Shown: piece by piece, positions 1 to 64,000 of the stretch
Numbering within the stretch: the stretch's first letter is position 1
Layout: every line of letters starts with the position of its first letter
Origin: Paraglaciecola marina
GTDB lineage: Bacteria; Pseudomonadota; Gammaproteobacteria; Enterobacterales; Alteromonadaceae
Assembly (NCBI RefSeq): GCF_004360155.1
Contig: NZ_ML178725.1
Span: forward strand, 1 to 64,000
Length of the DNA stretch: 64,000 nt
Direction: 5' to 3'
The notes under the pieces: model-generated
Databases searched by the model: none
Told to the model about the DNA's origin: nothing
Seen by the model: the letters and a program-made list of their open reading frames with translations, nothing else
Position numbers and translations under genes: made by a program

Positions 1-54
1 GCTTAAAAACCGTCAACTTATTCTAGGACGGGACATGATTATTTTATTGGTGAA

Positions 55-2475
<2,421 letters not shown>

Positions 2476-2479
2476 TTAG

Positions 2480-3577
2480 TTAAATCTCCTCTTTCACATG
2501 ACCATGTTCCACGTGAAACACTGTTTTATCATTATAATTTTCTATAAATTCTAATTGGTTAATATCAATCGCTGTAACAAATAATTGCGTATCAGAGTTT
2601 GCTAATTTAGATATAAATACCTTACGCTTATCTTCGTCTAGTTCGGCACCGATATCATCTAACAGGAATATCGATGGTCTATTGGTTTTGCTTTGTAAAT
2701 AAAGAGTTTGGGCTAGTTGCATACTTGCTACAAGCATGCGTAATTGCCCCCTAGAAAGTAATTCATGAGCATTAACGCCCTTAATCTTAATTTTTATATC
2801 TGCCTTATGAGGACCTGCGCTTACAAAACCATTTCGCATATCTCGCATCAAATTTTTTCTTAGTGATTGTTCTAGAGTAAGTTCCTTTTCCCATCCCCTA
2901 TAATACGAAATTTCGAAGGAAAACTCAGGTAAAAAATCTGCTAATGTAGAATTAATCATAGGTATTAACCCTATTTCTAGTAATTCTTCACGCTTTTTGG
3001 AAATTTTGCTCCCTTGATTACAAAATAATTCAGCCCAATAGTTTTCAGTACCCAAGTTACTATTAGTGTTGTTTTTATATAGAGCATTGAGTTGCTTAAG
3101 ACTCTTCATGAAAACGTTTGACTCGAGGTTAAAATTTTGTTCCACGTGAAACAATAGCCAATCGATAAAACGCCTCCGAAGTTTTGGGGCTCCTAAAAGC
3201 AAATCTGAGCTTTGAGGTGTGAATATTTGTATTGGTAAACAACTGACCAAATCTGAAGCTTTCTTAGATTTAACACCGTTAATATTAACTACACAACTAT
3301 CGTCTCTATGCCGACTAATACCTAACTTATGAGAAGAAGTAAGCTCTTTTTCTTGGCCAGAACAATAGACGGTAAAGTTATCTTTTCCACTTTGAATAAC
3401 ATTCTTATGCTTGGATGTTCTAAAAGAACGAGCAAAGCCTAAATAATGCAATGCTTCTAATATTGAGGATTTACCACTTCCATTCTCTCCAATAAAAACA
3501 TTTAGATTTCTATTGGGTGTAAAAGACAAGCTATCTAAATTTCTAAAATTACTTATCTGGACTTTATCCAGTTTCAT
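2480..3577 (-). CDS. recF: DNA replication and repair protein RecF
   Basis: SMC-like ATPase that helps load RecA at single-strand gaps and stalled forks. The Walker A motif GENGSGKSS lies around residues 30-38 and the Walker B/D-loop region LLDDIGAELD near the C-terminus. The length of 365 residues is normal. It sits between dnaN (35-base gap) and gyrB (4-base gap) in the usual order. The unusual point is that its coding sequence contains two parS-like palindromes, one in the last codons and one about 0.6 kb further upstream in the gene, so the gene doubles as a centromere segment. Confidence 0.97.
   Translation of the reverse strand: MKLDKVQISNFRNLDSLSFTPNRNLNVFIGENGSGKSSILEALHYLGFARSFRTSKHKNVIQSGKDNFTVYCSGQEKELTSSHKLGISRHRDDSCVVNINGVKSKKASDLVSCLPIQIFTPQSSDLLLGAPKLRRRFIDWLLFHVEQNFNLESNVFMKSLKQLNALYKNNTNSNLGTENYWAELFCNQGSKISKKREELLEIGLIPMINSTLADFLPEFSFEISYYRGWEKELTLEQSLRKNLMRDMRNGFVSAGPHKADIKIKIKGVNAHELLSRGQLRMLVASMQLAQTLYLQSKTNRPSIFLLDDIGAELDEDKRKVFISKLANSDTQLFVTAIDINQLEFIENYNDKTVFHVEHGHVKEEI
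2505..2520. other. parS: parS-like centromere site 1
   Basis: The 16-mer TGTTCCACGTGAAACA differs by one base from the canonical bacterial parS palindrome TGTTTCACGTGAAACA and keeps the central CACGTG. It lies inside the 3' end of recF. The same window encodes ParA and ParB at about 16.5-18.2 kb. ParB binding here is inferred from sequence identity to the consensus. Confidence 0.88.
3138..3153. other. parS: parS-like centromere site 2
   Basis: A second copy of exactly the same 16-mer, TGTTCCACGTGAAACA, lies inside recF about 0.63 kb from the first. Two identical near-consensus copies so close together are very unlikely by chance in AT-rich sequence. Both sites are about 10 kb from the proposed oriC, the normal distance range for parS. 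Confidence 0.88.
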
Positions 3578-3612
3578 ATTAGTTTAAACAACATATAAAT
3601 AAACAACTATAC

Positions 3613-4716
3613 CTAGAGCCTCATTGGCATAATAACGTATAGAGCAGAGTCATCTTTTGCGTCTTCAAGTAACGCACTACTGTTGGAATCAGCTAAAGTA
3701 ATTCGAATATCATCACAACTTAAACCATTCATTACATCTATCAAATAAGCAACGTTGAATCCTATTTCTAAGTTATCACCTTGATAATCAACATCGACTA
3801 TTTCCTCAGCTTCTTCTTGCTCTGGGTTATTGGCGGTAATCTTAAGCTCACCACAAGATAAGTTTAAGCGCACACCTTTAAACTTTTCATTAGAAAGAAT
3901 AGAAGCTCTCGAGAACGCTTGCTTTAATACATCCTTGCTAGATTCTATCTTTTTATCACCGTCTCTCGGCAGAACCCTACGATAATCAGGAAATCTTCCA
4001 TCAACTAACTTACTAGTAAAAATAAAGTCTGTTGAAAAGATTCTAATATGATTTGAGCCAACCTGAACTTTAACTAACTTTTCATTATCTTCAATTAGCC
4101 TAATAATTTCTAAAACGCCCTTACGAGGAATGATAACTTGGCGATTAGGTAAAGTTGCATTTTCGTAGGCTAAACGACACAGTGCTAATCTATGCCCATC
4201 CGTAGCTACTGTTCGAATCAAGTTATCTTCTGTCTCTAAAGACATACCATTCAAATAATAACGCACATCCTGTTGAGCCATACAAAAATGTGTACTATCA
4301 ATAAGATGTTTTAGATCAGCTTGCGAAATTTCAAACTCAAGTTCACCCTGCCAATCTTCAAGATTAGGATAATCCTCTGCTGATAGAGTAGATAAACTAT
4401 ATTTACTTCTACCTGAACGTAAAATGGCTTTGTTTCCATCGACACTAAAGTCAATATTACTACCTTCCGCCAGACCTCTACAGATATCCAGCAGCTTTTT
4501 AGCTGGTACAGTAATTTCACCCTCTACAAACGCATCAGTAAGAGTAACGTTTGAAATAAGTTCCACCTCTAAATCTGTGCCTGTTATCCAAAGTGAGTTC
4601 TCACTAACTTTTATTAGCACATTAGACAAGATGGGTAATGTATGACGACGCTCAACCGCGCCTGAAACTAATTGAAGGGGTTGTAAAAAGTTTTCCCTGC
4701 TAATGCTAAATTTCAT
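3613..4716 (-). CDS. dnaN: DNA polymerase III subunit beta (sliding clamp)
   Basis: Ring-shaped processivity clamp for DNA polymerase III. The protein starts MKFSISRENFLQPLQ, has the standard 367 residues, and ends in YVIMPMRL, the conserved C-terminal strand that closes the clamp's peptide-binding pocket (MPMR). It lies 19 bases after dnaA and 35 bases before recF on the same strand, consistent with a dnaA-dnaN-recF-gyrB transcript. Confidence 0.98.
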   Translation of the reverse strand: MKFSISRENFLQPLQLVSGAVERRHTLPILSNVLIKVSENSLWITGTDLEVELISNVTLTDAFVEGEITVPAKKLLDICRGLAEGSNIDFSVDGNKAILRSGRSKYSLSTLSAEDYPNLEDWQGELEFEISQADLKHLIDSTHFCMAQQDVRYYLNGMSLETEDNLIRTVATDGHRLALCRLAYENATLPNRQVIIPRKGVLEIIRLIEDNEKLVKVQVGSNHIRIFSTDFIFTSKLVDGRFPDYRRVLPRDGDKKIESSKDVLKQAFSRASILSNEKFKGVRLNLSCGELKITANNPEQEEAEEIVDVDYQGDNLEIGFNVAYLIDVMNGLSCDDIRITLADSNSSALLEDAKDDSALYVIMPMRL

Positions 4717-4735
4717 TTTCTACTCGTAATATTTT

Positions 4736-6145
4736 TTATGAAGAGAGTGTACGAATTAAGTTCTGATAATCTTCTTTTATATCATGACTTTCTTCCCTTA
4801 GCTGTACTATTTTTCGGCATGCATGTAATACAGTAGTATGATCCCTACCGCCAAAGGCATCTCCTATCTCTGGTAAACTACGATTTGTTAATTCTTTAGC
4901 TAAAGCCATAGCCATTTGTCTTGGCCTGGCTACGCTACGACTCCTGCGTTTAGACAAAATATCTGCCATTTTAATTTTATAATACTCTGCTACCGTCTTT
5001 TGAATATTATCAATAGTTACCAACTTCTCTTGCAACGCCAACAAGTCTCTTAAAGCCTCTCTCACAAAATCTATAGTAATTGGCCGACCTGTGAAGTTAG
5101 CATTAGCAATGACTCGGTTTAATGCTCCTTCAAGCTCCCTAACATTTGATCTTAATCTTTTTGCAATGAAAAACGCCACTTCATCAGGTAAGAAAATCTT
5201 ATTCTCTACAGCCTTACGCATCAAAATAGCAACTCTTGTTTCCAACTCAGGAGGCTCAATTGCTATAGTTAATCCCCACCCAAATCTAGATTTTAGTCTA
5301 TCTTCAACGCCAGTTATTTCCTTAGGATAACGATCAGAAGTCAGAATAATCTGTTGGTTACCTTCTAATAGAGCATTAAATGTATGAAAGAATTCTTCCT
5401 GAGAGCGTTCTTTATTAGCAAAAAATTGAATATCATCAATTAGTAGAGCATCAACAGATCTATAATAACGCTTAAATTCTTCTATGGCGTTATTCTGTAA
5501 TGCTTTAACCATATCTTGAACAAACCTTTCGGATTGCATATAAACAACCGTTGCGTCTTTTTTATTATCTATAATTCCATTACCAACAGCATGTAACAGA
5601 TGTGTTTTACCTAATCCAGTCCCACCATATATAAATAATGGGTTATAGGCACCACCTGGATTATCCGCTACTTGCTGAGAAGCAGCTCTTGCTAGTTGAT
5701 TTGACTTACCCTCAACAAAATTATTAAATTTATATGTAAGGTTAATATTACTTTTATGGGCTGGTACCGTATCAATAACTTGGGAACTTGAATTATGGTT
5801 AGCTAAAGCAGCAACTCCACTTGCTGCTGAACTTTGAACTAAAGGTGTAGCAGTAGACACTGTTGAAACTCTAGAAGTAATTTTGGATGGTGCACCTACT
5901 CCAACATCAGCAAGCTTAACTTCAAACCTTAATTGAGGTGGTTTATTACTGCAAAATTCTGACAATAACTGAGTAATTTGAACAAAATATTTATCTCTCA
6001 CCCAATCTAAAACAAAGCGATTAGGAGCGAACAATGTTAGATATTCTTCATTATAATCTGCTTGAAGAGGTCTTATCCACATGCTGAACTGCTGAATAGG
6101 TAAATCTTGCTGTAACCTGTCGAGGCACTGATTCCATATAGACAT
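4736..6145 (-). CDS. dnaA: Chromosomal replication initiator DnaA
   Basis: AAA+ initiator that binds DnaA boxes, melts oriC and recruits the replicative helicase. N-terminal domain I ([12 protein letters not shown]) is followed by a low-complexity linker at roughly residues 85-130. The AAA+ core has Walker [10 protein letters not shown] near residue 175 and Walker B LLIDDIQF. Domain IV carries the DnaA-box recognition motif [14 protein letters not shown]. At 469 residues it is normal length. It is the first gene of the minus-strand replication operon; its promoter should lie in the 6146-6697 intergenic region, which contains DnaA boxes that could mediate autorepression. Confidence 0.98.
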
Positions 6146-6697
6146 TAAAAAAAACTACTCCGGCCATACACAACATAGGCTATAAAGAAGAAATACGTAA
6201 AATACTAAAAATTTGAAAATAATAAATTACAGTTAAATATAAGTTAAAAATGCAAATTTTTAAACTAGCTGTGAATTATCTCGCTAAACACCACCTCAAG
6301 GCAACAAGCATTTTAAATTAAATTCATTTAAGTTCCTAAATCCTTATATTTATTTACTTTAAGGGATAAAAATAATTAATAAACCTAAGCTTATTCATAA
6401 CAATTATTAGTTCTAATAGGTCTATTTTAAATATCAAGAACTAGTAAATCTGTGTATCAGGGAATTTTTTGTGGATAAATTATAAAAATCATTAAACTTA
6501 TCAAAAATAATAGTCTTAATTAACGGTTACAGAGATAAACACCAATATCAGAATAAAATTATAATGAACTGCCACTAATTAATTGACAAAGGCACAAGTG
6601 ATCTCTATTATTCAGCGTCATTTTTGAGCACAGTCGAACCAAACATTTGGTTATTACAGTGTTCATTTTGTTTAACCTTATGTAACGGGACTAGGTC
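6146..6697. promoter_or_regulatory. dnaA/rpmH divergent intergenic region with DnaA boxes
   Basis: A very AT-rich 552-base stretch between divergent dnaA and rpmH. A perfect DnaA box (TGTGGATAA, the complement of TTATCCACA) is at 6470-6478. A near-match, TGTGTATCA, lies at 6451-6459, 19 bases away. These are well placed for DnaA autoregulation of dnaA. Only one GATC site (6600-6603) is present, which argues against this being the main origin in a Dam-positive lineage. The dnaA promoter itself could not be pinned down by eye. Confidence 0.65.
6583..6611 (+). promoter_or_regulatory. Strong sigma-70 promoter for rpmH-rnpA
   Basis: A perfect -35 hexamer TTGACA (6583-6588), a 17-base spacer and a near-perfect -10 hexamer TATTAT (6606-6611) lie about 80 bases before the rpmH start. 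This is the best promoter match seen in the window and fits the high expression expected of ribosomal protein L34. Confidence 0.85.
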
Positions 6698-6832
6698 ATG
6701 AAAAGAACATTTCAACCAAGCAACTTAAAGCGTAAGCGTTCACACGGTTTTCGTGCCCGTATGGCGACTAAGAATGGCCGTAAGGTCATAGCTAATCGTC
6801 GTGCTAAAGGCCGTGCTCGTTTATCAGCTTAA
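6698..6832 (+). CDS. rpmH: 50S ribosomal protein L34
   Basis: A 44-residue, highly basic protein that begins [18 protein letters not shown] and ends GRARLSA, which is unmistakably L34. L34 is a late-assembling protein of the large ribosomal subunit. It is preceded by GGGA at a loose ribosome-binding distance and by the strong promoter at 6583-6611. It is followed after 9 bases by rnpA, the universal rpmH-rnpA pair. Confidence 0.98.
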
Positions 6833-6841
6833 TTATCCAAG

Positions 6842-7210
6842 GTGGGTGAAAATAACTTTTCTCGGGAGCTAAGACTACTTACTCCCACCCACTTTGAATA
6901 TGTTTTCAATAAAGCAATTCCTGCAGTTTCTCCCCAACTTACCCTACTAGCTAGATTTAACGAATCAGATAATCCTCGTCTAGGCATTACTTTATCTAAA
7001 AAAAGAGTTAAATATGCCCACGATAGAAATAGACTTAAACGTATAATACGAGAGAGCTTTCGTTTACAACGTCATTCGTTTCCAAATATTGATATAGTTG
7101 TAGTCGGTAAAAGTGGCTTAGATAAATTATCAAATCAGGAGCTGTTTTCCTTACTTAATAAATTATGGAAAAAATTAGCAAAGCGTTGCGAAAAATCCCA
7201 ATCGGATTAA
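6842..7210 (+). CDS. rnpA: Ribonuclease P protein component
   Basis: Protein cofactor of RNase P, which trims tRNA 5' ends. At 122 residues it has the usual length. The RNR signature region is visible as [14 protein letters not shown] around residues 60-75, preceded by [13 protein letters not shown]. The start is GTG, 9 bases after the rpmH stop, suggesting translational coupling. The 3' end overlaps yidD by 46 bases in another frame, a common arrangement for this gene pair. Confidence 0.96.
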
Positions 7211-7416
7211 TTAAACTTTATCAAAAAGTAATTTCTCCAATGTTGGGACCAACATGTCGTTTTCACCCTAGTTGTTCTTATTACGCAATTGGGGCAATAA
7301 AAGAACATGGTTTTTTTATTGGAAGTTGGTTAAGTATTAAACGCATACTAAAATGTCATCCCCTTCATGAAGGGGGATATGATCCAGTACCAGAAAAAAA
7401 ATCAAATAAAGAGTGA
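7165..7416 (+). CDS. yidD: Membrane protein insertion efficiency factor YidD
   Basis: A small protein (83 residues) thought to assist YidC-dependent insertion of inner-membrane proteins. The family signature [14 protein letters not shown] and the later cysteine/histidine segment [14 protein letters not shown] are present. It overlaps the rnpA 3' end and precedes yidC by about 125 bases, the conserved order in proteobacteria. Confidence 0.96.
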
Positions 7417-7541
7417 TTTTTACACAACTGCCCTTATAAAGAGCAGGTAATAAATAAAATAGTAATATCGCCGTGATTTAATATATGAATAAACACTTAA
7501 ATAAATCGCCCACGAAATTTAGCAGTTAATTAGAGTACTTT

Positions 7542-9176
7542 ATGGAATCTCAACGTAGTTTTTTGTTTATTGGCCTAGCTATGGTCGGTTTTCTATTATG
7601 GCAGCAATGGCAGGTAGATTACGGTCCACAACCAATACAACCTTCTGATAACACTTCTCAAGAAGCCTTTATAGCAAATCCTTCTGGAACAGAAGATATC
7701 CCTGTAGCATCTGCAGATGGTCAAACTATCCAAGCAAGCAACCAACCATCAGGAAAGTTAATTTCAGTTGTAACAGATACCTTAATACTTAACATAGATA
7801 CCAAAGGTGGTGATGTTGTTTCTGCTAATCTTGTTAAATATCCGGTAGAGCAAGACTCTAAAGAACTATACAGCTTACTCAGACCAAATGGAGATAAATT
7901 ATTTATTGCCCAAAGTGGCTTAATTGGGCAAGACGGTGTTGACGCAAAAGGCCGACCTACTTATGTAACAACGCAAGATGAATATACTCTGCAAGGCGAG
8001 ACTTTAACCGTACCTCTTACTCTAGTTACACCAGACGGAATGAAAGTTACTAAAAACTTTATATTCTCAAAAGGTAGTCACAAAATCGATGTTAGCTATG
8101 TAGTTGAAAACAACACTAGTGCTGCAAAACAAATGCAACAATTTGGTCAATTAAAACAAAGTATGCTTGAACAAGATGGCAGCATGTTTATGCCTGTGTA
8201 CCGCGGCGGCGCTTACTCTATAGAAGAAGATATTTATGAGAAATATACCTTTGATGATATGACCGACAAAAATCTTAGGGAAACCACCAAAGCAGGTTGG
8301 GCTGCAATGATTGAACATTACTTTGTTTCAGCATGGGTTCCGCCTCAAGACCAAACCAATAAACTATTTAGTACCGTTAAACAAAATACAAATGGTGTCA
8401 TCGGATTTACAGGTGAATCAGTCACTATACAAGTAGGTGAAACTAAACAAATAAATAGTATTTTATATTTAGGCCCTAAAGATCAAGATACCTTAGAACA
8501 ACTTGCTCGAGGATTAGATCTAACAGTTGATTATGGTTTTCTATGGATGATTTCAAAATACTTATTCTACTTCCTACAATGGATACACAATATAGTAGGT
8601 AATTGGGGTTACGCCATTATATTGATCACCATAGTCGTTAAAGGGGCAATGTATCCTTTAACCAAAAAACAATATGAATCTATGGCAAAAATGCGCGCGC
8701 TAAAGCCTAAAATGGATGCTTTAAAAGAGCGATGTGGCGACGATAAGCAAAAACTACAAAAAGGTATGATGGAGCTATATAAGAAGGATAAAGTTAATCC
8801 TATGGGTGGTTGTTTTCCATTATTACTACAAATGCCTATATTCTTAGCTTTATACTGGGTACTACTTGAAAGTGTAGAGCTGAGACATGCTGATTTTATA
8901 TTTTGGATTACAGACTTAAGTGCTAAAGACCCATATTTTGTTCTACCCATATTAACGGGTGCAAGTATGTATTTATTACAAAAACTACAACCCATGACTA
9001 TGACAGATCCTATGCAGCAGAAAATAATGCAATTTATGCCAGTAGCCATGAGTTTATTCTTCTTTATATTCCCAGCTGGTTTAGTACTTTATTGGTTAGT
9101 CAGTAATGTTATTACCCTAATACAGGCTAAATTTATTTATGCTTCCATGGAGAAACGTGGTCTTCAAACTAAGTAA
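7542..9176 (+). CDS. yidC: Membrane protein insertase YidC
   Basis: Inner-membrane insertase/chaperone acting alone or with SecYEG. At 544 residues it is the Gram-negative form: an N-terminal membrane anchor (FLFIGLAMVGFLLW), a large periplasmic beta domain (about residues 55-340), then the conserved five-helix core from about residue 345. Core motifs include the cytoplasmic hairpin KMRALKPKMDALKERCGDDK and NPMGGCFPLLLQMPIFLALY. It is closed by a strong terminator. Confidence 0.98.
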   Translation: MESQRSFLFIGLAMVGFLLWQQWQVDYGPQPIQPSDNTSQEAFIANPSGTEDIPVASADGQTIQASNQPSGKLISVVTDTLILNIDTKGGDVVSANLVKYPVEQDSKELYSLLRPNGDKLFIAQSGLIGQDGVDAKGRPTYVTTQDEYTLQGETLTVPLTLVTPDGMKVTKNFIFSKGSHKIDVSYVVENNTSAAKQMQQFGQLKQSMLEQDGSMFMPVYRGGAYSIEEDIYEKYTFDDMTDKNLRETTKAGWAAMIEHYFVSAWVPPQDQTNKLFSTVKQNTNGVIGFTGESVTIQVGETKQINSILYLGPKDQDTLEQLARGLDLTVDYGFLWMISKYLFYFLQWIHNIVGNWGYAIILITIVVKGAMYPLTKKQYESMAKMRALKPKMDALKERCGDDKQKLQKGMMELYKKDKVNPMGGCFPLLLQMPIFLALYWVLLESVELRHADFIFWITDLSAKDPYFVLPILTGASMYLLQKLQPMTMTDPMQQKIMQFMPVAMSLFFFIFPAGLVLYWLVSNVITLIQAKFIYASMEKRGLQTK

Positions 9177-9192
9177 TTGATAAACAACATCT

Positions 9193-9239
9193 AAAAGCCC
9201 GTTTTATAGCAAATATTGCATATAAAACGGGCTTTTTTT
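9193..9239 (+). terminator. Rho-independent terminator after yidC
   Basis: A long stem pairs AAAAGCCCGTTTTATA with TATAAAACGGGCTTTT around a 12-base loop and is followed by a run of seven T residues. It ends the rpmH-rnpA-yidD-yidC unit and implies that yajQ-mnmE has its own promoter. Confidence 0.92.
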
Positions 9240-9280
9240 CCATATAATTTAATCTCTAATTTGTTACACAAGGAGCAAAC

Positions 9281-9763
9281 ATGCCTTCATTAGATATAGT
9301 TTCAGAAATTGATTTAGTAGAAGTTAAAAACGCAGTCGATAATGCAAGCAGGGAACTAAGTACACGATTTGACTTTAGAGGTGTAGAGGCATCATTTGAA
9401 TATACTAATGAACTAGTAACATTAAAAGCTGAGGGTGACTTTCAAATTAAACAAATGATGGATATATTGCGTAGTGCATGCGCAAAAAGAGGGGTAAGTA
9501 ACGCCGCCCTTGATCCACAAGATATTGACGTTACCGGCAAAACTTACAAGAAGACAGTTAAGTTTATTCAAGGCATAGAACAACCTAATGCAAAGAAAAT
9601 AATTAAATTACTAAAAGAATCCAAACTAAAAGTTCAAGCTCAAATACAAGAAGATAAAGTCAGAGTTACAGGTAAAAAGCGCGATGATTTACAAAGTGCT
9701 ATGCGCCTAGCTAAAGAAGCTGAGTTAGATTTACCATTACAGTTTACAAACTTTAGAGATTAA
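9281..9763 (+). CDS. yajQ: YajQ family nucleotide-binding protein
   Basis: A cytoplasmic protein of two ferredoxin-like domains. Family members bind nucleotides, and some have been shown to bind cyclic di-GMP and act as transcriptional co-regulators; whether this one does is unknown. It starts [19 protein letters not shown] and ends [10 protein letters not shown], matching the family over its full 160 residues. A clear ribosome-binding site, AAGGAGC, precedes the ATG. It lies just after the yidC terminator and 6 bases before mnmE, so the two are probably cotranscribed. In E. coli and most relatives yajQ lies elsewhere, so its place between yidC and mnmE is lineage-specific. Confidence 0.95.
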
Positions 9764-9769
9764 AAAAGC

Positions 9770-11152
9770 ATGACAGCAACCGGATTACCAACACAGCAAG
9801 ATACAATAGTTGCTCAAGCAACAGCGCCCGGCCGTGGAGGTGTTGGAATTATCCGAGTATCAGGAGACTTAGCCAGTAATGTTGCTGAAGCTGTTTTAGG
9901 AAAACTTCCAGAAGTCCGTAAAGCTGAATATTTGCCCTTCTCTGATCTTCAAAATAATCTTATCGACCAGGGCATTTCCATTTTTTTTAAAGGTCCTAAC
10001 TCCTTTACCGGTGAAGATATTTTGGAGCTTCAAGGACATGGTGGCCAGGTTGTATTAGATATGTTACTTAATGCTATTCTAAAAATACCTAAAATACGTA
10101 TAGCTCGACCTGGTGAATTTAGTGAACGCGCATTCTTAAATGATAAGTTAGACCTAGCACAAGCAGAAGCCATAGCAGATCTTATAGATGCCAGTACCGA
10201 ACAAGCTGCCAAGGGAGCATTGCGCTCACTACAAGGTGAGTTTTCAACACAGGTTAATACGTTAGTAGAACAAGTTATACACCTTAGAATGTATGTAGAA
10301 GCCGCCATTGATTTCCCTGATGAAGAAATTGATTTTTTAAGTGATGGTAAAGTCCAAGCTGATTTGATTAATATTATCCAATCATTTGAAGCATTACGGC
10401 AACAAACCAAGCAAGGCGCTTTATTACGAGAAGGTATGCGTGTGGTTATTGCAGGCAAACCCAATGCCGGTAAATCTAGCTTACTAAACGCTCTTGCAGG
10501 AAAAGACGCCGCTATTGTCACCGACATAGCAGGTACCACACGAGACGTTTTAAAAGAGCATATCCATATTGACGGTATGCCGTTACATATTATCGACACA
10601 GCAGGTTTGCGAGATAGCCCAGACAAAGTCGAAAAAATAGGCATAGAGAGAGCTTGGCAAGAAATACATCAAGCTGACAGAGTTCTATTTATGCTAGATA
10701 GTACCGAGTCAAAAGAAACACACCCCAAAGAAATATGGCCTGAGTTTTATCAACAGCTTCCTAAAAACATTGGTTTAAGTGTCATCCGCAATAAAGCAGA
10801 CTTATCTAATGAAACTATTGGCATCAATGACAAGGGTGAATATCCAGTTATATCCTTATCTGCTAGTGAAAATATTGGGATTAATCATTTAACAGAGCAC
10901 CTAAAAACCTGCATGGGATTTAACCTAGGTTCGGAGGGTCAATTTATAGCTCGTCGTCGTCATTTAGATGCCATAGACAAAGCAGCTGAACATTTGTACC
11001 TAGGAAAAGAACAACTAGAAGACCACCTAGCAGGCGAATTACTCGCTGAAGAGTTGCGATTAACTCAACACCACCTGAATGACATCACTGGGGAATTTAC
11101 CTCGGATGACTTACTCAGCAAAATATTTTCATCTTTTTGCATTGGAAAATAA
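9770..11152 (+). CDS. mnmE: tRNA modification GTPase MnmE
   Basis: With MnmG it installs the (carboxymethyl)aminomethyl group on uridine 34 of certain tRNAs. The N-terminal tetrahydrofolate-binding domain contains [14 protein letters not shown]. The G domain has Walker [16 protein letters not shown] near residue 224, DIAGTTRD and DTAGLRD. The protein ends FCIGK, the conserved C-terminal cysteine motif C(I/L/V)GK. It is 460 residues, close to the norm. Its partner mnmG lies 2.7 kb downstream across oriC. Confidence 0.98.
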
Positions 11153-11184
11153 ATCCAAGTTAAAAATTTATCTGTGTCGATCTA

Positions 11185-11202
11185 TTATCCGCAAGGTACA
11201 AT
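11185..11202 (+). promoter_or_regulatory. Candidate mioC-dnaT-dnaC promoter with DnaA-box-like site
   Basis: TTATCCGCA (11185-11193) is one base from the DnaA box TTATCCACA. It is followed by TACAAT (11197-11202), a good -10 hexamer about 32 bases before the mioC ATG. The -35 is weak. In E. coli the mioC promoter also carries a DnaA box and is repressed by DnaA, so DnaA control here is a reasonable inference, not proven. Confidence 0.5.
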
Positions 11203-11234
11203 AAAAAATTATTAGCAAAATACGTAAGACTTGA

Positions 11235-11678
11235 ATGGCAAAGTTCGAAATAATAGTAGGCAGTGTATTAGGTGCAACCGAATATGTAGCTGATGCAGTA
11301 CAAGAAGTTCTCACTGAAAAGCAACACACAAGTAATATACACCTAACCCCTAAGTTATCTGAATTAGATGAAAACGCTACATGGATTATCTGTACATCAA
11401 CCCATGGTGCCGGTGACTTACCAGACAATATCGAACCTTTTTCTAAAGAACTATTGGTAAAGCAGTTCCCCAATACAAACTTTATCATTATTGGCTTAGG
11501 TGATAGTAGCTATGACACATTTTGCTATGGGGCTATCAAATTAGAAACATTGATGTCTACCACAGGTGCAAAAATACTTATGCCCGCTATTCATATAGAT
11601 GTACTTAACCACCCTATTCCCGAAAATGTAGCAGTTGAACATATAGAAACTTACTTCAAAAACGTAACTATTGATTAA
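11235..11678 (+). CDS. mioC: Flavodoxin-like protein MioC
   Basis: FMN-binding short-chain flavodoxin. In E. coli MioC is linked to biotin synthesis electron transfer, and its transcription enters oriC. The flavodoxin phosphate loop is modified to GSVLGATEY near the N-terminus, followed by STHGAGDLPDN and GLGDSSYDTFCYG, which line the flavin ring. It is 147 residues, the family's usual size. It leads a tight series with the DnaT-like (15-base gap) and DnaC-like genes that runs toward oriC. Confidence 0.95.
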   Translation: MAKFEIIVGSVLGATEYVADAVQEVLTEKQHTSNIHLTPKLSELDENATWIICTSTHGAGDLPDNIEPFSKELLVKQFPNTNFIIIGLGDSSYDTFCYGAIKLETLMSTTGAKILMPAIHIDVLNHPIPENVAVEHIETYFKNVTID

Positions 11679-11693
11679 TGAGTATTAAAGCTA

Positions 11694-12347
11694 ATGCAAT
11701 TTAATCAAGCTGAACAAACTGCCCTACTACAAACTCTCAGCAATGAAGCTCGAACTTTATATATGTTAGGAATAAAACCTACGGCAAATAAAAAGACAGG
11801 GTTAAGTGCGCCTCTAAATTACAAAAACCTACTTTCACTTCTAAATGAAAAAGAACAAAAGTTCACACTTGGTAGACAAATTAATAGCTTAATAAAAGAA
11901 TTACTTAATACTGGTCTGGTTAAATTTGAACAAGAAGTAGAGCTTAACCACAGTTTTAATGGTAAAACCTTAGTATTGCCCTTAACCACAATGAAAGTTG
12001 ATGACTATACCAAGCTACATTTAAATTGGACTGACATGCATTTAGACTGGCAGCCCAACGAAAACTTAGTAACTGATTTAGCCAAACTAATAGGTCTTAT
12101 TGAATACCAATATACAGATAATGAATTAGGAGACTTTATAGCTTATTGGCTTGGCAGGCCTGAAGTCCAATTTAGCGAATATCAATGGACACAAAAATTT
12201 GTATTTAATTTGAAGAAAATGCGAATGGCTAATAACTTTAAAGGAACACAAAAAGTAGGGCAGCAAATGGTTAAAACCAAAGCTGGAATAATTGCAGACG
12301 ACAATGCTAAAAATTTAGTAGCTAAATATAGTAAAAAAACTCAGTAA
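11694..12347 (+). CDS. DnaT-like primosomal/helicase-loading protein
   Basis: A 217-residue protein whose C-terminal half resembles the DNA-binding domain of E. coli DnaT: LDWQPNENL (about residues 118-126), then FIAYW (about 149-153), then QWTQKFVFNLKKMR. These align by eye with DWQP, FIAYW and QWQQK in DnaT. The N-terminal 115 residues (helical, with KTGLSAPLNYKNLLSLL) do not resemble DnaT's N-terminus and may be a different partner-binding module. The next gene is DnaC-like, so the pair recapitulates the enterobacterial dnaTC operon. The gene begins 15 bases after mioC and ends 1 kb from oriC. I infer a role in loading the replicative helicase at initiation or restart. The match is from memory, not a search. 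Confidence 0.82.
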   Translation: MQFNQAEQTALLQTLSNEARTLYMLGIKPTANKKTGLSAPLNYKNLLSLLNEKEQKFTLGRQINSLIKELLNTGLVKFEQEVELNHSFNGKTLVLPLTTMKVDDYTKLHLNWTDMHLDWQPNENLVTDLAKLIGLIEYQYTDNELGDFIAYWLGRPEVQFSEYQWTQKFVFNLKKMRMANNFKGTQKVGQQMVKTKAGIIADDNAKNLVAKYSKKTQ

Positions 12348-12379
12348 ACTTAACTTTATAATCTAGGACTATAAAATTC

Positions 12380-13204
12380 GTGGACAGCATTCAAGACAAA
12401 ATAAAGAAACTAGGTAAAGCTTTAGGCCGGCAACACGTCCCTGATAGTTATACTGACTACAAAAGTCTAAAAAGCGAATATGAAACCTTAGCAAATAGAG
12501 ATGTTAGGTTGATTCAACAGCAAGGTAAAAAACAACGTATACAAGCCATACAAGGGCGTTCCGATCTCAACTCAAAATGGACCTTTGCAAACTTAATAGA
12601 AGACAGTAATGACGTTATAGAAGCGGTAAGCATTGCTAAGTCTTTCATTGCAGCCCACGAAGACCAAAACTGGCGTAGAAGTGGCTCTCATATGATGATC
12701 TTTTACGGAGACTACGGCCGTGGAAAATCTCACACGGCAGGTGCTATAGCACATGAACTCATCGAAAAATTTGAAATATCAGTATTATATCGCCAACTAT
12801 CCAGCATATTAGAACTTCGTTTTTTCTCATACGATTACAATGCAAAAGATGATGTTGGACAAAAATTTAGAGAGATAAACCAAGAGCTATTAGATGTAGA
12901 CTTACTGATACTCGATGAAGTGTGTGTTAACGAAAGCATACTTAAAAAGAATGCCCAAAGCTGGCTAGGAAATTTACTTAGGCAACGTTTAGCCAATAAT
13001 AAAAACTGTATATTAATTACTAACCATAACCTTGCTGAATTAGAAACAGCACTAGGGCCCTATTGTTTTGAATCAATAAAAGAGTATGACACCTATAAGG
13101 TGAAATTTTCTGGACCAAGTCGTCGTAAAGAAATAGTCCCTACACAAACAGAGCCACAGCGAGCACAATCAACAACTGGATATCAACCTAATCAGGTTAG
13201 ATAA
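12380..13204 (+). CDS. DnaC-like helicase loader ATPase
   Basis: A 274-residue AAA+ protein of the DnaC/IstB group. Walker A is GDYGRGKSH around residue 116, Walker B LLILDEVCV around 175, and a sensor I-like ILITNHN around 212. The N-terminal 60 residues, which in DnaC contact the DnaB helicase, are lysine-rich and helical. The extreme C-terminus (QTEPQRAQSTTGYQPNQ) looks disordered. The start is GTG. It directly follows the DnaT-like gene, and the last codon lies at the edge of oriC. DnaC-type loaders descend from phage genes. IstB-type transposition helpers share the fold, but no transposase is nearby and the DnaT-like neighbour favours helicase loading. Confidence 0.85.
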   Translation: MDSIQDKIKKLGKALGRQHVPDSYTDYKSLKSEYETLANRDVRLIQQQGKKQRIQAIQGRSDLNSKWTFANLIEDSNDVIEAVSIAKSFIAAHEDQNWRRSGSHMMIFYGDYGRGKSHTAGAIAHELIEKFEISVLYRQLSSILELRFFSYDYNAKDDVGQKFREINQELLDVDLLILDEVCVNESILKKNAQSWLGNLLRQRLANNKNCILITNHNLAELETALGPYCFESIKEYDTYKVKFSGPSRRKEIVPTQTEPQRAQSTTGYQPNQVR

Positions 13205-13227
13205 CCATTATAAATACAGATAAAAAC

Positions 13228-13250
13228 GGCGTTATTATTAACGCCATTTA
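13228..13250 (+). terminator. Possible weak terminator between dnaC-like gene and oriC
   Basis: A 7-base-pair perfect stem, GGCGTTA/TAACGCC, with a TTAT loop lies 24 bases after the stop and is followed by an interrupted T-rich tract (ATTTATATTT). It could reduce transcription entering oriC but lacks a solid T run. Confidence 0.5.
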
Positions 13251-13555
13251 TATTTAAGCATCAAATTTTCACTAAAAAAGTCTTAAATCTAATCAAATAT
13301 ATTTTTTTTGAATAAATATTAAAATTTTTGTTTAGCATTTATCAAAAATATACATGAGAAACAAAGATAACGATCTTAGGATCCAAAAATAGCAATTTTT
13401 CCTTAGCGATCAAGATCTAACTAAAATAACCCTATAATTAGATCACAAGTTACACACAGTTAGATCAAAACATATTCAACATTGTGGATAGTTTTATGTA
13501 TAACCCCTGTAGAAATATATTATATCCACTTAGTAAAATATTTAGAAAATGCACT

Positions 13556-13564
13556 TGTGGATAA
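13556..13564 (-). other. Perfect DnaA box in oriC
   Basis: TGTGGATAA is the exact complement of the consensus TTATCCACA. It is the strongest box in this origin and so a candidate for the R1-like anchor, lying about 150 bases from the GATCT repeats. Confidence 0.8.
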
Positions 13565-13706
13565 AACAGCTATTTATACCCATATTATACCTACTTACTA
13601 TCGCTTTATTAACATGGTTGATCGTTATTCAAATAATTGATTTTAATAGTAAAAAAGCACTTATTAACAGAAAAGTAGATCCTTAATAATAGTAATAATA
13701 AGTAAA

Positions 13707-13761
13707 GATCTAATAGATCTTATAAATACTAGTGAGATCAAAATTTAAGATCTGAATAAAT
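13707..13761 (+). repeat. GATCT-headed AT-rich 13-mers (candidate DNA unwinding element)
   Basis: Three AT-rich 13-mers starting GATCT occur at 13707, 13716 (overlapping) and 13749: GATCTAATAGATC, GATCTTATAAATA and GATCTGAATAAAT. They resemble the E. coli L, M and R 13-mers, which also begin GATCT, and sit on the mnmG side as in E. coli. The function is inferred. Confidence 0.7.
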
Positions 13762-13850
13762 TTTAAGCATTTTACTTACGTCAAAATCTATATAGAATGT
13801 GCGCCCCGTTTTAAAGGGTACAAAATGATCAACAGCGTTAGAGGAATACC

Positions 13851-15764
13851 ATGTTTTATCAACAAAATTTTGATGTAGTCGTAGTAGGCGGTGGCCATGC
13901 AGGAACAGAAGCAGCATTAGCTTCTGCACGTATGGGAGCATCAACCTTATTACTCACACACAACATTGAAACTTTGGGTCAAATGTCATGTAACCCAGCT
14001 ATTGGTGGTATTGGTAAAGGACATTTAGTAAAAGAGATCGATGCTTTAGGTGGTGTCATGGCTAAAGCGATCGACAAAGCAGGTATTCAGTTTAGAACCC
14101 TAAATTCAAGTAAAGGCCCAGCGGTCCGAGCAACCCGAGCTCAAGCAGATCGTACTCTTTATAAAAATGAAATTAGAAATATTATTGAAAACCAAGAAAA
14201 CCTAACCTTATTTCAACAATCTTGTGATGATCTTATTGTAGAACAAGATCGCGTTGTGGGTGTAGTCACTCAAATGGGTCTTAAATTCCATGCTAAAGCG
14301 GTTGTAATCACCGTAGGAACGTTTTTAGGCGGTACAATACATATAGGCATGGAAAATTATAAAGGAGGCCGTGCAGGCGATCCTCCTTCGATCGCTTTAG
14401 CTGATCGCTTACGGGATTTACCCTTTAGAGTTGATCGTTTAAAAACAGGAACACCTGCTAGACTAGATGCTCGTACATTAAATTTCGATGCTATGCAGGT
14501 GCAACACGGTGACACACCTATTCCGGTAGTTTCGTTTTTAGGTAAAGCCAGTGATCATCCTAGTCAAGTTCCTTGTTACATTACTCACACTAATGAAAAA
14601 ACACATGACATTATTCGAGGTGGATTAGATAGATCCCCTATGTATACTGGAATTATAGAAGGTGTTGGTCCACGCTATTGCCCTTCAATTGAAGATAAAA
14701 TTCATCGTTTTGCAGATAAAAATTCTCACCAAATATTTGTAGAACCTGAAGGGCTAAATAGCATTGAAGTTTATCCAAATGGTATTTCAACTAGTCTTCC
14801 ATTCGATGTTCAAATGAACTTAGTTCGTTCAATTGTTGGTTTTGAAAATGCGCATATTGTACGTCCTGGTTATGCGATCGAATATGACTTTTTTGATCCA
14901 AGGGATCTAAAACAAACACTTGAAACAAAATTTATCAATGGACTGTTTTTTGCCGGGCAAATAAATGGCACAACAGGCTATGAAGAAGCAGGTGCTCAAG
15001 GCTTAATAGCAGGGGCGAATGCTGCTAGTCAGGTGCAACAAAAAGAAGAATTTATTCTACGCCGTGATGAGGCATATATTGGCGTATTGATCGATGATCT
15101 AGCCACAATGGGAACTAAAGAGCCTTATCGTATGTTTACCAGTAGAGCTGAATATCGCTTATTACTGAGAGAAGATAATGCGGATATTAGATTGACAGCC
15201 AAAGGACATAAAATAGGGTTAGTTGATGAATATCGCTGGAAAGCTTTTAATGAAAAATTAGAAGCAATTGAACTTGAAAAGCAACGCTTAAAAGCAACCT
15301 GGGTTCATCCAAAACATGAATCTGTTGGCGAGTTAAATAAAATTTTAAAAAATCCAGTTACTAAGGAAAACTCTTTAGAAGATTTAATCCGACGTCCTGA
15401 AATGACTTATAAAACTTTAATAAGTTTAGATACCTTTGGCCCAGGTTTAGATAACGAACAAGCTGCAGAACAGGTCGAGATACAAATCAAATATGCTGGA
15501 TATATCGAACGTCAAAAAGATGAAATAGCCAAAACTGTACGTAATGAGAATACGCTTATTCCAAAAGATTTTGATTTTAGTCAAATTTCAGGATTAAGTA
15601 ATGAAGTCGTCGCTAAGCTTAGTGATGCGCGACCCGAGACTATTGGTAAAGCGGGTAGAATTTCAGGTATTACACCTGCTGCCGTTTCACTTTTGCTTGT
15701 TTATTTGAAAAAGCACGGATTATTAGTTGGATCTAGCAGCAACGAAAAGAAAATTATAGCCTGA
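13851..15764 (+). CDS. mnmG: tRNA uridine-5-carboxymethylaminomethyl modification enzyme MnmG
   Basis: FAD-dependent partner of MnmE (formerly GidA) that modifies wobble uridine of tRNAs. The FAD-binding motif [20 protein letters not shown] is at residues 10-29, followed by [19 protein letters not shown] and [10 protein letters not shown]. At 637 residues it is normal. It begins 1 base after an AGAGGAATACC leader and follows oriC directly, as in many gammaproteobacteria. Its 5' half carries an unusual density of GATC sites (see findings). It overlaps rsmG by one base. Confidence 0.98.
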
Positions 15765-16420
15765 TGAAAGAACAACAGATTTTAGGTGAAGAATTACTCA
15801 CCATTTTAAAAAAGAGCATTAAATACACCTCTTTAGATGTTAACGAACAGCAACAAAAACTACTGATCAACTACATTTTAATGGTTAATAGATGGAACAA
15901 GGCTTTCAATTTAACCTCTATTCGAGAGCCAGAAAAAATGGTGATAAAGCATATAGTTGACTCCATTGTAGTGGCCCCTTTTCTGGATAAAAATCAATAT
16001 ATTGATGTAGGTACTGGCCCAGGGTTACCGGGTATTCCATTAGCAATTATGTGTCCTGATAAACATTTTATTTTATTAGATAGTTTAGGAAAACGTGTAC
16101 GCTTTATGAAGCAAGTAGCACATGAACTAAATATTCAAAATATTGAGCCTGTACAATCTAGAGTTGAAGACTACGTTCCAACTTACAAAATTGATGGGGT
16201 ATTGAGCAGAGCTTTTGCATCATTAAAAGATATGTTGCACTGGTGTCAGCATCTGGTAGATTCCCACGGAGTTTATCTTGCTTTAAAAGGACAACTTCCT
16301 CTGGATGAGCTTGAAGAGTTACCTATAGGTTTTACCTTACAAGAAACACTTAAGTTAGACGTTCCAGGCCTTGACGGTGAACGTCATATAGTCAAAATAA
16401 TAAAACAACCATCAGACTAG
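15764..16420 (+). CDS. rsmG: 16S rRNA (guanine-527-N7)-methyltransferase RsmG
   Basis: SAM-dependent methyltransferase (GidB) acting on G527 of 16S rRNA. The SAM-binding motif [17 protein letters not shown] lies near residues 85-101, preceded by [19 protein letters not shown], and [10 protein letters not shown] is present. The length of 218 residues is typical. The ATG overlaps the mnmG TGA, indicating translational coupling. Confidence 0.97.
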
Positions 16421-16475
16421 ATGCTATTTAATTAGGCATAATTTTTATGTCTATCTAGTCTGCCAACATAAATGG

Positions 16476-17261
16476 ATGGCTATTTTGGGCAAAATCATTG
16501 CGATCGCTAATCAAAAAGGTGGTGTCGGAAAAACAACTACAGCGGTTAACGTTGCTGCATCAATGGCAGCTACTAAGCGCAAGGTATTGTTGATCGACTT
16601 AGATCCTCAGGGAAATGCCACCATGGGTAGTGGTGTAGACAAATATAGTGTTGAAAACACCAGTTACGAATTATTAATTGAAGAAAAACCAATTGATGAA
16701 GTTTTAATTAAAGAAACGTCAGGAAAATATGATCTCATAGCAGGAAATAGTGACATTACAGCCGCTGAGATTAAACTGATGGAAGTATTTGCAAGAGAAG
16801 TACGACTTAGAAATGCATTGGCACCAGTTAAAAATTACTACGATTTTATTTTTATTGATTGTCCTCCTTCCCTAAATCAGCTTACTGTAAATGCAATGGC
16901 AGCTGCAGACTCTGTTTTAGTACCCATGCAATGTGAATACTATGCACTTGAAGGGTTAACAGCTTTGATGGATACCATCAAAAAATTAGCATCGGTTGTT
17001 AATCCAGCATTAAAAATTGAAGGTGTGCTAAGAACTATGTATGACCCTAGAAATAGATTAGCTAATGATGTGTCAGAACAGCTTAAACGACATTTTGGTG
17101 ATCAAGTTTATAGAACGGTTATTCCTAGGAATGTTAGGCTTGCAGAAGCTCCAAGTTTTGGTGCTCCAGCCATGTATTATGACAAGTCGTCCACCGGGGC
17201 CAAAGCTTATTTATCATTAGCTGGTGAAATTTTGCGTCGTAGTAGAAAGAAAACAACTTAG
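16476..17261 (+). CDS. parA: Chromosome partitioning ATPase ParA (Soj)
   Basis: Deviant-Walker ATPase that moves ParB-bound origins on the nucleoid. The motif KGGVGKTT with the signature lysine is at the N-terminus, followed by LLIDLDPQGNATMG and FIDCPPSL. The length is about 261 residues. An in-frame TTG three codons downstream would give the common family start MGKIIAIANQKGG, so the start is slightly uncertain. It lies 23 bases before parB, in the usual rsmG-parA-parB-atp order. Target parS sites are in recF. Confidence 0.97.
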   Translation: MAILGKIIAIANQKGGVGKTTTAVNVAASMAATKRKVLLIDLDPQGNATMGSGVDKYSVENTSYELLIEEKPIDEVLIKETSGKYDLIAGNSDITAAEIKLMEVFAREVRLRNALAPVKNYYDFIFIDCPPSLNQLTVNAMAAADSVLVPMQCEYYALEGLTALMDTIKKLASVVNPALKIEGVLRTMYDPRNRLANDVSEQLKRHFGDQVYRTVIPRNVRLAEAPSFGAPAMYYDKSSTGAKAYLSLAGEILRRSRKKTT

Positions 17262-17284
17262 AAAATATTAAATTAGAGGACAAC

Positions 17285-18154
17285 ATGTCGGCAAAAAAAC
17301 GAGGTTTAGGCAGAGGATTAGATGCTCTATTAGCCACTAGTCAAAGTGCTACAAGTTCTGAAGCAGCTAAAGCAGAGCAAAAAGGTGAATTACGTAAAAT
17401 CCCTGTTGAGTTTTTACAGCCTGGTAAATACCAACCTCGTAAAGACATGTCTTCTGAAGCTTTAGAAGATTTAGCATCGTCAATTCGATCCCAAGGTGTT
17501 ATTCAACCTATAGTCGTTCGAGAGGTTGCAGAAAACAAGTTTGAAATAATTGCTGGTGAGAGACGCTGGCGTGCTTCTCAAATTGCACAATTAGATGAAA
17601 TTCCCTGTTTAGTTAAAAACGTTCCAGATGAATCTGCTGTCGCCATTGCATTGATTGAAAATATTCAACGTGAAGATTTAAATGCTATGGAAGAAGCACA
17701 AGCATTAGACCGTCTAATGGTTGAGTTTGAATTAACTCATCAAGAGGTCGCAACCGCTGTTGGTAAATCACGTACTACCGTAACTAATTTAATGCGCCTC
17801 AATAATTTAAATGACGATGTTAAATTATTACTCGAGCATGGTGATATAGAAATGGGTCATGCTAGAGCATTATTATCATTAGAAGGTAATATTCAGAACG
17901 AAGCTGCGCAGACAGTATCAGGAAAAGGCCTTACTGTAAGAGATACTGAAACTTTAGTTAGAAAACTTCTAGAGCCTGTAAAACTAAAAGAACCTGTTAA
18001 AATAGATCCTGATGTTGAAAAACTGCAAACAACGCTATCTGAAAATTTAGGTGCCCCTGTCAATATTGCTCACAATGCTAAAGGTAAAGGTAAATTAGTG
18101 ATTAATTTTTCTAGTTTAGATCAGCTTGATGGTATTTTGAGTCATATAAAATAA
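17285..18154 (+). CDS. parB: Chromosome partitioning protein ParB (Spo0J)
   Basis: CTP-dependent clamp that loads at parS and spreads. The N-terminus MSAKKRGLGRGLDALL is the ParA-stimulating segment. The CTP-binding boxes GVIQPIVVRE and AGERRWRASQ are present, followed by ENIQREDLNAMEEA. An HTH (VATAVGKSRTTVTNLMRL) sits near residues 155-172 and a C-terminal dimerization region follows. At 289 residues it is normal. The ribosome-binding site is GAGGA upstream of ATG. Confidence 0.97.
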   Translation: MSAKKRGLGRGLDALLATSQSATSSEAAKAEQKGELRKIPVEFLQPGKYQPRKDMSSEALEDLASSIRSQGVIQPIVVREVAENKFEIIAGERRWRASQIAQLDEIPCLVKNVPDESAVAIALIENIQREDLNAMEEAQALDRLMVEFELTHQEVATAVGKSRTTVTNLMRLNNLNDDVKLLLEHGDIEMGHARALLSLEGNIQNEAAQTVSGKGLTVRDTETLVRKLLEPVKLKEPVKIDPDVEKLQTTLSENLGAPVNIAHNAKGKGKLVINFSSLDQLDGILSHIK

Positions 18155-18327
18155 ACGATATAAATTAGTGTATTTAGATAAATTTTATTTTGATAAACCA
18201 ATTTAGTAATTGAGTAAATACAATCATAGCCTTAACTAAATACGTAAATTATATAATCTCTATAAAATTTAATGCTTTATAGTGCTCTCCATAATAGTGC
18301 TTTTATGCACCAAACTAGACTTTATTG

Positions 18328-18355
18328 TTGTAAATCAGCGTCAGTTAAGTATAAT
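18328..18355 (+). promoter_or_regulatory. Candidate atp operon promoter
   Basis: TTGTAA (18328-18333), a 16-base spacer and a perfect TATAAT (18350-18355) lie 41 bases before the atpI start, in the 242-base gap after parB. An alternative -35, TTGTTG at 18325, would give a 19-base spacer. This is the only convincing promoter in the gap. Confidence 0.65.
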
Positions 18356-18396
18356 TTTGGCGCTTTTCGATAGGTTTATATACGTAGAGGGATCAA

Positions 18397-18792
18397 TTGG
18401 TAACTAGTTTGGTCCGAGAAGGTCAAAAATTGGCTAAAAACATACTTTTATTACAAAGTATAATCGCCACTATATGTACCTTACTATATTCCTTTTTTTT
18501 AGGAAAAAATGAAGGCTTATCAGCACTTTATGGTGGTTTAATATGTATTATACCAAGTGTTATATTTGCTTTCTTAGCATTCAGATATGCCGGTGCTAGT
18601 AAAATTAAGCTAGTAGTGCGGAGTTTTAACAAGGGAAGTAAACTGAAATTTTTGTTTACAATTTTATTGTTCTTGTTTGTGTATCAATGGCAAAGTCTAC
18701 AACCTTTGCCTTTAATAGTTACTTATGTAGTAACTTTGATGGCCCAATGGCCAATTATAATTTTTTTGAATTGCGTTGTTAGATATAAATAA
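18397..18792 (+). CDS. atpI: ATP synthase subunit I
   Basis: Small membrane protein encoded ahead of the F0 genes and implicated in c-ring assembly. It has 131 residues with about four hydrophobic segments (for example LLLQSIIATICTLLYSFFLG and IPSVIFAFLAFRYAG) and the family's short polar loops. The likely start is TTG, preceded by AGAGGGA at a suitable distance. It is the first gene of the atp operon. Confidence 0.9.
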   Translation: MVTSLVREGQKLAKNILLLQSIIATICTLLYSFFLGKNEGLSALYGGLICIIPSVIFAFLAFRYAGASKIKLVVRSFNKGSKLKFLFTILLFLFVYQWQSLQPLPLIVTYVVTLMAQWPIIIFLNCVVRYK

Positions 18793-18825
18793 AAAACGTG
18801 ATTTAGTACCAGTTTTTAACTTTAA

Positions 18826-19641
<816 letters not shown>

Positions 19642-19704
19642 TTTTTGAAAGAATTTAGACAGCACTAGCTGGCCCATTTGGGTAAGGCATGGACGCCTAC
19701 AAAA

Positions 19705-19999
<295 letters not shown>

Positions 20000-20044
20000 T
20001 AGTTAACCATACCTTTTAACAACTATTAAAGAGGAGGAGCGGCC

Positions 20045-20515
20045 GTGTTACCAAATGCCACTCTAATAGGCGAATTAATAGCTTTCTTAGTGTTTGTTGT
20101 GTTCTGCATGAAATATGTATGGCCTCCAATCATAGGTGCTATTGAAGAACGCCAAAAGAAAATTGCTGATGGTCTTGCAGCTTCTGAGGAAGGCGAGAAA
20201 GCTCTCGAACTTGCTCAAGCAGATGCAGACGTTCAGCTTAAAGAAGCTAAAGCGCAAGCAGCTGAAATAATTGATCAGGCTAAAAAACGTGGTACTCAGA
20301 TTGTTGATGAGGAAACGCAACGTGGTCACTCAGAGCGTGAGAAAATCATTGCTCAGGGTTATTCAGAGGTTGAAGCAGAAAGAAATCGCACTAAAGAAGA
20401 GTTACGTAAACAAGTAGCTGCTCTGGCGATAACTGGTGCTGAAAAAATCCTTGAAAGAGAAATTGATGCTGCAGCACAAAGTGACATAGTTGCAAAACTT
20501 GTCGCTGAATTGTAA
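20045..20515 (+). CDS. atpF: ATP synthase F0 subunit b
   Basis: Peripheral stator subunit: one N-terminal membrane helix ([20 protein letters not shown]) followed by a long charged helix rich in A/E/K/Q that dimerizes. At 156 residues it is the canonical size. The start is GTG with a strong GAGGAG ribosome-binding site. It lies 15 bases before atpH. Confidence 0.97.
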
Positions 20516-20529
20516 GGGAGAATTGAGCT

Positions 20530-21063
20530 ATGTCTGAATTGACAACTATCGCTCGCCCTTACGCGCAAGCTGCGTTCGATTACGCGGTTGAGAACAAAAC
20601 CATTGCACAATGGCAGGAAATGTTATTTTTTGCCGCTGAAGTTTCTAAAGATGAAACAGTTAAAGAACTTTTAACTGGCTCTGTTGCGGCAGATAAGCTT
20701 TCTGAAATATTTATCGGCGTGTGTGGCGAACAACTCGACCTACATGGCCAGAACTTAATAAAGGTTTTGGCTGAAAATAGACGTTTACAAGCGTTGCCTG
20801 ATATTTCTGTTTTGTTTAATCAGCTTAAAGCTGATTTTGAGAAAGAGATTGACGTTGAAATCACTTCAGCAGTCGAACTTGATGAATCACAACAAACAGC
20901 AATTGGTGCTTCTCTTGAGAAACGTCTTGCACGAAAAGTTAAGCTAAATTGTAGCGTGGATCCTGAACTAGTTGCCGGCGTACTAATAAAAGCCGGTGAT
21001 ACAGTAATTGACGGTTCACTTCGAAGTAAACTAAACCGTCTTTCAGACGCGTTACAAGCATAA
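20530..21063 (+). CDS. atpH: ATP synthase F1 subunit delta
   Basis: The stator subunit joining b to the top of the alpha-beta hexamer. It starts [19 protein letters not shown], the conserved delta N-terminus, and its C-terminal part includes [21 protein letters not shown]. At 177 residues it is the usual length. It is preceded by GGGAG and followed 13 bases later by atpA. Confidence 0.97.
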
Positions 21064-21076
21064 CGGGGAAAAGAGC

Positions 21077-22618
21077 ATGCAACTGAATTCCACTGAAATT
21101 GCAGAACTAATCAAGCAACGTATTGAGAAGTTCGAAGTAGTAAGTGAAGCTCGAAACGAAGGGACTATTGTTGGTGTTACCGACGGTATTATCCGTATCC
21201 ATGGCCTTGCTGATGTAATGCAAGGTGAAATGATCGAGCTTCCTGGTAGTCGTTACGCTATCGCATTGAACCTTGAAAGAGATTCTGTAGGTGCGGTAGT
21301 TATGGGTCCTTACGCTGACTTACAAGAAGGCGTAAAAGTAAAATCTTCTGGACGTATCTTAGAAGTACCGGTAGGTCGTAACCTACTTGGTCGTGTTGTT
21401 AACACACTAGGTGCACCTATCGATGGTAAAGGCGCTATCGATGCAGACGGTTTTGAACCTGTTGAAAAAATTGCACCGGGCGTTATTGAACGTCAGTCAG
21501 TTGATCAACCAATTCAAACTGGTTATAAATCAGTAGATGCCATGATCCCAGTAGGTCGTGGACAACGTGAATTAGTTATCGGTGACCGTCAAACTGGTAA
21601 AACTGCATTAGCGATTGATGCCATCATCAATCAAAAAGACTCTGGTGTAAAATGTGTATACGTTGCGGTAGGCCAAAAGGCATCTACTATTGCTAACGTG
21701 GTACGTAAGTTAGAAGAACACGGCGCATTGGCTAACACCATAGTTGTTGCTGCTTCTGCTTCTGAATCTGCTGCACTTCAATACTTGGCTCCTTACTCTG
21801 GTTGTACTATGGGTGAGTATTTCCGTGACCGTGGTGAAGACGCCTTGATCGTATATGATGACTTGTCTAAGCAAGCTGTAGCATATCGTCAAATTTCACT
21901 ATTGTTACGTCGTCCGCCAGGTCGTGAAGCGTATCCTGGAGATGTTTTCTATCTTCACTCGCGTCTTCTTGAACGTGCTGCACGTGTAAATGATAAATAT
22001 GTTGAGCGTTATACTAATGGTGAAGTAACAGGTAAAACAGGTTCTTTAACTGCCTTACCTATTATCGAAACCCAAGCTGGTGACGTATCTGCATTCGTAC
22101 CTACTAACGTAATCTCGATTACCGATGGTCAAATCTTCCTTGAGACAGATTTGTTCAACGCAGGTATCCGTCCTGCCGTAAACGCAGGTATCTCGGTATC
22201 ACGTGTTGGTGGTGCAGCTCAAACGAAAATTGTTAAAAAACTTGGTGGTGGTATACGTCTAGCTTTAGCTCAATATCGTGAATTAGCAGCGTTCTCACAG
22301 TTTGCGTCTGATCTTGATGATGCTACTCGTGAGCAACTTGAGCACGGTGAGCGTGTTGTTGAATTAATGAAACAAAACCAATATGCACCTCTTTCAGTAG
22401 GTGACATGGGTGTTTCTTTATTCTCTGTAGAAAAAGGATACTTAAAAGATGTTGCTCTAGATAAAATTCTAGATTTTGAAGCATCTTTGCATTCTTATAT
22501 GAACAGCGAATACAGCGAGCTGATGGACACTATCAATAAAACTGGTAATTTCGACAAGACAATTGAAGCCACACTAAATGAAGCTTTAACTAAGTTTAAA
22601 GAAACACAAACGTGGTAA
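21077..22618 (+). CDS. atpA: ATP synthase F1 subunit alpha
   Basis: Regulatory nucleotide-binding subunit of the F1 hexamer, 513 residues. The P-loop [15 protein letters not shown] is near residues 169-183, and the signature [17 protein letters not shown] is present. Codon use looks more biased toward frequent codons than in neighbouring genes, consistent with high expression. Confidence 0.98.
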
Positions 22619-22690
22619 TCAATTTGGCTACTTTTTTCTAATTTATTAGATAATGGTAGCCAGTATGTTGAATAATCGGAGATAGAGTTT

Positions 22691-23551
22691 ATGGCTAGCG
22701 GTAAAGAGATAAAAGGTAAGATCGGTAGTATTAAAAATACTCAGAAGATCACCAGCGCTATGGAAATGGTTGCAGCGTCTAAAATGAAAAAGGCGCAAGA
22801 CCGTATGGCTTCTAGCCGCCCATACGCTGAGAATATTCGTAACGTGATCGGTCACCTGGCAAACGCTAACCTTGAATATCGTCATCCATATTTGGAAGAC
22901 CGCGAAGTAAAACGCGTGGGCTATATAGTGATTTCTACGGACCGTGGATTATGTGGTGGTTTAAACACTAACGAATTCAAATTGGTCGCTAAAGAAGCAC
23001 AAAAATGGCAAGAACAAGGTGTTGAAACTGACTTTGCTGCCCTAGGTGCAAAATCTGTAGCATTTTTCAACCGTTTTGGGGGCAATGTACTTGCTGCTGA
23101 ATCTGGTCTAGGTGATGCGCCTACTGTCCAAGAAATAATTGGATTGGTTCGTATCATGTTGGATGCATTCAACGATGGCAAAATAGACCGTTTATATCTG
23201 GTATTTAACAAGTTTGTTAATACTATGGCGCAAGAGCCACAGATCGATCAATTGTTGCCTTTGCCAAAATCTGAAGAACAAACATTACAACATCGTTGGG
23301 ATTATATTTATGAACCTGATCCTAAGCCTATCTTAGATATGCTTTTGGTTCGCTTTATAGAGTCTCAAGTATACCAAGGTGTAGTTGAAAACGCCGCCTC
23401 TGAGCAAGCTGCTCGAATGGTTGCAATGAAAGCTGCAACAGATAACGCCGGCGACTTAATTGACGACTTGCAATTGGTATATAACAAAGCACGTCAAGCA
23501 GCTATCACACAAGAAATCAGTGAGATTGTTAGCGGCGCTTCAGCGGTCTAG
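22691..23551 (+). CDS. atpG: ATP synthase F1 subunit gamma
   Basis: Central rotor shaft, 286 residues. It begins [20 protein letters not shown], with [18 protein letters not shown] in the N-terminal coiled-coil helix, and ends with the paired helix [25 protein letters not shown] lies ahead of the start. The 72-base gap after atpA is slightly longer than others in the operon and holds nothing distinctive. Confidence 0.98.
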
Positions 23552-23581
23552 TTTGTAAGTAAATTCAGGCAAAGGTTTTAG

Positions 23582-24985
<1,404 letters not shown>

Positions 24986-25118
24986 TTTTTAGTCTATTAA
25001 CACGAACTCGTGTTGGAGGTGCATAGGTATAATAATACCTAGTGTATCTCCTTCTAGATTTCAAGGTAGATAGACTCATAAATGCGTGCATGTTTAAGAA
25101 CTTTATTGGAGGTTCATT

Positions 25119-25532
25119 ATGGCAACGACAACAGTACAACTAGATGTAGTAAGCGCTGAGACCAGTATTTTTTCTGGCGAAGTTGAAGCTATTCAAGTTA
25201 CTGGTAGTGAAGGTGAACTAGGTATACATCCTGGTCATGCTCCTTTATTAACTACATTGTTACCTGGCATGGTACGTTTAGTACAAAACGGTGATGAAGA
25301 GAATATCTACATCAATGGTGGTGTACTTGAAATACAACCGGGTTCCGTAACTGTATTGGCTGATACTGCTATTCGTGCTGAAGATTTAGACGAACAAGCA
25401 GCTACTGAAGCGAAGAAACGCGCAGAAGAACATATCGCTAATCCAGGCGCTGATTTTGATTATGCAGAAGCAGCCATTGAGCTAGCAGAAGCTATTGCAC
25501 AGTTAAGGTTAATTCAAAAACTGCGTAAGTAA
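25119..25532 (+). CDS. atpC: ATP synthase F1 subunit epsilon
   Basis: Inhibitory and coupling subunit at the base of the rotor, 137 residues. The beta-barrel domain contains [23 protein letters not shown], abbreviated here to its key residues [12 protein letters not shown], and a C-terminal helical hairpin follows. A good TTGGAGG ribosome-binding site precedes it. It is the last gene of the operon, after a 133-base gap from atpD that contains a short imperfect inverted repeat (CACTAGG-type arms) of uncertain meaning. Confidence 0.97.
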
Positions 25533-25553
25533 GTGTCAAAAAATACAAAATTA

Positions 25554-25580
25554 AAAAAACCAGCCATGCGCTGGTTTTTT
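25554..25580 (+). terminator. Rho-independent terminator of the atp operon
   Basis: AAAAAACCAGC and GCTGGTTTTTT form a stem around a five-base loop (CATGC) and end in a T run. It lies 21 bases after the atpC stop. Confidence 0.93.
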
Positions 25581-25751
25581 TATGAGTTGAATAATTCACA
25601 AATGTTTTTTAAAGGTTACTACTAACCTTTATCCTATTCTTCTCTAAACAGAACATAAACGCAGTTACATTAGGGTTAAAGTTTCCAAAATCTGTACCAA
25701 AAAATATACGATGGGCGATTAATACTCATTTTGGCTGTTAGCAACAAATTA

Positions 25752-27234
25752 GAACCAATGAATCACGTAAACTCTAGCTTTGATGGGGCGCAAATCTTTG
25801 GTATTAACATTGAAGGGTTTAAACGAGGTGAGACAAAAATTATAGGCAATGATGTATTTTGGTTTTCCAGATGAAAATATAGAAAGTATTCCCAAAGGTG
25901 AATATTATGTTCAGGCTGTTTTACATAAATATCAAACCTTTAACCTTGCAAGTAAACCTTTTAAAATAATATTCGACCCAACAAATCACAATATAATTAA
26001 AATAATTCTCAGTGAAGTTAACCCCAATATTTACGAACCAAAAGATACTGAGTACATTCGACATATAAAAATTCGTAGTCAATTGTTAACAGAATTTTTG
26101 GGAACCGATATTTTTTCGAGCACATGTATTAGTACCTCATGGCTTTGATAAGTATCCGCAAGTCCGTTTTCCTCTTTCTATTTTTCATAGCCATTGCCCA
26201 TCTAATTTTGGCGACTTTAGTGAAACGCCACCAGACCCCAAGTTAATATGTAAATACAGTCAACGCTTCGATTTAGATTGTTATAACAAATTCGTAGCGC
26301 AAGAGTCTTATGATTTATATCAATATTGGGTAGTCCAAGATATTCCTAGGATGTTAATCGCTGAGATTGACCATGGTATTCCTTACTACGATGATAGCTA
26401 CGCTGTGAACTCAGATAATCTAAGGCCTTTATGGGGATGCCTTAGTTTATGAGTTAAAACCAGCTGTAGAGAGATAATTTCGCGGCATAGGAGAAGGTTG
26501 GGCAAGGTTTCTTTATAGTAGCTCAACTGGAGGGTGGAAAGCTCTTGCTGTACAGCTTAAATATACTGAGGAATACTATGGTGCATTTGCTGCTTGTCCC
26601 GATCCAATAGATTTTCGTCAATTTACTACTATTAATTTATACGAAGATGATAATGCCTATTTCCGCAAAGGTAGTTTTATAAAAATTGATAGACCATCAC
26701 ACCGTAACTACTTAGGGCATATCTCTGGGTACATGGAAATGGATAACCATTAGAATTTAGTACTTGGAGATAAACTTCGTTCTGGTCAGCAATGGGACAG
26801 TTGGGAAGCTGTTTATTCTCCTAATGGTGAAGATGGTTATCCCCAACGTATATGGAATAAAAAAACGGGAAAATAAATAAAGACGTTGCTGCATATTGGC
26901 GTGAAAATTACGATTTGCGTTGTATTATGGAACGAGATTGAACTGAGCTTGGCCCAAAATTAAAATGGAAAATTCATATTTATGTAGGAGATATGGAGAA
27001 TTTCTATCTTAATAATGCGATTTATCAAACAGAAAAGTTTTTAGAAAATGCAGCACCAGCTTACGAAGGAGTATAGATTATGAGGACCGTCATGAACATT
27101 GCTGGATTGGTGACCACGAAAATTCAAATGCTATATCTCGTTTGCGTTATAACTCCTTTTACGTATCGAAAATCTTAAAGCGTATTGAAAAATCTGCACC
27201 GAAAGGGGCGGATTTAAAAAGTTGGAGGTATTAG
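25752..27234 (+). pseudogene. Decayed esterase-like (alpha/beta hydrolase) gene
   Basis: No intact gene is present for 1.8 kb, yet translated pieces in changing frames give continuous protein-like sequence: QIFGINIEGFKRGE (from 25752), then IPKGEYYVQAVLHKYQTFN in a shifted frame (25849-26148), then GIPYYDDSYAVNSDNL, GIGEGWARFLYSSSTGGW, AACPDPIDFRQFTT, EAVYSPNGEDGYPQRIWN, VAAYWRENYDLR and a C-terminal SAPKGADLKSWRY ending at 27234. At least three frame changes and several in-frame stops separate them. The pieces resemble a large secreted esterase-family protein I remember from other proteobacteria, but I cannot name it surely. The 5' end upstream of 25752 is unclear. The 99-residue open frame at 25849-26148 is a fragment of this relic, not a gene. 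Confidence 0.85.
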
Positions 27235-27356
27235 GTTTTTAATGAATGCTCACCCATATTTGAGTTTTTTTCTATAAAATAAAAATGAAATGTTTTGTAT
27301 TTATACGGGTCTTAATACCTATTAAGTACACAATTTTATTAGAGTGAAAGTTAGTA

Positions 27357-27941
27357 ATGAAATACACAGTAGTCCTCATCTTATTCATAATAATTGGAGT
27401 TTTTAGTTCAGAAACTTCTGCTGAAAAAGCCATTTTCGCAGGGGGATGTTTCTGGTGCATGGAATCGGATTTCGAAAAGTTAGACGGTGTTAATGAAGTC
27501 ATATCAGGATTTACCGGGGGGACCTTAGAAAATCCCACTTATCGTGGTAATCATTATGGTCACTATGAAGCGGTAGAAATTGATTATGACGCCAGTAAAT
27601 TAAGTTATCAGGACTTATTAGATCACTACTGGATAAATATTGACCCCTTCGATGACAATGGTCAGTTTTGTGATAAAGGGTTTAGTTATAAAAGCGCTAT
27701 ATTTGTAGCAAATGAAGATGAAAAAAGATTAGCTGAAGCGTCTAAACAATTAGTTATTTCGCAGTTTCCAGAGCAAACAGTTGTTACCCCTATTTTAAAT
27801 ACTACAAAATTTTATCCTATCAAAGGTAATGAAGTACACCACCAAGATTATTACAAGAAAAGTCCTGTTAGATATAAGCTTTATCGCTGGAACTGCGGCA
27901 GAGATCAAAGGTTACAAGAAATTTGGGGTGTCAAAAAGTAA
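27357..27941 (+). CDS. msrA: Exported peptide-methionine (S)-S-oxide reductase
   Basis: Repairs oxidized methionine in proteins. The catalytic motif GGCFWCMESDFEKLDGV is present, and EVHHQDYY contains the conserved C-terminal substrate-site residues. The first 22 or so residues (KYTVVLILFIIIGVFSSETSA) form a signal peptide ending in an AxA-like site, so this MsrA probably acts in the periplasm rather than the cytosol. It is 194 residues and stands alone between the pseudogene and a convergent histidine kinase. Confidence 0.95.
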   Translation: MKYTVVLILFIIIGVFSSETSAEKAIFAGGCFWCMESDFEKLDGVNEVISGFTGGTLENPTYRGNHYGHYEAVEIDYDASKLSYQDLLDHYWINIDPFDDNGQFCDKGFSYKSAIFVANEDEKRLAEASKQLVISQFPEQTVVTPILNTTKFYPIKGNEVHHQDYYKKSPVRYKLYRWNCGRDQRLQEIWGVKK

Positions 27942-27968
27942 CACAATTTTTTAAAAAGCCCCTTAATT

Positions 27969-30900
27969 TTAATTCATTAAGTTTGGCTCTAAGACGTTAT
28001 TAAGTTGCCTGAGTTGCGTTTCTATCAAATTTAAATAGGGTTTAAATTCATTTACGTTTGTATGCCCATAAGTAATCAGAACTTCCATTGATTTAAGAGC
28101 GGATTCTGCCTCAGTCAATGCACATTCGTGTGTATTAGGTAATAACCTATATAGGTGGACCAAAGCACTGTTTGTTTCGGAATTAATTAAAGCATCTTGT
28201 AACTGAATAAATATTTGTTCTGCATCCTCTGCAAATTCATATATAGCCTTTAAAAATAACTCCACGTTATTCTTATGGTTAACTATGCCTAGTGGGATGT
28301 TAACACAGGGTAAGTCGGTACACTGATGAGCTAGAGCTAGTATTTTGGGGAGTTCAAAGGCTATGGCTATTTCATCATCTTGCAACGCCGACTTCTCAAT
28401 ATTTGCAAATTTATTACCTATTAAAGCAAATCCAAATGAGCCTGCAGAACCGCTTATGTTATGCGCAATTTCAGAGACTACTGAAAGGTCTCGTTGCTTC
28501 AAGGCTTTATCAATCTTAACTAATTGTTCTCGCAAATTATCCTGATATTCACTAACTAAATTTAACATATCTTCTTTACTTAACACTTGCTCCGAATCAC
28601 CTTGCATTGTTAAAAACAAAGATAATTTACGAATAAAATCTCTTCTATCTATAGGTTTTGCTAGGTGTTCTGAAAACCCTATAGCCATGTATTCGTCAAT
28701 TTCGTGCTTCATATTATTGGCAGTAAGTGCAATTACAGGGGTATTGTTACCTGTTGAACGCAGCTGCTTTAAAGCTAGGGTTCCATCCATTATAGGCATA
28801 TGGATATCAAGTAAAATCAGATCAAAATTTTGACGATATAGGACCTCTAATGCTTGTTGACCATTCTCTACTTTAGTCACTTTTATTTTCATTCGTTTCA
28901 ATAATAGAGAAATAAGCTCCCTATTATTTGGGTGATCATCAGCTAGTAATACTGTGTTACCACTAAAGTTCGGTATCTTTACCGGTTGAATAGATCGTGA
29001 TGGGGTAGACCGCCATATCTCTGCAACATTATTTATCCAACTAGTGTTCTCTACAACATCTACCACTATATTTAAGGTAAAAGTTGACCCTTTATTTAGC
29101 GTACTTTCAAAGGTGATTTCCCCCCCAAGTCCTTTAGCTAAACGTTGAGAAATACTTAAGCCTAAGCCTGTACCTCCAAAACGCCTATTAATGGAATTAT
29201 CAGCCTGGGTGAATGGTTGAAAAAGTTTTTCTTGCTGCTCTAGTGATATCCCCTCTCCAGAGTCCTTGACAGTAATTTGTAATTTATTTTTAACTAAAGC
29301 GACTGATAAACCAATGTAACCATTTTCAGTAAATTTAATGGCATTATTTGTGATGTTAAATAAAATTTGCTTTAAACGTGTAGGGTCAGTATTTATATGA
29401 GCTGGCAAGGGATATTGATAGTTTAAATAAAATGCTAATCCTTTATCTCTGGCCCTTTTACCTACTAGTGACTCCACTTGTGCTAAAACAGAAAAAAGTG
29501 GAGTAGGAATAGATTCAAATTCTAATTTATTTGCATCAATTTTACTTATATCGAGAATATCATTAATGACATTCAGCAAGTGATTACCATTTTCGGCAAT
29601 TATTTTAGTTACCCGTTCTTGTTCTGCTTTATCAATATCACCCGTTAAGATGCCATCTGCATAACCAATAATCGATGTTAAAGGAGTACGAATTTCGTGG
29701 CTCATAGTAGCCAAAAAACGACCTTTGGCATTATTGGCTTCGATTAAATCACTATTTGTTTTTTCTAGTTTTAAATTCGCTTCTTTCAACTCAACAGTGC
29801 GTGTTGCTACTTTAGTTTCTAAGCTGGCATTGAGTTCAATATTTTTAAGAGTTAACACCCGTAATTGCGCCGCTAAGGCAAATGCTAATAGCAAACTGTC
29901 TAGACAATTACCTATTAAACCTAATAGATAGATATTAATGTTTAACCTGGGTAAAAATTCGATATTTATCAGATTTACTACCATGTTTGGCAGAGCTACC
30001 GACAATAAAGCTAGTGTGTAATATTTAGCAGGGGAATATCCATTTATCCAACAACGTACACCGGTATAAATACCTATAAATGCCGTTAATGAAGTAGAAA
30101 AAGTTGCTAGATATAAACCTGTTTCATAATTATAAAAAGCGAAAGGAATAGAGATTAAAGCTATTAAGGCTACTATTTTCAAGGCTAAAGCTATCTTAGG
30201 ACTTACCTTGTCTAACTGTAAAAATTGAATATTGAAAAAACAGGTAAATATAGAGCCAATAAGAAATGCAGGCAGTCCAAATATAAGTGAGTTTTCAAAA
30301 CCTAAGTAGTGGGGTACGGCAAATACTATAGCCCATGCAGTACCGTAACTTAACGTAGAAAGTGCATAAGTTAAATATTGATAATTATGAGTGCTAGTGA
30401 AAATAAAAAGATTATAAATACCTAATGCTAAGGAAATGCCTAAACCGATTAACAATAATACATTTTCAATATGAAATAGCTTTACAGTTTGCTCAAAAGG
30501 TTTAACAACTATTGTTATAGGTGAAAAAAAGTAAGGGCTATCAAACAATATTGCAATTGTTTTACGTTGTCCTGGATCTATTTCTATCTTACTACCGTAA
30601 TGAAAATCTTGTTGATTATTAAGGCCATGACCTGACTTTACCGTTTCATTAAACTTGTTACAGTCATAACAAAATATCTCAATATGTTGCACTACTGAAC
30701 CATAAGGATATATAAACCATTCTGTTTGTTGAGTGTCATTATTTAATTCAAATACCGCCACATATTTATCACCACTTAAATTGGTATCAGTATGGGGTTG
30801 TAGTGAAGATATTAAAGCCTCGAGAGTCGCTTTGTTTCTGGGAAGCGCTTGTGAATTACCAAGTAGAGAAAAATAACTAATCTGCTCAGTAACATTATGA

Positions 30901-31052
30901 TCATTTAGATTGCTTAGTTTGATGCTAGGAATATTATCAGTTGTTGCAGCAAATAAGCTTTGCCCCAACATAACAGCAAATAGCGTTAAAAAGCTTACAA
31001 ATTTAAAACTTCTATAATACATCTTTATATAACTTTTATAGTTCAGAGCCAT
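27969..31052 (-). CDS. 7TM-DISM hybrid sensor histidine kinase with REC and HPt domains
   Basis: A 1027-residue phosphorelay protein. Order: signal peptide (to about residue 36), periplasmic 7TMR-DISMED2-like sensor (about 45-185), seven-helix membrane domain (about 195-400), a short coiled coil, a HisKA domain with phospho-accepting histidine in FLATMSHEIRTPL (near 451), an HATPase domain with RFGGTGLGLSISQRL, a receiver with phospho-acceptor aspartate in LILLDIHMPIMDG (near 749), and an HPt domain with histidine in AHNISGSAGSFG (near 864). About 130 further helical residues may be a second, degenerate HPt. DISM sensors are thought to bind carbohydrates or other small ligands. No dedicated response regulator is adjacent, so the target is unknown. 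Confidence 0.93.
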   Translation of the reverse strand: MALNYKSYIKMYYRSFKFVSFLTLFAVMLGQSLFAATTDNIPSIKLSNLNDHNVTEQISYFSLLGNSQALPRNKATLEALISSLQPHTDTNLSGDKYVAVFELNNDTQQTEWFIYPYGSVVQHIEIFCYDCNKFNETVKSGHGLNNQQDFHYGSKIEIDPGQRKTIAILFDSPYFFSPITIVVKPFEQTVKLFHIENVLLLIGLGISLALGIYNLFIFTSTHNYQYLTYALSTLSYGTAWAIVFAVPHYLGFENSLIFGLPAFLIGSIFTCFFNIQFLQLDKVSPKIALALKIVALIALISIPFAFYNYETGLYLATFSTSLTAFIGIYTGVRCWINGYSPAKYYTLALLSVALPNMVVNLINIEFLPRLNINIYLLGLIGNCLDSLLLAFALAAQLRVLTLKNIELNASLETKVATRTVELKEANLKLEKTNSDLIEANNAKGRFLATMSHEIRTPLTSIIGYADGILTGDIDKAEQERVTKIIAENGNHLLNVINDILDISKIDANKLEFESIPTPLFSVLAQVESLVGKRARDKGLAFYLNYQYPLPAHINTDPTRLKQILFNITNNAIKFTENGYIGLSVALVKNKLQITVKDSGEGISLEQQEKLFQPFTQADNSINRRFGGTGLGLSISQRLAKGLGGEITFESTLNKGSTFTLNIVVDVVENTSWINNVAEIWRSTPSRSIQPVKIPNFSGNTVLLADDHPNNRELISLLLKRMKIKVTKVENGQQALEVLYRQNFDLILLDIHMPIMDGTLALKQLRSTGNNTPVIALTANNMKHEIDEYMAIGFSEHLAKPIDRRDFIRKLSLFLTMQGDSEQVLSKEDMLNLVSEYQDNLREQLVKIDKALKQRDLSVVSEIAHNISGSAGSFGFALIGNKFANIEKSALQDDEIAIAFELPKILALAHQCTDLPCVNIPLGIVNHKNNVELFLKAIYEFAEDAEQIFIQLQDALINSETNSALVHLYRLLPNTHECALTEAESALKSMEVLITYGHTNVNEFKPYLNLIETQLRQLNNVLEPNLMN

Positions 31053-31340
31053 ATCTAATCTTAATTATTAGAGCCCTATTATTTTTGTTAATATCTGGTT
31101 TTATCTATAAAAGTCAGCAGTGAGTTTCCAATATACTGAAGTGGAAATCAGTCTCTATATTTACAGTTTATAATTTAACCCATAACGAGTTAATTACCTT
31201 AGTAAAATACCAAAGTATTGAAGTTTGTATACTGCATCTTTTTCGGACAAAAGTCAGTTACATGTAGGATATTTCTTAAAAATGGGAAAATATTCATTCT
31301 TTAAAGCTTCTAAAATGTCATATACGCAAGTAAGACAGTG

Positions 31341-31955
31341 TTAGTTCCCAGTATTTTCTAGGAAGCAAACCTGCTGCATTTTTGTGAATAAACTATAAAG
31401 AGGATCACAGTTAATACCATGAGTATATTCAAGTATATAGGCCACAGACTCTAAGGTTGAAAGGCTATTTTTTTGTGTGGTATGTCTAATTTTATATTGG
31501 TTAATGGGAGGCGCAGAGAAGTGCCAACTCTGTAGTTTATGCATCCAAGGATTAAGTTTCCATATTTTTAAGGCTTTCCGCCAAGATGCGTCAATAAAGA
31601 TAACTGTATGCCCTGAGGGGAAATGATCTTGCTTTTGCTCGATATTGATAAGAGATTCTAGTGGTTTACTTTGCTCATGGGGATAACACACACTGAATTT
31701 TTCTGGTTTTTGCGACACTAACTTAACAAATTCTGTCCAATCTTCAGGTGACTCTCCTGTTAACACATCTATTCTATTTAACGTTAAATTAAGTAACTTA
31801 GCAGTGTTTTTGGCATGTTTTGCTTCTTTTGGCTGTTGCAGAATGACTATGTTTATTGGGCTATCAAGGGGATAAATCCAAGCACACAAACACGTTTTTT
31901 GAGGATAGTCACATAGAATACAATGCTCTCTTTTCTTTATGTTAGAAATGTTCAT
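31341..31955 (-). CDS. DTW-domain tRNA-uridine aminocarboxypropyltransferase family protein
   Basis: Members of this family transfer the 3-amino-3-carboxypropyl group of SAM to a tRNA uridine (acp3U; E. coli TapT acts at position 47). The N-terminal cysteine cluster CILCDYPQKTCLCAW is a likely metal-binding knuckle, ILQQPKEAKHAKNTAKLL is the conserved next block, and the family motif appears as DASWRKA. It is 204 residues. It stands alone on the minus strand, flanked by gaps of 288 and 187 bases. The exact target uridine is inferred. Confidence 0.9.
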   Translation of the reverse strand: MNISNIKKREHCILCDYPQKTCLCAWIYPLDSPINIVILQQPKEAKHAKNTAKLLNLTLNRIDVLTGESPEDWTEFVKLVSQKPEKFSVCYPHEQSKPLESLINIEQKQDHFPSGHTVIFIDASWRKALKIWKLNPWMHKLQSWHFSAPPINQYKIRHTTQKNSLSTLESVAYILEYTHGINCDPLYSLFTKMQQVCFLENTGN

Positions 31956-32142
31956 ATTTGATTGGGTTTATTTCCTTCAACAGATATTCTGCTTGGTGTT
32001 TGTCTGCACACTTGTTAGATTTGTTAATTATATTAGTACTTACTAACCAAATGAAATTTTTTAACATAATAAAGGATTTATATGTTTAGCTTATATAATA
32101 CTTATTTGATGATACTGCCTACCCGAATTCTGGATTTTTAAG

Positions 32143-34110
32143 ATGGCATTTAATAACAAACTTGATTACATACCCAATCAGCCTTTTTCGGGCAGCTCTC
32201 AGTATATGTCTGATCTAGAACGTAAAAAATTTCAAACTCGTAAGTGGCAGGTTTTAATTGGTACATTTTGCTTATTAGTGGTTATTTCTAATATTGTAAT
32301 TTGGAGTCAAGCTGCGGTTTATCAAAGCCAAGCAATATTACATTTTTCGTATCCTTCGCAAACCGAACAAGTATTCCCAGAGTTGCCACAAAGGCAAATA
32401 ACGATACATACCCGCAGGCTTAAAAGTAGCAGTGTTTTAACGGCAGTTTCTGAGGCGTTATCTGAAAGGCAATACTTAAACATTAGTTTGCAAACTTTGT
32501 TTGTTAACTTAGAAGTTGAGCCAAGTTTAACTGGTCGTATTATTACACTTAAGGCAAACGGTTCCGATCCAAAAATTCTTAAACCTATATTAGAAACTTG
32601 GGTAGAGGTATACCTAGCACTTATCGATTCTGAAAAAGAAGTGAGCAACACAGAAGTACAAGAATCCGCAAATGAACAACTTTTATTGCTAGAGCAAAAA
32701 ATTGTTGAACAAAAATATCAAGTACAAAACTTTGCTCAGAGCAATAACATTACTTCTTTAGAGCGAGATGAAAACCGTGTCTTAAATAAAGTAAAAAATT
32801 TAAGTACTAGTCTTGATTTAGCTGTTGCAGAAAAGGCTGAAAAAAGTGCCCTTCTTTCTAGCGTTGAAGTGTCTATTAGTAATGGAGAAACCTTAGTACG
32901 TCCAGAAGATAAATCTACCATTGATGAAACCAGATCTAAATTGCAAGAAATAACAGCAGGGTTAGATGCTTTGTCTGAGCAATATACCCAAGCCTATCTA
33001 GAAAGAGACACTGTTATTGTGGCTCGCCAGCAAGAAGCTATAAAATTACAAGCTTTTCTTGATGAACAAGTCAAACTTAGTCAAAAGGCATATATGCAAG
33101 AAGTCCAGCGAGATGTGCAAACAGCCAACAATAAGGTTGTAGATCTGCAAAAACAGCTTGATGAACAAAATAAACTGGTACAAAAATTTAATCAAAATTT
33201 AGAAGAATTCAAACAATTAGATACAGAGCTAAAAGCATTGCAAGCACAGGCTCAAACAATAAAAACACAACAAATAACGCAACAGGTATCTAAACCTTTT
33301 GATGCAAAAATCAGCGTGTTAGAATCTCCTTTTATCCCTGACTTTGCTATATCTCCTAACTATTTATTAAACAGCTTTATTAGTTTAATTGGATCATTGA
33401 TTATCGCCATAATGGCATTGTTTTTATATAGTTTTATCTTCAAACAACACATCTCACAAGGCACCTCAAGTAATTTTGTTGTAGTACCAGGGCAAAATGT
33501 TAATCAAGATTTAGCTAATATTGATAATCAACAACCTATGCAGCTTAACCAAGCAAACCCAAAATCAGTGTCGCAGCTCGAAGCACCAGCAGTAAGGTTG
33601 TTGAGCATTGATGAAAGTAAATCTCTGTTTGCAGTAGCAAACAAACAAGCAAAGGTGTTAATTGGTTTAACTATGTGTGGTGTTGAGCAACAAGAGTTAA
33701 AAGTCATTAGCGCCAGAGATTTTCAAAAAGACTATTCTCAGATGACTATAAAGGGACTGGCATCAAGAGTTTTAGCCGTACCTTCATACCTAAGTGAAAT
33801 TTTAAATAGTTTATGTGCAACGTGTGGCAATGAGGTTATATGGTCTAACCTTGATCCTGAGCAGGACTTTTCACTCCTTTTAGTTAATGCTGCCCATGAT
33901 GCAAATTTACTACTTCCAGAGCAAATTGATCTAAATGTATTACGTCATACGTATATAAATTTTCTGGTTGTTCAAGGCATAAAGCTGAATGATATAGAAA
34001 AAGTGGCTGGGTTTATTGCTCCTTCAGAGTTGGCGCGATACCGTCATATTAATAATCAAAAAGAAGCAGTAAATATAGAAAACATTAGCATTCAGTATCC
34101 AGTTGTTTAA
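32143..34110 (+). CDS. Polysaccharide co-polymerase (Wzz-like) membrane protein, orphan
   Basis: A 655-residue protein with the layout of chain-length determinant/exopolysaccharide export proteins: cytoplasmic N-terminus, membrane helix at about 34-53 (VLIGTFCLLVVISNIVIW), a periplasmic Wzz-like segment, a long glutamine- and lysine-rich coiled coil (about 160-375), and a second helix (LISLIGSLIIAIMALFLYSF region, about 405-430). SVLESPFIPDFAISPNYLLN just before helix 2 resembles the proline-rich motif of these proteins. The C-terminal ~225 residues are cytoplasmic and unrecognised. They lack a Walker motif, so this is not a bacterial tyrosine kinase. No glycosyltransferase, wzx/wzy or export gene is nearby. 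Its stop is immediately followed by the next start. Confidence 0.75.
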   Translation: MAFNNKLDYIPNQPFSGSSQYMSDLERKKFQTRKWQVLIGTFCLLVVISNIVIWSQAAVYQSQAILHFSYPSQTEQVFPELPQRQITIHTRRLKSSSVLTAVSEALSERQYLNISLQTLFVNLEVEPSLTGRIITLKANGSDPKILKPILETWVEVYLALIDSEKEVSNTEVQESANEQLLLLEQKIVEQKYQVQNFAQSNNITSLERDENRVLNKVKNLSTSLDLAVAEKAEKSALLSSVEVSISNGETLVRPEDKSTIDETRSKLQEITAGLDALSEQYTQAYLERDTVIVARQQEAIKLQAFLDEQVKLSQKAYMQEVQRDVQTANNKVVDLQKQLDEQNKLVQKFNQNLEEFKQLDTELKALQAQAQTIKTQQITQQVSKPFDAKISVLESPFIPDFAISPNYLLNSFISLIGSLIIAIMALFLYSFIFKQHISQGTSSNFVVVPGQNVNQDLANIDNQQPMQLNQANPKSVSQLEAPAVRLLSIDESKSLFAVANKQAKVLIGLTMCGVEQQELKVISARDFQKDYSQMTIKGLASRVLAVPSYLSEILNSLCATCGNEVIWSNLDPEQDFSLLLVNAAHDANLLLPEQIDLNVLRHTYINFLVVQGIKLNDIEKVAGFIAPSELARYRHINNQKEAVNIENISIQYPVV

Positions 34111-34455
34111 ATGCAGGTATTATCACCACAGCAAAAAATATGGAAAACTACCCTGCTTATTCCAATGGGAAAAGTGGCTACTTATGGACAAGTAGCGGAT
34201 TTAGCAGGCTTACCAGGTCGAGCAAGGTTAGTTGGCAAAGCTTTAGGTGCTATACCAAAAGATTTGCAAGTACCCTGGTATAGAGTGTTACGTTCTACTG
34301 GACAACTTGCTTTTGTATCGGGTTCGGTACAATCAAAAAAACAGATTGGATACTTGCAACAAGAAAATGTCGTTGTTCTGAACAACAGAGTAAAACTTAA
34401 AACTTTTCAATGGCAACCTGATTTGGGGGAGTTACTATGGAAATTAAAATTCTGA
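34111..34455 (+). CDS. Alkyltransferase-like protein (Atl family)
   Basis: A 114-residue MGMT-fold protein. The methyltransferase active-site PCHR is replaced by PWYRVL, so the acceptor cysteine is missing and the protein should bind O6-alkylguanine without repairing it, passing lesions to nucleotide excision repair, as reported for Atl proteins. The preceding helix-turn-helix (MGKVATYGQVADLAGLPGRAR) is conserved. The ATG touches the stop codon of the upstream gene (TAAATG), implying translational coupling even though no functional link is apparent. Confidence 0.92.
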   Translation: MQVLSPQQKIWKTTLLIPMGKVATYGQVADLAGLPGRARLVGKALGAIPKDLQVPWYRVLRSTGQLAFVSGSVQSKKQIGYLQQENVVVLNNRVKLKTFQWQPDLGELLWKLKF

Positions 34456-34546
34456 TCCCCTTGCAAAATATGCTTAATATTTTATTGGCTTAGGCAATGT
34501 TATTTAGTGATATTGTCCCTTTTAATACACTTTTAGAGTTAAATAA

Positions 34547-35719
34547 TTGCTAAAGACTATACTTATAGATGAAGTTACAGAAGGGATGTACATTGACTCT
34601 ATCGTAAAACAAAAAAGTTCACTCAAGATAGCTAGTCGAGGTAGAGTAACTTCAAAAAAAGCGATCGATCAGTTAAAAAAACAAGGCATTTTAGCGGTTG
34701 CAATTGATTTAAGTAAACAACTTAATGTTAAAGAAAAAGAACAGCAACACGTCACTGTAAACCCTAAATCTGAAGTACCTTTTGAGTCTGAACTTGCAAT
34801 GGCTATGAAGTTGCATGCACAGGGTAAAAGTATTCAAAAAACCATGTTAAACAACGTGGCTAAAAACCTTTCTGTAGATTTGGCTGTGCCACAAGAATTC
34901 GCTTCTAGCCTAGTCTCATCCATAGACAGAAACCCAAATGCATTAATGTGCATGACCAAAATACGAGAAAAGGACACCTACCTTTTAGAGCATTCTTTAA
35001 ATGTATCTATTTTATTAGCTCACTTTGGAACCCATATAGGGCTAGCTGAAGACCAAGTACAAGAGCTCGCATTATCTGGTTTTTTACATGATATTGGAAA
35101 AATTAAAATTCCTGATGCGATATTGCATAAACCAGGACGCCTTACTGATTCAGAAATGGATATTATGCGTAAACATGTGGTTTATGGCACAAAAGTATTA
35201 GATGAAATGGGATTACCTGATTCTATGGTTACGACTATAAGTGAGCACCATGAGAGGTTAGATGGCTTGGGTTATCCACTAGGATTGCAAGGAGAACAAA
35301 TAACTAAGTTTGGCCGCATGATTGCCATAGTGGATACCTATGACGCTATAACAGCAGACAGATGTTATAAAGCTGGTATGCCATCTAAAAAAGCATTACA
35401 AATACTATTAAAAGATAGCCCAAATAAGTTTGATTTAGCCTTAGTTAAACAGTTTGTTCAATGTGTCGGTATTTATCCCGTTGGCAGTTTAGTGAAACTA
35501 GATAACGAAAAGGTCGCTATGGTGCTTAAACAACATCCTGAGCATGCTATTAAACCTGTTGTTAAGGTGTTCTATTCTGTCCGTGGTAGTCATTATTTAG
35601 AGCCCAAAGAGCTCAACTTAGCGGCAAGTAATAACACTGTAAAAATAGTAGAAGCCGTAATCGCCAGTGACTATAAATTGGACTTTAACCGCTATTTTAA
35701 TGAATCAATTGCGCTGTAA
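34547..35719 (+). CDS. HD-GYP domain cyclic di-GMP phosphodiesterase
   Basis: Hydrolyses cyclic di-GMP, if active. An N-terminal DUF3391 domain (LKTILIDEVTEGMYIDSIV, about residues 1-130) precedes an HD-GYP domain. In it HDIGKIKIPDAIL carries the HD pair, and HHERLDGLGYPLGL carries the HHExxDGxGYP signature intact, so catalysis is likely. The length is 390 residues. The apparent start is TTG with a weak upstream site. Its stop abuts a convergent small gene with no gap. Confidence 0.93.
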   Translation: MLKTILIDEVTEGMYIDSIVKQKSSLKIASRGRVTSKKAIDQLKKQGILAVAIDLSKQLNVKEKEQQHVTVNPKSEVPFESELAMAMKLHAQGKSIQKTMLNNVAKNLSVDLAVPQEFASSLVSSIDRNPNALMCMTKIREKDTYLLEHSLNVSILLAHFGTHIGLAEDQVQELALSGFLHDIGKIKIPDAILHKPGRLTDSEMDIMRKHVVYGTKVLDEMGLPDSMVTTISEHHERLDGLGYPLGLQGEQITKFGRMIAIVDTYDAITADRCYKAGMPSKKALQILLKDSPNKFDLALVKQFVQCVGIYPVGSLVKLDNEKVAMVLKQHPEHAIKPVVKVFYSVRGSHYLEPKELNLAASNNTVKIVEAVIASDYKLDFNRYFNESIAL

Positions 35720-35911
35720 TTAACGATAAATTTGTTCAGGTAGTAATTTTAAAATGACTCTAAGTTGATCTGTCGTTACAGCTGATGGACAGACGCCCTT
35801 ATTGACTAAATCTTGACGAATACATGCAGGGTCGGTTGACGAAAAATCAGCACTATTTTTTTGCACGTAACGGGTTAATTGTTGTTGCATTTTTCGTGTT
35901 AAACAAGACAT
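35720..35911 (-). CDS. Small hypothetical protein (63 residues)
   Basis: Unrecognised. MSCLTRKMQQQLTRYVQKN begins a basic, soluble protein with two cysteines in the middle (ACIRQDLVNKGVCP) and no signal peptide. An AAGG ribosome-binding site lies 8 bases before the ATG. The stop codon is directly adjacent to the convergent HD-GYP stop, a tight arrangement that suggests real genes on both strands. The coding potential looks reasonable, but I cannot assign a family. Confidence 0.55.
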   Translation of the reverse strand: MSCLTRKMQQQLTRYVQKNSADFSSTDPACIRQDLVNKGVCPSAVTTDQLRVILKLLPEQIYR

Positions 35912-36210
35912 CTGTACAACCTTATCAGTGAAATGTTATCGGCCTATAAAAATCTAAAGGCTATCATTTTGAATATAGATATTTTGTATATATGAATATA
36001 AAATATCTGCATAAATTAGTGATAATCAAAAAGTAAGCCAATAAAGTTTTATTTATATAATTCAATGCATTACGATTTATTTTAATGTTAATTAAATGTT
36101 ACTTGTAAATAAAGCTGACACTCTTTTTAACTTCGATATAATATTGGGTAAATTAAGCTAAATCCTGACAATTACAGTAATTATTTTTAATAAAATGGAA
36201 CGGGAATTAC

Positions 36211-38397
36211 ATGAAACATAATATAGAAAAAGGCTTGTTAAAAACGACTTGGAATAGCGTGTTGATAACTGCATCAACTACCCTATTGCTTGCTTGTCAG
36301 CCAAAAACAGAGGACGTAAAAATGCCAGAAGTCGAGTCTCAAGCTGCATCAGTGTTAACTTATCCAGTAACCCGTAAAGGAGATGTAGTTGATACCTATT
36401 TTGGTGTGCAAGTTGCCGATCCGTATCGCTGGCTTGAAGATGACAGAAGTGCAGAAACCGAAGCTTGGGTAAAAGCTCAAAATAAAGCGACACAAGGGTA
36501 TTTAGAGCAAGTACCTTACAAAGATAAAATTGCTACAGTTGTTAAAAATCTACTGAACTACGAAAGAATTTCTGCACCATTTACTGAGGGTGATTACACC
36601 TATTTTTATAAGAACGATGGGCTACAGAACCAAAGTGTGGTGTATCGCCAAAAAGGTGAAGGTGAGCCACAAGTATTTATCGATCCAAACAAGTTGAGTG
36701 ATGACGGCACAGTGTCATTAGCGGGTCTGTCATTTTCGAATGACGGATCTTTAGCTGCGTACTTAACTTCAACAGGTGGTAGTGATTGGCGTGAGCTTTA
36801 TGTTATTGACACCAATACTATGGAAAAAGTCGATACCAAACTGGTAGATCTTAAATTTACAGGTGTCTCTTGGTATAAGAATGAAGGTTTTTATTACTCT
36901 AGCTACGATAAACCTGAAGGGTCTGAGTTAAGTGAAAAAACCGACCAGCATAAAGTGTATTATCACAAAATGGGTACCGCCCAAAAAGATGATATTGCTA
37001 TTTTTGGTCATACCGAAGATCAAAAACATCGTTATGTTGGCGCCGAAGTGTCAGATGATAATCAATATTTAATGATTTCAGCGGCGAACTCTACGTCGGG
37101 TAATCGCGCATATTTAAAAAACTTAAATGATACGAACGCAACATGGATAACGGTGAAAGAATCCATAGAGTCAGATGTTTATCTGTTAACTAATAAAGGT
37201 GAAGATCTGTATTTGGCAACAAACTACCAAGCACCTAATAGTAAAATTGTAAAGGTTAAAGCAAGCGCTCCCAATGTAGAAAATTGGCAAGATGTGGTGT
37301 CAGAAACCGAAAATGTTTTATCACCTAGCACAGCTGGTGGCTATATTTTTGCTGAATACATGGTAGATGCCATTTCTAAGGTGTTTCAATACTCTCTAGA
37401 GGGTGAGCAAGTACGTGAAATTGCCTTGCCAGATATTGGTACAGCAGGCAGCTTCGCTGGCAAACAAAAAGCCACCACAACTTATTTCACCTTTAGCAAT
37501 TACACTACGCCTACCACTATCTATTCATACGATATAACAACTGGAAAAACGGCATTATTCAACAAGCCAGCATCGGCATTTGATGGCAGTCAATATGTAT
37601 CTAAACAAGTATTTTATACATCTAAAGACGGCACCAAAGTACCTATGATTGTCACTCAACATAAAGATGCAAAACTTGACGGTAGTAGCCCAACTATTTT
37701 ATACGGTTACGGCGGTTTTAATGTCAGCCTAACTCCTCAGTTTAGTTCTACTGTGGCTGCTTGGTTAGAGTTAGGAGGTAGTTATGCCGTCGCTAACATT
37801 CGTGGCGGTGGTGAATATGGTAAGGCCTGGCATAAAGCTGGCACTCAGTTACAAAAGCAAAATGTTTTCGACGATTTTATTGCCGCTGCTGAGTATTTAA
37901 TTGATAACAAATACACTAGTAGCAAACATTTAGCACTGCGTGGGGGCTCAAATGGCGGCCTATTGGTGGGAGCTGTAGCCAATCAACGCCCTGATTTAGC
38001 TGCGGTAGCATTACCAGCAGTTGGTGTTATGGATATGCTGCGCTACCATACCTTTACCGCTGGGGCGGGTTGGGCTTATGACTACGGTACAGCAGAACAA
38101 AGTAAAGAAATGTTCGAGTACCTAAAAGCTTATTCGCCAGTTCATACGGTAAAATCAGGTGTTGAATACCCAGCTACTTTGGTCACTACAGCTGACCATG
38201 ATGACCGCGTAGTACCTGCTCACTCATTCAAGTACGCCGCTATGCTACAAGCCAACCACACGGGTACTAGCCCGACGCTTATTCGTATAGAAACAGATGC
38301 AGGTCACGGAGCTGGCACGCCCATCAGTAAAACCATAGAACAATATGCTGACATATATGGTTTCACCCTTTATAACCTAGGGGTTAAAAACCTATAA
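36211..38397 (+). CDS. Prolyl oligopeptidase family serine peptidase (S9A), lipoprotein
   Basis: Cleaves short peptides after proline. A lipoprotein signal peptide ends in LLLACQPK, with cysteine near residue 29, so it is anchored in the periplasm or outer membrane. The N-terminal beta-propeller begins PVTRKGDVVDTYFGVQVADPYRWLED, a strong S9A signature. The C-terminal alpha/beta hydrolase has the catalytic serine in LRGGSNGGLLVGA, aspartate in DHDDRVVP and histidine in DAGHGAG. It is 728 residues. Its ribosome-binding site is GGAACGGGA. The transcript ends at a terminator shared with the convergent yicC. Confidence 0.95.
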   Translation: MKHNIEKGLLKTTWNSVLITASTTLLLACQPKTEDVKMPEVESQAASVLTYPVTRKGDVVDTYFGVQVADPYRWLEDDRSAETEAWVKAQNKATQGYLEQVPYKDKIATVVKNLLNYERISAPFTEGDYTYFYKNDGLQNQSVVYRQKGEGEPQVFIDPNKLSDDGTVSLAGLSFSNDGSLAAYLTSTGGSDWRELYVIDTNTMEKVDTKLVDLKFTGVSWYKNEGFYYSSYDKPEGSELSEKTDQHKVYYHKMGTAQKDDIAIFGHTEDQKHRYVGAEVSDDNQYLMISAANSTSGNRAYLKNLNDTNATWITVKESIESDVYLLTNKGEDLYLATNYQAPNSKIVKVKASAPNVENWQDVVSETENVLSPSTAGGYIFAEYMVDAISKVFQYSLEGEQVREIALPDIGTAGSFAGKQKATTTYFTFSNYTTPTTIYSYDITTGKTALFNKPASAFDGSQYVSKQVFYTSKDGTKVPMIVTQHKDAKLDGSSPTILYGYGGFNVSLTPQFSSTVAAWLELGGSYAVANIRGGGEYGKAWHKAGTQLQKQNVFDDFIAAAEYLIDNKYTSSKHLALRGGSNGGLLVGAVANQRPDLAAVALPAVGVMDMLRYHTFTAGAGWAYDYGTAEQSKEMFEYLKAYSPVHTVKSGVEYPATLVTTADHDDRVVPAHSFKYAAMLQANHTGTSPTLIRIETDAGHGAGTPISKTIEQYADIYGFTLYNLGVKNL

Positions 38398-38412
38398 CGA
38401 CAACCCACACTT

Positions 38413-38443
38413 AAAAAAGCCATCACTTAACGATGGCTTTTTT
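38413..38443. terminator. Bidirectional terminator between S9 peptidase and yicC
   Basis: AAAAAAGCCATC and GATGGCTTTTTT form a 12-base-pair stem with a seven-base loop. The A/T flanks make it work for both convergent genes. Confidence 0.9.
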
Positions 38444-38469
38444 GTTGAGTTAAATTAGCTATCAACTTC

Positions 38470-39333
38470 TTATTCAATATTGGCAATTTGCTCGCGCATT
38501 TGTTCGATTAACACTTTAAGTTCTACAGCTGATTGGGTGATATCGGTATTGATTGACTTTGAACCCAAAGTATTCGACTCGCGATTAAATTCTTGCATCA
38601 TAAAATCTAGACGGCGGCCTACTGCCCCACCCTTTTTGAGGATTTTATGGGTTTCACTGATATGGGATATCAAACGATCTAATTCTTCGGCCACGTCTAC
38701 CTTTTGCGCTAGCATTACCATTTCTTGCTCGACACGGGTTGATTCTAACTCTATTTTTGCTTCTTCAAAGCGGTTGAGTATTTTTTCTCGCTGCCATTTA
38801 AGCACTTCAGGCATATGGGCTGTGACTTTTTCTACTTCTACCTTGATGCCGTTTAAGCGCTGTTCGATCATGGCTTTAAGGTTTACACCTTCAGTCGCAC
38901 GGGCAGCAATAAAGTCGGCTATGGTAAGGTCAAACTCTTTCAGTATGTCACCTTGAATACTATCCATGTCTGCTTCTTCTGCTGACATCACGCCAGGCCA
39001 TTTTAGGACATCTACTGGGTTCACTCCGACTGATTCGCCATGAGCTTGCACCCAGTTAGCCGCTTGCATGACTTGTTTGGCTAGATTTTCGTTTAAATTT
39101 AACTTACCTACTGCGGCGTCGTTAGCGAAAAAGCGCAACGCACATTCGACCTTACCCCTTTGTAATTGTTTACGAAAACGTTCACGTAATACGGGTTCCA
39201 TGCCTTTAAATTGCTCAGGAAGACGAAAATAAGTTTCAAGAAATCTTTGGTTAACAGAGCGTATTTCCCATACGGCTGAGCCCCAATCGGCTTTGAGTTC
39301 GCGGCGGGCAAAAGCAGTCATACTGTAAATCAT
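38470..39333 (-). CDS. yicC: YicC family endoribonuclease
   Basis: A 287-residue protein of the YicC/YloC family. Some members have been reported as endoribonucleases acting on small RNAs. It starts MIYSMTAFARRELKADWGS and ends with the conserved block GRRLDFMMQEFNRESNTLGSK followed by KVLIEQMREQIANIE. It is divergent from rph across 178 bases; this yicC/rph-pyrE neighbourhood is conserved in many gammaproteobacteria. Confidence 0.95.
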   Translation of the reverse strand: MIYSMTAFARRELKADWGSAVWEIRSVNQRFLETYFRLPEQFKGMEPVLRERFRKQLQRGKVECALRFFANDAAVGKLNLNENLAKQVMQAANWVQAHGESVGVNPVDVLKWPGVMSAEEADMDSIQGDILKEFDLTIADFIAARATEGVNLKAMIEQRLNGIKVEVEKVTAHMPEVLKWQREKILNRFEEAKIELESTRVEQEMVMLAQKVDVAEELDRLISHISETHKILKKGGAVGRRLDFMMQEFNRESNTLGSKSINTDITQSAVELKVLIEQMREQIANIE

Positions 39334-39511
39334 TGAAATCTTCCTAAGTTTTAATTCGGGGCATTATACCTCTGTTGCTCTTCGGTGCGAGAGTCCATAC
39401 CTAGTATTCGCTAAATAATTGGGTATGAATGCTTTAAAACTCAAGATAATTTGTACGTATGCCTCTATAATTGCGGCCATTATTTTGTCTGTGAGTATTT
39501 AGGAGAGCACC

Positions 39512-40225
39512 ATGCGTCCAAGTGGAAGAACTGCCAATCAAATTCGCCCTGTTACTATTACCCGTAATTTTACCTGCCATGCCGAGGGCTCAGTGTTAAT
39601 TGAGTTTGGTAACACCAAAGTATTGTGTAACGCTACGGTAACCGAAGGTGTTCCGCGCTTTATGAAAGGCAAAGGTAAAGGTTGGGTGAATGCTGAATAC
39701 AGCATGTTACCACGGGCCACTCACACCCGTTCAGACCGTGAAGCAGCTAGAGGTAAACAAGGTGGTCGTACTCTTGAAATTCAACGTTTAATTGCTCGTT
39801 CGTTGCGTGCAGCGGTTGATTTAAAGCTGCTTGGTGAGAACACTATAGTAGTAGATTGTGATGTGATTCAAGCTGATGGAGGCACCCGTACTGCCTCTAT
39901 CACAGGCGCATGTGTCGCCCTAGCTGATGCATTAAGCTGGATGCGTACTAAGGGTATTTTAAAAACTAACCCTATTAAACACATGATTGCCGCTTTATCA
40001 GTAGGTGTCTACAAAGGGGTAGCGATTGCTGATTTAGAATATCTTGAAGACTCAGATGCTGAAACAGACATGAACGTTGTCATGACCGATACGGGTAAAT
40101 TCATAGAAGTACAAGGCACCGCAGAGGGTGAACCTTTTGACGCAGATGAACTAAACGAAATGTTAGCGCTGGCGAAAGACGGTATTCGCGAGTTATTTGA
40201 CGCACAAAAATTGGCTTTAAATTAG
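39512..40225 (+). CDS. rph: Ribonuclease PH
   Basis: Phosphorolytic 3'-5' exoribonuclease that trims tRNA 3' ends. It starts [20 protein letters not shown], contains [22 protein letters not shown] and the catalytic-site region [19 protein letters not shown]. It is 237 residues and intact, unlike the frameshifted copy in common E. coli K-12 strains. AGGAGAG precedes the ATG. pyrE follows 2 bases later. Confidence 0.97.
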
Positions 40226-40227
40226 GA

Positions 40228-40875
40228 TTGACCATGCAAGATTATCAACGTGATTTTATTGAATTTGCTTTAGCTCGCAATGTTTTAAAATTTGGTCAGT
40301 TTACCCTTAAATCAGGCCGTACTAGCCCTTACTTCTTTAACGCTGGTTTGTTTAACACAGGGGGCGATTTAGCCAAACTTGGGCAGTTTTACGCACAAGC
40401 TTTGCAAAATGCAGCCATAGAATATGATGTGTTATTTGGGCCTGCTTATAAAGGTATTCCTATTGCCACCACTACAGCTGTGGCCCTTGCGGATAAACAT
40501 GGGATAGATAAGCCCTATTGCTTTAACCGTAAAGAAGCTAAAACCCACGGCGAAGGTGGCAATCTAGTGGGTAGTCCATTAACAGGTAAAATAATGTTAG
40601 TTGATGATGTTATTACCGCAGGTACCGCAATTCGTGAATCAATGTTGCTAATTGAAGCTAACAAAGCCGACCTTGCAGGTGTGTTGATAGCACTAGATAG
40701 ACAAGAAAAAGGCCAAGGTGAGTTATCAGCCATTCAAGAAGTAGAGCGCGACTTTAATACTCAAGTGGTGAGCATTGTAAGCCTAGCAGATTTGGTTGAA
40801 TACTTAGCTGATAAACCAGAGATGGCAGAGCATTTAGCAAATATCAAACAATACCGTTTAGACTACGGGATTTAG
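40228..40875 (+). CDS. pyrE: Orotate phosphoribosyltransferase
   Basis: Makes orotidine 5'-phosphate in pyrimidine synthesis. [18 protein letters not shown] and the PRPP-binding motif [18 protein letters not shown] are present; [12 protein letters not shown] is the flexible loop. It is 215 residues. It is preceded by rph, as in enterobacteria, where translation of rph and an attenuator regulate pyrE. Here only 2 bases separate the genes, so the intergenic attenuator of E. coli is absent. Confidence 0.97.
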
Positions 40876-40882
40876 TTAGCCT

Positions 40883-41134
40883 GTGAGTGCAGATAACCCT
40901 TTTGAATCAGCTGATTATCAATTAGATGCTATGGGTATGCGCTGCCCAGAGCCAGTAATGATGGTGCGTCTGCAAATTCGTGAGATGCAAATCGGCGAAA
41001 CCCTAGCAGTTATTGCGGACGACCATTCCACCACTCGGGATATCCCCAGCTTTTGCCATTTTATGGAACATGAGCTGGTGGATCAAGCTGTAGATAAAGC
41101 GCCCTATCGTTATATTATTCGTAAAGGAAAGTAA
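40883..41134 (+). CDS. tusA: TusA family sulfurtransferase
   Basis: A sulfur-carrier protein of the TusA/SirA fold, 83 residues. The active-site cysteine sits in the motif [12 protein letters not shown], and [10 protein letters not shown] is the second conserved block. Family members relay sulfur from cysteine desulfurase to tRNA 2-thiolation and other sinks. The start is GTG, 7 bases after the pyrE stop, so it may be coupled to pyrE. This neighbourhood is not the standard tusA locus, so this may be a TusA paralogue rather than TusA itself. Confidence 0.85.
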
Positions 41135-41147
41135 GCAGGGGCGCTTG

Positions 41148-43187
41148 TTAAAACGTCACTTTCACCAAATTGCTCTGTGCTAAAAGTGACCGCACAATTA
41201 CCATTCGCGATTCGTCTTGGCTTAGGGAAAAGTTAAGCTTCCATCTGTTTTTAGCAAGTTCTTGGCTTTGTAATTCGCCTGTTTTTAAGTTGACTCTAGT
41301 AAGCATAGCCATGTTTTCTTCATGAGAGGTGTAATACAGCCAGCTTTCTGTTAACTGCCAACGGTTTGGTGATACTTCTGGTAGCTTGCCAAGTGCTAGA
41401 CTTGTACCATCAATGTATTTAATTGATAGGTTTTTGTCAGCATCTAGATGTAGCGTTCGAGCTGCATCTATTGGTGCGATTACGTAGGCATTAGTATCGA
41501 TACGCATGAAGCTTTGAGCATCAATTGAATATCGATATAAAACTACCTGATTATGTTCTTGCTTTGCAAACTCAATGTGGTTTTTCAAAGCGCTCCATCT
41601 TGGCGCGAAGCTCATTTCTAACTCTGTGGTTAAATATTCGAAAGAATTATTCACTAAGTTCACTAAAAACACTCTGCCGTTGGCTAAACCCGTAAGATAG
41701 GATTCATCTTGATTAATCGACATTGATTCAATTTCGGTATCGGGGCTTAAAGAAACAAGTGTTTTTGTGGCTTTGTTAATTTCTATAACATTGATCTGCA
41801 TCTGGTTTGGGGGATTTGCTATGTAATACAGACTGCCAGTACTTTGCCCTATGACAGGCATATCCTCTGCGTCTGGCATTTCATAATATTGAGATCTGAC
41901 AATAGTCTCGTTGTTAAACGGGGAAGGTTGTTCTGCCAGATCAAGGTAGTTACCATTGTGCTGACGCATATATAAGCATTGTTTCCCACATTGGTAAAAC
42001 ACATCATTTATGTGATTTTCGTTTAACGTCAAAGTAGTTAGTTCACGGGAATGCAGTGAATATTCAAGTAAGTCACCATCAAAACTTGATAGGGTAATAG
42101 TTTGATTATCTGCAGCCCACACCATACGAGTGACAGGCACCAGAAAAGACTGAACATTAACCAACTCCCCAGTATCAAGGTGCATAACTATCAACTCAGT
42201 TCGTTTATTATTATGCTGTCTTAAAATCGCCAGCATACTGCCGTCATGTGATTCCTTTACTGCAAAATCGCCCATTGTGGCTGTATTAGGTGACGTGACT
42301 CTAGAAAATTCCTGAGTTGTTAAAGAGTATCGCCAAATTTGGCCCTTTGGTGGTGCACTCCAAGAGTCGCTCAAATATAAGTATTGCCCATCGTGGGACC
42401 AACTTAAGGGCTTTTTTTGATTAATAGCTAGTTCTGTAACATTAGTTAGCCCTTGTTCAGGCTGGTAGTCTGCAATAAATGTTTGATAGATAGTTGGCGT
42501 GCTACGTACATAAACAAGTTGCCGCCCATTTGGGGACCAATAGGCATTGCCAAAATTAGCGTCTTCCCAAACTAAGCGTGACGTTTTATTGGTGGTCAAA
42601 TTTTTTACGTAGAGTTGTAAATAATCGTTTTTGTTGGCTCTATGTGAAAAGACTAAATTTTTGCTAACTTCATTATAATCTGCAATTACCTCAGACCCTG
42701 TGAGCATAGTAAGTTGCTCAATCTGCGCAGTGGTTTGGCTGTTAAAAAACCAAAACTTTAAGACAAAAATACACAAAAGTAATACTAAGCTTAACGCTAA
42801 CAAACTCTGTTGCCAGGTAATAGAAGGGGGTTGTTGTGGTTTACCAATATCCACATCAGCTATTAATTGATAACCTTTCTGGGGAAAAGTTTTTAAGTAA
42901 CTTGGCTGTTTTGCGTCATCAGATAGCACCTCTCTTAGTTTTCTAACTACTGATCTGAGGGCATCATCACTTACAACACGACCCGCCCATAACGCTTCAG
43001 TTAATGTTTGGCGGTTAACTACATGGCCCTTTGATTCACATAGCAGCAGTAAAAGCTGACAAACTTTGGGCTCTATTTTGTATATTTCACCCTGTTTATT
43101 TAAGACATTCCGTGCTGGATAAAAAGTAAACTTACCTACTTTTATGGGCATCTCTGAATTTTGGTAATTACTATTTTTTATATACAT
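41148..43187 (-). CDS. CadC-type transmembrane winged-helix regulator with beta-propeller-like sensor
   Basis: A 679-residue one-component regulator. Residues 13-115 form an OmpR/CadC-type winged helix (EPKVCQLLLLLCESKGHVVNRQ, then VVSDDALRSVVRKLREVL, then FPQKGYQL). One membrane helix lies at about 127-148 (SLLALSLVLLLCIFVLKFWFF). The rest is periplasmic, with repeated TolB/WD40-like blades such as WSPNGRQLVYVRS and WSHDGQYLYLSDSW. It is divergent from a serine hydrolase gene, and two TCACAAAA repeats in the shared intergenic region are a candidate binding site. The ligand is unknown. Confidence 0.9.
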   Translation of the reverse strand: MYIKNSNYQNSEMPIKVGKFTFYPARNVLNKQGEIYKIEPKVCQLLLLLCESKGHVVNRQTLTEALWAGRVVSDDALRSVVRKLREVLSDDAKQPSYLKTFPQKGYQLIADVDIGKPQQPPSITWQQSLLALSLVLLLCIFVLKFWFFNSQTTAQIEQLTMLTGSEVIADYNEVSKNLVFSHRANKNDYLQLYVKNLTTNKTSRLVWEDANFGNAYWSPNGRQLVYVRSTPTIYQTFIADYQPEQGLTNVTELAINQKKPLSWSHDGQYLYLSDSWSAPPKGQIWRYSLTTQEFSRVTSPNTATMGDFAVKESHDGSMLAILRQHNNKRTELIVMHLDTGELVNVQSFLVPVTRMVWAADNQTITLSSFDGDLLEYSLHSRELTTLTLNENHINDVFYQCGKQCLYMRQHNGNYLDLAEQPSPFNNETIVRSQYYEMPDAEDMPVIGQSTGSLYYIANPPNQMQINVIEINKATKTLVSLSPDTEIESMSINQDESYLTGLANGRVFLVNLVNNSFEYLTTELEMSFAPRWSALKNHIEFAKQEHNQVVLYRYSIDAQSFMRIDTNAYVIAPIDAARTLHLDADKNLSIKYIDGTSLALGKLPEVSPNRWQLTESWLYYTSHEENMAMLTRVNLKTGELQSQELAKNRWKLNFSLSQDESRMVIVRSLLAQSNLVKVTF

Positions 43188-43229
43188 ATCAATATATTAG
43201 AGCTCGTGTCTAAAAAATATAGCGGTCCG

Positions 43230-43247
43230 TCACAAAACATCACAAAA
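43230..43247 (+). promoter_or_regulatory. Candidate operator: TCACAAAA direct repeats
   Basis: TCACAAAA occurs at 43230-43237 and again at 43240-43247, a 10-base period or one helical turn, in the 173-base gap between the CadC-like regulator and the serine hydrolase start. OmpR/CadC-type winged-helix proteins typically bind such tandem repeats. The function is inferred. Confidence 0.45.
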
Positions 43248-43360
43248 GGGCCGTTGTGTTTATAGTCAGCTTATTAAATGCTTCACATTAGAAAATGAAG
43301 TATTCGGAAAAATTGAGTATTTCATATAAACCTTACGTCATTCAATCAAAGGAAAACAGC

Positions 43361-45214
43361 ATGAAATATTGGATTTATGTGGTGGCATTATTTTTATGGA
43401 CCCCATTTATAAGCTATCAAGCAAAAGCACAAGTGAAAGATGAAGCGTCTTTAAAAGCTGCCATTGACCAAATAAGAGAAAAAACTCGTACACCAGGGAT
43501 TGCCGTTACTATTATCAAAGAAGGCGAACCTGATTGGCTTTATGCATCAGGCTTAAGGAACATACAAGATAAAACAAGTATTGATTCAGCTACTCAATTT
43601 CGGTTTGCCTCTATTTCGAAAATGTTCATCAGTTTAGGCATGTTGACTTTAGTTGAGCAGGGAAAAGTTAGTTTAGATGACAAGGTGAAAGATTTATTAC
43701 CTCACTTTCAATTTAGCAACCCATGGCAAGCAACTCATCCACTTAGGGTTAAACATTTACTTAATCATTCAACAGGTTGGGATGGGATGCATTTTGCAGA
43801 ACAAATTCCTGCCAGTAATCGTCCTATTTCAATCGAGCAAGCATTAGCTATCCACCCAGATTCTAGAGAATCAAGGTGGCCACCCGGCACCCGAGTTGCC
43901 TATAACAACACTGCTCCTTTAGTGGCAGCTTTTATTATTGAAAAACTGACTAATACTTCATATGAAGACTTTATCAAAACCCATTTTTTTGAGCCCCTTA
44001 GTATGTCTTCATCGGACTATTTTTACTCAGACACATACCATCAAAACAGCGCTACCTTATATAAAGGTGTAATGCCAATTTCTTATGTGCATTTAAACAA
44101 TCGAGCGGCTGGTGGATTAAACAGCTCAATGTCTGACATGGCAGCTTTCTTAACTATGCTAATTGGCGATGGAAAAATAAACGGTAAGCAGGTTTTGTCC
44201 CCTTGGGTGCTTGAGCAGTTCGCTATACCAATGGGGACTGATGCTACTGATGCGGGATTAGAATTGACCTATGGTTTAGGCAACACTAGGCTTAGAGTGG
44301 GTGAACAGGTTTTTATTGCACATGAAGGTAGTCTAGTTGGGACAAATTCCTTATTGGCTTATTCTCCTAGTTTAAATGTTGGTTATTTGGTTGTTAGTAA
44401 TTCAAATAGTCCAGCAGTATCTCAAGTTCACCAGTTGCTTAGTGCTTATTTAACACAGGGGGTACCGTCAGTGAAACCGTCTACCCATTTAGCCAATGGC
44501 CAACCTTCTGCAACACTATCCGGTATGTATCAAAATATTAGTCCTATATCTGAACTAGTGGGTCCATTTATCAGCCTAATGCCTTGGCGGTTAAGTATAA
44601 GCGCCAAAAAAGTCCTATTTAAACCCCTGTTTGGTCCCCCAAGATCGCTTTCTGCTAAAGATGCTCAATCAATGTTAGAGCCTAAATCTGGAAAAGTCGC
44701 TATGGTGGTGCTTGATGACCCTATTTCTGGTCAAGTAGTTCAGTATGGCACAAGCACTTTTGAGAAAGTGCCCTCTATACTGGTGTATGTGCCTTTTATA
44801 GTGATATTGCTATGGGTGTTTACGACTCTAGTCTCTGTCATTAATTTACCTATTTGGTTGACCAGAAAAAAACTAGGTAAAGTTTATGCGACTGAGAGTA
44901 TCAAACTGAGGTTATGGGCCTTATTACCCTTAATCTTTATGGTGGTGATGCTAGTAAGTTTGCTGATGATTAAATCAAGTGTGACGCCTGAAATTTTAGC
45001 AGGGCAATTAAGCTTGTCATCAGGCTTAATGTTTATTGCTTCTATCTTTTGGGCAGCATCCACACTCTGGTCAGTAAAAGTAGCCTATCAAGGGATAAAA
45101 CCATCTAGCTTGTCAATCTCTCACCTTGTGGCTTATGTTTTAATTTCTATGAATTTAATTATAGTGCTTTGGGGAATGGTAAATGGCTACGTAGGTTTGA
45201 TGTTGTGGCGCTAA
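43361..45214 (+). CDS. Serine hydrolase (beta-lactamase/class C family) with C-terminal membrane domain
   Basis: A periplasmic penicillin-binding-protein-like hydrolase fused to membrane helices. From the ATG I prefer at 43361 (ribosome-binding site AAAGGAAA) there is a signal peptide (WIYVVALFLWTPFISYQAKA), then a beta-lactamase fold. The catalytic SxxK motif is S84-I-S-K87 in FASISKMF, the tyrosine motif is in VAYNNTAP, and the third motif is replaced by HEGSLVG. The final ~170 residues contain four hydrophobic helices. The longer reading frame from 43295 adds 22 residues without a signal. The substrate is unknown; esterase or peptidase activity is as likely as beta-lactamase. It is divergent from the CadC-like regulator. 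Confidence 0.9.
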   Translation: MKYWIYVVALFLWTPFISYQAKAQVKDEASLKAAIDQIREKTRTPGIAVTIIKEGEPDWLYASGLRNIQDKTSIDSATQFRFASISKMFISLGMLTLVEQGKVSLDDKVKDLLPHFQFSNPWQATHPLRVKHLLNHSTGWDGMHFAEQIPASNRPISIEQALAIHPDSRESRWPPGTRVAYNNTAPLVAAFIIEKLTNTSYEDFIKTHFFEPLSMSSSDYFYSDTYHQNSATLYKGVMPISYVHLNNRAAGGLNSSMSDMAAFLTMLIGDGKINGKQVLSPWVLEQFAIPMGTDATDAGLELTYGLGNTRLRVGEQVFIAHEGSLVGTNSLLAYSPSLNVGYLVVSNSNSPAVSQVHQLLSAYLTQGVPSVKPSTHLANGQPSATLSGMYQNISPISELVGPFISLMPWRLSISAKKVLFKPLFGPPRSLSAKDAQSMLEPKSGKVAMVVLDDPISGQVVQYGTSTFEKVPSILVYVPFIVILLWVFTTLVSVINLPIWLTRKKLGKVYATESIKLRLWALLPLIFMVVMLVSLLMIKSSVTPEILAGQLSLSSGLMFIASIFWAASTLWSVKVAYQGIKPSSLSISHLVAYVLISMNLIIVLWGMVNGYVGLMLWR

Positions 45215-45253
45215 TTTAACGGCGTATAACATACATAGCGGTAGTTAAACTTA

Positions 45254-45293
45254 GAGTAATATACTGGCCTTAATTTAGGCTAGGATATTACTC
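45254..45293. repeat. Long imperfect hairpin at a convergent gene junction
   Basis: GAGTAATAT and ATATTACTC form outer arms, then CT/AG and GCCT/AGGC inner pairs close on a six-base loop. It spans the stop codon of the diguanylate cyclase. There is no T run, so it is not a classic terminator; it may protect transcript ends or slow convergent transcription. Confidence 0.6.
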
Positions 45294-46345
45294 GAGGAGC
45301 TAGGTTCTAGATAGCTTATTACTCTATCTCTTCCAGCTTCTTTTCCTTCATAGAGGGCTATATCAGCTTGCTCTATTAAGCTTGTTGCGTTGTGGCTAGA
45401 GGCTTGATTTATCCAATTTAAACCAATAGTTGCTGATAGTGTGATTTTTGATTGGTTATCTGTTTCTACTTTGCTTTTGCGAATATTGCTAAGTATTTTG
45501 TTGGCGATTTTGCTCGCCTCTATATCATTAACTTCGTTTAGTATTATTAGAAACTCTTCGCCTCCATAACGGCCAACCAGATCAATATCCTGCCTTATAG
45601 ATTGCTGAATGGTTTTGGCTATTAACTGTAAACATGTGTCTCCTATTATATGCCCATGTTGGTCATTGATTTTTTTGAAATGGTCAACGTCTAGTAATAA
45701 CAAAGCAAAGGGCTTTTGAAGAGTGACTTGACTAATTTTTAAATCAAGTTCTTCTAGAATGCTTCGCCTATTGCTTACTTGAGTTAGTACATCTTGATAG
45801 GCTTGAAGTGTGAGTTCACGTCTTAATTTGTGATTAATACCATTGAACAAAGTGGCAAAGGTAGTACTAAAACCTACGCTTACTATTAACCATATGGTGC
45901 GAGCCCGAGTTTTATCTATTGAAGTATTTTCTTCGGTAAAATCTGGTAGATGATTTTGTAAGGCCGTTATACTCACCATCAAAATAATAAGGATAACTGA
46001 GAAAGCCCAAGCGTTACGGCTATTTGATAATAATGCTACTAGCATAGGAGCTACAGGGAATAATAATGTAAATTGACTATTTACACCGCCTGTCACTACA
46101 ACAAGTGGCGTCACTGAGATTAATATCACCCCTAATAGTAAATATATGTGCCAAAATTTAGGTTTATCAAAAGTAAAAATTAGAAAGCATAAAATATACA
46201 AAGTAACGTTAAATATACCGGCTAGGGTAAAATAGATACTCTGATTAACAAAAAAAGGCGTGACGACCGTAGGTATTAGAATACTGACAGCCATAAAAAG
46301 TGCTGACAAGCGTATTAATTTTGGCCTGGGATCGTGTATTTTCAT
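45275..46345 (-). CDS. Membrane diguanylate cyclase (GGDEF)
   Basis: Synthesizes cyclic di-GMP. Six hydrophobic helices fill about residues 15-185 (for example LSALFMAVSILIPTVVTPFF and FAFSVILIILMVSI-like segments). A GGDEF domain follows with LLDVDHFKKINDQHGHIIGD and active-site GRYGGEEFLIIL. No clear inhibitory RxxD site is seen five residues upstream of GGEEF (sequence QDIDLVGRYGG). I use the ATG at 46345; a TTG 11 codons earlier (46378) is preceded by AAGG and is also possible. Confidence 0.92.
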   Translation of the reverse strand: MKIHDPRPKLIRLSALFMAVSILIPTVVTPFFVNQSIYFTLAGIFNVTLYILCFLIFTFDKPKFWHIYLLLGVILISVTPLVVVTGGVNSQFTLLFPVAPMLVALLSNSRNAWAFSVILIILMVSITALQNHLPDFTEENTSIDKTRARTIWLIVSVGFSTTFATLFNGINHKLRRELTLQAYQDVLTQVSNRRSILEELDLKISQVTLQKPFALLLLDVDHFKKINDQHGHIIGDTCLQLIAKTIQQSIRQDIDLVGRYGGEEFLIILNEVNDIEASKIANKILSNIRKSKVETDNQSKITLSATIGLNWINQASSHNATSLIEQADIALYEGKEAGRDRVISYLEPSSSSNILA

Positions 46346-46527
46346 TCGGGAAAAAACTAAAAATTTTCGTGGGTACAAAATGCCTTAGACAGAACAGTAC
46401 CATCATTAGTAAGGTGTCGCAAAGACCATAATAAATGCTCTAAGGTTTTGAATATTGAAGACTATTGTTTGATTAGAATGTCTGCTACTGAGAGGGCTCC
46501 CCACAATAGCAGACAAAGTTGTATATA

Positions 46528-47283
46528 TTACTCTGGTTTGCGGAACTTGATTGTCCAGCGGTCAGTGTTACCTGTTACTGTTTTTACTCCTACTTCGTAA
46601 CGTAACTCGTCGTCAATACGGTAGTGTAAATCACTGTAGTCAACGAACTCAAACCCAGCTTCTTGTATTTCTTTAATGGCTAAAACAGGGTCTACTCTGC
46701 GGCCGTTCTGAGAATTATCAGCTTCCATGTGACGCCTAGTGTGGTCTACAACAGCATATATGCCACCAGGCTTAAGTGCATCAAAAGCTATTTTGTTCAT
46801 GTGGCGGCGCCCATCTTCACCAAAGTTATGATAATTACGGAAAGTTAGTACCATATCTAAATCTTCAACTTCTAGAGAGTCACCAGATAAAGAGTAAGAG
46901 CTCGCACCTTCTGGACGATAAAAGTTTGCGTCTTTTGCCACTATTTTGGCATTTTTAAAACCCGGCTCATCAAGTAGTTTTTCAATGCGTCCAGTGCCTA
47001 TGGCTGCGTAATACTGCCCATTTTTGTTAACAACAGGCGCTAAAATTTTAGTGTACCAACCGCCACCTGGGATCAACTCGATAACTTTCATATCGTCACG
47101 TAAACCAAAAAATTCTAAAGTTTTTAATGGTTTACGGTTTTTATCTCGAACGGTATCGGCTTCAGTTCTAATATCTGAGGCTAAGGCTTTCTTAATCTTC
47201 TCAGCTGTTGCATCAAAACTGTTAGCAGCTAAGGTGTTAGCACTAACGACTAGTGTTATGAATAAAACTAAACTGGTTTTCAT
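46528..47283 (-). CDS. Exported class I methyltransferase-like protein
   Basis: A 251-residue protein with a signal peptide (KTSLVLFITLVVSANTLAA) followed by a SAM-methyltransferase-like fold. Motif I appears as MKVIELIPGGGWYTKIL, and a later block reads DALKPGGIYAVVDHTRR. This matches a family of predicted methyltransferases with signal peptides in many proteobacteria. SAM is not known to be abundant in the periplasm, so the real activity is unclear. It stands alone, with a 129-base gap before it that holds no recognised element. Confidence 0.85.
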   Translation of the reverse strand: MKTSLVLFITLVVSANTLAANSFDATAEKIKKALASDIRTEADTVRDKNRKPLKTLEFFGLRDDMKVIELIPGGGWYTKILAPVVNKNGQYYAAIGTGRIEKLLDEPGFKNAKIVAKDANFYRPEGASSYSLSGDSLEVEDLDMVLTFRNYHNFGEDGRRHMNKIAFDALKPGGIYAVVDHTRRHMEADNSQNGRRVDPVLAIKEIQEAGFEFVDYSDLHYRIDDELRYEVGVKTVTGNTDRWTIKFRKPE

Positions 47284-47430
47284 TAAATGGCTCCATTGCT
47301 GTTAATTAGGTTAACTTACATACATTGTATATTTTTTGAGAGTTAATTTATGTTGTTAACACGTAAAAGACCAGTAAATAGTAAAAAGGCTTTCAAGTAA
47401 AAACATTATCAAGTGTATGAGGGGAATGGA

Positions 47431-48774
47431 ATGAAAAATGGGTTCACTTGTTGGTTGTTAGTCGCGATAGTTCAAACTAGTTTGGCGGATGAGTATCATT
47501 ATAACAATCTTTTGATAGGTAAAAATGCTGTGGGATTAGGGGGAGCGTATACGGCTGTAGCGGATGACCTTTCCACCATTTTTTATAACCCAGCAGGCTT
47601 AGTCAAATTAGGCTCAAGTAATATGGCTTCAATCAATACTTTTGCTTGGGAAGAAACTAGCTTTGAAAATGTTTATGGTATAGGTAACGAACAAGACTTT
47701 AATCGTAAGGCATTTTCGGTTGTTCCTGGATTTTTTGGTGTGAGTCAAGCAGCTGATAATTGGACTTTAGGTGCAGCGTTAATGGTAAGGGATTACAGTA
47801 AAGAGCGTTCAGATGGGGATGTTTACCTTGATATTGCAGCGACAGAAGACACCTTTGCCTTAGAACAAAATCAATTTGCCACTATTGATATAGACAATGG
47901 TGCTTACCAAATTACTTTTGCTGGAGCGCGAAGTATAACGGATCATTGGAACATAGGTTTGTCACTGGCATTAGAATATAGTCAATTTGAAACCTATCAG
48001 GCATCTGGAGTTGTGTCTGGCACCGATGTTGGTGTTGACGTGATTGAAGGTGGATTTTTCAGTGCAGCTAGGTTTAGTGATGAAAAGTATTTTATTGTGC
48101 CAAGTTTATCCCTGTTGTATCACAAAGACGCTTTTAGTTTTGGTGCAAAATTGACTAAAAATATTGCAGTGAAACGTAAATATGATTTTAATAGTACTAT
48201 TTTAGTATCAGGCATACCTTCGGAAATCCTGGGAATTACAACTGCTTCGCGCATTCATGACTCTAGCGAGGTAAAACAAACGTACCCCCTCAATATTAGG
48301 TTGGGAATGGCTTATCAGTTCGAAAGGCTTAGCTTTAGTGCTGATGTTAGTCACTATCAAGCCTTAGAAGTGGACGAGCATATTCTAGAAAATTTTCCTA
48401 TTCCTATTACACGTTCTTTTGCCAGTGTTACAAATTATGCTGTAGGCTTTCAGTATAAAATGAATAAAGAAGACAGCTTGCAGTTGGGTTTTTTTACCGA
48501 TAACGCTATGTCAATTATTGACCCTACTATTGCCAATCAGCGCTTAGAAGACATAGATCTTAAAGGCGTAAGTTTGGCATTTAATACACTTATTTTTGAG
48601 TTGCCGATTACCACTGGAGTCTACATAAAGAAGGGGACCGGTAAAGTGCGTTTAGGGGAGTTACGTACTTTCGAGACAGTTACTGGATTAGACTTGTATC
48701 CCCCTTCAGCCAATAATGATATTTATAACGCATCGAAACAAACTATTATCGGCTATTTTAGTGTGAATTTTTAA
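47431..48774 (+). CDS. FadL/OMPP1-family outer membrane protein
   Basis: Outer-membrane beta-barrel for hydrophobic compounds. The signal peptide (GFTCWLLVAIVQTSLA) is followed by the family's N-terminal hatch signature GGAYTAVADDLSTIFYNPAG, and alternating-residue strands run through the rest. About 447 residues from the ATG at 47431 (ribosome-binding site GAGGGGAA). A GTG six codons earlier (47413) is less likely. It probably transports long-chain fatty acids or aromatic hydrocarbons, but the substrate cannot be told from sequence. Confidence 0.85.
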   Translation: MKNGFTCWLLVAIVQTSLADEYHYNNLLIGKNAVGLGGAYTAVADDLSTIFYNPAGLVKLGSSNMASINTFAWEETSFENVYGIGNEQDFNRKAFSVVPGFFGVSQAADNWTLGAALMVRDYSKERSDGDVYLDIAATEDTFALEQNQFATIDIDNGAYQITFAGARSITDHWNIGLSLALEYSQFETYQASGVVSGTDVGVDVIEGGFFSAARFSDEKYFIVPSLSLLYHKDAFSFGAKLTKNIAVKRKYDFNSTILVSGIPSEILGITTASRIHDSSEVKQTYPLNIRLGMAYQFERLSFSADVSHYQALEVDEHILENFPIPITRSFASVTNYAVGFQYKMNKEDSLQLGFFTDNAMSIIDPTIANQRLEDIDLKGVSLAFNTLIFELPITTGVYIKKGTGKVRLGELRTFETVTGLDLYPPSANNDIYNASKQTIIGYFSVNF

Positions 48775-48808
48775 TGGGTATATAAAAGCCAAGGCTGAGG
48801 AATGAAGG

Positions 48809-50107
48809 CTACAGATGTTTGTAGACTTCGCCGTTTTTCATAACAAAACTCACATTTTGCAATAATGAAATATCAGAAAGTGGATCACCTTTAACTGCTA
48901 CCAAGTCAGCAAGTTTGCCTACTTCTATTGTGCCTAATGTATTCTCTATTTGTAATAATTCAGCAGTATTTATAGTTGCTGAGCGTATAGCTTCAATTGG
49001 TTTCATACCTGCTTCTACCATTAACTGAAATTCTAACCCATTGTCACCATGGGCAGATACGCCAGAGTCTGTTCCAAAGGCTATTTTAACCCCAGCTTTA
49101 TGAGCTTTAGCAAAGGTATTTTGAATGAGAGGGCCAATTTTTGCTGCTTTGGGTCTAACTAATGTTGGGAAAAAACCTTCTATTTTAGCTTTTTCTGCTA
49201 CCCAGTTGCCGGCCATAATAGTGGGGACGTAATAGGTGCCGTGCTTTTTCATCTGCGACATCACCTCTTTATCCATATATGTTCCATGTTCGATAGATGT
49301 AACACCAGCCTTTATGGCTCTTAACATTCCTTCTTTACCATGAGCATGGACTGCCACCGTCATGCCGTAATCATTAGCTGTTTCTACTATGGCCTCAAGC
49401 TCATCAATCATGAATTGTGGGTTTTGGCCACTTTTAGCTACGCTTAACACACCACCTGTTGCGGTGATTTTTATTAAATCAGCGCCTTCTTTATAACGCT
49501 GCCGTACCGCTTTTCGGGCTTCGGCTACACCATTTATTACCCCATCTTTAGGTCCTGGATCACCCATAATTGACTGGCTTGTGCCATTAGTTGGATCCGC
49601 ATGACCACCGGTAGTCGCAATTGATTTAGCTGCGGTATATATTCTAGGGCCACTCACCATGCCTTTGTTTATGGCATTACGTAGGGCTACGGTTTCGTTA
49701 TAACCATCACCTAAATTACGCACAGTAGTAAAGCCTGCCATAAGGGTTCTTTTAGCGTAAATTACTCCCTTAATTGCGAAGTCTGCCTCGTTTAAAATAA
49801 ACCCTTCAGTATAAGTTTCAGGTCCATTATGTTGCATGGATAAATGGGTATGCATATCCATGAAGCCTGGCATTAAAGTGTAATCAGATAAATCGATGAG
49901 CTTGTCGTTACTTTGAGGTGCAATAAATCCTTTTTCTACCGCTGTGATTGTATTGTCATCAACCACTATCGTCATGTTCGATTTTACTTTATTAGAAGTG
50001 CTATCAATTAATGTACCTGTGTGAATTAAGGTAGCTGCGATGCTGGATGTTAATGGCAAAAGGGATACCAATAACGCCATGATAGGATTATAAATATAAT
50101 TTTTCAT
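48809..50107 (-). CDS. Exported metal-dependent amidohydrolase
   Basis: A 432-residue amidohydrolase-superfamily enzyme with a signal peptide ([15 protein letters not shown]). Metal ligands are visible as the HxH of [26 protein letters not shown] and [13 protein letters not shown]; a lysine in [10 protein letters not shown] is a candidate carboxylated bridging residue. The C-terminal [17 protein letters not shown] is typical of the group that includes imidazolonepropionase- and Xaa-Pro dipeptidase-like enzymes. A dipeptide substrate is plausible. It heads a minus-strand run after DUF1285 and DUF3014 genes. Confidence 0.92.
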
Positions 50108-50119
50108 TGGAGATCCTTT

Positions 50120-50665
50120 TTAGAGTGTCCCTAAACTGAAGCGATAATCACCGCTTGCTAAAGTTAAATGAGACTGGCCTTTGATAATCTGCTCTTGGCC
50201 TAATTCGGCGAGTTGATAAAATGCATTTTGGTGGAAACGGGCCCACAAATTTCGGCGAACTTTGGCATAGGGTAATGTGGCACCTGTTAGTTTATCGTTA
50301 AATAGTTCTATTGGATTTTCAGCACTAACTTTTAAAACATCACCTATGTTGGAAGTTAGTACCAACTCACCTTCTTCAATATGCCATTGAGTAATAATAA
50401 AGGGAGCGTCTTCAACTTGAATCCCGACTTTTTCTACTGGGGTCACTAAGAAGTATTCATCACCCTCACGCTTTAACACGCTAGCAAAAAGTTTAACCAA
50501 TGCCTTACGGCCTATTGGAGTACCCATATAAAACCAGCTACCATCATGCTTTATTTGCATGTCTATGTTGCCGCAAAAATCAGGATCCCATGTTTCTATT
50601 GGCGGCAAAGCCCTTTGTTGTGAGCTAATTTGCTCTTGAAAAGAGCCTAAATCAAAGTTTGCCAT
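50120..50665 (-). CDS. DUF1285 family protein
   Basis: Function unknown. It has 181 residues and begins MANFDLGSFQEQISSQQRA. The family's core is seen in IDMQIKHDGSWFYMGTPIGR and KREGDEYFLVTPVEKVGI, a beta-rich fold, with no signal peptide or membrane segment. It lies 15 bases after the DUF3014 gene and 12 bases before the amidohydrolase, so the three are probably one transcript. The DUF3014-DUF1285 pairing is familiar to me from other gammaproteobacteria. Confidence 0.88.
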   Translation of the reverse strand: MANFDLGSFQEQISSQQRALPPIETWDPDFCGNIDMQIKHDGSWFYMGTPIGRKALVKLFASVLKREGDEYFLVTPVEKVGIQVEDAPFIITQWHIEEGELVLTSNIGDVLKVSAENPIELFNDKLTGATLPYAKVRRNLWARFHQNAFYQLAELGQEQIIKGQSHLTLASGDYRFSLGTL

Positions 50666-50680
50666 TAGTAATTAAGTGCC

Positions 50681-51514
50681 CTACAAGGCACTCTGAATTT
50701 CTCGTAATTTTGCTTTGATGCGGCGCATATTTTCTGGGCCGGTACGTAATAGTTGTTTCTGAGGCGCTGACAAAGCTTCAATTCTTTCATCGGCATATTT
50801 AAACATCACGCTGTCGGTATAAACCTCTACTGGCACTGGTACTTCTGGGGTGTCCAGTAGTATATCTATTGCATCAGACAGTTTGTCATCAAAGCTGTCA
50901 TTTGGATTGCCTATTTCTGCAAATATATCGTTAATTGCTGGTTTGTATTCTTCGTATAAAGCTAGCAAGGATGATACTTCTAAGGATTCAAAAACATCAA
51001 CATAAGGGGTGTAACGTTTGTAACTTGCTGGATCTATCCAGTCTTTATCTGCTTGTCTGTATGTGCGAAACGGCTTTTCGGGTTGAGTAAGGACTCTGTT
51101 GTTCGCTGCTATATCTTCATTGGCAAGCGTAGTGGTCATGACCACAAATCGTTCCAATAAGGCATCATTAATAAGTAACCTAGCAAAAGCATCGTAATCA
51201 GAAAGGGACAATAGTTTAGTTTTAACAGTACCATCACTTACATCTAATGGTTCTGGCTCAGGTTCTGGTTCAGGGGTCGACTCAGGTTCTGACTCAACAA
51301 ATTCAGTCACAGCTGGCGGCGCCTCAAACGTTGGCGCTGGCTCTACCTCTGGTTCTGCAATTGGTGTTGTTATTAGGGATTCAATAGTTGGTTCTGTTTC
51401 AGGTGCATATAGAGTTGGCTCAGATGGCCAAAGCAACACAATCAATATGATTAAAACTACAATTGCTCCAATTGTAAAATGGGGTACCAATGACTTGCTA
51501 GATTGATCATTCAT
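50681..51514 (-). CDS. DUF3014 family membrane-anchored protein
   Basis: Function unknown. It has 277 residues: a short cytoplasmic tail, one membrane helix (FTIGAIVVLIILIVLLW), then a proline/glutamate-rich periplasmic stalk (about residues 30-90, with PEPEPEP runs) and a globular domain. The domain ends in SAPQKQLLRTGPENMRRIKAKL, the family's conserved C-terminal motif. The charged stalk could span peptidoglycan. It is first in the minus-strand trio with DUF1285 and the amidohydrolase. Confidence 0.88.
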   Translation of the reverse strand: MNDQSSKSLVPHFTIGAIVVLIILIVLLWPSEPTLYAPETEPTIESLITTPIAEPEVEPAPTFEAPPAVTEFVESEPESTPEPEPEPEPLDVSDGTVKTKLLSLSDYDAFARLLINDALLERFVVMTTTLANEDIAANNRVLTQPEKPFRTYRQADKDWIDPASYKRYTPYVDVFESLEVSSLLALYEEYKPAINDIFAEIGNPNDSFDDKLSDAIDILLDTPEVPVPVEVYTDSVMFKYADERIEALSAPQKQLLRTGPENMRRIKAKLREIQSAL

Positions 51515-51833
51515 AATGTTATGTTCCTACCAAAACCCTTTAGATATTAGCCTACTCAAAATTTGTCTCAATTGATATGTGTAGATCGTAAATTACAGTA
51601 ATCTGAACCTCAAAAAAAATGCAGTAGCAAAATTTTAACAATGTTTCTGGACGAACAGATTATGGGTACTTAGACTTCACTGAATAGTATTTTCTCCTTG
51701 TAGTGAAAAATAAATGAAAGGCATGTAATTCACATAAATTGTAGTGAAATTTGTTTGTCTCCTTTTACTGGCATAGTTACTCAAGTTTTAAAGCGTTTTT
51801 AGCACATTAGTTTTCAATAAAGAGGAAGTTATT
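51515..51833. promoter_or_regulatory. Divergent intergenic region with repeated TTGTAGTGAAA
   Basis: This 319-base gap separates the DUF3014 gene from an exported protein gene. TTGTAGTGAAA occurs at 51698-51708 and 51739-51749, 41 bases (about four helical turns) apart. The second copy is also part of an AATTCAC/GTGAAATT inverted repeat. A regulatory role is possible but unproven. No small gene was seen here. Confidence 0.35.
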
Positions 51834-52427
51834 ATGAGTATTAGATATCTCACTATTTTAATAGTTGGGTTTACTATTAATATTGTATTTGCAGGTTCTG
51901 CGCCTTTGGTGTCAATACCGACTCACGATGCATTTTTTGATGCCATTGCCAAACATTGTGGCAAAGCATATGAAGGTAAAGTTACGGTAGACAATCAACC
52001 CAGCCCAGCTTTTGATAATAAATTAGTGATGTTTGTGCGCTATTGCGATCAAGCTGAATTACAAATACCTTTTTATGTCGGTGATAATGCCTCTCGTACT
52101 TGGATTATTAAAAAAACAGGGAGCGGTTTGAGCCTAAAGCATGATCATAGACATAAAGATGGTACTAATGATCTTGTCACTATGTATGGTGGCCATACCT
52201 TAGATGGGGGCTATGAGCAGATTCAATCCTTCCCTGCAGATCAATACACCAAAGAGTTGTTTGCCAAGCAAGGTTTACCCCAGTCGATTACTAATGTGTG
52301 GCAAATGTATATTTACCCCGAAACTTTCTCGTATCGCTTAGTACGTGAAGGTCGGGAGTTTAGAGTTGACTTTGATTTAAGCAAACCCATTTCAGCGCCA
52401 CCAGCACCTTGGGGATATACTGATTAA
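51834..52427 (+). CDS. Exported hypothetical protein
   Basis: Unrecognised. A 197-residue protein with a signal peptide (RYLTILIVGFTINIVFAGS). The mature part has a paired-cysteine pattern (AKHCGKAYEGK and VRYCDQAEL) likely to form a disulfide, a histidine/lysine segment KHDHRHKDGTND, and TMYGGHTLDGGYEQI. A strong AGAGGAAG ribosome-binding site supports the start. It is probably a periplasmic or secreted soluble protein. The histidine-rich strip could bind metal, but this is a guess. Confidence 0.75.
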   Translation: MSIRYLTILIVGFTINIVFAGSAPLVSIPTHDAFFDAIAKHCGKAYEGKVTVDNQPSPAFDNKLVMFVRYCDQAELQIPFYVGDNASRTWIIKKTGSGLSLKHDHRHKDGTNDLVTMYGGHTLDGGYEQIQSFPADQYTKELFAKQGLPQSITNVWQMYIYPETFSYRLVREGREFRVDFDLSKPISAPPAPWGYTD

Positions 52428-52468
52428 TTCTGTGATTAGTGTTGAACCAATTTAGCAAAGGCTACGTA

Positions 52469-52807
52469 ATGGTTTTTATGAAAAGCAAGCTAGGTGTAAC
52501 CCTAATGGCAAACTCTAAATTTTCAATAAAAACCATTGAGTCCCAAAATATAGTTGTGGATAGGCTAACTGTACGCTCTTATGAAATGAGCATATATCTA
52601 GTAGAACTTGAGATTGGTAATCGCAAAGGTTTGGTATACCAAGATAACAAACCTAAGCGTTTTAATAGCAGTCAAGATGTTCGAAATGCATTTGAACACT
52701 GCAATATACTAGCTGCACAGATGTTACATGAGTCACCCTATGACGAAATGATAGGCAACCCAGAATCAGCACAAGCTGATAGCCCACTGCCATTTTCAAT
52801 GGGCTAA
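52469..52807 (+). CDS. DUF6482-like small protein
   Basis: A small cytoplasmic protein with no membrane segment. The core IYLVELEIGNRKGLVYQDNKP and the later HCNILAAQMLHESPYDEM resemble what I recall of the DUF6482 family, which has no known function. The start is uncertain: GTG at 52439 has no ribosome-binding site, ATG at 52469 has AAGG seven bases upstream, and ATG at 52505 (MANSKFSIK) would give a 100-residue product like its relatives. It follows the exported protein by about 40 bases. Confidence 0.65.
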   Translation: MVFMKSKLGVTLMANSKFSIKTIESQNIVVDRLTVRSYEMSIYLVELEIGNRKGLVYQDNKPKRFNSSQDVRNAFEHCNILAAQMLHESPYDEMIGNPESAQADSPLPFSMG

Positions 52808-52821
52808 GCTAAAGGCCGTGT

Positions 52822-52944
52822 TTATAGGTTTTGGCTAGTGTTATGAATAAACAAATAAGCGTAATAGCTACATAGCGATACCACAACACCTATACCTAGA
52901 ATTGAGCCCCATGCTACTGGATCGTTTAAAATTAAATTCCACAT
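52822..52944 (-). CDS. Small membrane protein, DUF3149-like (40 residues)
   Basis: A 40-residue reading frame: MWNLILNDPVAWGS, then one hydrophobic helix (ILGIGVVVSLCSYYAYLFI), then a short polar tail HNTSQNL. The L-DPVAWGS-L-I pattern followed by a helix matches my memory of DUF3149 proteins, which are all this short. A strong GAGGAG ribosome-binding site lies 8 bases before the ATG, and a candidate FNR-dependent promoter lies upstream (52985-53025). The function is unknown; the promoter suggests a role under low oxygen. Confidence 0.75.
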   Translation of the reverse strand: MWNLILNDPVAWGSILGIGVVVSLCSYYAYLFIHNTSQNL

Positions 52945-52984
52945 TTTGTTTCTCCTCAAATAACCACTTAATGTCATGGGTTAA

Positions 52985-53025
52985 ATTGTAAGCAGAGCGT
53001 TGTGGTTGTTTATGATCTAGATCAA
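52985..53025 (-). promoter_or_regulatory. Candidate FNR class II promoter for the DUF3149-like gene
   Basis: Read on the minus strand, TTGATCTAGATCAT (53012-53025) matches the FNR box TTGAT-N4-ATCAA at nine of ten fixed positions. A -10 hexamer TACAAT lies at 52985-52990. A start seven bases past the hexamer would put the box centre near -40.5, the standard class II activator position (-41.5). The leader to the ATG is about 35 bases. Confidence 0.6.
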
Positions 53026-53153
53026 GTATTGTGCCGGTGATTAAAAATTATTGATTTGAAAGGTGTGCTTTTAAAAAAATGGCTCTTGTAGAAGATACAA
53101 AAGCCTATTTTTATTGGGTATGCTCTTAGTGTTAAACTGTAACTCAAACAGAA

Positions 53154-53657
53154 TTAATCTTGTTTAAGGGAAACCTTTAACAACTCAACTGAGCCTGAAA
53201 AGGTTAAGGTTTGTAGTTTACCTTTACCTTCAACATTAATGGTATTGACTTGTTGTGGCCATAGATCTCGCAATGCTTCGTGTTGTATCGTGAGGTTTTC
53301 TAAATTTGAAGGCTCTGTGGTTTCTTGATAAACCCAGAAAAAGTTACCGTCTAATTCATGGCCAACTCCTTTTAATTTCAAAGGTTGTTGTTGGCTATCA
53401 AAAAGTCTAAACCGCTCATTCACGTAATCACTAAATTGTTGCTGAGTGATCTCAGAGTCAATCATATCGGCATCTTTACCAAAAATCTCTTTTGCAGCAT
53501 GTTCAGCATCATGGACCCTAAACCTATGCATAATTTCGATATTTTTGGTGCGCGGGTTAAACAATACCGTGCTTATTGAAGTTTTTTGCTGATGAGCACT
53601 CAGTGAAAACGCTGTGAATAACAGCGTCCCCACTAAGAGTTTAATGAAGTTACTCAC
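53154..53657 (-). CDS. DUF6702 family periplasmic protein
   Basis: A 167-residue protein with a signal peptide (FIKLLVGTLLFTAFSLSAHQ). The sequence after it (KTSISTVLFNPRTKNIEIMHRFRVHDAEHA) matches my memory of DUF6702, a beta-rich family usually found beside M1 peptidases. It begins with GTG two bases after the M1 peptidase stop, so translation is almost certainly coupled. The pair probably functions together in the periplasm. No catalytic motif is visible. Confidence 0.85.
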   Translation of the reverse strand: MSNFIKLLVGTLLFTAFSLSAHQQKTSISTVLFNPRTKNIEIMHRFRVHDAEHAAKEIFGKDADMIDSEITQQQFSDYVNERFRLFDSQQQPLKLKGVGHELDGNFFWVYQETTEPSNLENLTIQHEALRDLWPQQVNTINVEGKGKLQTLTFSGSVELLKVSLKQD

Positions 53658-53659
53658 TG

Positions 53660-56122
53660 TTAGTTTGAGTCTTCATCTTCGGTTGTGCTGTCATCGTAAG
53701 ACTTAGCCTCGGTTTTGATATCTTGCATGATATCTCTATATACTTTGCCGGTACGTTTCTTGGTTTTGTAGGCCTCAATACGTGAAGGTATAATTTTACG
53801 AGGGTAGTGGTTGTTGTTTACATCCACATCGGCAGTTTCCCAGCGAGGATCAACAGTGACACTAACTAGCTCTTTGTCTTTATCGGTGATAATCATTTTG
53901 CTTACCGCTTTAGGTGTTCGACGCCAAATTTCAGCAGGAATATACTGATTTTCTGTGGTGCCATCGGCAAAGGTAAGCTCTAATATGATAGGCATTACTA
54001 AACCACCCAGGTTAGAAAACTCTAATACATAGTAGTTTTTGTCTTCGGCTACAGCACGCTCTAGGGTGGCTTTTTCCCATGGCTTAAGTTTACTTAAAAA
54101 CTTCTGATACTTGTTACGCTCTTTGTTTGTAACAGTAAAACGGTCGTTTTCGTCATAAAAGTCTGTGATATCAGAAAAACGGTTAACCCAAAGCTCTCTG
54201 CCTTCAGCTTTGTTACGCTCGTCAGTTAAAGACAATGGCTTATCAAGCTCTTCTTGACGTAGACGGTCAAAATCAATATCAGGGTCAAGGGTATCTAAAC
54301 GTAGTTTATAAATACTATCTAACGAGATATCAACGTGGTCTGTGGTGTAAAACCAACCACGCCAGAACCAATCTAAATCAACACCCGATGCTTCTTCCAT
54401 GGTGCGGAAAAAATCAGAAGGTGTAGGGCGTTTATATTTCCAGCGCTGTGCATACTCTTTAAAGGCAAAATCGAATAATTCACGACCTAGAATGGTCTCA
54501 CGTAAAATATTTAACGCAGCGGCCGGCTTAGTGTAAGCATTAGGGCCTAAACGTAATACGCTATCTGATTGAGTCATGATAGGTACTTGGGTTGACGACT
54601 TCATGTAAGCGACTATATCGCGAGGCTCAACACCCCAAGGAATAGTAGGATCCCACTCACGACCAGCAACACCGTCTAAAAAGCTATTAAGCCCTTCGTC
54701 CATCCAAGTCCACTGACGCTCATCAGAGTTTACAATCATAGGAAAATAAATATGCCCAATTTCGTGGATGACTACGCCAATCAAAAAGCGTTTTTCAGCT
54801 TGAGAATAAGTACGGCTACCATCTTTTTGTAGCTCTGTACGCGGGCCATTAAAGGTGATCATTGGGTATTCCATGCCGCCTACTGGACCATTAACAGATT
54901 GAGCTACCGGGTATGGGTAATCGAAAGAAAAGCGTGAGTAAACTTCTAAGGTTTGAATAATGGACTCAGTTGAATACTTCTTCCATAAGTCCCCCCCTTC
55001 TTTAGGGTAAAAAGACATAGCCATAACTAAAGGTTGATCGTCTCCACCTTGTTGATGACCGCGCGCATCCCACATGAACTTACGAGAAGACGCCCAAGCA
55101 AAATCACGGACGTTCTTAGCGCTGAATTTCCATGTTTTAGATTTATCAGTGCCTTCTTTTTCGTTTTCTAGTGCTTCTTCTGCAGTGACAACAAAGACTA
55201 TACGCTCTGCATTTTTAGCTTGTTCTAAACGTTTACGTTGAGTTGATGTTAAAACATCTCTAGGGTTTTGCAGAGCACCGGTAGAACTAACGATATGGTC
55301 TGCAGGAACTGTTAACTCAACATCATAATTACCAAACTCTAAGGTGAACTCACCACGGCCAATAAATTCTTTATTGGTCCAAGCTTCGTAATCTGTGTAA
55401 GCATGTAAACGCGGGTACCATTGGGCTAGTAAGAAAATATCGTTACCACCTTCACGTTCGTCATCTGGAAAGTGTTCGTATCCAGAGCGTGCAGAAACCG
55501 CATCTTCTTCAACTATGTTGAATGCGTAATCTAGGTTAAATACGATCTTTTTACCCGGCTTTAATGAATTAGGTAAGTCGATACGCATATTAGTACCAAC
55601 AATAGTAAATTTAAGCTTGTTACCGCTTTTATCGGTAACCGACTGAATGTCATAACCTAAAACATTGTCTTCGGTAAACTGTTGGCGACGTAATGCACCT
55701 AAGCTAAGTTGTGCTGCTTTACCTGCTGAAGCTGCCGCTGTAGCTGGCCCTCGATTGCCAATGCCACCAAATGTAGTTGTCATGGCAGACAGAGAATCAT
55801 TACGGAATTTGTTTTGATCCAACTGCATCCATAAATACTTCAAGGTATCCGGAGAGTTGTTGTGATAAGTGATAGTTTGGCTAGCTTCTATACGACGTTT
55901 TTCTTCGTTTAATTTAGCCTTTATCTTATAATCAACCTGTTGTTGCCAATATTTATGGCCCGGCTCACCAGCTGCGTTACGGTAAACATTAGGTGTGGGT
56001 AATGATTCGTCTAATTGGCGAAATTTATCTTCAAAATCACCTTTTGTTTGACTAATAGCAGCGTTAGCCGAAGCAATAGCTAAAAACGATAACATAGTTA
56101 TCGTGATAAGTTGTTTAAGCAT
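53660..56122 (-). CDS. M1 family zinc metallopeptidase, exported
   Basis: Aminopeptidase-type enzyme. The zinc site is HEIGH in VVIHEIGHIYFPM, with the third ligand glutamate exactly 18 residues later in WMDEGLNSF (HExxH-x18-E). The exopeptidase-type motif is GPVGGMEYPM rather than GAMEN. I place the start at the ATG at 56122, which has AGGGA upstream and gives a signal peptide (LITITMLSFLAIASANA). The longer frame to 56215 adds 31 residues lacking support. About 820 residues. It is followed by the coupled DUF6702 gene. Confidence 0.94.
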   Translation of the reverse strand: MLKQLITITMLSFLAIASANAAISQTKGDFEDKFRQLDESLPTPNVYRNAAGEPGHKYWQQQVDYKIKAKLNEEKRRIEASQTITYHNNSPDTLKYLWMQLDQNKFRNDSLSAMTTTFGGIGNRGPATAAASAGKAAQLSLGALRRQQFTEDNVLGYDIQSVTDKSGNKLKFTIVGTNMRIDLPNSLKPGKKIVFNLDYAFNIVEEDAVSARSGYEHFPDDEREGGNDIFLLAQWYPRLHAYTDYEAWTNKEFIGRGEFTLEFGNYDVELTVPADHIVSSTGALQNPRDVLTSTQRKRLEQAKNAERIVFVVTAEEALENEKEGTDKSKTWKFSAKNVRDFAWASSRKFMWDARGHQQGGDDQPLVMAMSFYPKEGGDLWKKYSTESIIQTLEVYSRFSFDYPYPVAQSVNGPVGGMEYPMITFNGPRTELQKDGSRTYSQAEKRFLIGVVIHEIGHIYFPMIVNSDERQWTWMDEGLNSFLDGVAGREWDPTIPWGVEPRDIVAYMKSSTQVPIMTQSDSVLRLGPNAYTKPAAALNILRETILGRELFDFAFKEYAQRWKYKRPTPSDFFRTMEEASGVDLDWFWRGWFYTTDHVDISLDSIYKLRLDTLDPDIDFDRLRQEELDKPLSLTDERNKAEGRELWVNRFSDITDFYDENDRFTVTNKERNKYQKFLSKLKPWEKATLERAVAEDKNYYVLEFSNLGGLVMPIILELTFADGTTENQYIPAEIWRRTPKAVSKMIITDKDKELVSVTVDPRWETADVDVNNNHYPRKIIPSRIEAYKTKKRTGKVYRDIMQDIKTEAKSYDDSTTEDEDSN

Positions 56123-56415
56123 GAATTTCCCTGATGGTTGTATGTTGTGAAGTGCTACTAGACCAGAATTTTTAAGATAATCTTTAATCCAATTAGCCGC
56201 GTGATAATATAACATTTTCGGAGTAAAGTCCGGCCTCTTGTATTGCTCTCTTAAGAATCTTTTGTTTGCTTTTTACATTTGAAACGTTTGTTTTGATATA
56301 AAGAAAAAGGTTGTTAATTGGGGGCTTTATTTATATTAAACCATAGCTTATAACTACATCAGCTTGTTTATTAAGCTGGTTGCCGTACCCTTACTGCAAC
56401 TAAATTGTAGGGGGG

Positions 56416-57516
56416 ATGATGAAAAAACTAGAATGGCAAAGAGCCGTTGTAAAAGTGGGGAGCAGTTTGATTGCTCCATCTGATAATCAGTGTAGTGCAA
56501 AATATTTAGCTCATATTGCTCAATTTATAACTGATAGTCGCAAGCTAGGTAAAGAAGTTATTTTAGTATCGTCGGGCAGTGTTGCTGCTGGTAAGGGTAA
56601 GATAGCCCATAACCACCGACCTTCCATTGCAGAAAAACAAGCAATGGCTGCCATTGGGCAGATGGAAATGATGTCCAATTGGGCAAAATTATTCGCAAGT
56701 GATTGCGCGCAAATTCTATTAACGTCTGATGATCTTCACGATCGTACCCGTTACGTTAATATCAAAAATACTCTTCGTGAATTATTAAAAAATCACATAA
56801 TACCTATCGTAAATGAAAACGATACGGTTGCTATCAATGAATTAAAGGTGGGCGATAATGATAACCTAGCCGCTTATACTGCCTTGGTTGCAGAAGCCGA
56901 CACCTTAATTATTTGTACCGATATTGATGGTTTATATAGCGCAGATCCGCGGAAAAACCCGGATGCGAGTTTAATGCCTTTGGTTACCAGTATCGACCAA
57001 AGCATATTTGATTTAGCAGGTGGCGCTGGGACTTCTTCTGGTACTGGTGGAATGTACACCAAAATACAAGCGGCTAAAAAGTGTGTGAGCTCAGGTATTC
57101 AAACATTAATTGTTAATGGCCGTGATGAAGACGTATTCACCACCTTGGGCAAAGGACAATTGGCGGGTACATCATTTACGCCATTAGAGAGCAATCATAG
57201 TGCTAGAGGTAATTGGCTCAAATATACGTTGAAGCCAAGAGGTACTATAAGGGTAGACGAAGGTGCTGCCAAAGCCTTACTTGAAAACGGTGCCTCTTTA
57301 TTGCCACCAGGTATTGTCAGTACGACTAAAAAGTTTGAATCTGGTGATGCGGTTAATATTAGCTATAAGAAGAAAGTTATCGCCAAAGGGTTAGCTCTTT
57401 ATAGCGCCGCCGAACTATCGCAAATTAAAGGTCTAAACAGTAGTGATATTGAAGATACCTTGGGTTACACCCTAGGTGAAGTTGTCGTGCATAGAGATGA
57501 CTTAGTACTGCTGTAA
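56416..57516 (+). CDS. proB: Glutamate 5-kinase
   Basis: First step of proline synthesis from glutamate: phosphorylates glutamate, feedback-inhibited by proline. The amino-acid kinase domain shows VVKVGSSL, EVILVSSGSVAAGKGK and VNENDTVA, GDNDNLAA, then GTSSGTGGMYTKIQAAK. A C-terminal PUA domain starts near residue 275 (GTIRVDEGAAKALLENGASLLPPG). Length 366 residues. Two successive ATGs follow a GTAGGGGGG site, so the start is uncertain by one codon. proA follows after 29 bases. Confidence 0.97.
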   Translation: MMKKLEWQRAVVKVGSSLIAPSDNQCSAKYLAHIAQFITDSRKLGKEVILVSSGSVAAGKGKIAHNHRPSIAEKQAMAAIGQMEMMSNWAKLFASDCAQILLTSDDLHDRTRYVNIKNTLRELLKNHIIPIVNENDTVAINELKVGDNDNLAAYTALVAEADTLIICTDIDGLYSADPRKNPDASLMPLVTSIDQSIFDLAGGAGTSSGTGGMYTKIQAAKKCVSSGIQTLIVNGRDEDVFTTLGKGQLAGTSFTPLESNHSARGNWLKYTLKPRGTIRVDEGAAKALLENGASLLPPGIVSTTKKFESGDAVNISYKKKVIAKGLALYSAAELSQIKGLNSSDIEDTLGYTLGEVVVHRDDLVLL

Positions 57517-57545
57517 TTAATAAATTATTTTAAAGGAAATACACC

Positions 57546-58796
57546 ATGAGTTTTTCTATAACGGAAGCCGCTAAAGAAGCAAAAAAGGCAGCCCGTCAAG
57601 TCGCAAATTTAAATGCTCAGCAAAAAGATCAGCTATTAACCGATATCGCCGAGTCTTTAATATCAAATACTGAAAGTATTTTAATCGCCAATGCTAAAGA
57701 TTTAGCGGCAGGTGAAGAAAACGGTTTAGATGCCGCCATGTTAGACCGCCTCGCACTTGATCCTAAGCGTATTCAAGGTATTGCTGACGCAGTCATTGAA
57801 ATTGCCGAGCAAACCGATCCAGTAGGCTCAATTTCTAAAATTGAACGTATGCCAAGTGGCATTCAAGTGGGAAAAATGCGCATCCCCCTTGGTGTTATTG
57901 CGATGATTTATGAATCTCGCCCAAATGTCACGATTGATGCTGCTGCATTATGTTTGAAAGCAGGTAACGCTGTGGTGTTACGGGGTGGTAAAGAAGCCGT
58001 TCACTCAAACCTAGCCCTAGCTGAGTGCATTAAGTTCGCCTTGGCTAAGCAGCAAATCGACCCTGCAGCTGTGGTTGTAGTACCAGATACTGACCGTGCT
58101 GTAATGAACGAGTTAATGACCCTTAATGAGTCTATTGATTTAATTATTCCCCGAGGCGGTGAAGGACTTATACGCTTTGTTTCAGAAAACAGTCGTATAC
58201 CTGTGATTCAACATTACAAAGGTGTGTGTCATCTTTATGTGGATAGCACAGCTGATGAAGCCAAAGCTATCAATTTGTTGAAAAACGGCAAAACCCAACG
58301 GACGGGCGTATGTAATTCTTTAGAAACGCTGCTTGTACATAAAGATATTGCTGCAACCTTTTTACCAAAAGCTGCCGCATTATTAGCAGAGCACAACACT
58401 GTCATTCACGCATGTGAAAGCAGCATAGAATACTTTGAAGGTGCTGAAGTAGCCACTAAAGATGATTGGCATGCCGAATACCTAGCCATGGAAATAGCAA
58501 TTAAGGTGGTGTCAGACTTTGAGCAAGCCATAGAGCATATCGAAGAATATAGCTCAGGTCATACAGAAGTCATTGCCAGTCAAGACTACTCAAAAACCCA
58601 AGAATTTATACGTCGTATAAACTCTGCTGTGGTCATGGTAAACGCATCATCTCGCTTCTCAGATGGCGGCCAATTAGGTTTAGGTGCTGAAATTGGGATT
58701 TCTACAAGTAAATTACACGCTTATGGACCTATGGGCGCTGAATCACTCACCACAGAGAAATTCATTGTTATGGGTGATGGCGAAGTAAGAGCTTAA
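57546..58796 (+). CDS. proA: Gamma-glutamyl phosphate reductase
   Basis: Second step of proline synthesis, NADPH-dependent. The signature VTIDAAALCLKAGNAVVLRGG is present, together with RGGEGLIRFV and the catalytic cysteine in GVCNSLETLL. The length of 416 residues is standard. AAAGGAAA precedes the ATG. It is the second gene of proBA. Confidence 0.98.
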   Translation: MSFSITEAAKEAKKAARQVANLNAQQKDQLLTDIAESLISNTESILIANAKDLAAGEENGLDAAMLDRLALDPKRIQGIADAVIEIAEQTDPVGSISKIERMPSGIQVGKMRIPLGVIAMIYESRPNVTIDAAALCLKAGNAVVLRGGKEAVHSNLALAECIKFALAKQQIDPAAVVVVPDTDRAVMNELMTLNESIDLIIPRGGEGLIRFVSENSRIPVIQHYKGVCHLYVDSTADEAKAINLLKNGKTQRTGVCNSLETLLVHKDIAATFLPKAAALLAEHNTVIHACESSIEYFEGAEVATKDDWHAEYLAMEIAIKVVSDFEQAIEHIEEYSSGHTEVIASQDYSKTQEFIRRINSAVVMVNASSRFSDGGQLGLGAEIGISTSKLHAYGPMGAESLTTEKFIVMGDGEVRA

Positions 58797-58810
58797 CTGT
58801 TATTTGCAAT

Positions 58811-58846
58811 AACTCGTTAGTAGCAAAGGAACTGCGCTAACGAGTT
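58811..58846 (+). terminator. Possible terminator hairpin after proA
   Basis: AACTCGTTAG and CTAACGAGTT form a perfect 10-base-pair stem with a 16-base loop, 14 bases after the proA stop. The T tract is interrupted (TTTACCTTGTATTTTT), so termination may be partial. Confidence 0.55.
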
Positions 58847-59015
58847 TACCTTGTATTTTTTGAGTATATATCTACTGTCTTACCTTTCTTTGATAGATTC
58901 ACTACACCCATCTTGTACTTTGTTGTATAAATAACCTTCTTAGTTTTCTGCTGTCATGTTGTTTCATAAACAATAAAACATCATCGCTCATTTCAAATAA
59001 TTAAAAAGGCAAAAC

Positions 59016-60332
59016 ATGAAGATAAAACACGTAATCACCGCTGGGTTAATGTTAATAGGTAGCAATGCTCCGGTTTATGCAGATGAAATAAGCAAACAGA
59101 TTGAGTCTCAATTACCACAACTTATGGATTTATATGAAGACTTACATGCCCACCCTGAGCTTAGCGGCTTTGAAGTAAAGACTGCGGCAAAACTTGCAAA
59201 GCGTGCCAAAGCTTTAGGTTTTGAAGTGACAGAAAACGTGGGTGGCACAGGCGTGGTTGCCGTATACAAAAATGGCCCAGGTCCTGTGGTGATGATACGT
59301 GCGGATATGGACGGACTGCCCGTAATAGAACAAACCGGCTTGCCTTTTGCCTCTAAAGAGCGAGCTACAACAGAAGATGGTATTGAGTCCGGTGTAATGC
59401 ACGCATGTGGCCACGATACCCATATGACTAGCTGGGTAGGCACAGCCAGTGCGCTCGTGTCGCTCAAAGATACTTGGTCAGGTACTTTGGTAATGATTTT
59501 GCAACCCGCTGAAGAGCGAGGCAAAGGCGCCAGAGACATGCTAAATGATGGCTTGTATGAGCGTTTCCCTAAACCTGATTATGCCCTAGCATTTCATGAT
59601 TCTGCAGGTTTACCCGCAGGCACCATAGGGTTAACCCCAGGTTTTGCATTAGCAAATGTTGATAGTGTGGATATTATTGTAAAAGGCCGAGGCGGTCATG
59701 GTGCTTATCCACACACCACAAAAGATCCTATCGTTTTAGCAAGCCGTATTGTGGGTTCTTTACAAACGCTAGTGAGCCGTGAATTAGACCCACAAGATGC
59801 AGCAGTAGTAACAGTTGGGAGTTTTCATGCTGGAGCGAAACACAATATAATTTCTGATGAAGCCAAGCTACTTCTTACTATTCGCAGCTATTCTGACGAA
59901 ACTCGCCAAGCCTTATTAGACGGTATTGCGCGTATTGCTAAAGGTGAAGCCATAGCGGCAGGTCTCCCAGAAGACCTCATGCCTGTGGTTAAACTAAAAG
60001 ATGAATACACTCCTGCTACCTATAACACCAAAGAGTTGAGTGAAGAATTATTAGCATTGTTTTCCAAGCAGTTTGGGCAAGACAGAGTCATTAAATCTCC
60101 ACCGGTTATGGGCGGCGAAGATTTTGGACGCTTTTACCGTGCTGATAAGTCTATTCAAAGTGTGATCTTTTGGGTTGGCGGTGTACCCCATGACTCATGG
60201 GAAAAGTCTCAAAAAGGAGAAGCTTCACTGCCTTCTTTGCATAGTCCATTTTGGGCACCAGAAGCTAAAACTGTGATTAATACTGCCAGCCAAGCGCTGA
60301 CCAATGCTGCAATCAACATTATGCAAAAATGA
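59016..60332 (+). CDS. M20D family amidohydrolase, exported
   Basis: A zinc peptidase/amidohydrolase similar to N-acyl-amino-acid hydrolases. Signal peptide VITAGLMLIGSNAPVYA; then LHAHPELSGFE, RADMDGLPV, and metal-site motifs HACGHDTHM and QPAEERGKGA. Later ligands are in DSAGLPAG and GGEDFGRFY. It has 438 residues. Its ribosome-binding site is AAGG. Its stop overlaps the ATG of a HAD phosphatase gene. It may release amino acids from acylated peptides; the substrate is unproven. Confidence 0.93.
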   Translation: MKIKHVITAGLMLIGSNAPVYADEISKQIESQLPQLMDLYEDLHAHPELSGFEVKTAAKLAKRAKALGFEVTENVGGTGVVAVYKNGPGPVVMIRADMDGLPVIEQTGLPFASKERATTEDGIESGVMHACGHDTHMTSWVGTASALVSLKDTWSGTLVMILQPAEERGKGARDMLNDGLYERFPKPDYALAFHDSAGLPAGTIGLTPGFALANVDSVDIIVKGRGGHGAYPHTTKDPIVLASRIVGSLQTLVSRELDPQDAAVVTVGSFHAGAKHNIISDEAKLLLTIRSYSDETRQALLDGIARIAKGEAIAAGLPEDLMPVVKLKDEYTPATYNTKELSEELLALFSKQFGQDRVIKSPPVMGGEDFGRFYRADKSIQSVIFWVGGVPHDSWEKSQKGEASLPSLHSPFWAPEAKTVINTASQALTNAAINIMQK

Positions 60333-60796
60333 CCCAGCACTATTTATTTGATTGGGGGGACACGCTTATGGTGGACCTCCCTAATCAAGTTGGCCCAATG
60401 TGCGACTGGCCTCAAGTACAAGCAGTAAGTGGCGCGTTAGTTTGCTTAAAACACCTGAGTCAACATGCTCAATGCCACCTTGCAACCAATGCAGAAGACT
60501 CTTCTGAAGCTCAAATTCGCAAAGCACTAGTGAGGGCGGGGTTGAGTGACTACATCACCCAAATATTCTGCCGTGAAAACTTAGGCACAGGTAAAACTGA
60601 CAAAGCCTACTATCCTAAAATCATTAAAAAACTAGGTGTTAATACCCATCAAGTGACTATGGTGGGAGATTCTTTAGAAAGAGATGTATTAGCGCCCATC
60701 AGCGCGGGATTGCAAGCTGTATGGTTTAATCCTAGCTGCCATGCATACAGTCAAGATGTTGAGGTAGTTAAGCAACTAACAAGTCTAATATCATGA
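60329..60796 (+). CDS. HAD superfamily hydrolase
   Basis: A 155-residue cytoplasmic phosphatase-like protein. Motif I is FDWGDTLMVD with the DxxD pair, motif II is HLATNAEDSS, and GTGKTDKAYYPKI is followed by motif IV in VGDSLERDVLAP. The cap region is minimal. The ATG overlaps the upstream TGA (ATGA), so translation is coupled to the M20 gene. No substrate can be inferred. Confidence 0.9.
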   Translation: MTQHYLFDWGDTLMVDLPNQVGPMCDWPQVQAVSGALVCLKHLSQHAQCHLATNAEDSSEAQIRKALVRAGLSDYITQIFCRENLGTGKTDKAYYPKIIKKLGVNTHQVTMVGDSLERDVLAPISAGLQAVWFNPSCHAYSQDVEVVKQLTSLIS

Positions 60797-61202
60797 TTTA
60801 GGACGAAATTACTTACCTCTATATTGTAATCTCGTTCGATTACTAATAGAGGACTCAATTTATCGAGATGCTCATTATTTATTTCATTTTTGTTAGTGTG
60901 GTAGCATAAATTAAAAATTATCGGCTTTTTTAAAAGCACGCTTCATATCTAATTTACCTCCGATGATGTAGATAATATTCGATGCGTTATTTGCTCCTAA
61001 TGGAATGTTTATTTTTTGAGATAAGAGAGCTAGAAACATGAATGATTATGTTAACCCTAGTGATTTATTATTATAAATATACACCCCTTGTAACATAATA
61101 ATTCCCCAGAAATTGGTATCGAAGCATATGTTTGGTTGCCTTTTTATGATGTCATTAGGGGAAGATTCAGTATACCCAGCATCATGAGTTCAAGGTAGTA
61201 GT
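60797..61202. other. Intergenic region, 406 bases, with no clear gene
   Basis: AT-rich. On the minus strand a good GGAGG site (60957-60961) precedes an ATG at 60946 that opens only 11 codons before a stop at 60911, possibly the remnant 5' end of a lost gene. A promoter for the downstream regulator should be here, but I could not define one. Confidence 0.3.
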
Positions 61203-62891
61203 ATGTGTAGATGGAAGGCAATGCAATGGGCGCTTTTTTTACTTTTAGTTTTATTGGTTGGAAAAGCCAACGCAGATGAAAATCAATCGAATGTAATGTC
61301 ATTGGGCAAAGGAAAAGAGAATACCTTTGCTAATATTCAGTATCAAATTGTTGACTTGGATTTTAATGAAATCATTCATCAGTCAAAGGGTTGGAAAAAT
61401 ACTTATTCCACCTTATTCGATACAGGTTTTTCTTCTGAGGTATATTGGTTTAAACAAGAGTTAATTAATCATACTGAAAATAACGAATGGTATTTGACCT
61501 TAAACAACACTCGACTAGATTATGTGGATTTTTATTTAGTCAGTGATAATGATTTACAACATTTATCGTCTGGAGATTACCGTCCTATTTCTGGACAGCT
61601 TTCTTCCTCCCCAACATTTCAATTTAACTTAAAGTCACAACAATCAGCACATCTTTACATTCGGGTCCAGTCAGGAACAGTCGTTTCTTTTTTGCCGAAA
61701 ATACGGAGTAGTTTTTCGTATGGACAGCATTCATCAGAGATAAAAGCCTTACATATTTTCTATACATTGATTTTGCTGGTTTTTATTGCTTTTCAAATTG
61801 TGATGAATCATAGGATAACGGATAGAATTACTTTGTATTATGCCGCCGGTATATTTTTTGGATTTGCTTATAACTTATTTTACTTCGGTGAGGGTAATCT
61901 AGTTTTTTGGCCGGACAATATTGCCATAAAAAATCGCAGCCATTATATTTTTGCCTTACTTAGTTGCGCCTTCTTTGCTCTATTTCTACAGAAATACGTA
62001 CGTAGCGTTATTACCATGCCCCGCTTACATTACCTGATAAATGTATATTTAGTTTTTGTCTTAATCAGCATAATTATTACTTTATTTCCTGTCATTAACC
62101 TAGTGCGTGTAGTATTGGTTTTATTCGTCGCTAGCGGAATCGCTATTCTCGTGACAATTGGTACAATTAGAGCTATAAAACAAGATAATTACTTAGCCTT
62201 ATGGCTTGGTACTCCGCTCATATTTACCGTTATTGCGTCCCTAGTTTATGTATTTACCTTTCTTGGCTTATTGCCCTTTACACCAATTACTTCCAAACTA
62301 ATTTTATGGTCATTCATATTTGATGTTGTGGTCATATCATTGAGTTTAATGTTTAGACACTATGCATTGCGCCATGAACGTGATGAATTATTAATAAAGC
62401 TGGAAAAAATTGCACAGCGGCAAAACGATATTGATGTCGAAGTAACGTCGATAAATCAATCATCACCATCAGAGGGGGCTATTCGCCAAGAATCAAATGG
62501 TCGCCTGGGCAACATCAACCCGCACACAACCATAGTGAATCTATTAGCACATCTTGATACAGAAAAAGCGTTTTTAGAACCAGGGCTTAGTGTGGAAAAT
62601 GTGGCATCGAACATCGATGTCCGTCCAGATCAATTGTCAGCTTTGATAAGTAGCGAACTCAATACGTCTTTTCCAACTCTCATCAATATTAAGCGCCTCG
62701 ATGCAGCAGCTAATTTACTTAAAGATAAGCCAGATAAACAGATTCTAAATGTGGCCTTAGAATGTGGCTTTAACTCTAAAAGTAACTTCAATCGATTGTT
62801 TAAAGAATACTTTGACACTACACCTAGCCTATACCGTAAACTTTTTAATCAGAAAAATAAGAGCAACATTGCTCCCAAAGAGCCTTCTTAG
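61203..62891 (+). CDS. 7TM-DISM sensor fused to AraC-type DNA-binding domain
   Basis: A 562-residue membrane regulator. Order: signal peptide (WALFLLLVLLVGKANA), a periplasmic DISM sensor (about 40-175; key region YWFKQELINHTENNEWYL), a seven-helix membrane domain (about 180-395; for example LHIFYTLILLVFIAF), a polar linker, and a C-terminal AraC HTH pair (about 450-550; LSVENVASNIDVRPDQLSAL and VALECGFNSKSNFNRLFKEY). This lets a sensory membrane protein bind DNA directly, without phosphorylation. The target is unknown. Confidence 0.9.
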   Translation: MCRWKAMQWALFLLLVLLVGKANADENQSNVMSLGKGKENTFANIQYQIVDLDFNEIIHQSKGWKNTYSTLFDTGFSSEVYWFKQELINHTENNEWYLTLNNTRLDYVDFYLVSDNDLQHLSSGDYRPISGQLSSSPTFQFNLKSQQSAHLYIRVQSGTVVSFLPKIRSSFSYGQHSSEIKALHIFYTLILLVFIAFQIVMNHRITDRITLYYAAGIFFGFAYNLFYFGEGNLVFWPDNIAIKNRSHYIFALLSCAFFALFLQKYVRSVITMPRLHYLINVYLVFVLISIIITLFPVINLVRVVLVLFVASGIAILVTIGTIRAIKQDNYLALWLGTPLIFTVIASLVYVFTFLGLLPFTPITSKLILWSFIFDVVVISLSLMFRHYALRHERDELLIKLEKIAQRQNDIDVEVTSINQSSPSEGAIRQESNGRLGNINPHTTIVNLLAHLDTEKAFLEPGLSVENVASNIDVRPDQLSALISSELNTSFPTLINIKRLDAAANLLKDKPDKQILNVALECGFNSKSNFNRLFKEYFDTTPSLYRKLFNQKNKSNIAPKEPS

Positions 62892-62923
62892 CCTTCCTAG
62901 GGTAAAATTAACGTCTCTTTTAG

Positions 62924-62960
62924 GTCCCAAATCCTGAATTGGGACGTCACCTTGTTTTTT
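62924..62960 (+). terminator. Weak terminator candidate after the DISM/AraC gene
   Basis: GTCCCAA and TTGGGAC form a seven-base-pair stem with an eight-base loop. A T-rich run (TTGTTTTTT) follows after eight bases. The distance to the T run makes this weak. Confidence 0.45.
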
Positions 62961-63028
62961 GTACTGTATTTTCTGAGCACCTTCTTAGTTGTGTACCTCT
63001 ATAAATTAAAATCGGTGCGGGAGGAATC

Positions 63029-63280
63029 ATGGAGTGTGATGTTGAAGACGAAAATTCAGGTCAAGTTTTTTCAGTAGGAACGAGAGTGGTAGTTAAAGAT
63101 GCACTATCACCAAATGAGTATATTTCTGGGATAGTATCTAGTCACCCTAAGCGATCTAGTGACCCAGAGTGTAAAGAGTATTTTTATGAAATATTAGTCG
63201 ATTTTTCTGACGACATATTGTTTGGTGGACAAGGTTATAAAAGAGTTTGCGTTTCGAGCTCTTGTTTAAGTTTGGTTTAA
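63029..63280 (+). CDS. Small hypothetical protein (83 residues)
   Basis: Unrecognised. Its strong GGGAGG ribosome-binding site supports the ATG. The sequence (FSVGTRVVVKDALSPNEYISGIV, abbreviated by its key part GTRVVVKD) and YEILVDFSDD suggest a small SH3-like or beta-barrel fold. It has four cysteines (in ECDVED, PECKEY and RVCVSSSC) but no signal. It is not evidently linked to the neighbouring regulator. Confidence 0.6.
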   Translation: MECDVEDENSGQVFSVGTRVVVKDALSPNEYISGIVSSHPKRSSDPECKEYFYEILVDFSDDILFGGQGYKRVCVSSSCLSLV

Positions 63281-63586
63281 TTATTAACGGTACAAAGGGC
63301 ACTAATAAAAGCGCCAACAACTATTAAGTGAACAATTTCTAAATTAATATCGAATAGTATCCTTACCAGAGGGTTAATTTCACTCATACAAATTTGACGC
63401 TAAGAGCCTATACCATTTCTGGTTTGGGGGGCAGCGTGTTTAAGTGGTTTGGTGCAAAAGGTAGATAATCCAAAGTTCAATAGCTAAAGGCCTAATGGGC
63501 CTTGAGGGTAACTTTGAGTCTGATGGAAATGACAAGCGGAGTGTTTAATCTACGTCTAGTCGGTATAAATGTTAAGAGATAAACTT
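63281..63586. other. Intergenic region, about 306 bases, no clear gene
   Basis: A reverse-strand frame of 36 codons at 63277-63387 lacks a ribosome-binding site and overlaps the upstream stop, so I do not call it. A short AAGGCC/GGCCTT hairpin is near 63487-63503. No promoter stood out. Confidence 0.3.
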
Positions 63587-63994
63587 ATGAGCGAAAAAAT
63601 TACAGGCGGCTGCCTATGTGGCAAGGTGACGTTTGAAGTAAACAATAGTTTTACTCGGTTTTATTTTTGTCATTGTCAGCAGTGCCAAAAGATTACAGGT
63701 TCAGCCCATGCTGCAAATTTATTTACTACACCTGATGCTATCAAGTGGATATCAGGCCAAAGGTTAACTAAACAGTACGATGACCCCGACCGAGACTTCA
63801 CTGTAGTGTTTTGTTCAGAATGTGGTAGTGGTTTGCCTTTTGTAACCAAGACCAGTAAAACCTTAATTGTGCCGGCAGGCTCGTTAAACGAAGACCCCAA
63901 CATACACCCTAATGACAATATTTTTTGGGCCGAGCGAGCAACTTGGTATGATGAAGGTACAAACGCAAATCAATGTGCTGGATTTCCAAGCTAG
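63587..63994 (+). CDS. GFA family (CENP-V/GFA domain) protein
   Basis: A small zinc-binding protein of the glutathione-dependent formaldehyde-activating family, most members of which have unknown substrates. Zinc ligands are visible: GGCLCGKVTFEV, CHCQQCQKITGSAH and FCSECGSGLP. I use the ATG at 63587 (MSEKITGG) with AAGAGA upstream; an ATG six codons earlier (63569) has no site. About 135 residues. It is complete and ends six bases before the window edge. Confidence 0.9.
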   Translation: MSEKITGGCLCGKVTFEVNNSFTRFYFCHCQQCQKITGSAHAANLFTTPDAIKWISGQRLTKQYDDPDRDFTVVFCSECGSGLPFVTKTSKTLIVPAGSLNEDPNIHPNDNIFWAERATWYDEGTNANQCAGFPS

Positions 63995-64000
63995 CTCATA

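Follow-up and report, generated by a model that had tools for sequence, protein, structure and literature searches.

In Escherichia coli, the preprimosome consists of PriA, PriB, and DnaT (PMC13377028); the C-domain of DnaT docks on PriA and filaments on single-stranded DNA (ssDNA), its linker docks on PriB, and an oligomer of its N-domain is the proposed recruiter of DnaB-DnaC. Additionally, DnaC variants of E. coli able to bypass restart factors have been described (PMC11087952).

A dnaC-type gene has been reported to have been captured, with dciA lost, in "a restricted clade of Alteromonadales" (Brezellec et al. 2016, PMC5109545), with the captures of Aeromonadales and Alteromonadales counted separately and Alteromonas macleodii named in the data set. 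That study also makes a phage source for the DnaT-DnaC kind of pair well grounded in general. Its main text contains no occurrence of DnaT, and oriC is named only for P. aeruginosa. DnaC-type capture and dciA loss are already known, whereas in the titles and first lines of abstracts searched we found nothing for this clade on a DnaT partner or its different N-domain, on the slot beside oriC, on the disappearance of PriB and full-length PriC, or on missing arginines.

Here, we describe a dnaT-dnaC-like gene pair of Paraglaciecola marina, in which the DnaC-type gene is probably the domesticated dna[CI] of PMC5109545, in the same clade and with dciA lost. The pair resembles E. coli dnaT-dnaC in its two-gene order, the DnaT C-domain, and an AAA+ loader with predicted N-terminal helices. 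It differs in lying beside an oriC-like region, in having another DnaT N-domain, in occurring without PriB or full-length PriC, and in the replacement of the arginines R216, R220, and R222 of DnaC.

Genomic context of the loader genes

The analyzed DNA was a stretch of 64,000 nucleotides (contig NZ_ML178725.1, positions 1 to 64,000; hereafter, the window), and the features of the locus are listed in Table 1. On the plus strand, the order was yidC, a yajQ-like gene, mnmE, mioC, the DnaT-like gene, the DnaC-like gene, an AT-rich gap, and mnmG. The genes dnaA, dnaN, recF, and gyrB were found upstream of the loader pair in divergent orientation within the same window; gene names except mioC, dnaT, and dnaC were assigned by reading the sequence. 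About 17 kb (55-17261) contained gyrB, recF, dnaN, dnaA, the loader pair, oriC, and a parA-like gene.

The open reading frame (ORF) coordinates of the preliminary description and its intergenic gaps (15 bases between mioC and dnaT, 32 bases between dnaT and dnaC) were exact on re-check. Its statement that mioC is followed directly by a DnaT-domain gene and a DnaC-like AAA+ gene, the last of which borders an oriC-like region, was likewise confirmed by ORFs and profiles. Judging solely by the common strand and the short gaps, mioC may be cotranscribed with the pair, and loader synthesis might, as that description proposed, be tied to the origin by transcription. The pN/pS values were 0.10-0.13 for dnaC, 0.10-0.17 for mnmE, 0.19-0.34 for dnaT, and 0.33-0.39 for mioC, with synonymous sites near saturation; purifying selection acts on the pair.

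Table 1. Features of the loader locus in the window and positions of mini-PriC genes in other sequences
Feature	Position	Strand	Evidence
mioC, flavodoxin-like	11235..11678	+	NCBIfam MioC equivalog, 158.2 bits (cut-off 158)
DnaT-like gene, ATG start, 217 aa	11694..12347	+	PF17948 match
DnaC-like AAA+ helicase loader gene, GTG start, 274 aa	12380..13204	+	Profile, PDB, and PHROG matches
oriC-like region, dnaC to mnmG	13205..13850		GC 25.5%, 13 GATC in 646 bp
Terminator-like hairpin, 7 pairs, just 3' of dnaC	13228..13245	+	Hairpin scan
GATC cluster, 13 sites	13372..13830		Site positions
DnaA-box-like site, one mismatch	13483..13491	-	Motif search
Perfect DnaA box TTATCCACA	13556..13564	-	Motif search
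mnmG, far flank of oriC	13851..15764	+	ORF list and relatives
mini-PriC, locus L204	6412-6780		
mini-PriC, locus L205	5838-6146		
mini-PriC, genome of the window (G000), contig C2	158082-158384		

Features of the putative replication origin

The gap between dnaC and mnmG had the traits of a gammaproteobacterial oriC, being AT-rich (GC 25.5% vs 37.7% for the window), rich in GATC, provided with DnaA boxes, and adjacent to mnmG. It was the densest stretch of its length in the window for GATC (mean 1.56, sd 1.77) and contained one perfect DnaA box and one with a single mismatch. DnaA boxes alone are insufficient as proof of an origin, because TTWTNCACA occurred 8 times across the window against 10.5 expected. 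The cumulative GC-skew minimum of the window was located at 7.8 kb, ~5.5 kb from the oriC-like region. We regard this region as a putative origin, at which replication may start. A group of GATC sites at 13707-13752 resembles the unwinding element of E. coli in place and letters.

Among relatives, the stretch of up to 800 nt before mnmG (77 loci) had a median of 19 GATC sites (range 1-29), with a few GATC-poor loci, and a perfect DnaA box preceded mnmG in 76 of 77 loci. A terminator-like hairpin after dnaC was detected in 14 of 77 loci by the strict scan, compared with 2.5% in shuffles, and is not a general feature of these loci.

The DnaT-like and DnaC-like proteins

Residues 114-180 of the DnaT-like protein matched PF17948 (E 1.6e-20, 73 bits vs a cut-off of 25); the gene at 11694 therefore encodes a true DnaT domain and is not placed outside the DnaT family. 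The cut-off of the E. coli-type DnaT equivalog (PRK02854) was not reached (31.2 bits vs 201). When compared with E. coli DnaT by hhalign, only columns 109-191 aligned (32% identity over 81 columns) and no homology was found for the N-domain, which agrees with the divergent N-terminal half claimed earlier. As far as can be read from its sequence, this half appears unrelated to E. coli DnaT. The structure model predicted a winged helix for residues ~1-100, and the predicted fold of the C-domain agrees with the ssDNA-binding domain of DnaT. Binding of ssDNA and PriA is the proposed function.

The DnaC-like protein passed the cut-offs of PF01695 IstB (27.1 bits vs 24.1) and Bac_DnaA (26.8 vs 23). 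E. coli DnaC was its best PDB sequence match (6qel, 6e-8), and it matched PHROG 50, 'DnaC-like helicase loader' (2.9e-30). Walker A, Walker B, and the sensor 1 Asn of an AAA+ domain of the DnaC/DnaI/IstB kind were all present. Together with PF17948, these matches bear out the assignment of the two genes to the DnaT/DnaC kind. The cut-off of the NCBIfam DnaC equivalog NF005931 was not reached (55.4 bits vs 357). N-terminal helices, a candidate helicase-binding module, were predicted at residues 4-14 and 27-61 with moderate pLDDT, and a structure alignment with 6qem G covered residues 1-246 (rmsd 5.1).

Arginines were replaced at the positions aligned with R216, R220, and R222 of E. coli DnaC. 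By sequence alignment alone, the R220-aligned position was Ser in 45 of 45 sequences and Ala in 15 of 15 sequences of another family, f25 (see below). R220 is the arginine finger of E. coli DnaC, and a different arginine may serve as the finger in the DnaC-like protein.

Distribution of helicase loaders and restart proteins

The preliminary description had called for a search for dciA or another loader elsewhere in the genome. In the profile search, the P. marina genome had no DciA match and a single DnaT match. Of 60 relatives, 30 had a DnaT match and 24 a DciA match, with no co-occurrence. We also surveyed 295 genomes of the family, a draw from a larger group, and matched the DnaT and DciA lists by hand. 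DnaT was present in 92 (20 of 52 genera); 190 had DciA (33 of 52 genera; 179 genomes above the curated cut-off), with an overlap of one genome. In this genome (G227; 93% complete, 5% contaminated), DnaT sits on a 6,710-bp contig that also encodes a DnaC sharing 95% identity with the one of an Alteromonas strain, and the overlap was put down to misbinning. DnaT and DciA are mutually exclusive in the family.

No DciA match was obtained for 14 of the 203 DnaT-negative genomes; 12 of these 14 have PriB and therefore look like DciA-type genomes in which DciA was missed. In the order, G036, G051, G053, G055, and G058 gave neither a DciA nor a DnaT match. Three additional DnaT matches were not counted as second resident copies. 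Two of them (L167, G097:C17, 9704-10045; L166, G138:C27, ~3887-4348) encode short proteins with little beyond the DnaT C-domain and lie among Mu-like phage genes, as read from the sequence, and the third (G166:C479) is on a 6.3-kb contig.

PriB was detected at E 1e-10 in 200 of the 295 family genomes, comprising 199 of 203 DnaT-negative genomes (all except G073, G143, G149, and G196) and 1 of 92 DnaT-positive genomes (G227). At this threshold, PriB was absent from the P. marina genome, where an SSB-length frame matched at 2.9e-7, below the cut-off. At looser E values, many DnaT-type genomes gave such a match in an SSB-length frame, again below the cut-off. Additionally, rpsF ended 0-23 nt before rpsR in 24 of 24 DnaT-positive genomes, including that of P. 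marina (L188), and an ORF of 102-110 aa was located between rpsF and rpsR in 6 of 6 DciA-positive genomes.

PriC exceeded its cut-off in 9 of 9 DciA-type genomes (in G030, only in a 92-aa frame) and in none of 12 DnaT-type genomes, one of which gave a weak sub-cut-off match. This match corresponds to a protein of ~105 aa, here called mini-PriC, which falls below the PriC cut-off and, in two loci that were inspected, adjoins epmB and efp. Clear mini-PriC homologues occurred in both genome types, 24 of 27 genomes in all, including all 12 DnaT-type family genomes as well as DciA-type genomes that hold PriC; G149 was left out of this count, as its weak match lies in a 203-aa frame that is probably PriC itself. 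Against NCBIfam, the f25 copy of mini-PriC produced two matches at chance level, and these were the only ones. A complete loss of PriC was rejected, since the sub-threshold matches represent mini-PriC, kept by both types. PriA was above its cut-off in 41 of 41 genomes; in one DnaT-type genome (G077:C17:284344-286094), the priA match was split into two pieces in two frames. These results indicate that the DnaT clade has lost PriB and full-length PriC and retained PriA and mini-PriC. The DciA-PriB-PriC system of other Alteromonadaceae shares with it the mioC-oriC-mnmG slot and PriA but differs in having DciA, PriB, and PriC and in giving no DnaT match.

Conservation of the position beside oriC

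All 80 named loci examined (the best 80 of 101 relatives, one of them, L116, being the misbinned contig of G227) had the order mioC, dnaT, dnaC, so that the pair keeps its position next to oriC throughout the lineage. Wherever a named locus had sufficient DNA (77 of 77), mnmG followed, 455-5699 bp past dnaC. The same arrangement was seen in 28 of 28 loci of a second family set of largely identical genomes. In DciA-type relatives, mioC and mnmG were 361-632 bp apart in 25 of 30 loci, without a dnaT or dnaC match, and therefore the pair was inserted between mioC and oriC; in the other 5 of 30, no mioC was found in the 1.5 kb covered. As had also been stated beforehand, dnaT-dnaC of E. coli K-12 is far from oriC (4.60 Mb vs 3.93 Mb).

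In several relatives, an extra gene or a few kb separate dnaC from mnmG. Seven loci (L054, L065, L069, L071, L072, L079, and L102) have a gene for a ~260 aa protein resembling secreted repeat proteins between dnaC and mnmG, and some of them also have an HMG-CoA reductase-like gene before oriC, both read from the sequence.

A chance arrangement is excluded because the order is kept in all named loci and the pair is under purifying selection. A prophage remnant was likewise rejected on account of the housekeeping context, the constraint, and the conservation throughout the clade.

Descent of the gene pair and phage relatives

A tree of mnmG with 109 rows placed all 78 rows of DnaT type on one side of a branch (SH-aLRT 99, by a quick method without bootstrap), and the Paraglaciecola rows were nearest to the window. 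The pair thus has one origin in the clade, which looks like one switch within the family. Conserved context, absence of dciA, and a species-congruent distribution, the features of resident dna[CI] genes, were all found, congruence here meaning one clade in the mnmG tree.

The DnaT profile matched 92 of 394 genomes of the order, namely 16 Alteromonadaceae, 33 f25, 29 f3, 13 f18, and 1 f7. The matches in Alteromonadaceae, f25, and f3 nearly all ran along most of the profile, and those in f18 and f7 covered the C-domain only. From PMC5109545, we infer that f25 and f3 belong to the Aeromonadales, with f25 being the Aeromonadaceae. In f25, DnaT was paired with DnaC in 14 of 14 loci and in L164. The f25 pair resembles that of the window in DnaT, alignable along 206 columns with the N-domain included (32%), and in DnaC (40% over 224 columns), which lacks the same arginines and has a GPSRR end. 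It differs in its position, as neither mioC nor mnmE was nearby (~1.5 kb per side in the 14 loci, over 20 kb in L164). The f25 genome G059 had no DciA and neither PriB nor PriC above the cut-off. In f3, G037 lacked DciA and PriB and had no DnaC in the 20 kb covered. Five f3 matches (G559:C8, G610:C16, G618:C36, G586:C36, and G594:C166) were in frames of 543-1405 aa, far above the usual length, reflecting either fusion or merely stop-poor DNA. In the DnaC tree, Alteromonadaceae and f25 were separated from E. coli and one phage (100/100), with very long branches for the latter two.

The DnaT C-domains matched the terminal parts of several replication initiation proteins in PHROG, and E. coli DnaT and DnaC matched the same PHROGs better (1.3e-27 and 5.9e-75). 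Phage modules (phrog_1408, phrog_50, and the IMG/VR contig L237) resemble the pair in that an initiator ending in a DnaT domain is directly followed by a DnaC-like gene; in L237 (2774-5167), the two genes overlap and a RusA-like gene is near. They differ in that only the C-domain aligns (residues 114-190 for phrog_1408, with no whole-protein homology) and in that the phage DnaC retains R216, R220, and R222. No match to either protein was obtained by tblastn against 50,697 phage records. The IMG/VR profile scan yielded three DnaT-domain loci and no DnaC relative (42 stretches fitted the pattern, none was confirmed), so a direct phage ancestor was found in neither collection. Lambda-derived helicase matchmakers were reportedly the subject of a 2017 paper.

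Proposed mechanism and alternative explanations

The pair is probably the resident module for loading the replicative helicase in one clade of the Alteromonadaceae (Alteromonas, Paraglaciecola, Glaciecola, Aliiglaciecola, Bowmanella, and related genera), acquired by a single phage-type entry in replacement of DciA. A phage-type DnaT-DnaC unit would have entered once, into the mioC-oriC slot, and replaced DciA at the origin. At stalled forks, the pair would have made PriB and full-length PriC dispensable, leading to the loss of both; such a loss after the gain of a permissive loader is plausible because E. coli DnaC variants bypass restart factors. As in E. coli, the DnaC-like protein may bind and open the ring of DnaB, on which its N-terminal helices would sit. 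The DnaT-like C-domain would dock on PriA and coat exposed ssDNA, and the winged helix could substitute for the E. coli DnaT N-domain and PriB-binding linker, either gathering DnaC-DnaB or gripping duplex DNA. Restart would then run through PriA, winged-helix DnaT, DnaC, and DnaB, and initiation through DnaA, DnaC, and DnaB, perhaps with DnaT.

A bolder proposal, which we put forward tentatively, is a one-step swap by a phage-type module, with DnaT as a second, DnaA-like adaptor both at oriC and at forks. Winged-helix DnaT would load DnaC-DnaB without PriB or full-length PriC, and DnaC without the canonical arginine finger would free DnaB through a changed ATPase cycle. This would be akin to E. 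coli dnaC809-type variants, which make restart factors dispensable.

Readings that are compatible with a resident loading module concern its place and its target. The location beside oriC could be a functionless chance landing with mioC-linked expression, the pair functioning equally well at another site and only the replacement of DciA being of consequence. This has a probability just short of even. In its favour, the similar pair of f25 lies apart from mioC and mnmE, dnaC and mnmG are separated in some relatives by a gene or several kb, and E. coli dnaTC is 0.67 Mb from oriC; however, the slot is unchanged in all named loci though intergenic lengths and some neighbours vary. A rather unlikely extension makes winged-helix DnaT an adaptor directed to the origin (oriC or DnaA), comparable to a phage replisome organizer, that brings DnaC-DnaB and has restart as a secondary role. 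The winged-helix model, the phage replication initiation proteins ending in DnaT C-domains, the phage contig with adjoining initiator and DnaC-like genes, and oriC next door would all suit it.

Other explanations depart further from the resident-module reading. That the pair serves restart only, with initiation by another, undetected loader, is improbable. E. coli DnaT is known for restart (PMC13377028), the DciA search can miss genomes (14 of 203), and the loader search in the P. marina genome covered the DnaT and DciA profiles. On the other hand, a DciA match occurred in 0 of 91 DnaT genomes (G227 excepted) and dnaC is under the same degree of constraint as mnmE. A usual dnaTC operon of the E. 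coli type relocated to oriC would have the same gene order and C-domain, yet the N-domain is not alignable, the equivalog scores are far below their cut-offs, the arginines are missing, PriB is absent, and the f18 and f7 genomes match the C-domain only; this explanation is very hard to credit.

Biological implications

Helicase loading is the cell's commitment to replication, and this clade probably starts and restarts DNA copying with a differently built machine. It represents a natural lineage with another DnaT N-domain and without PriB or full-length PriC, which has close relatives with DciA, PriB, and PriC and the same slot. The DnaT clade and its DciA-type relatives therefore constitute a before-and-after comparison of the contributions of DnaT, PriB, PriC, and DciA. 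Additionally, these results suggest that the captures in Aeromonadales and Alteromonadales, treated as separate in PMC5109545, may share one kind of module.
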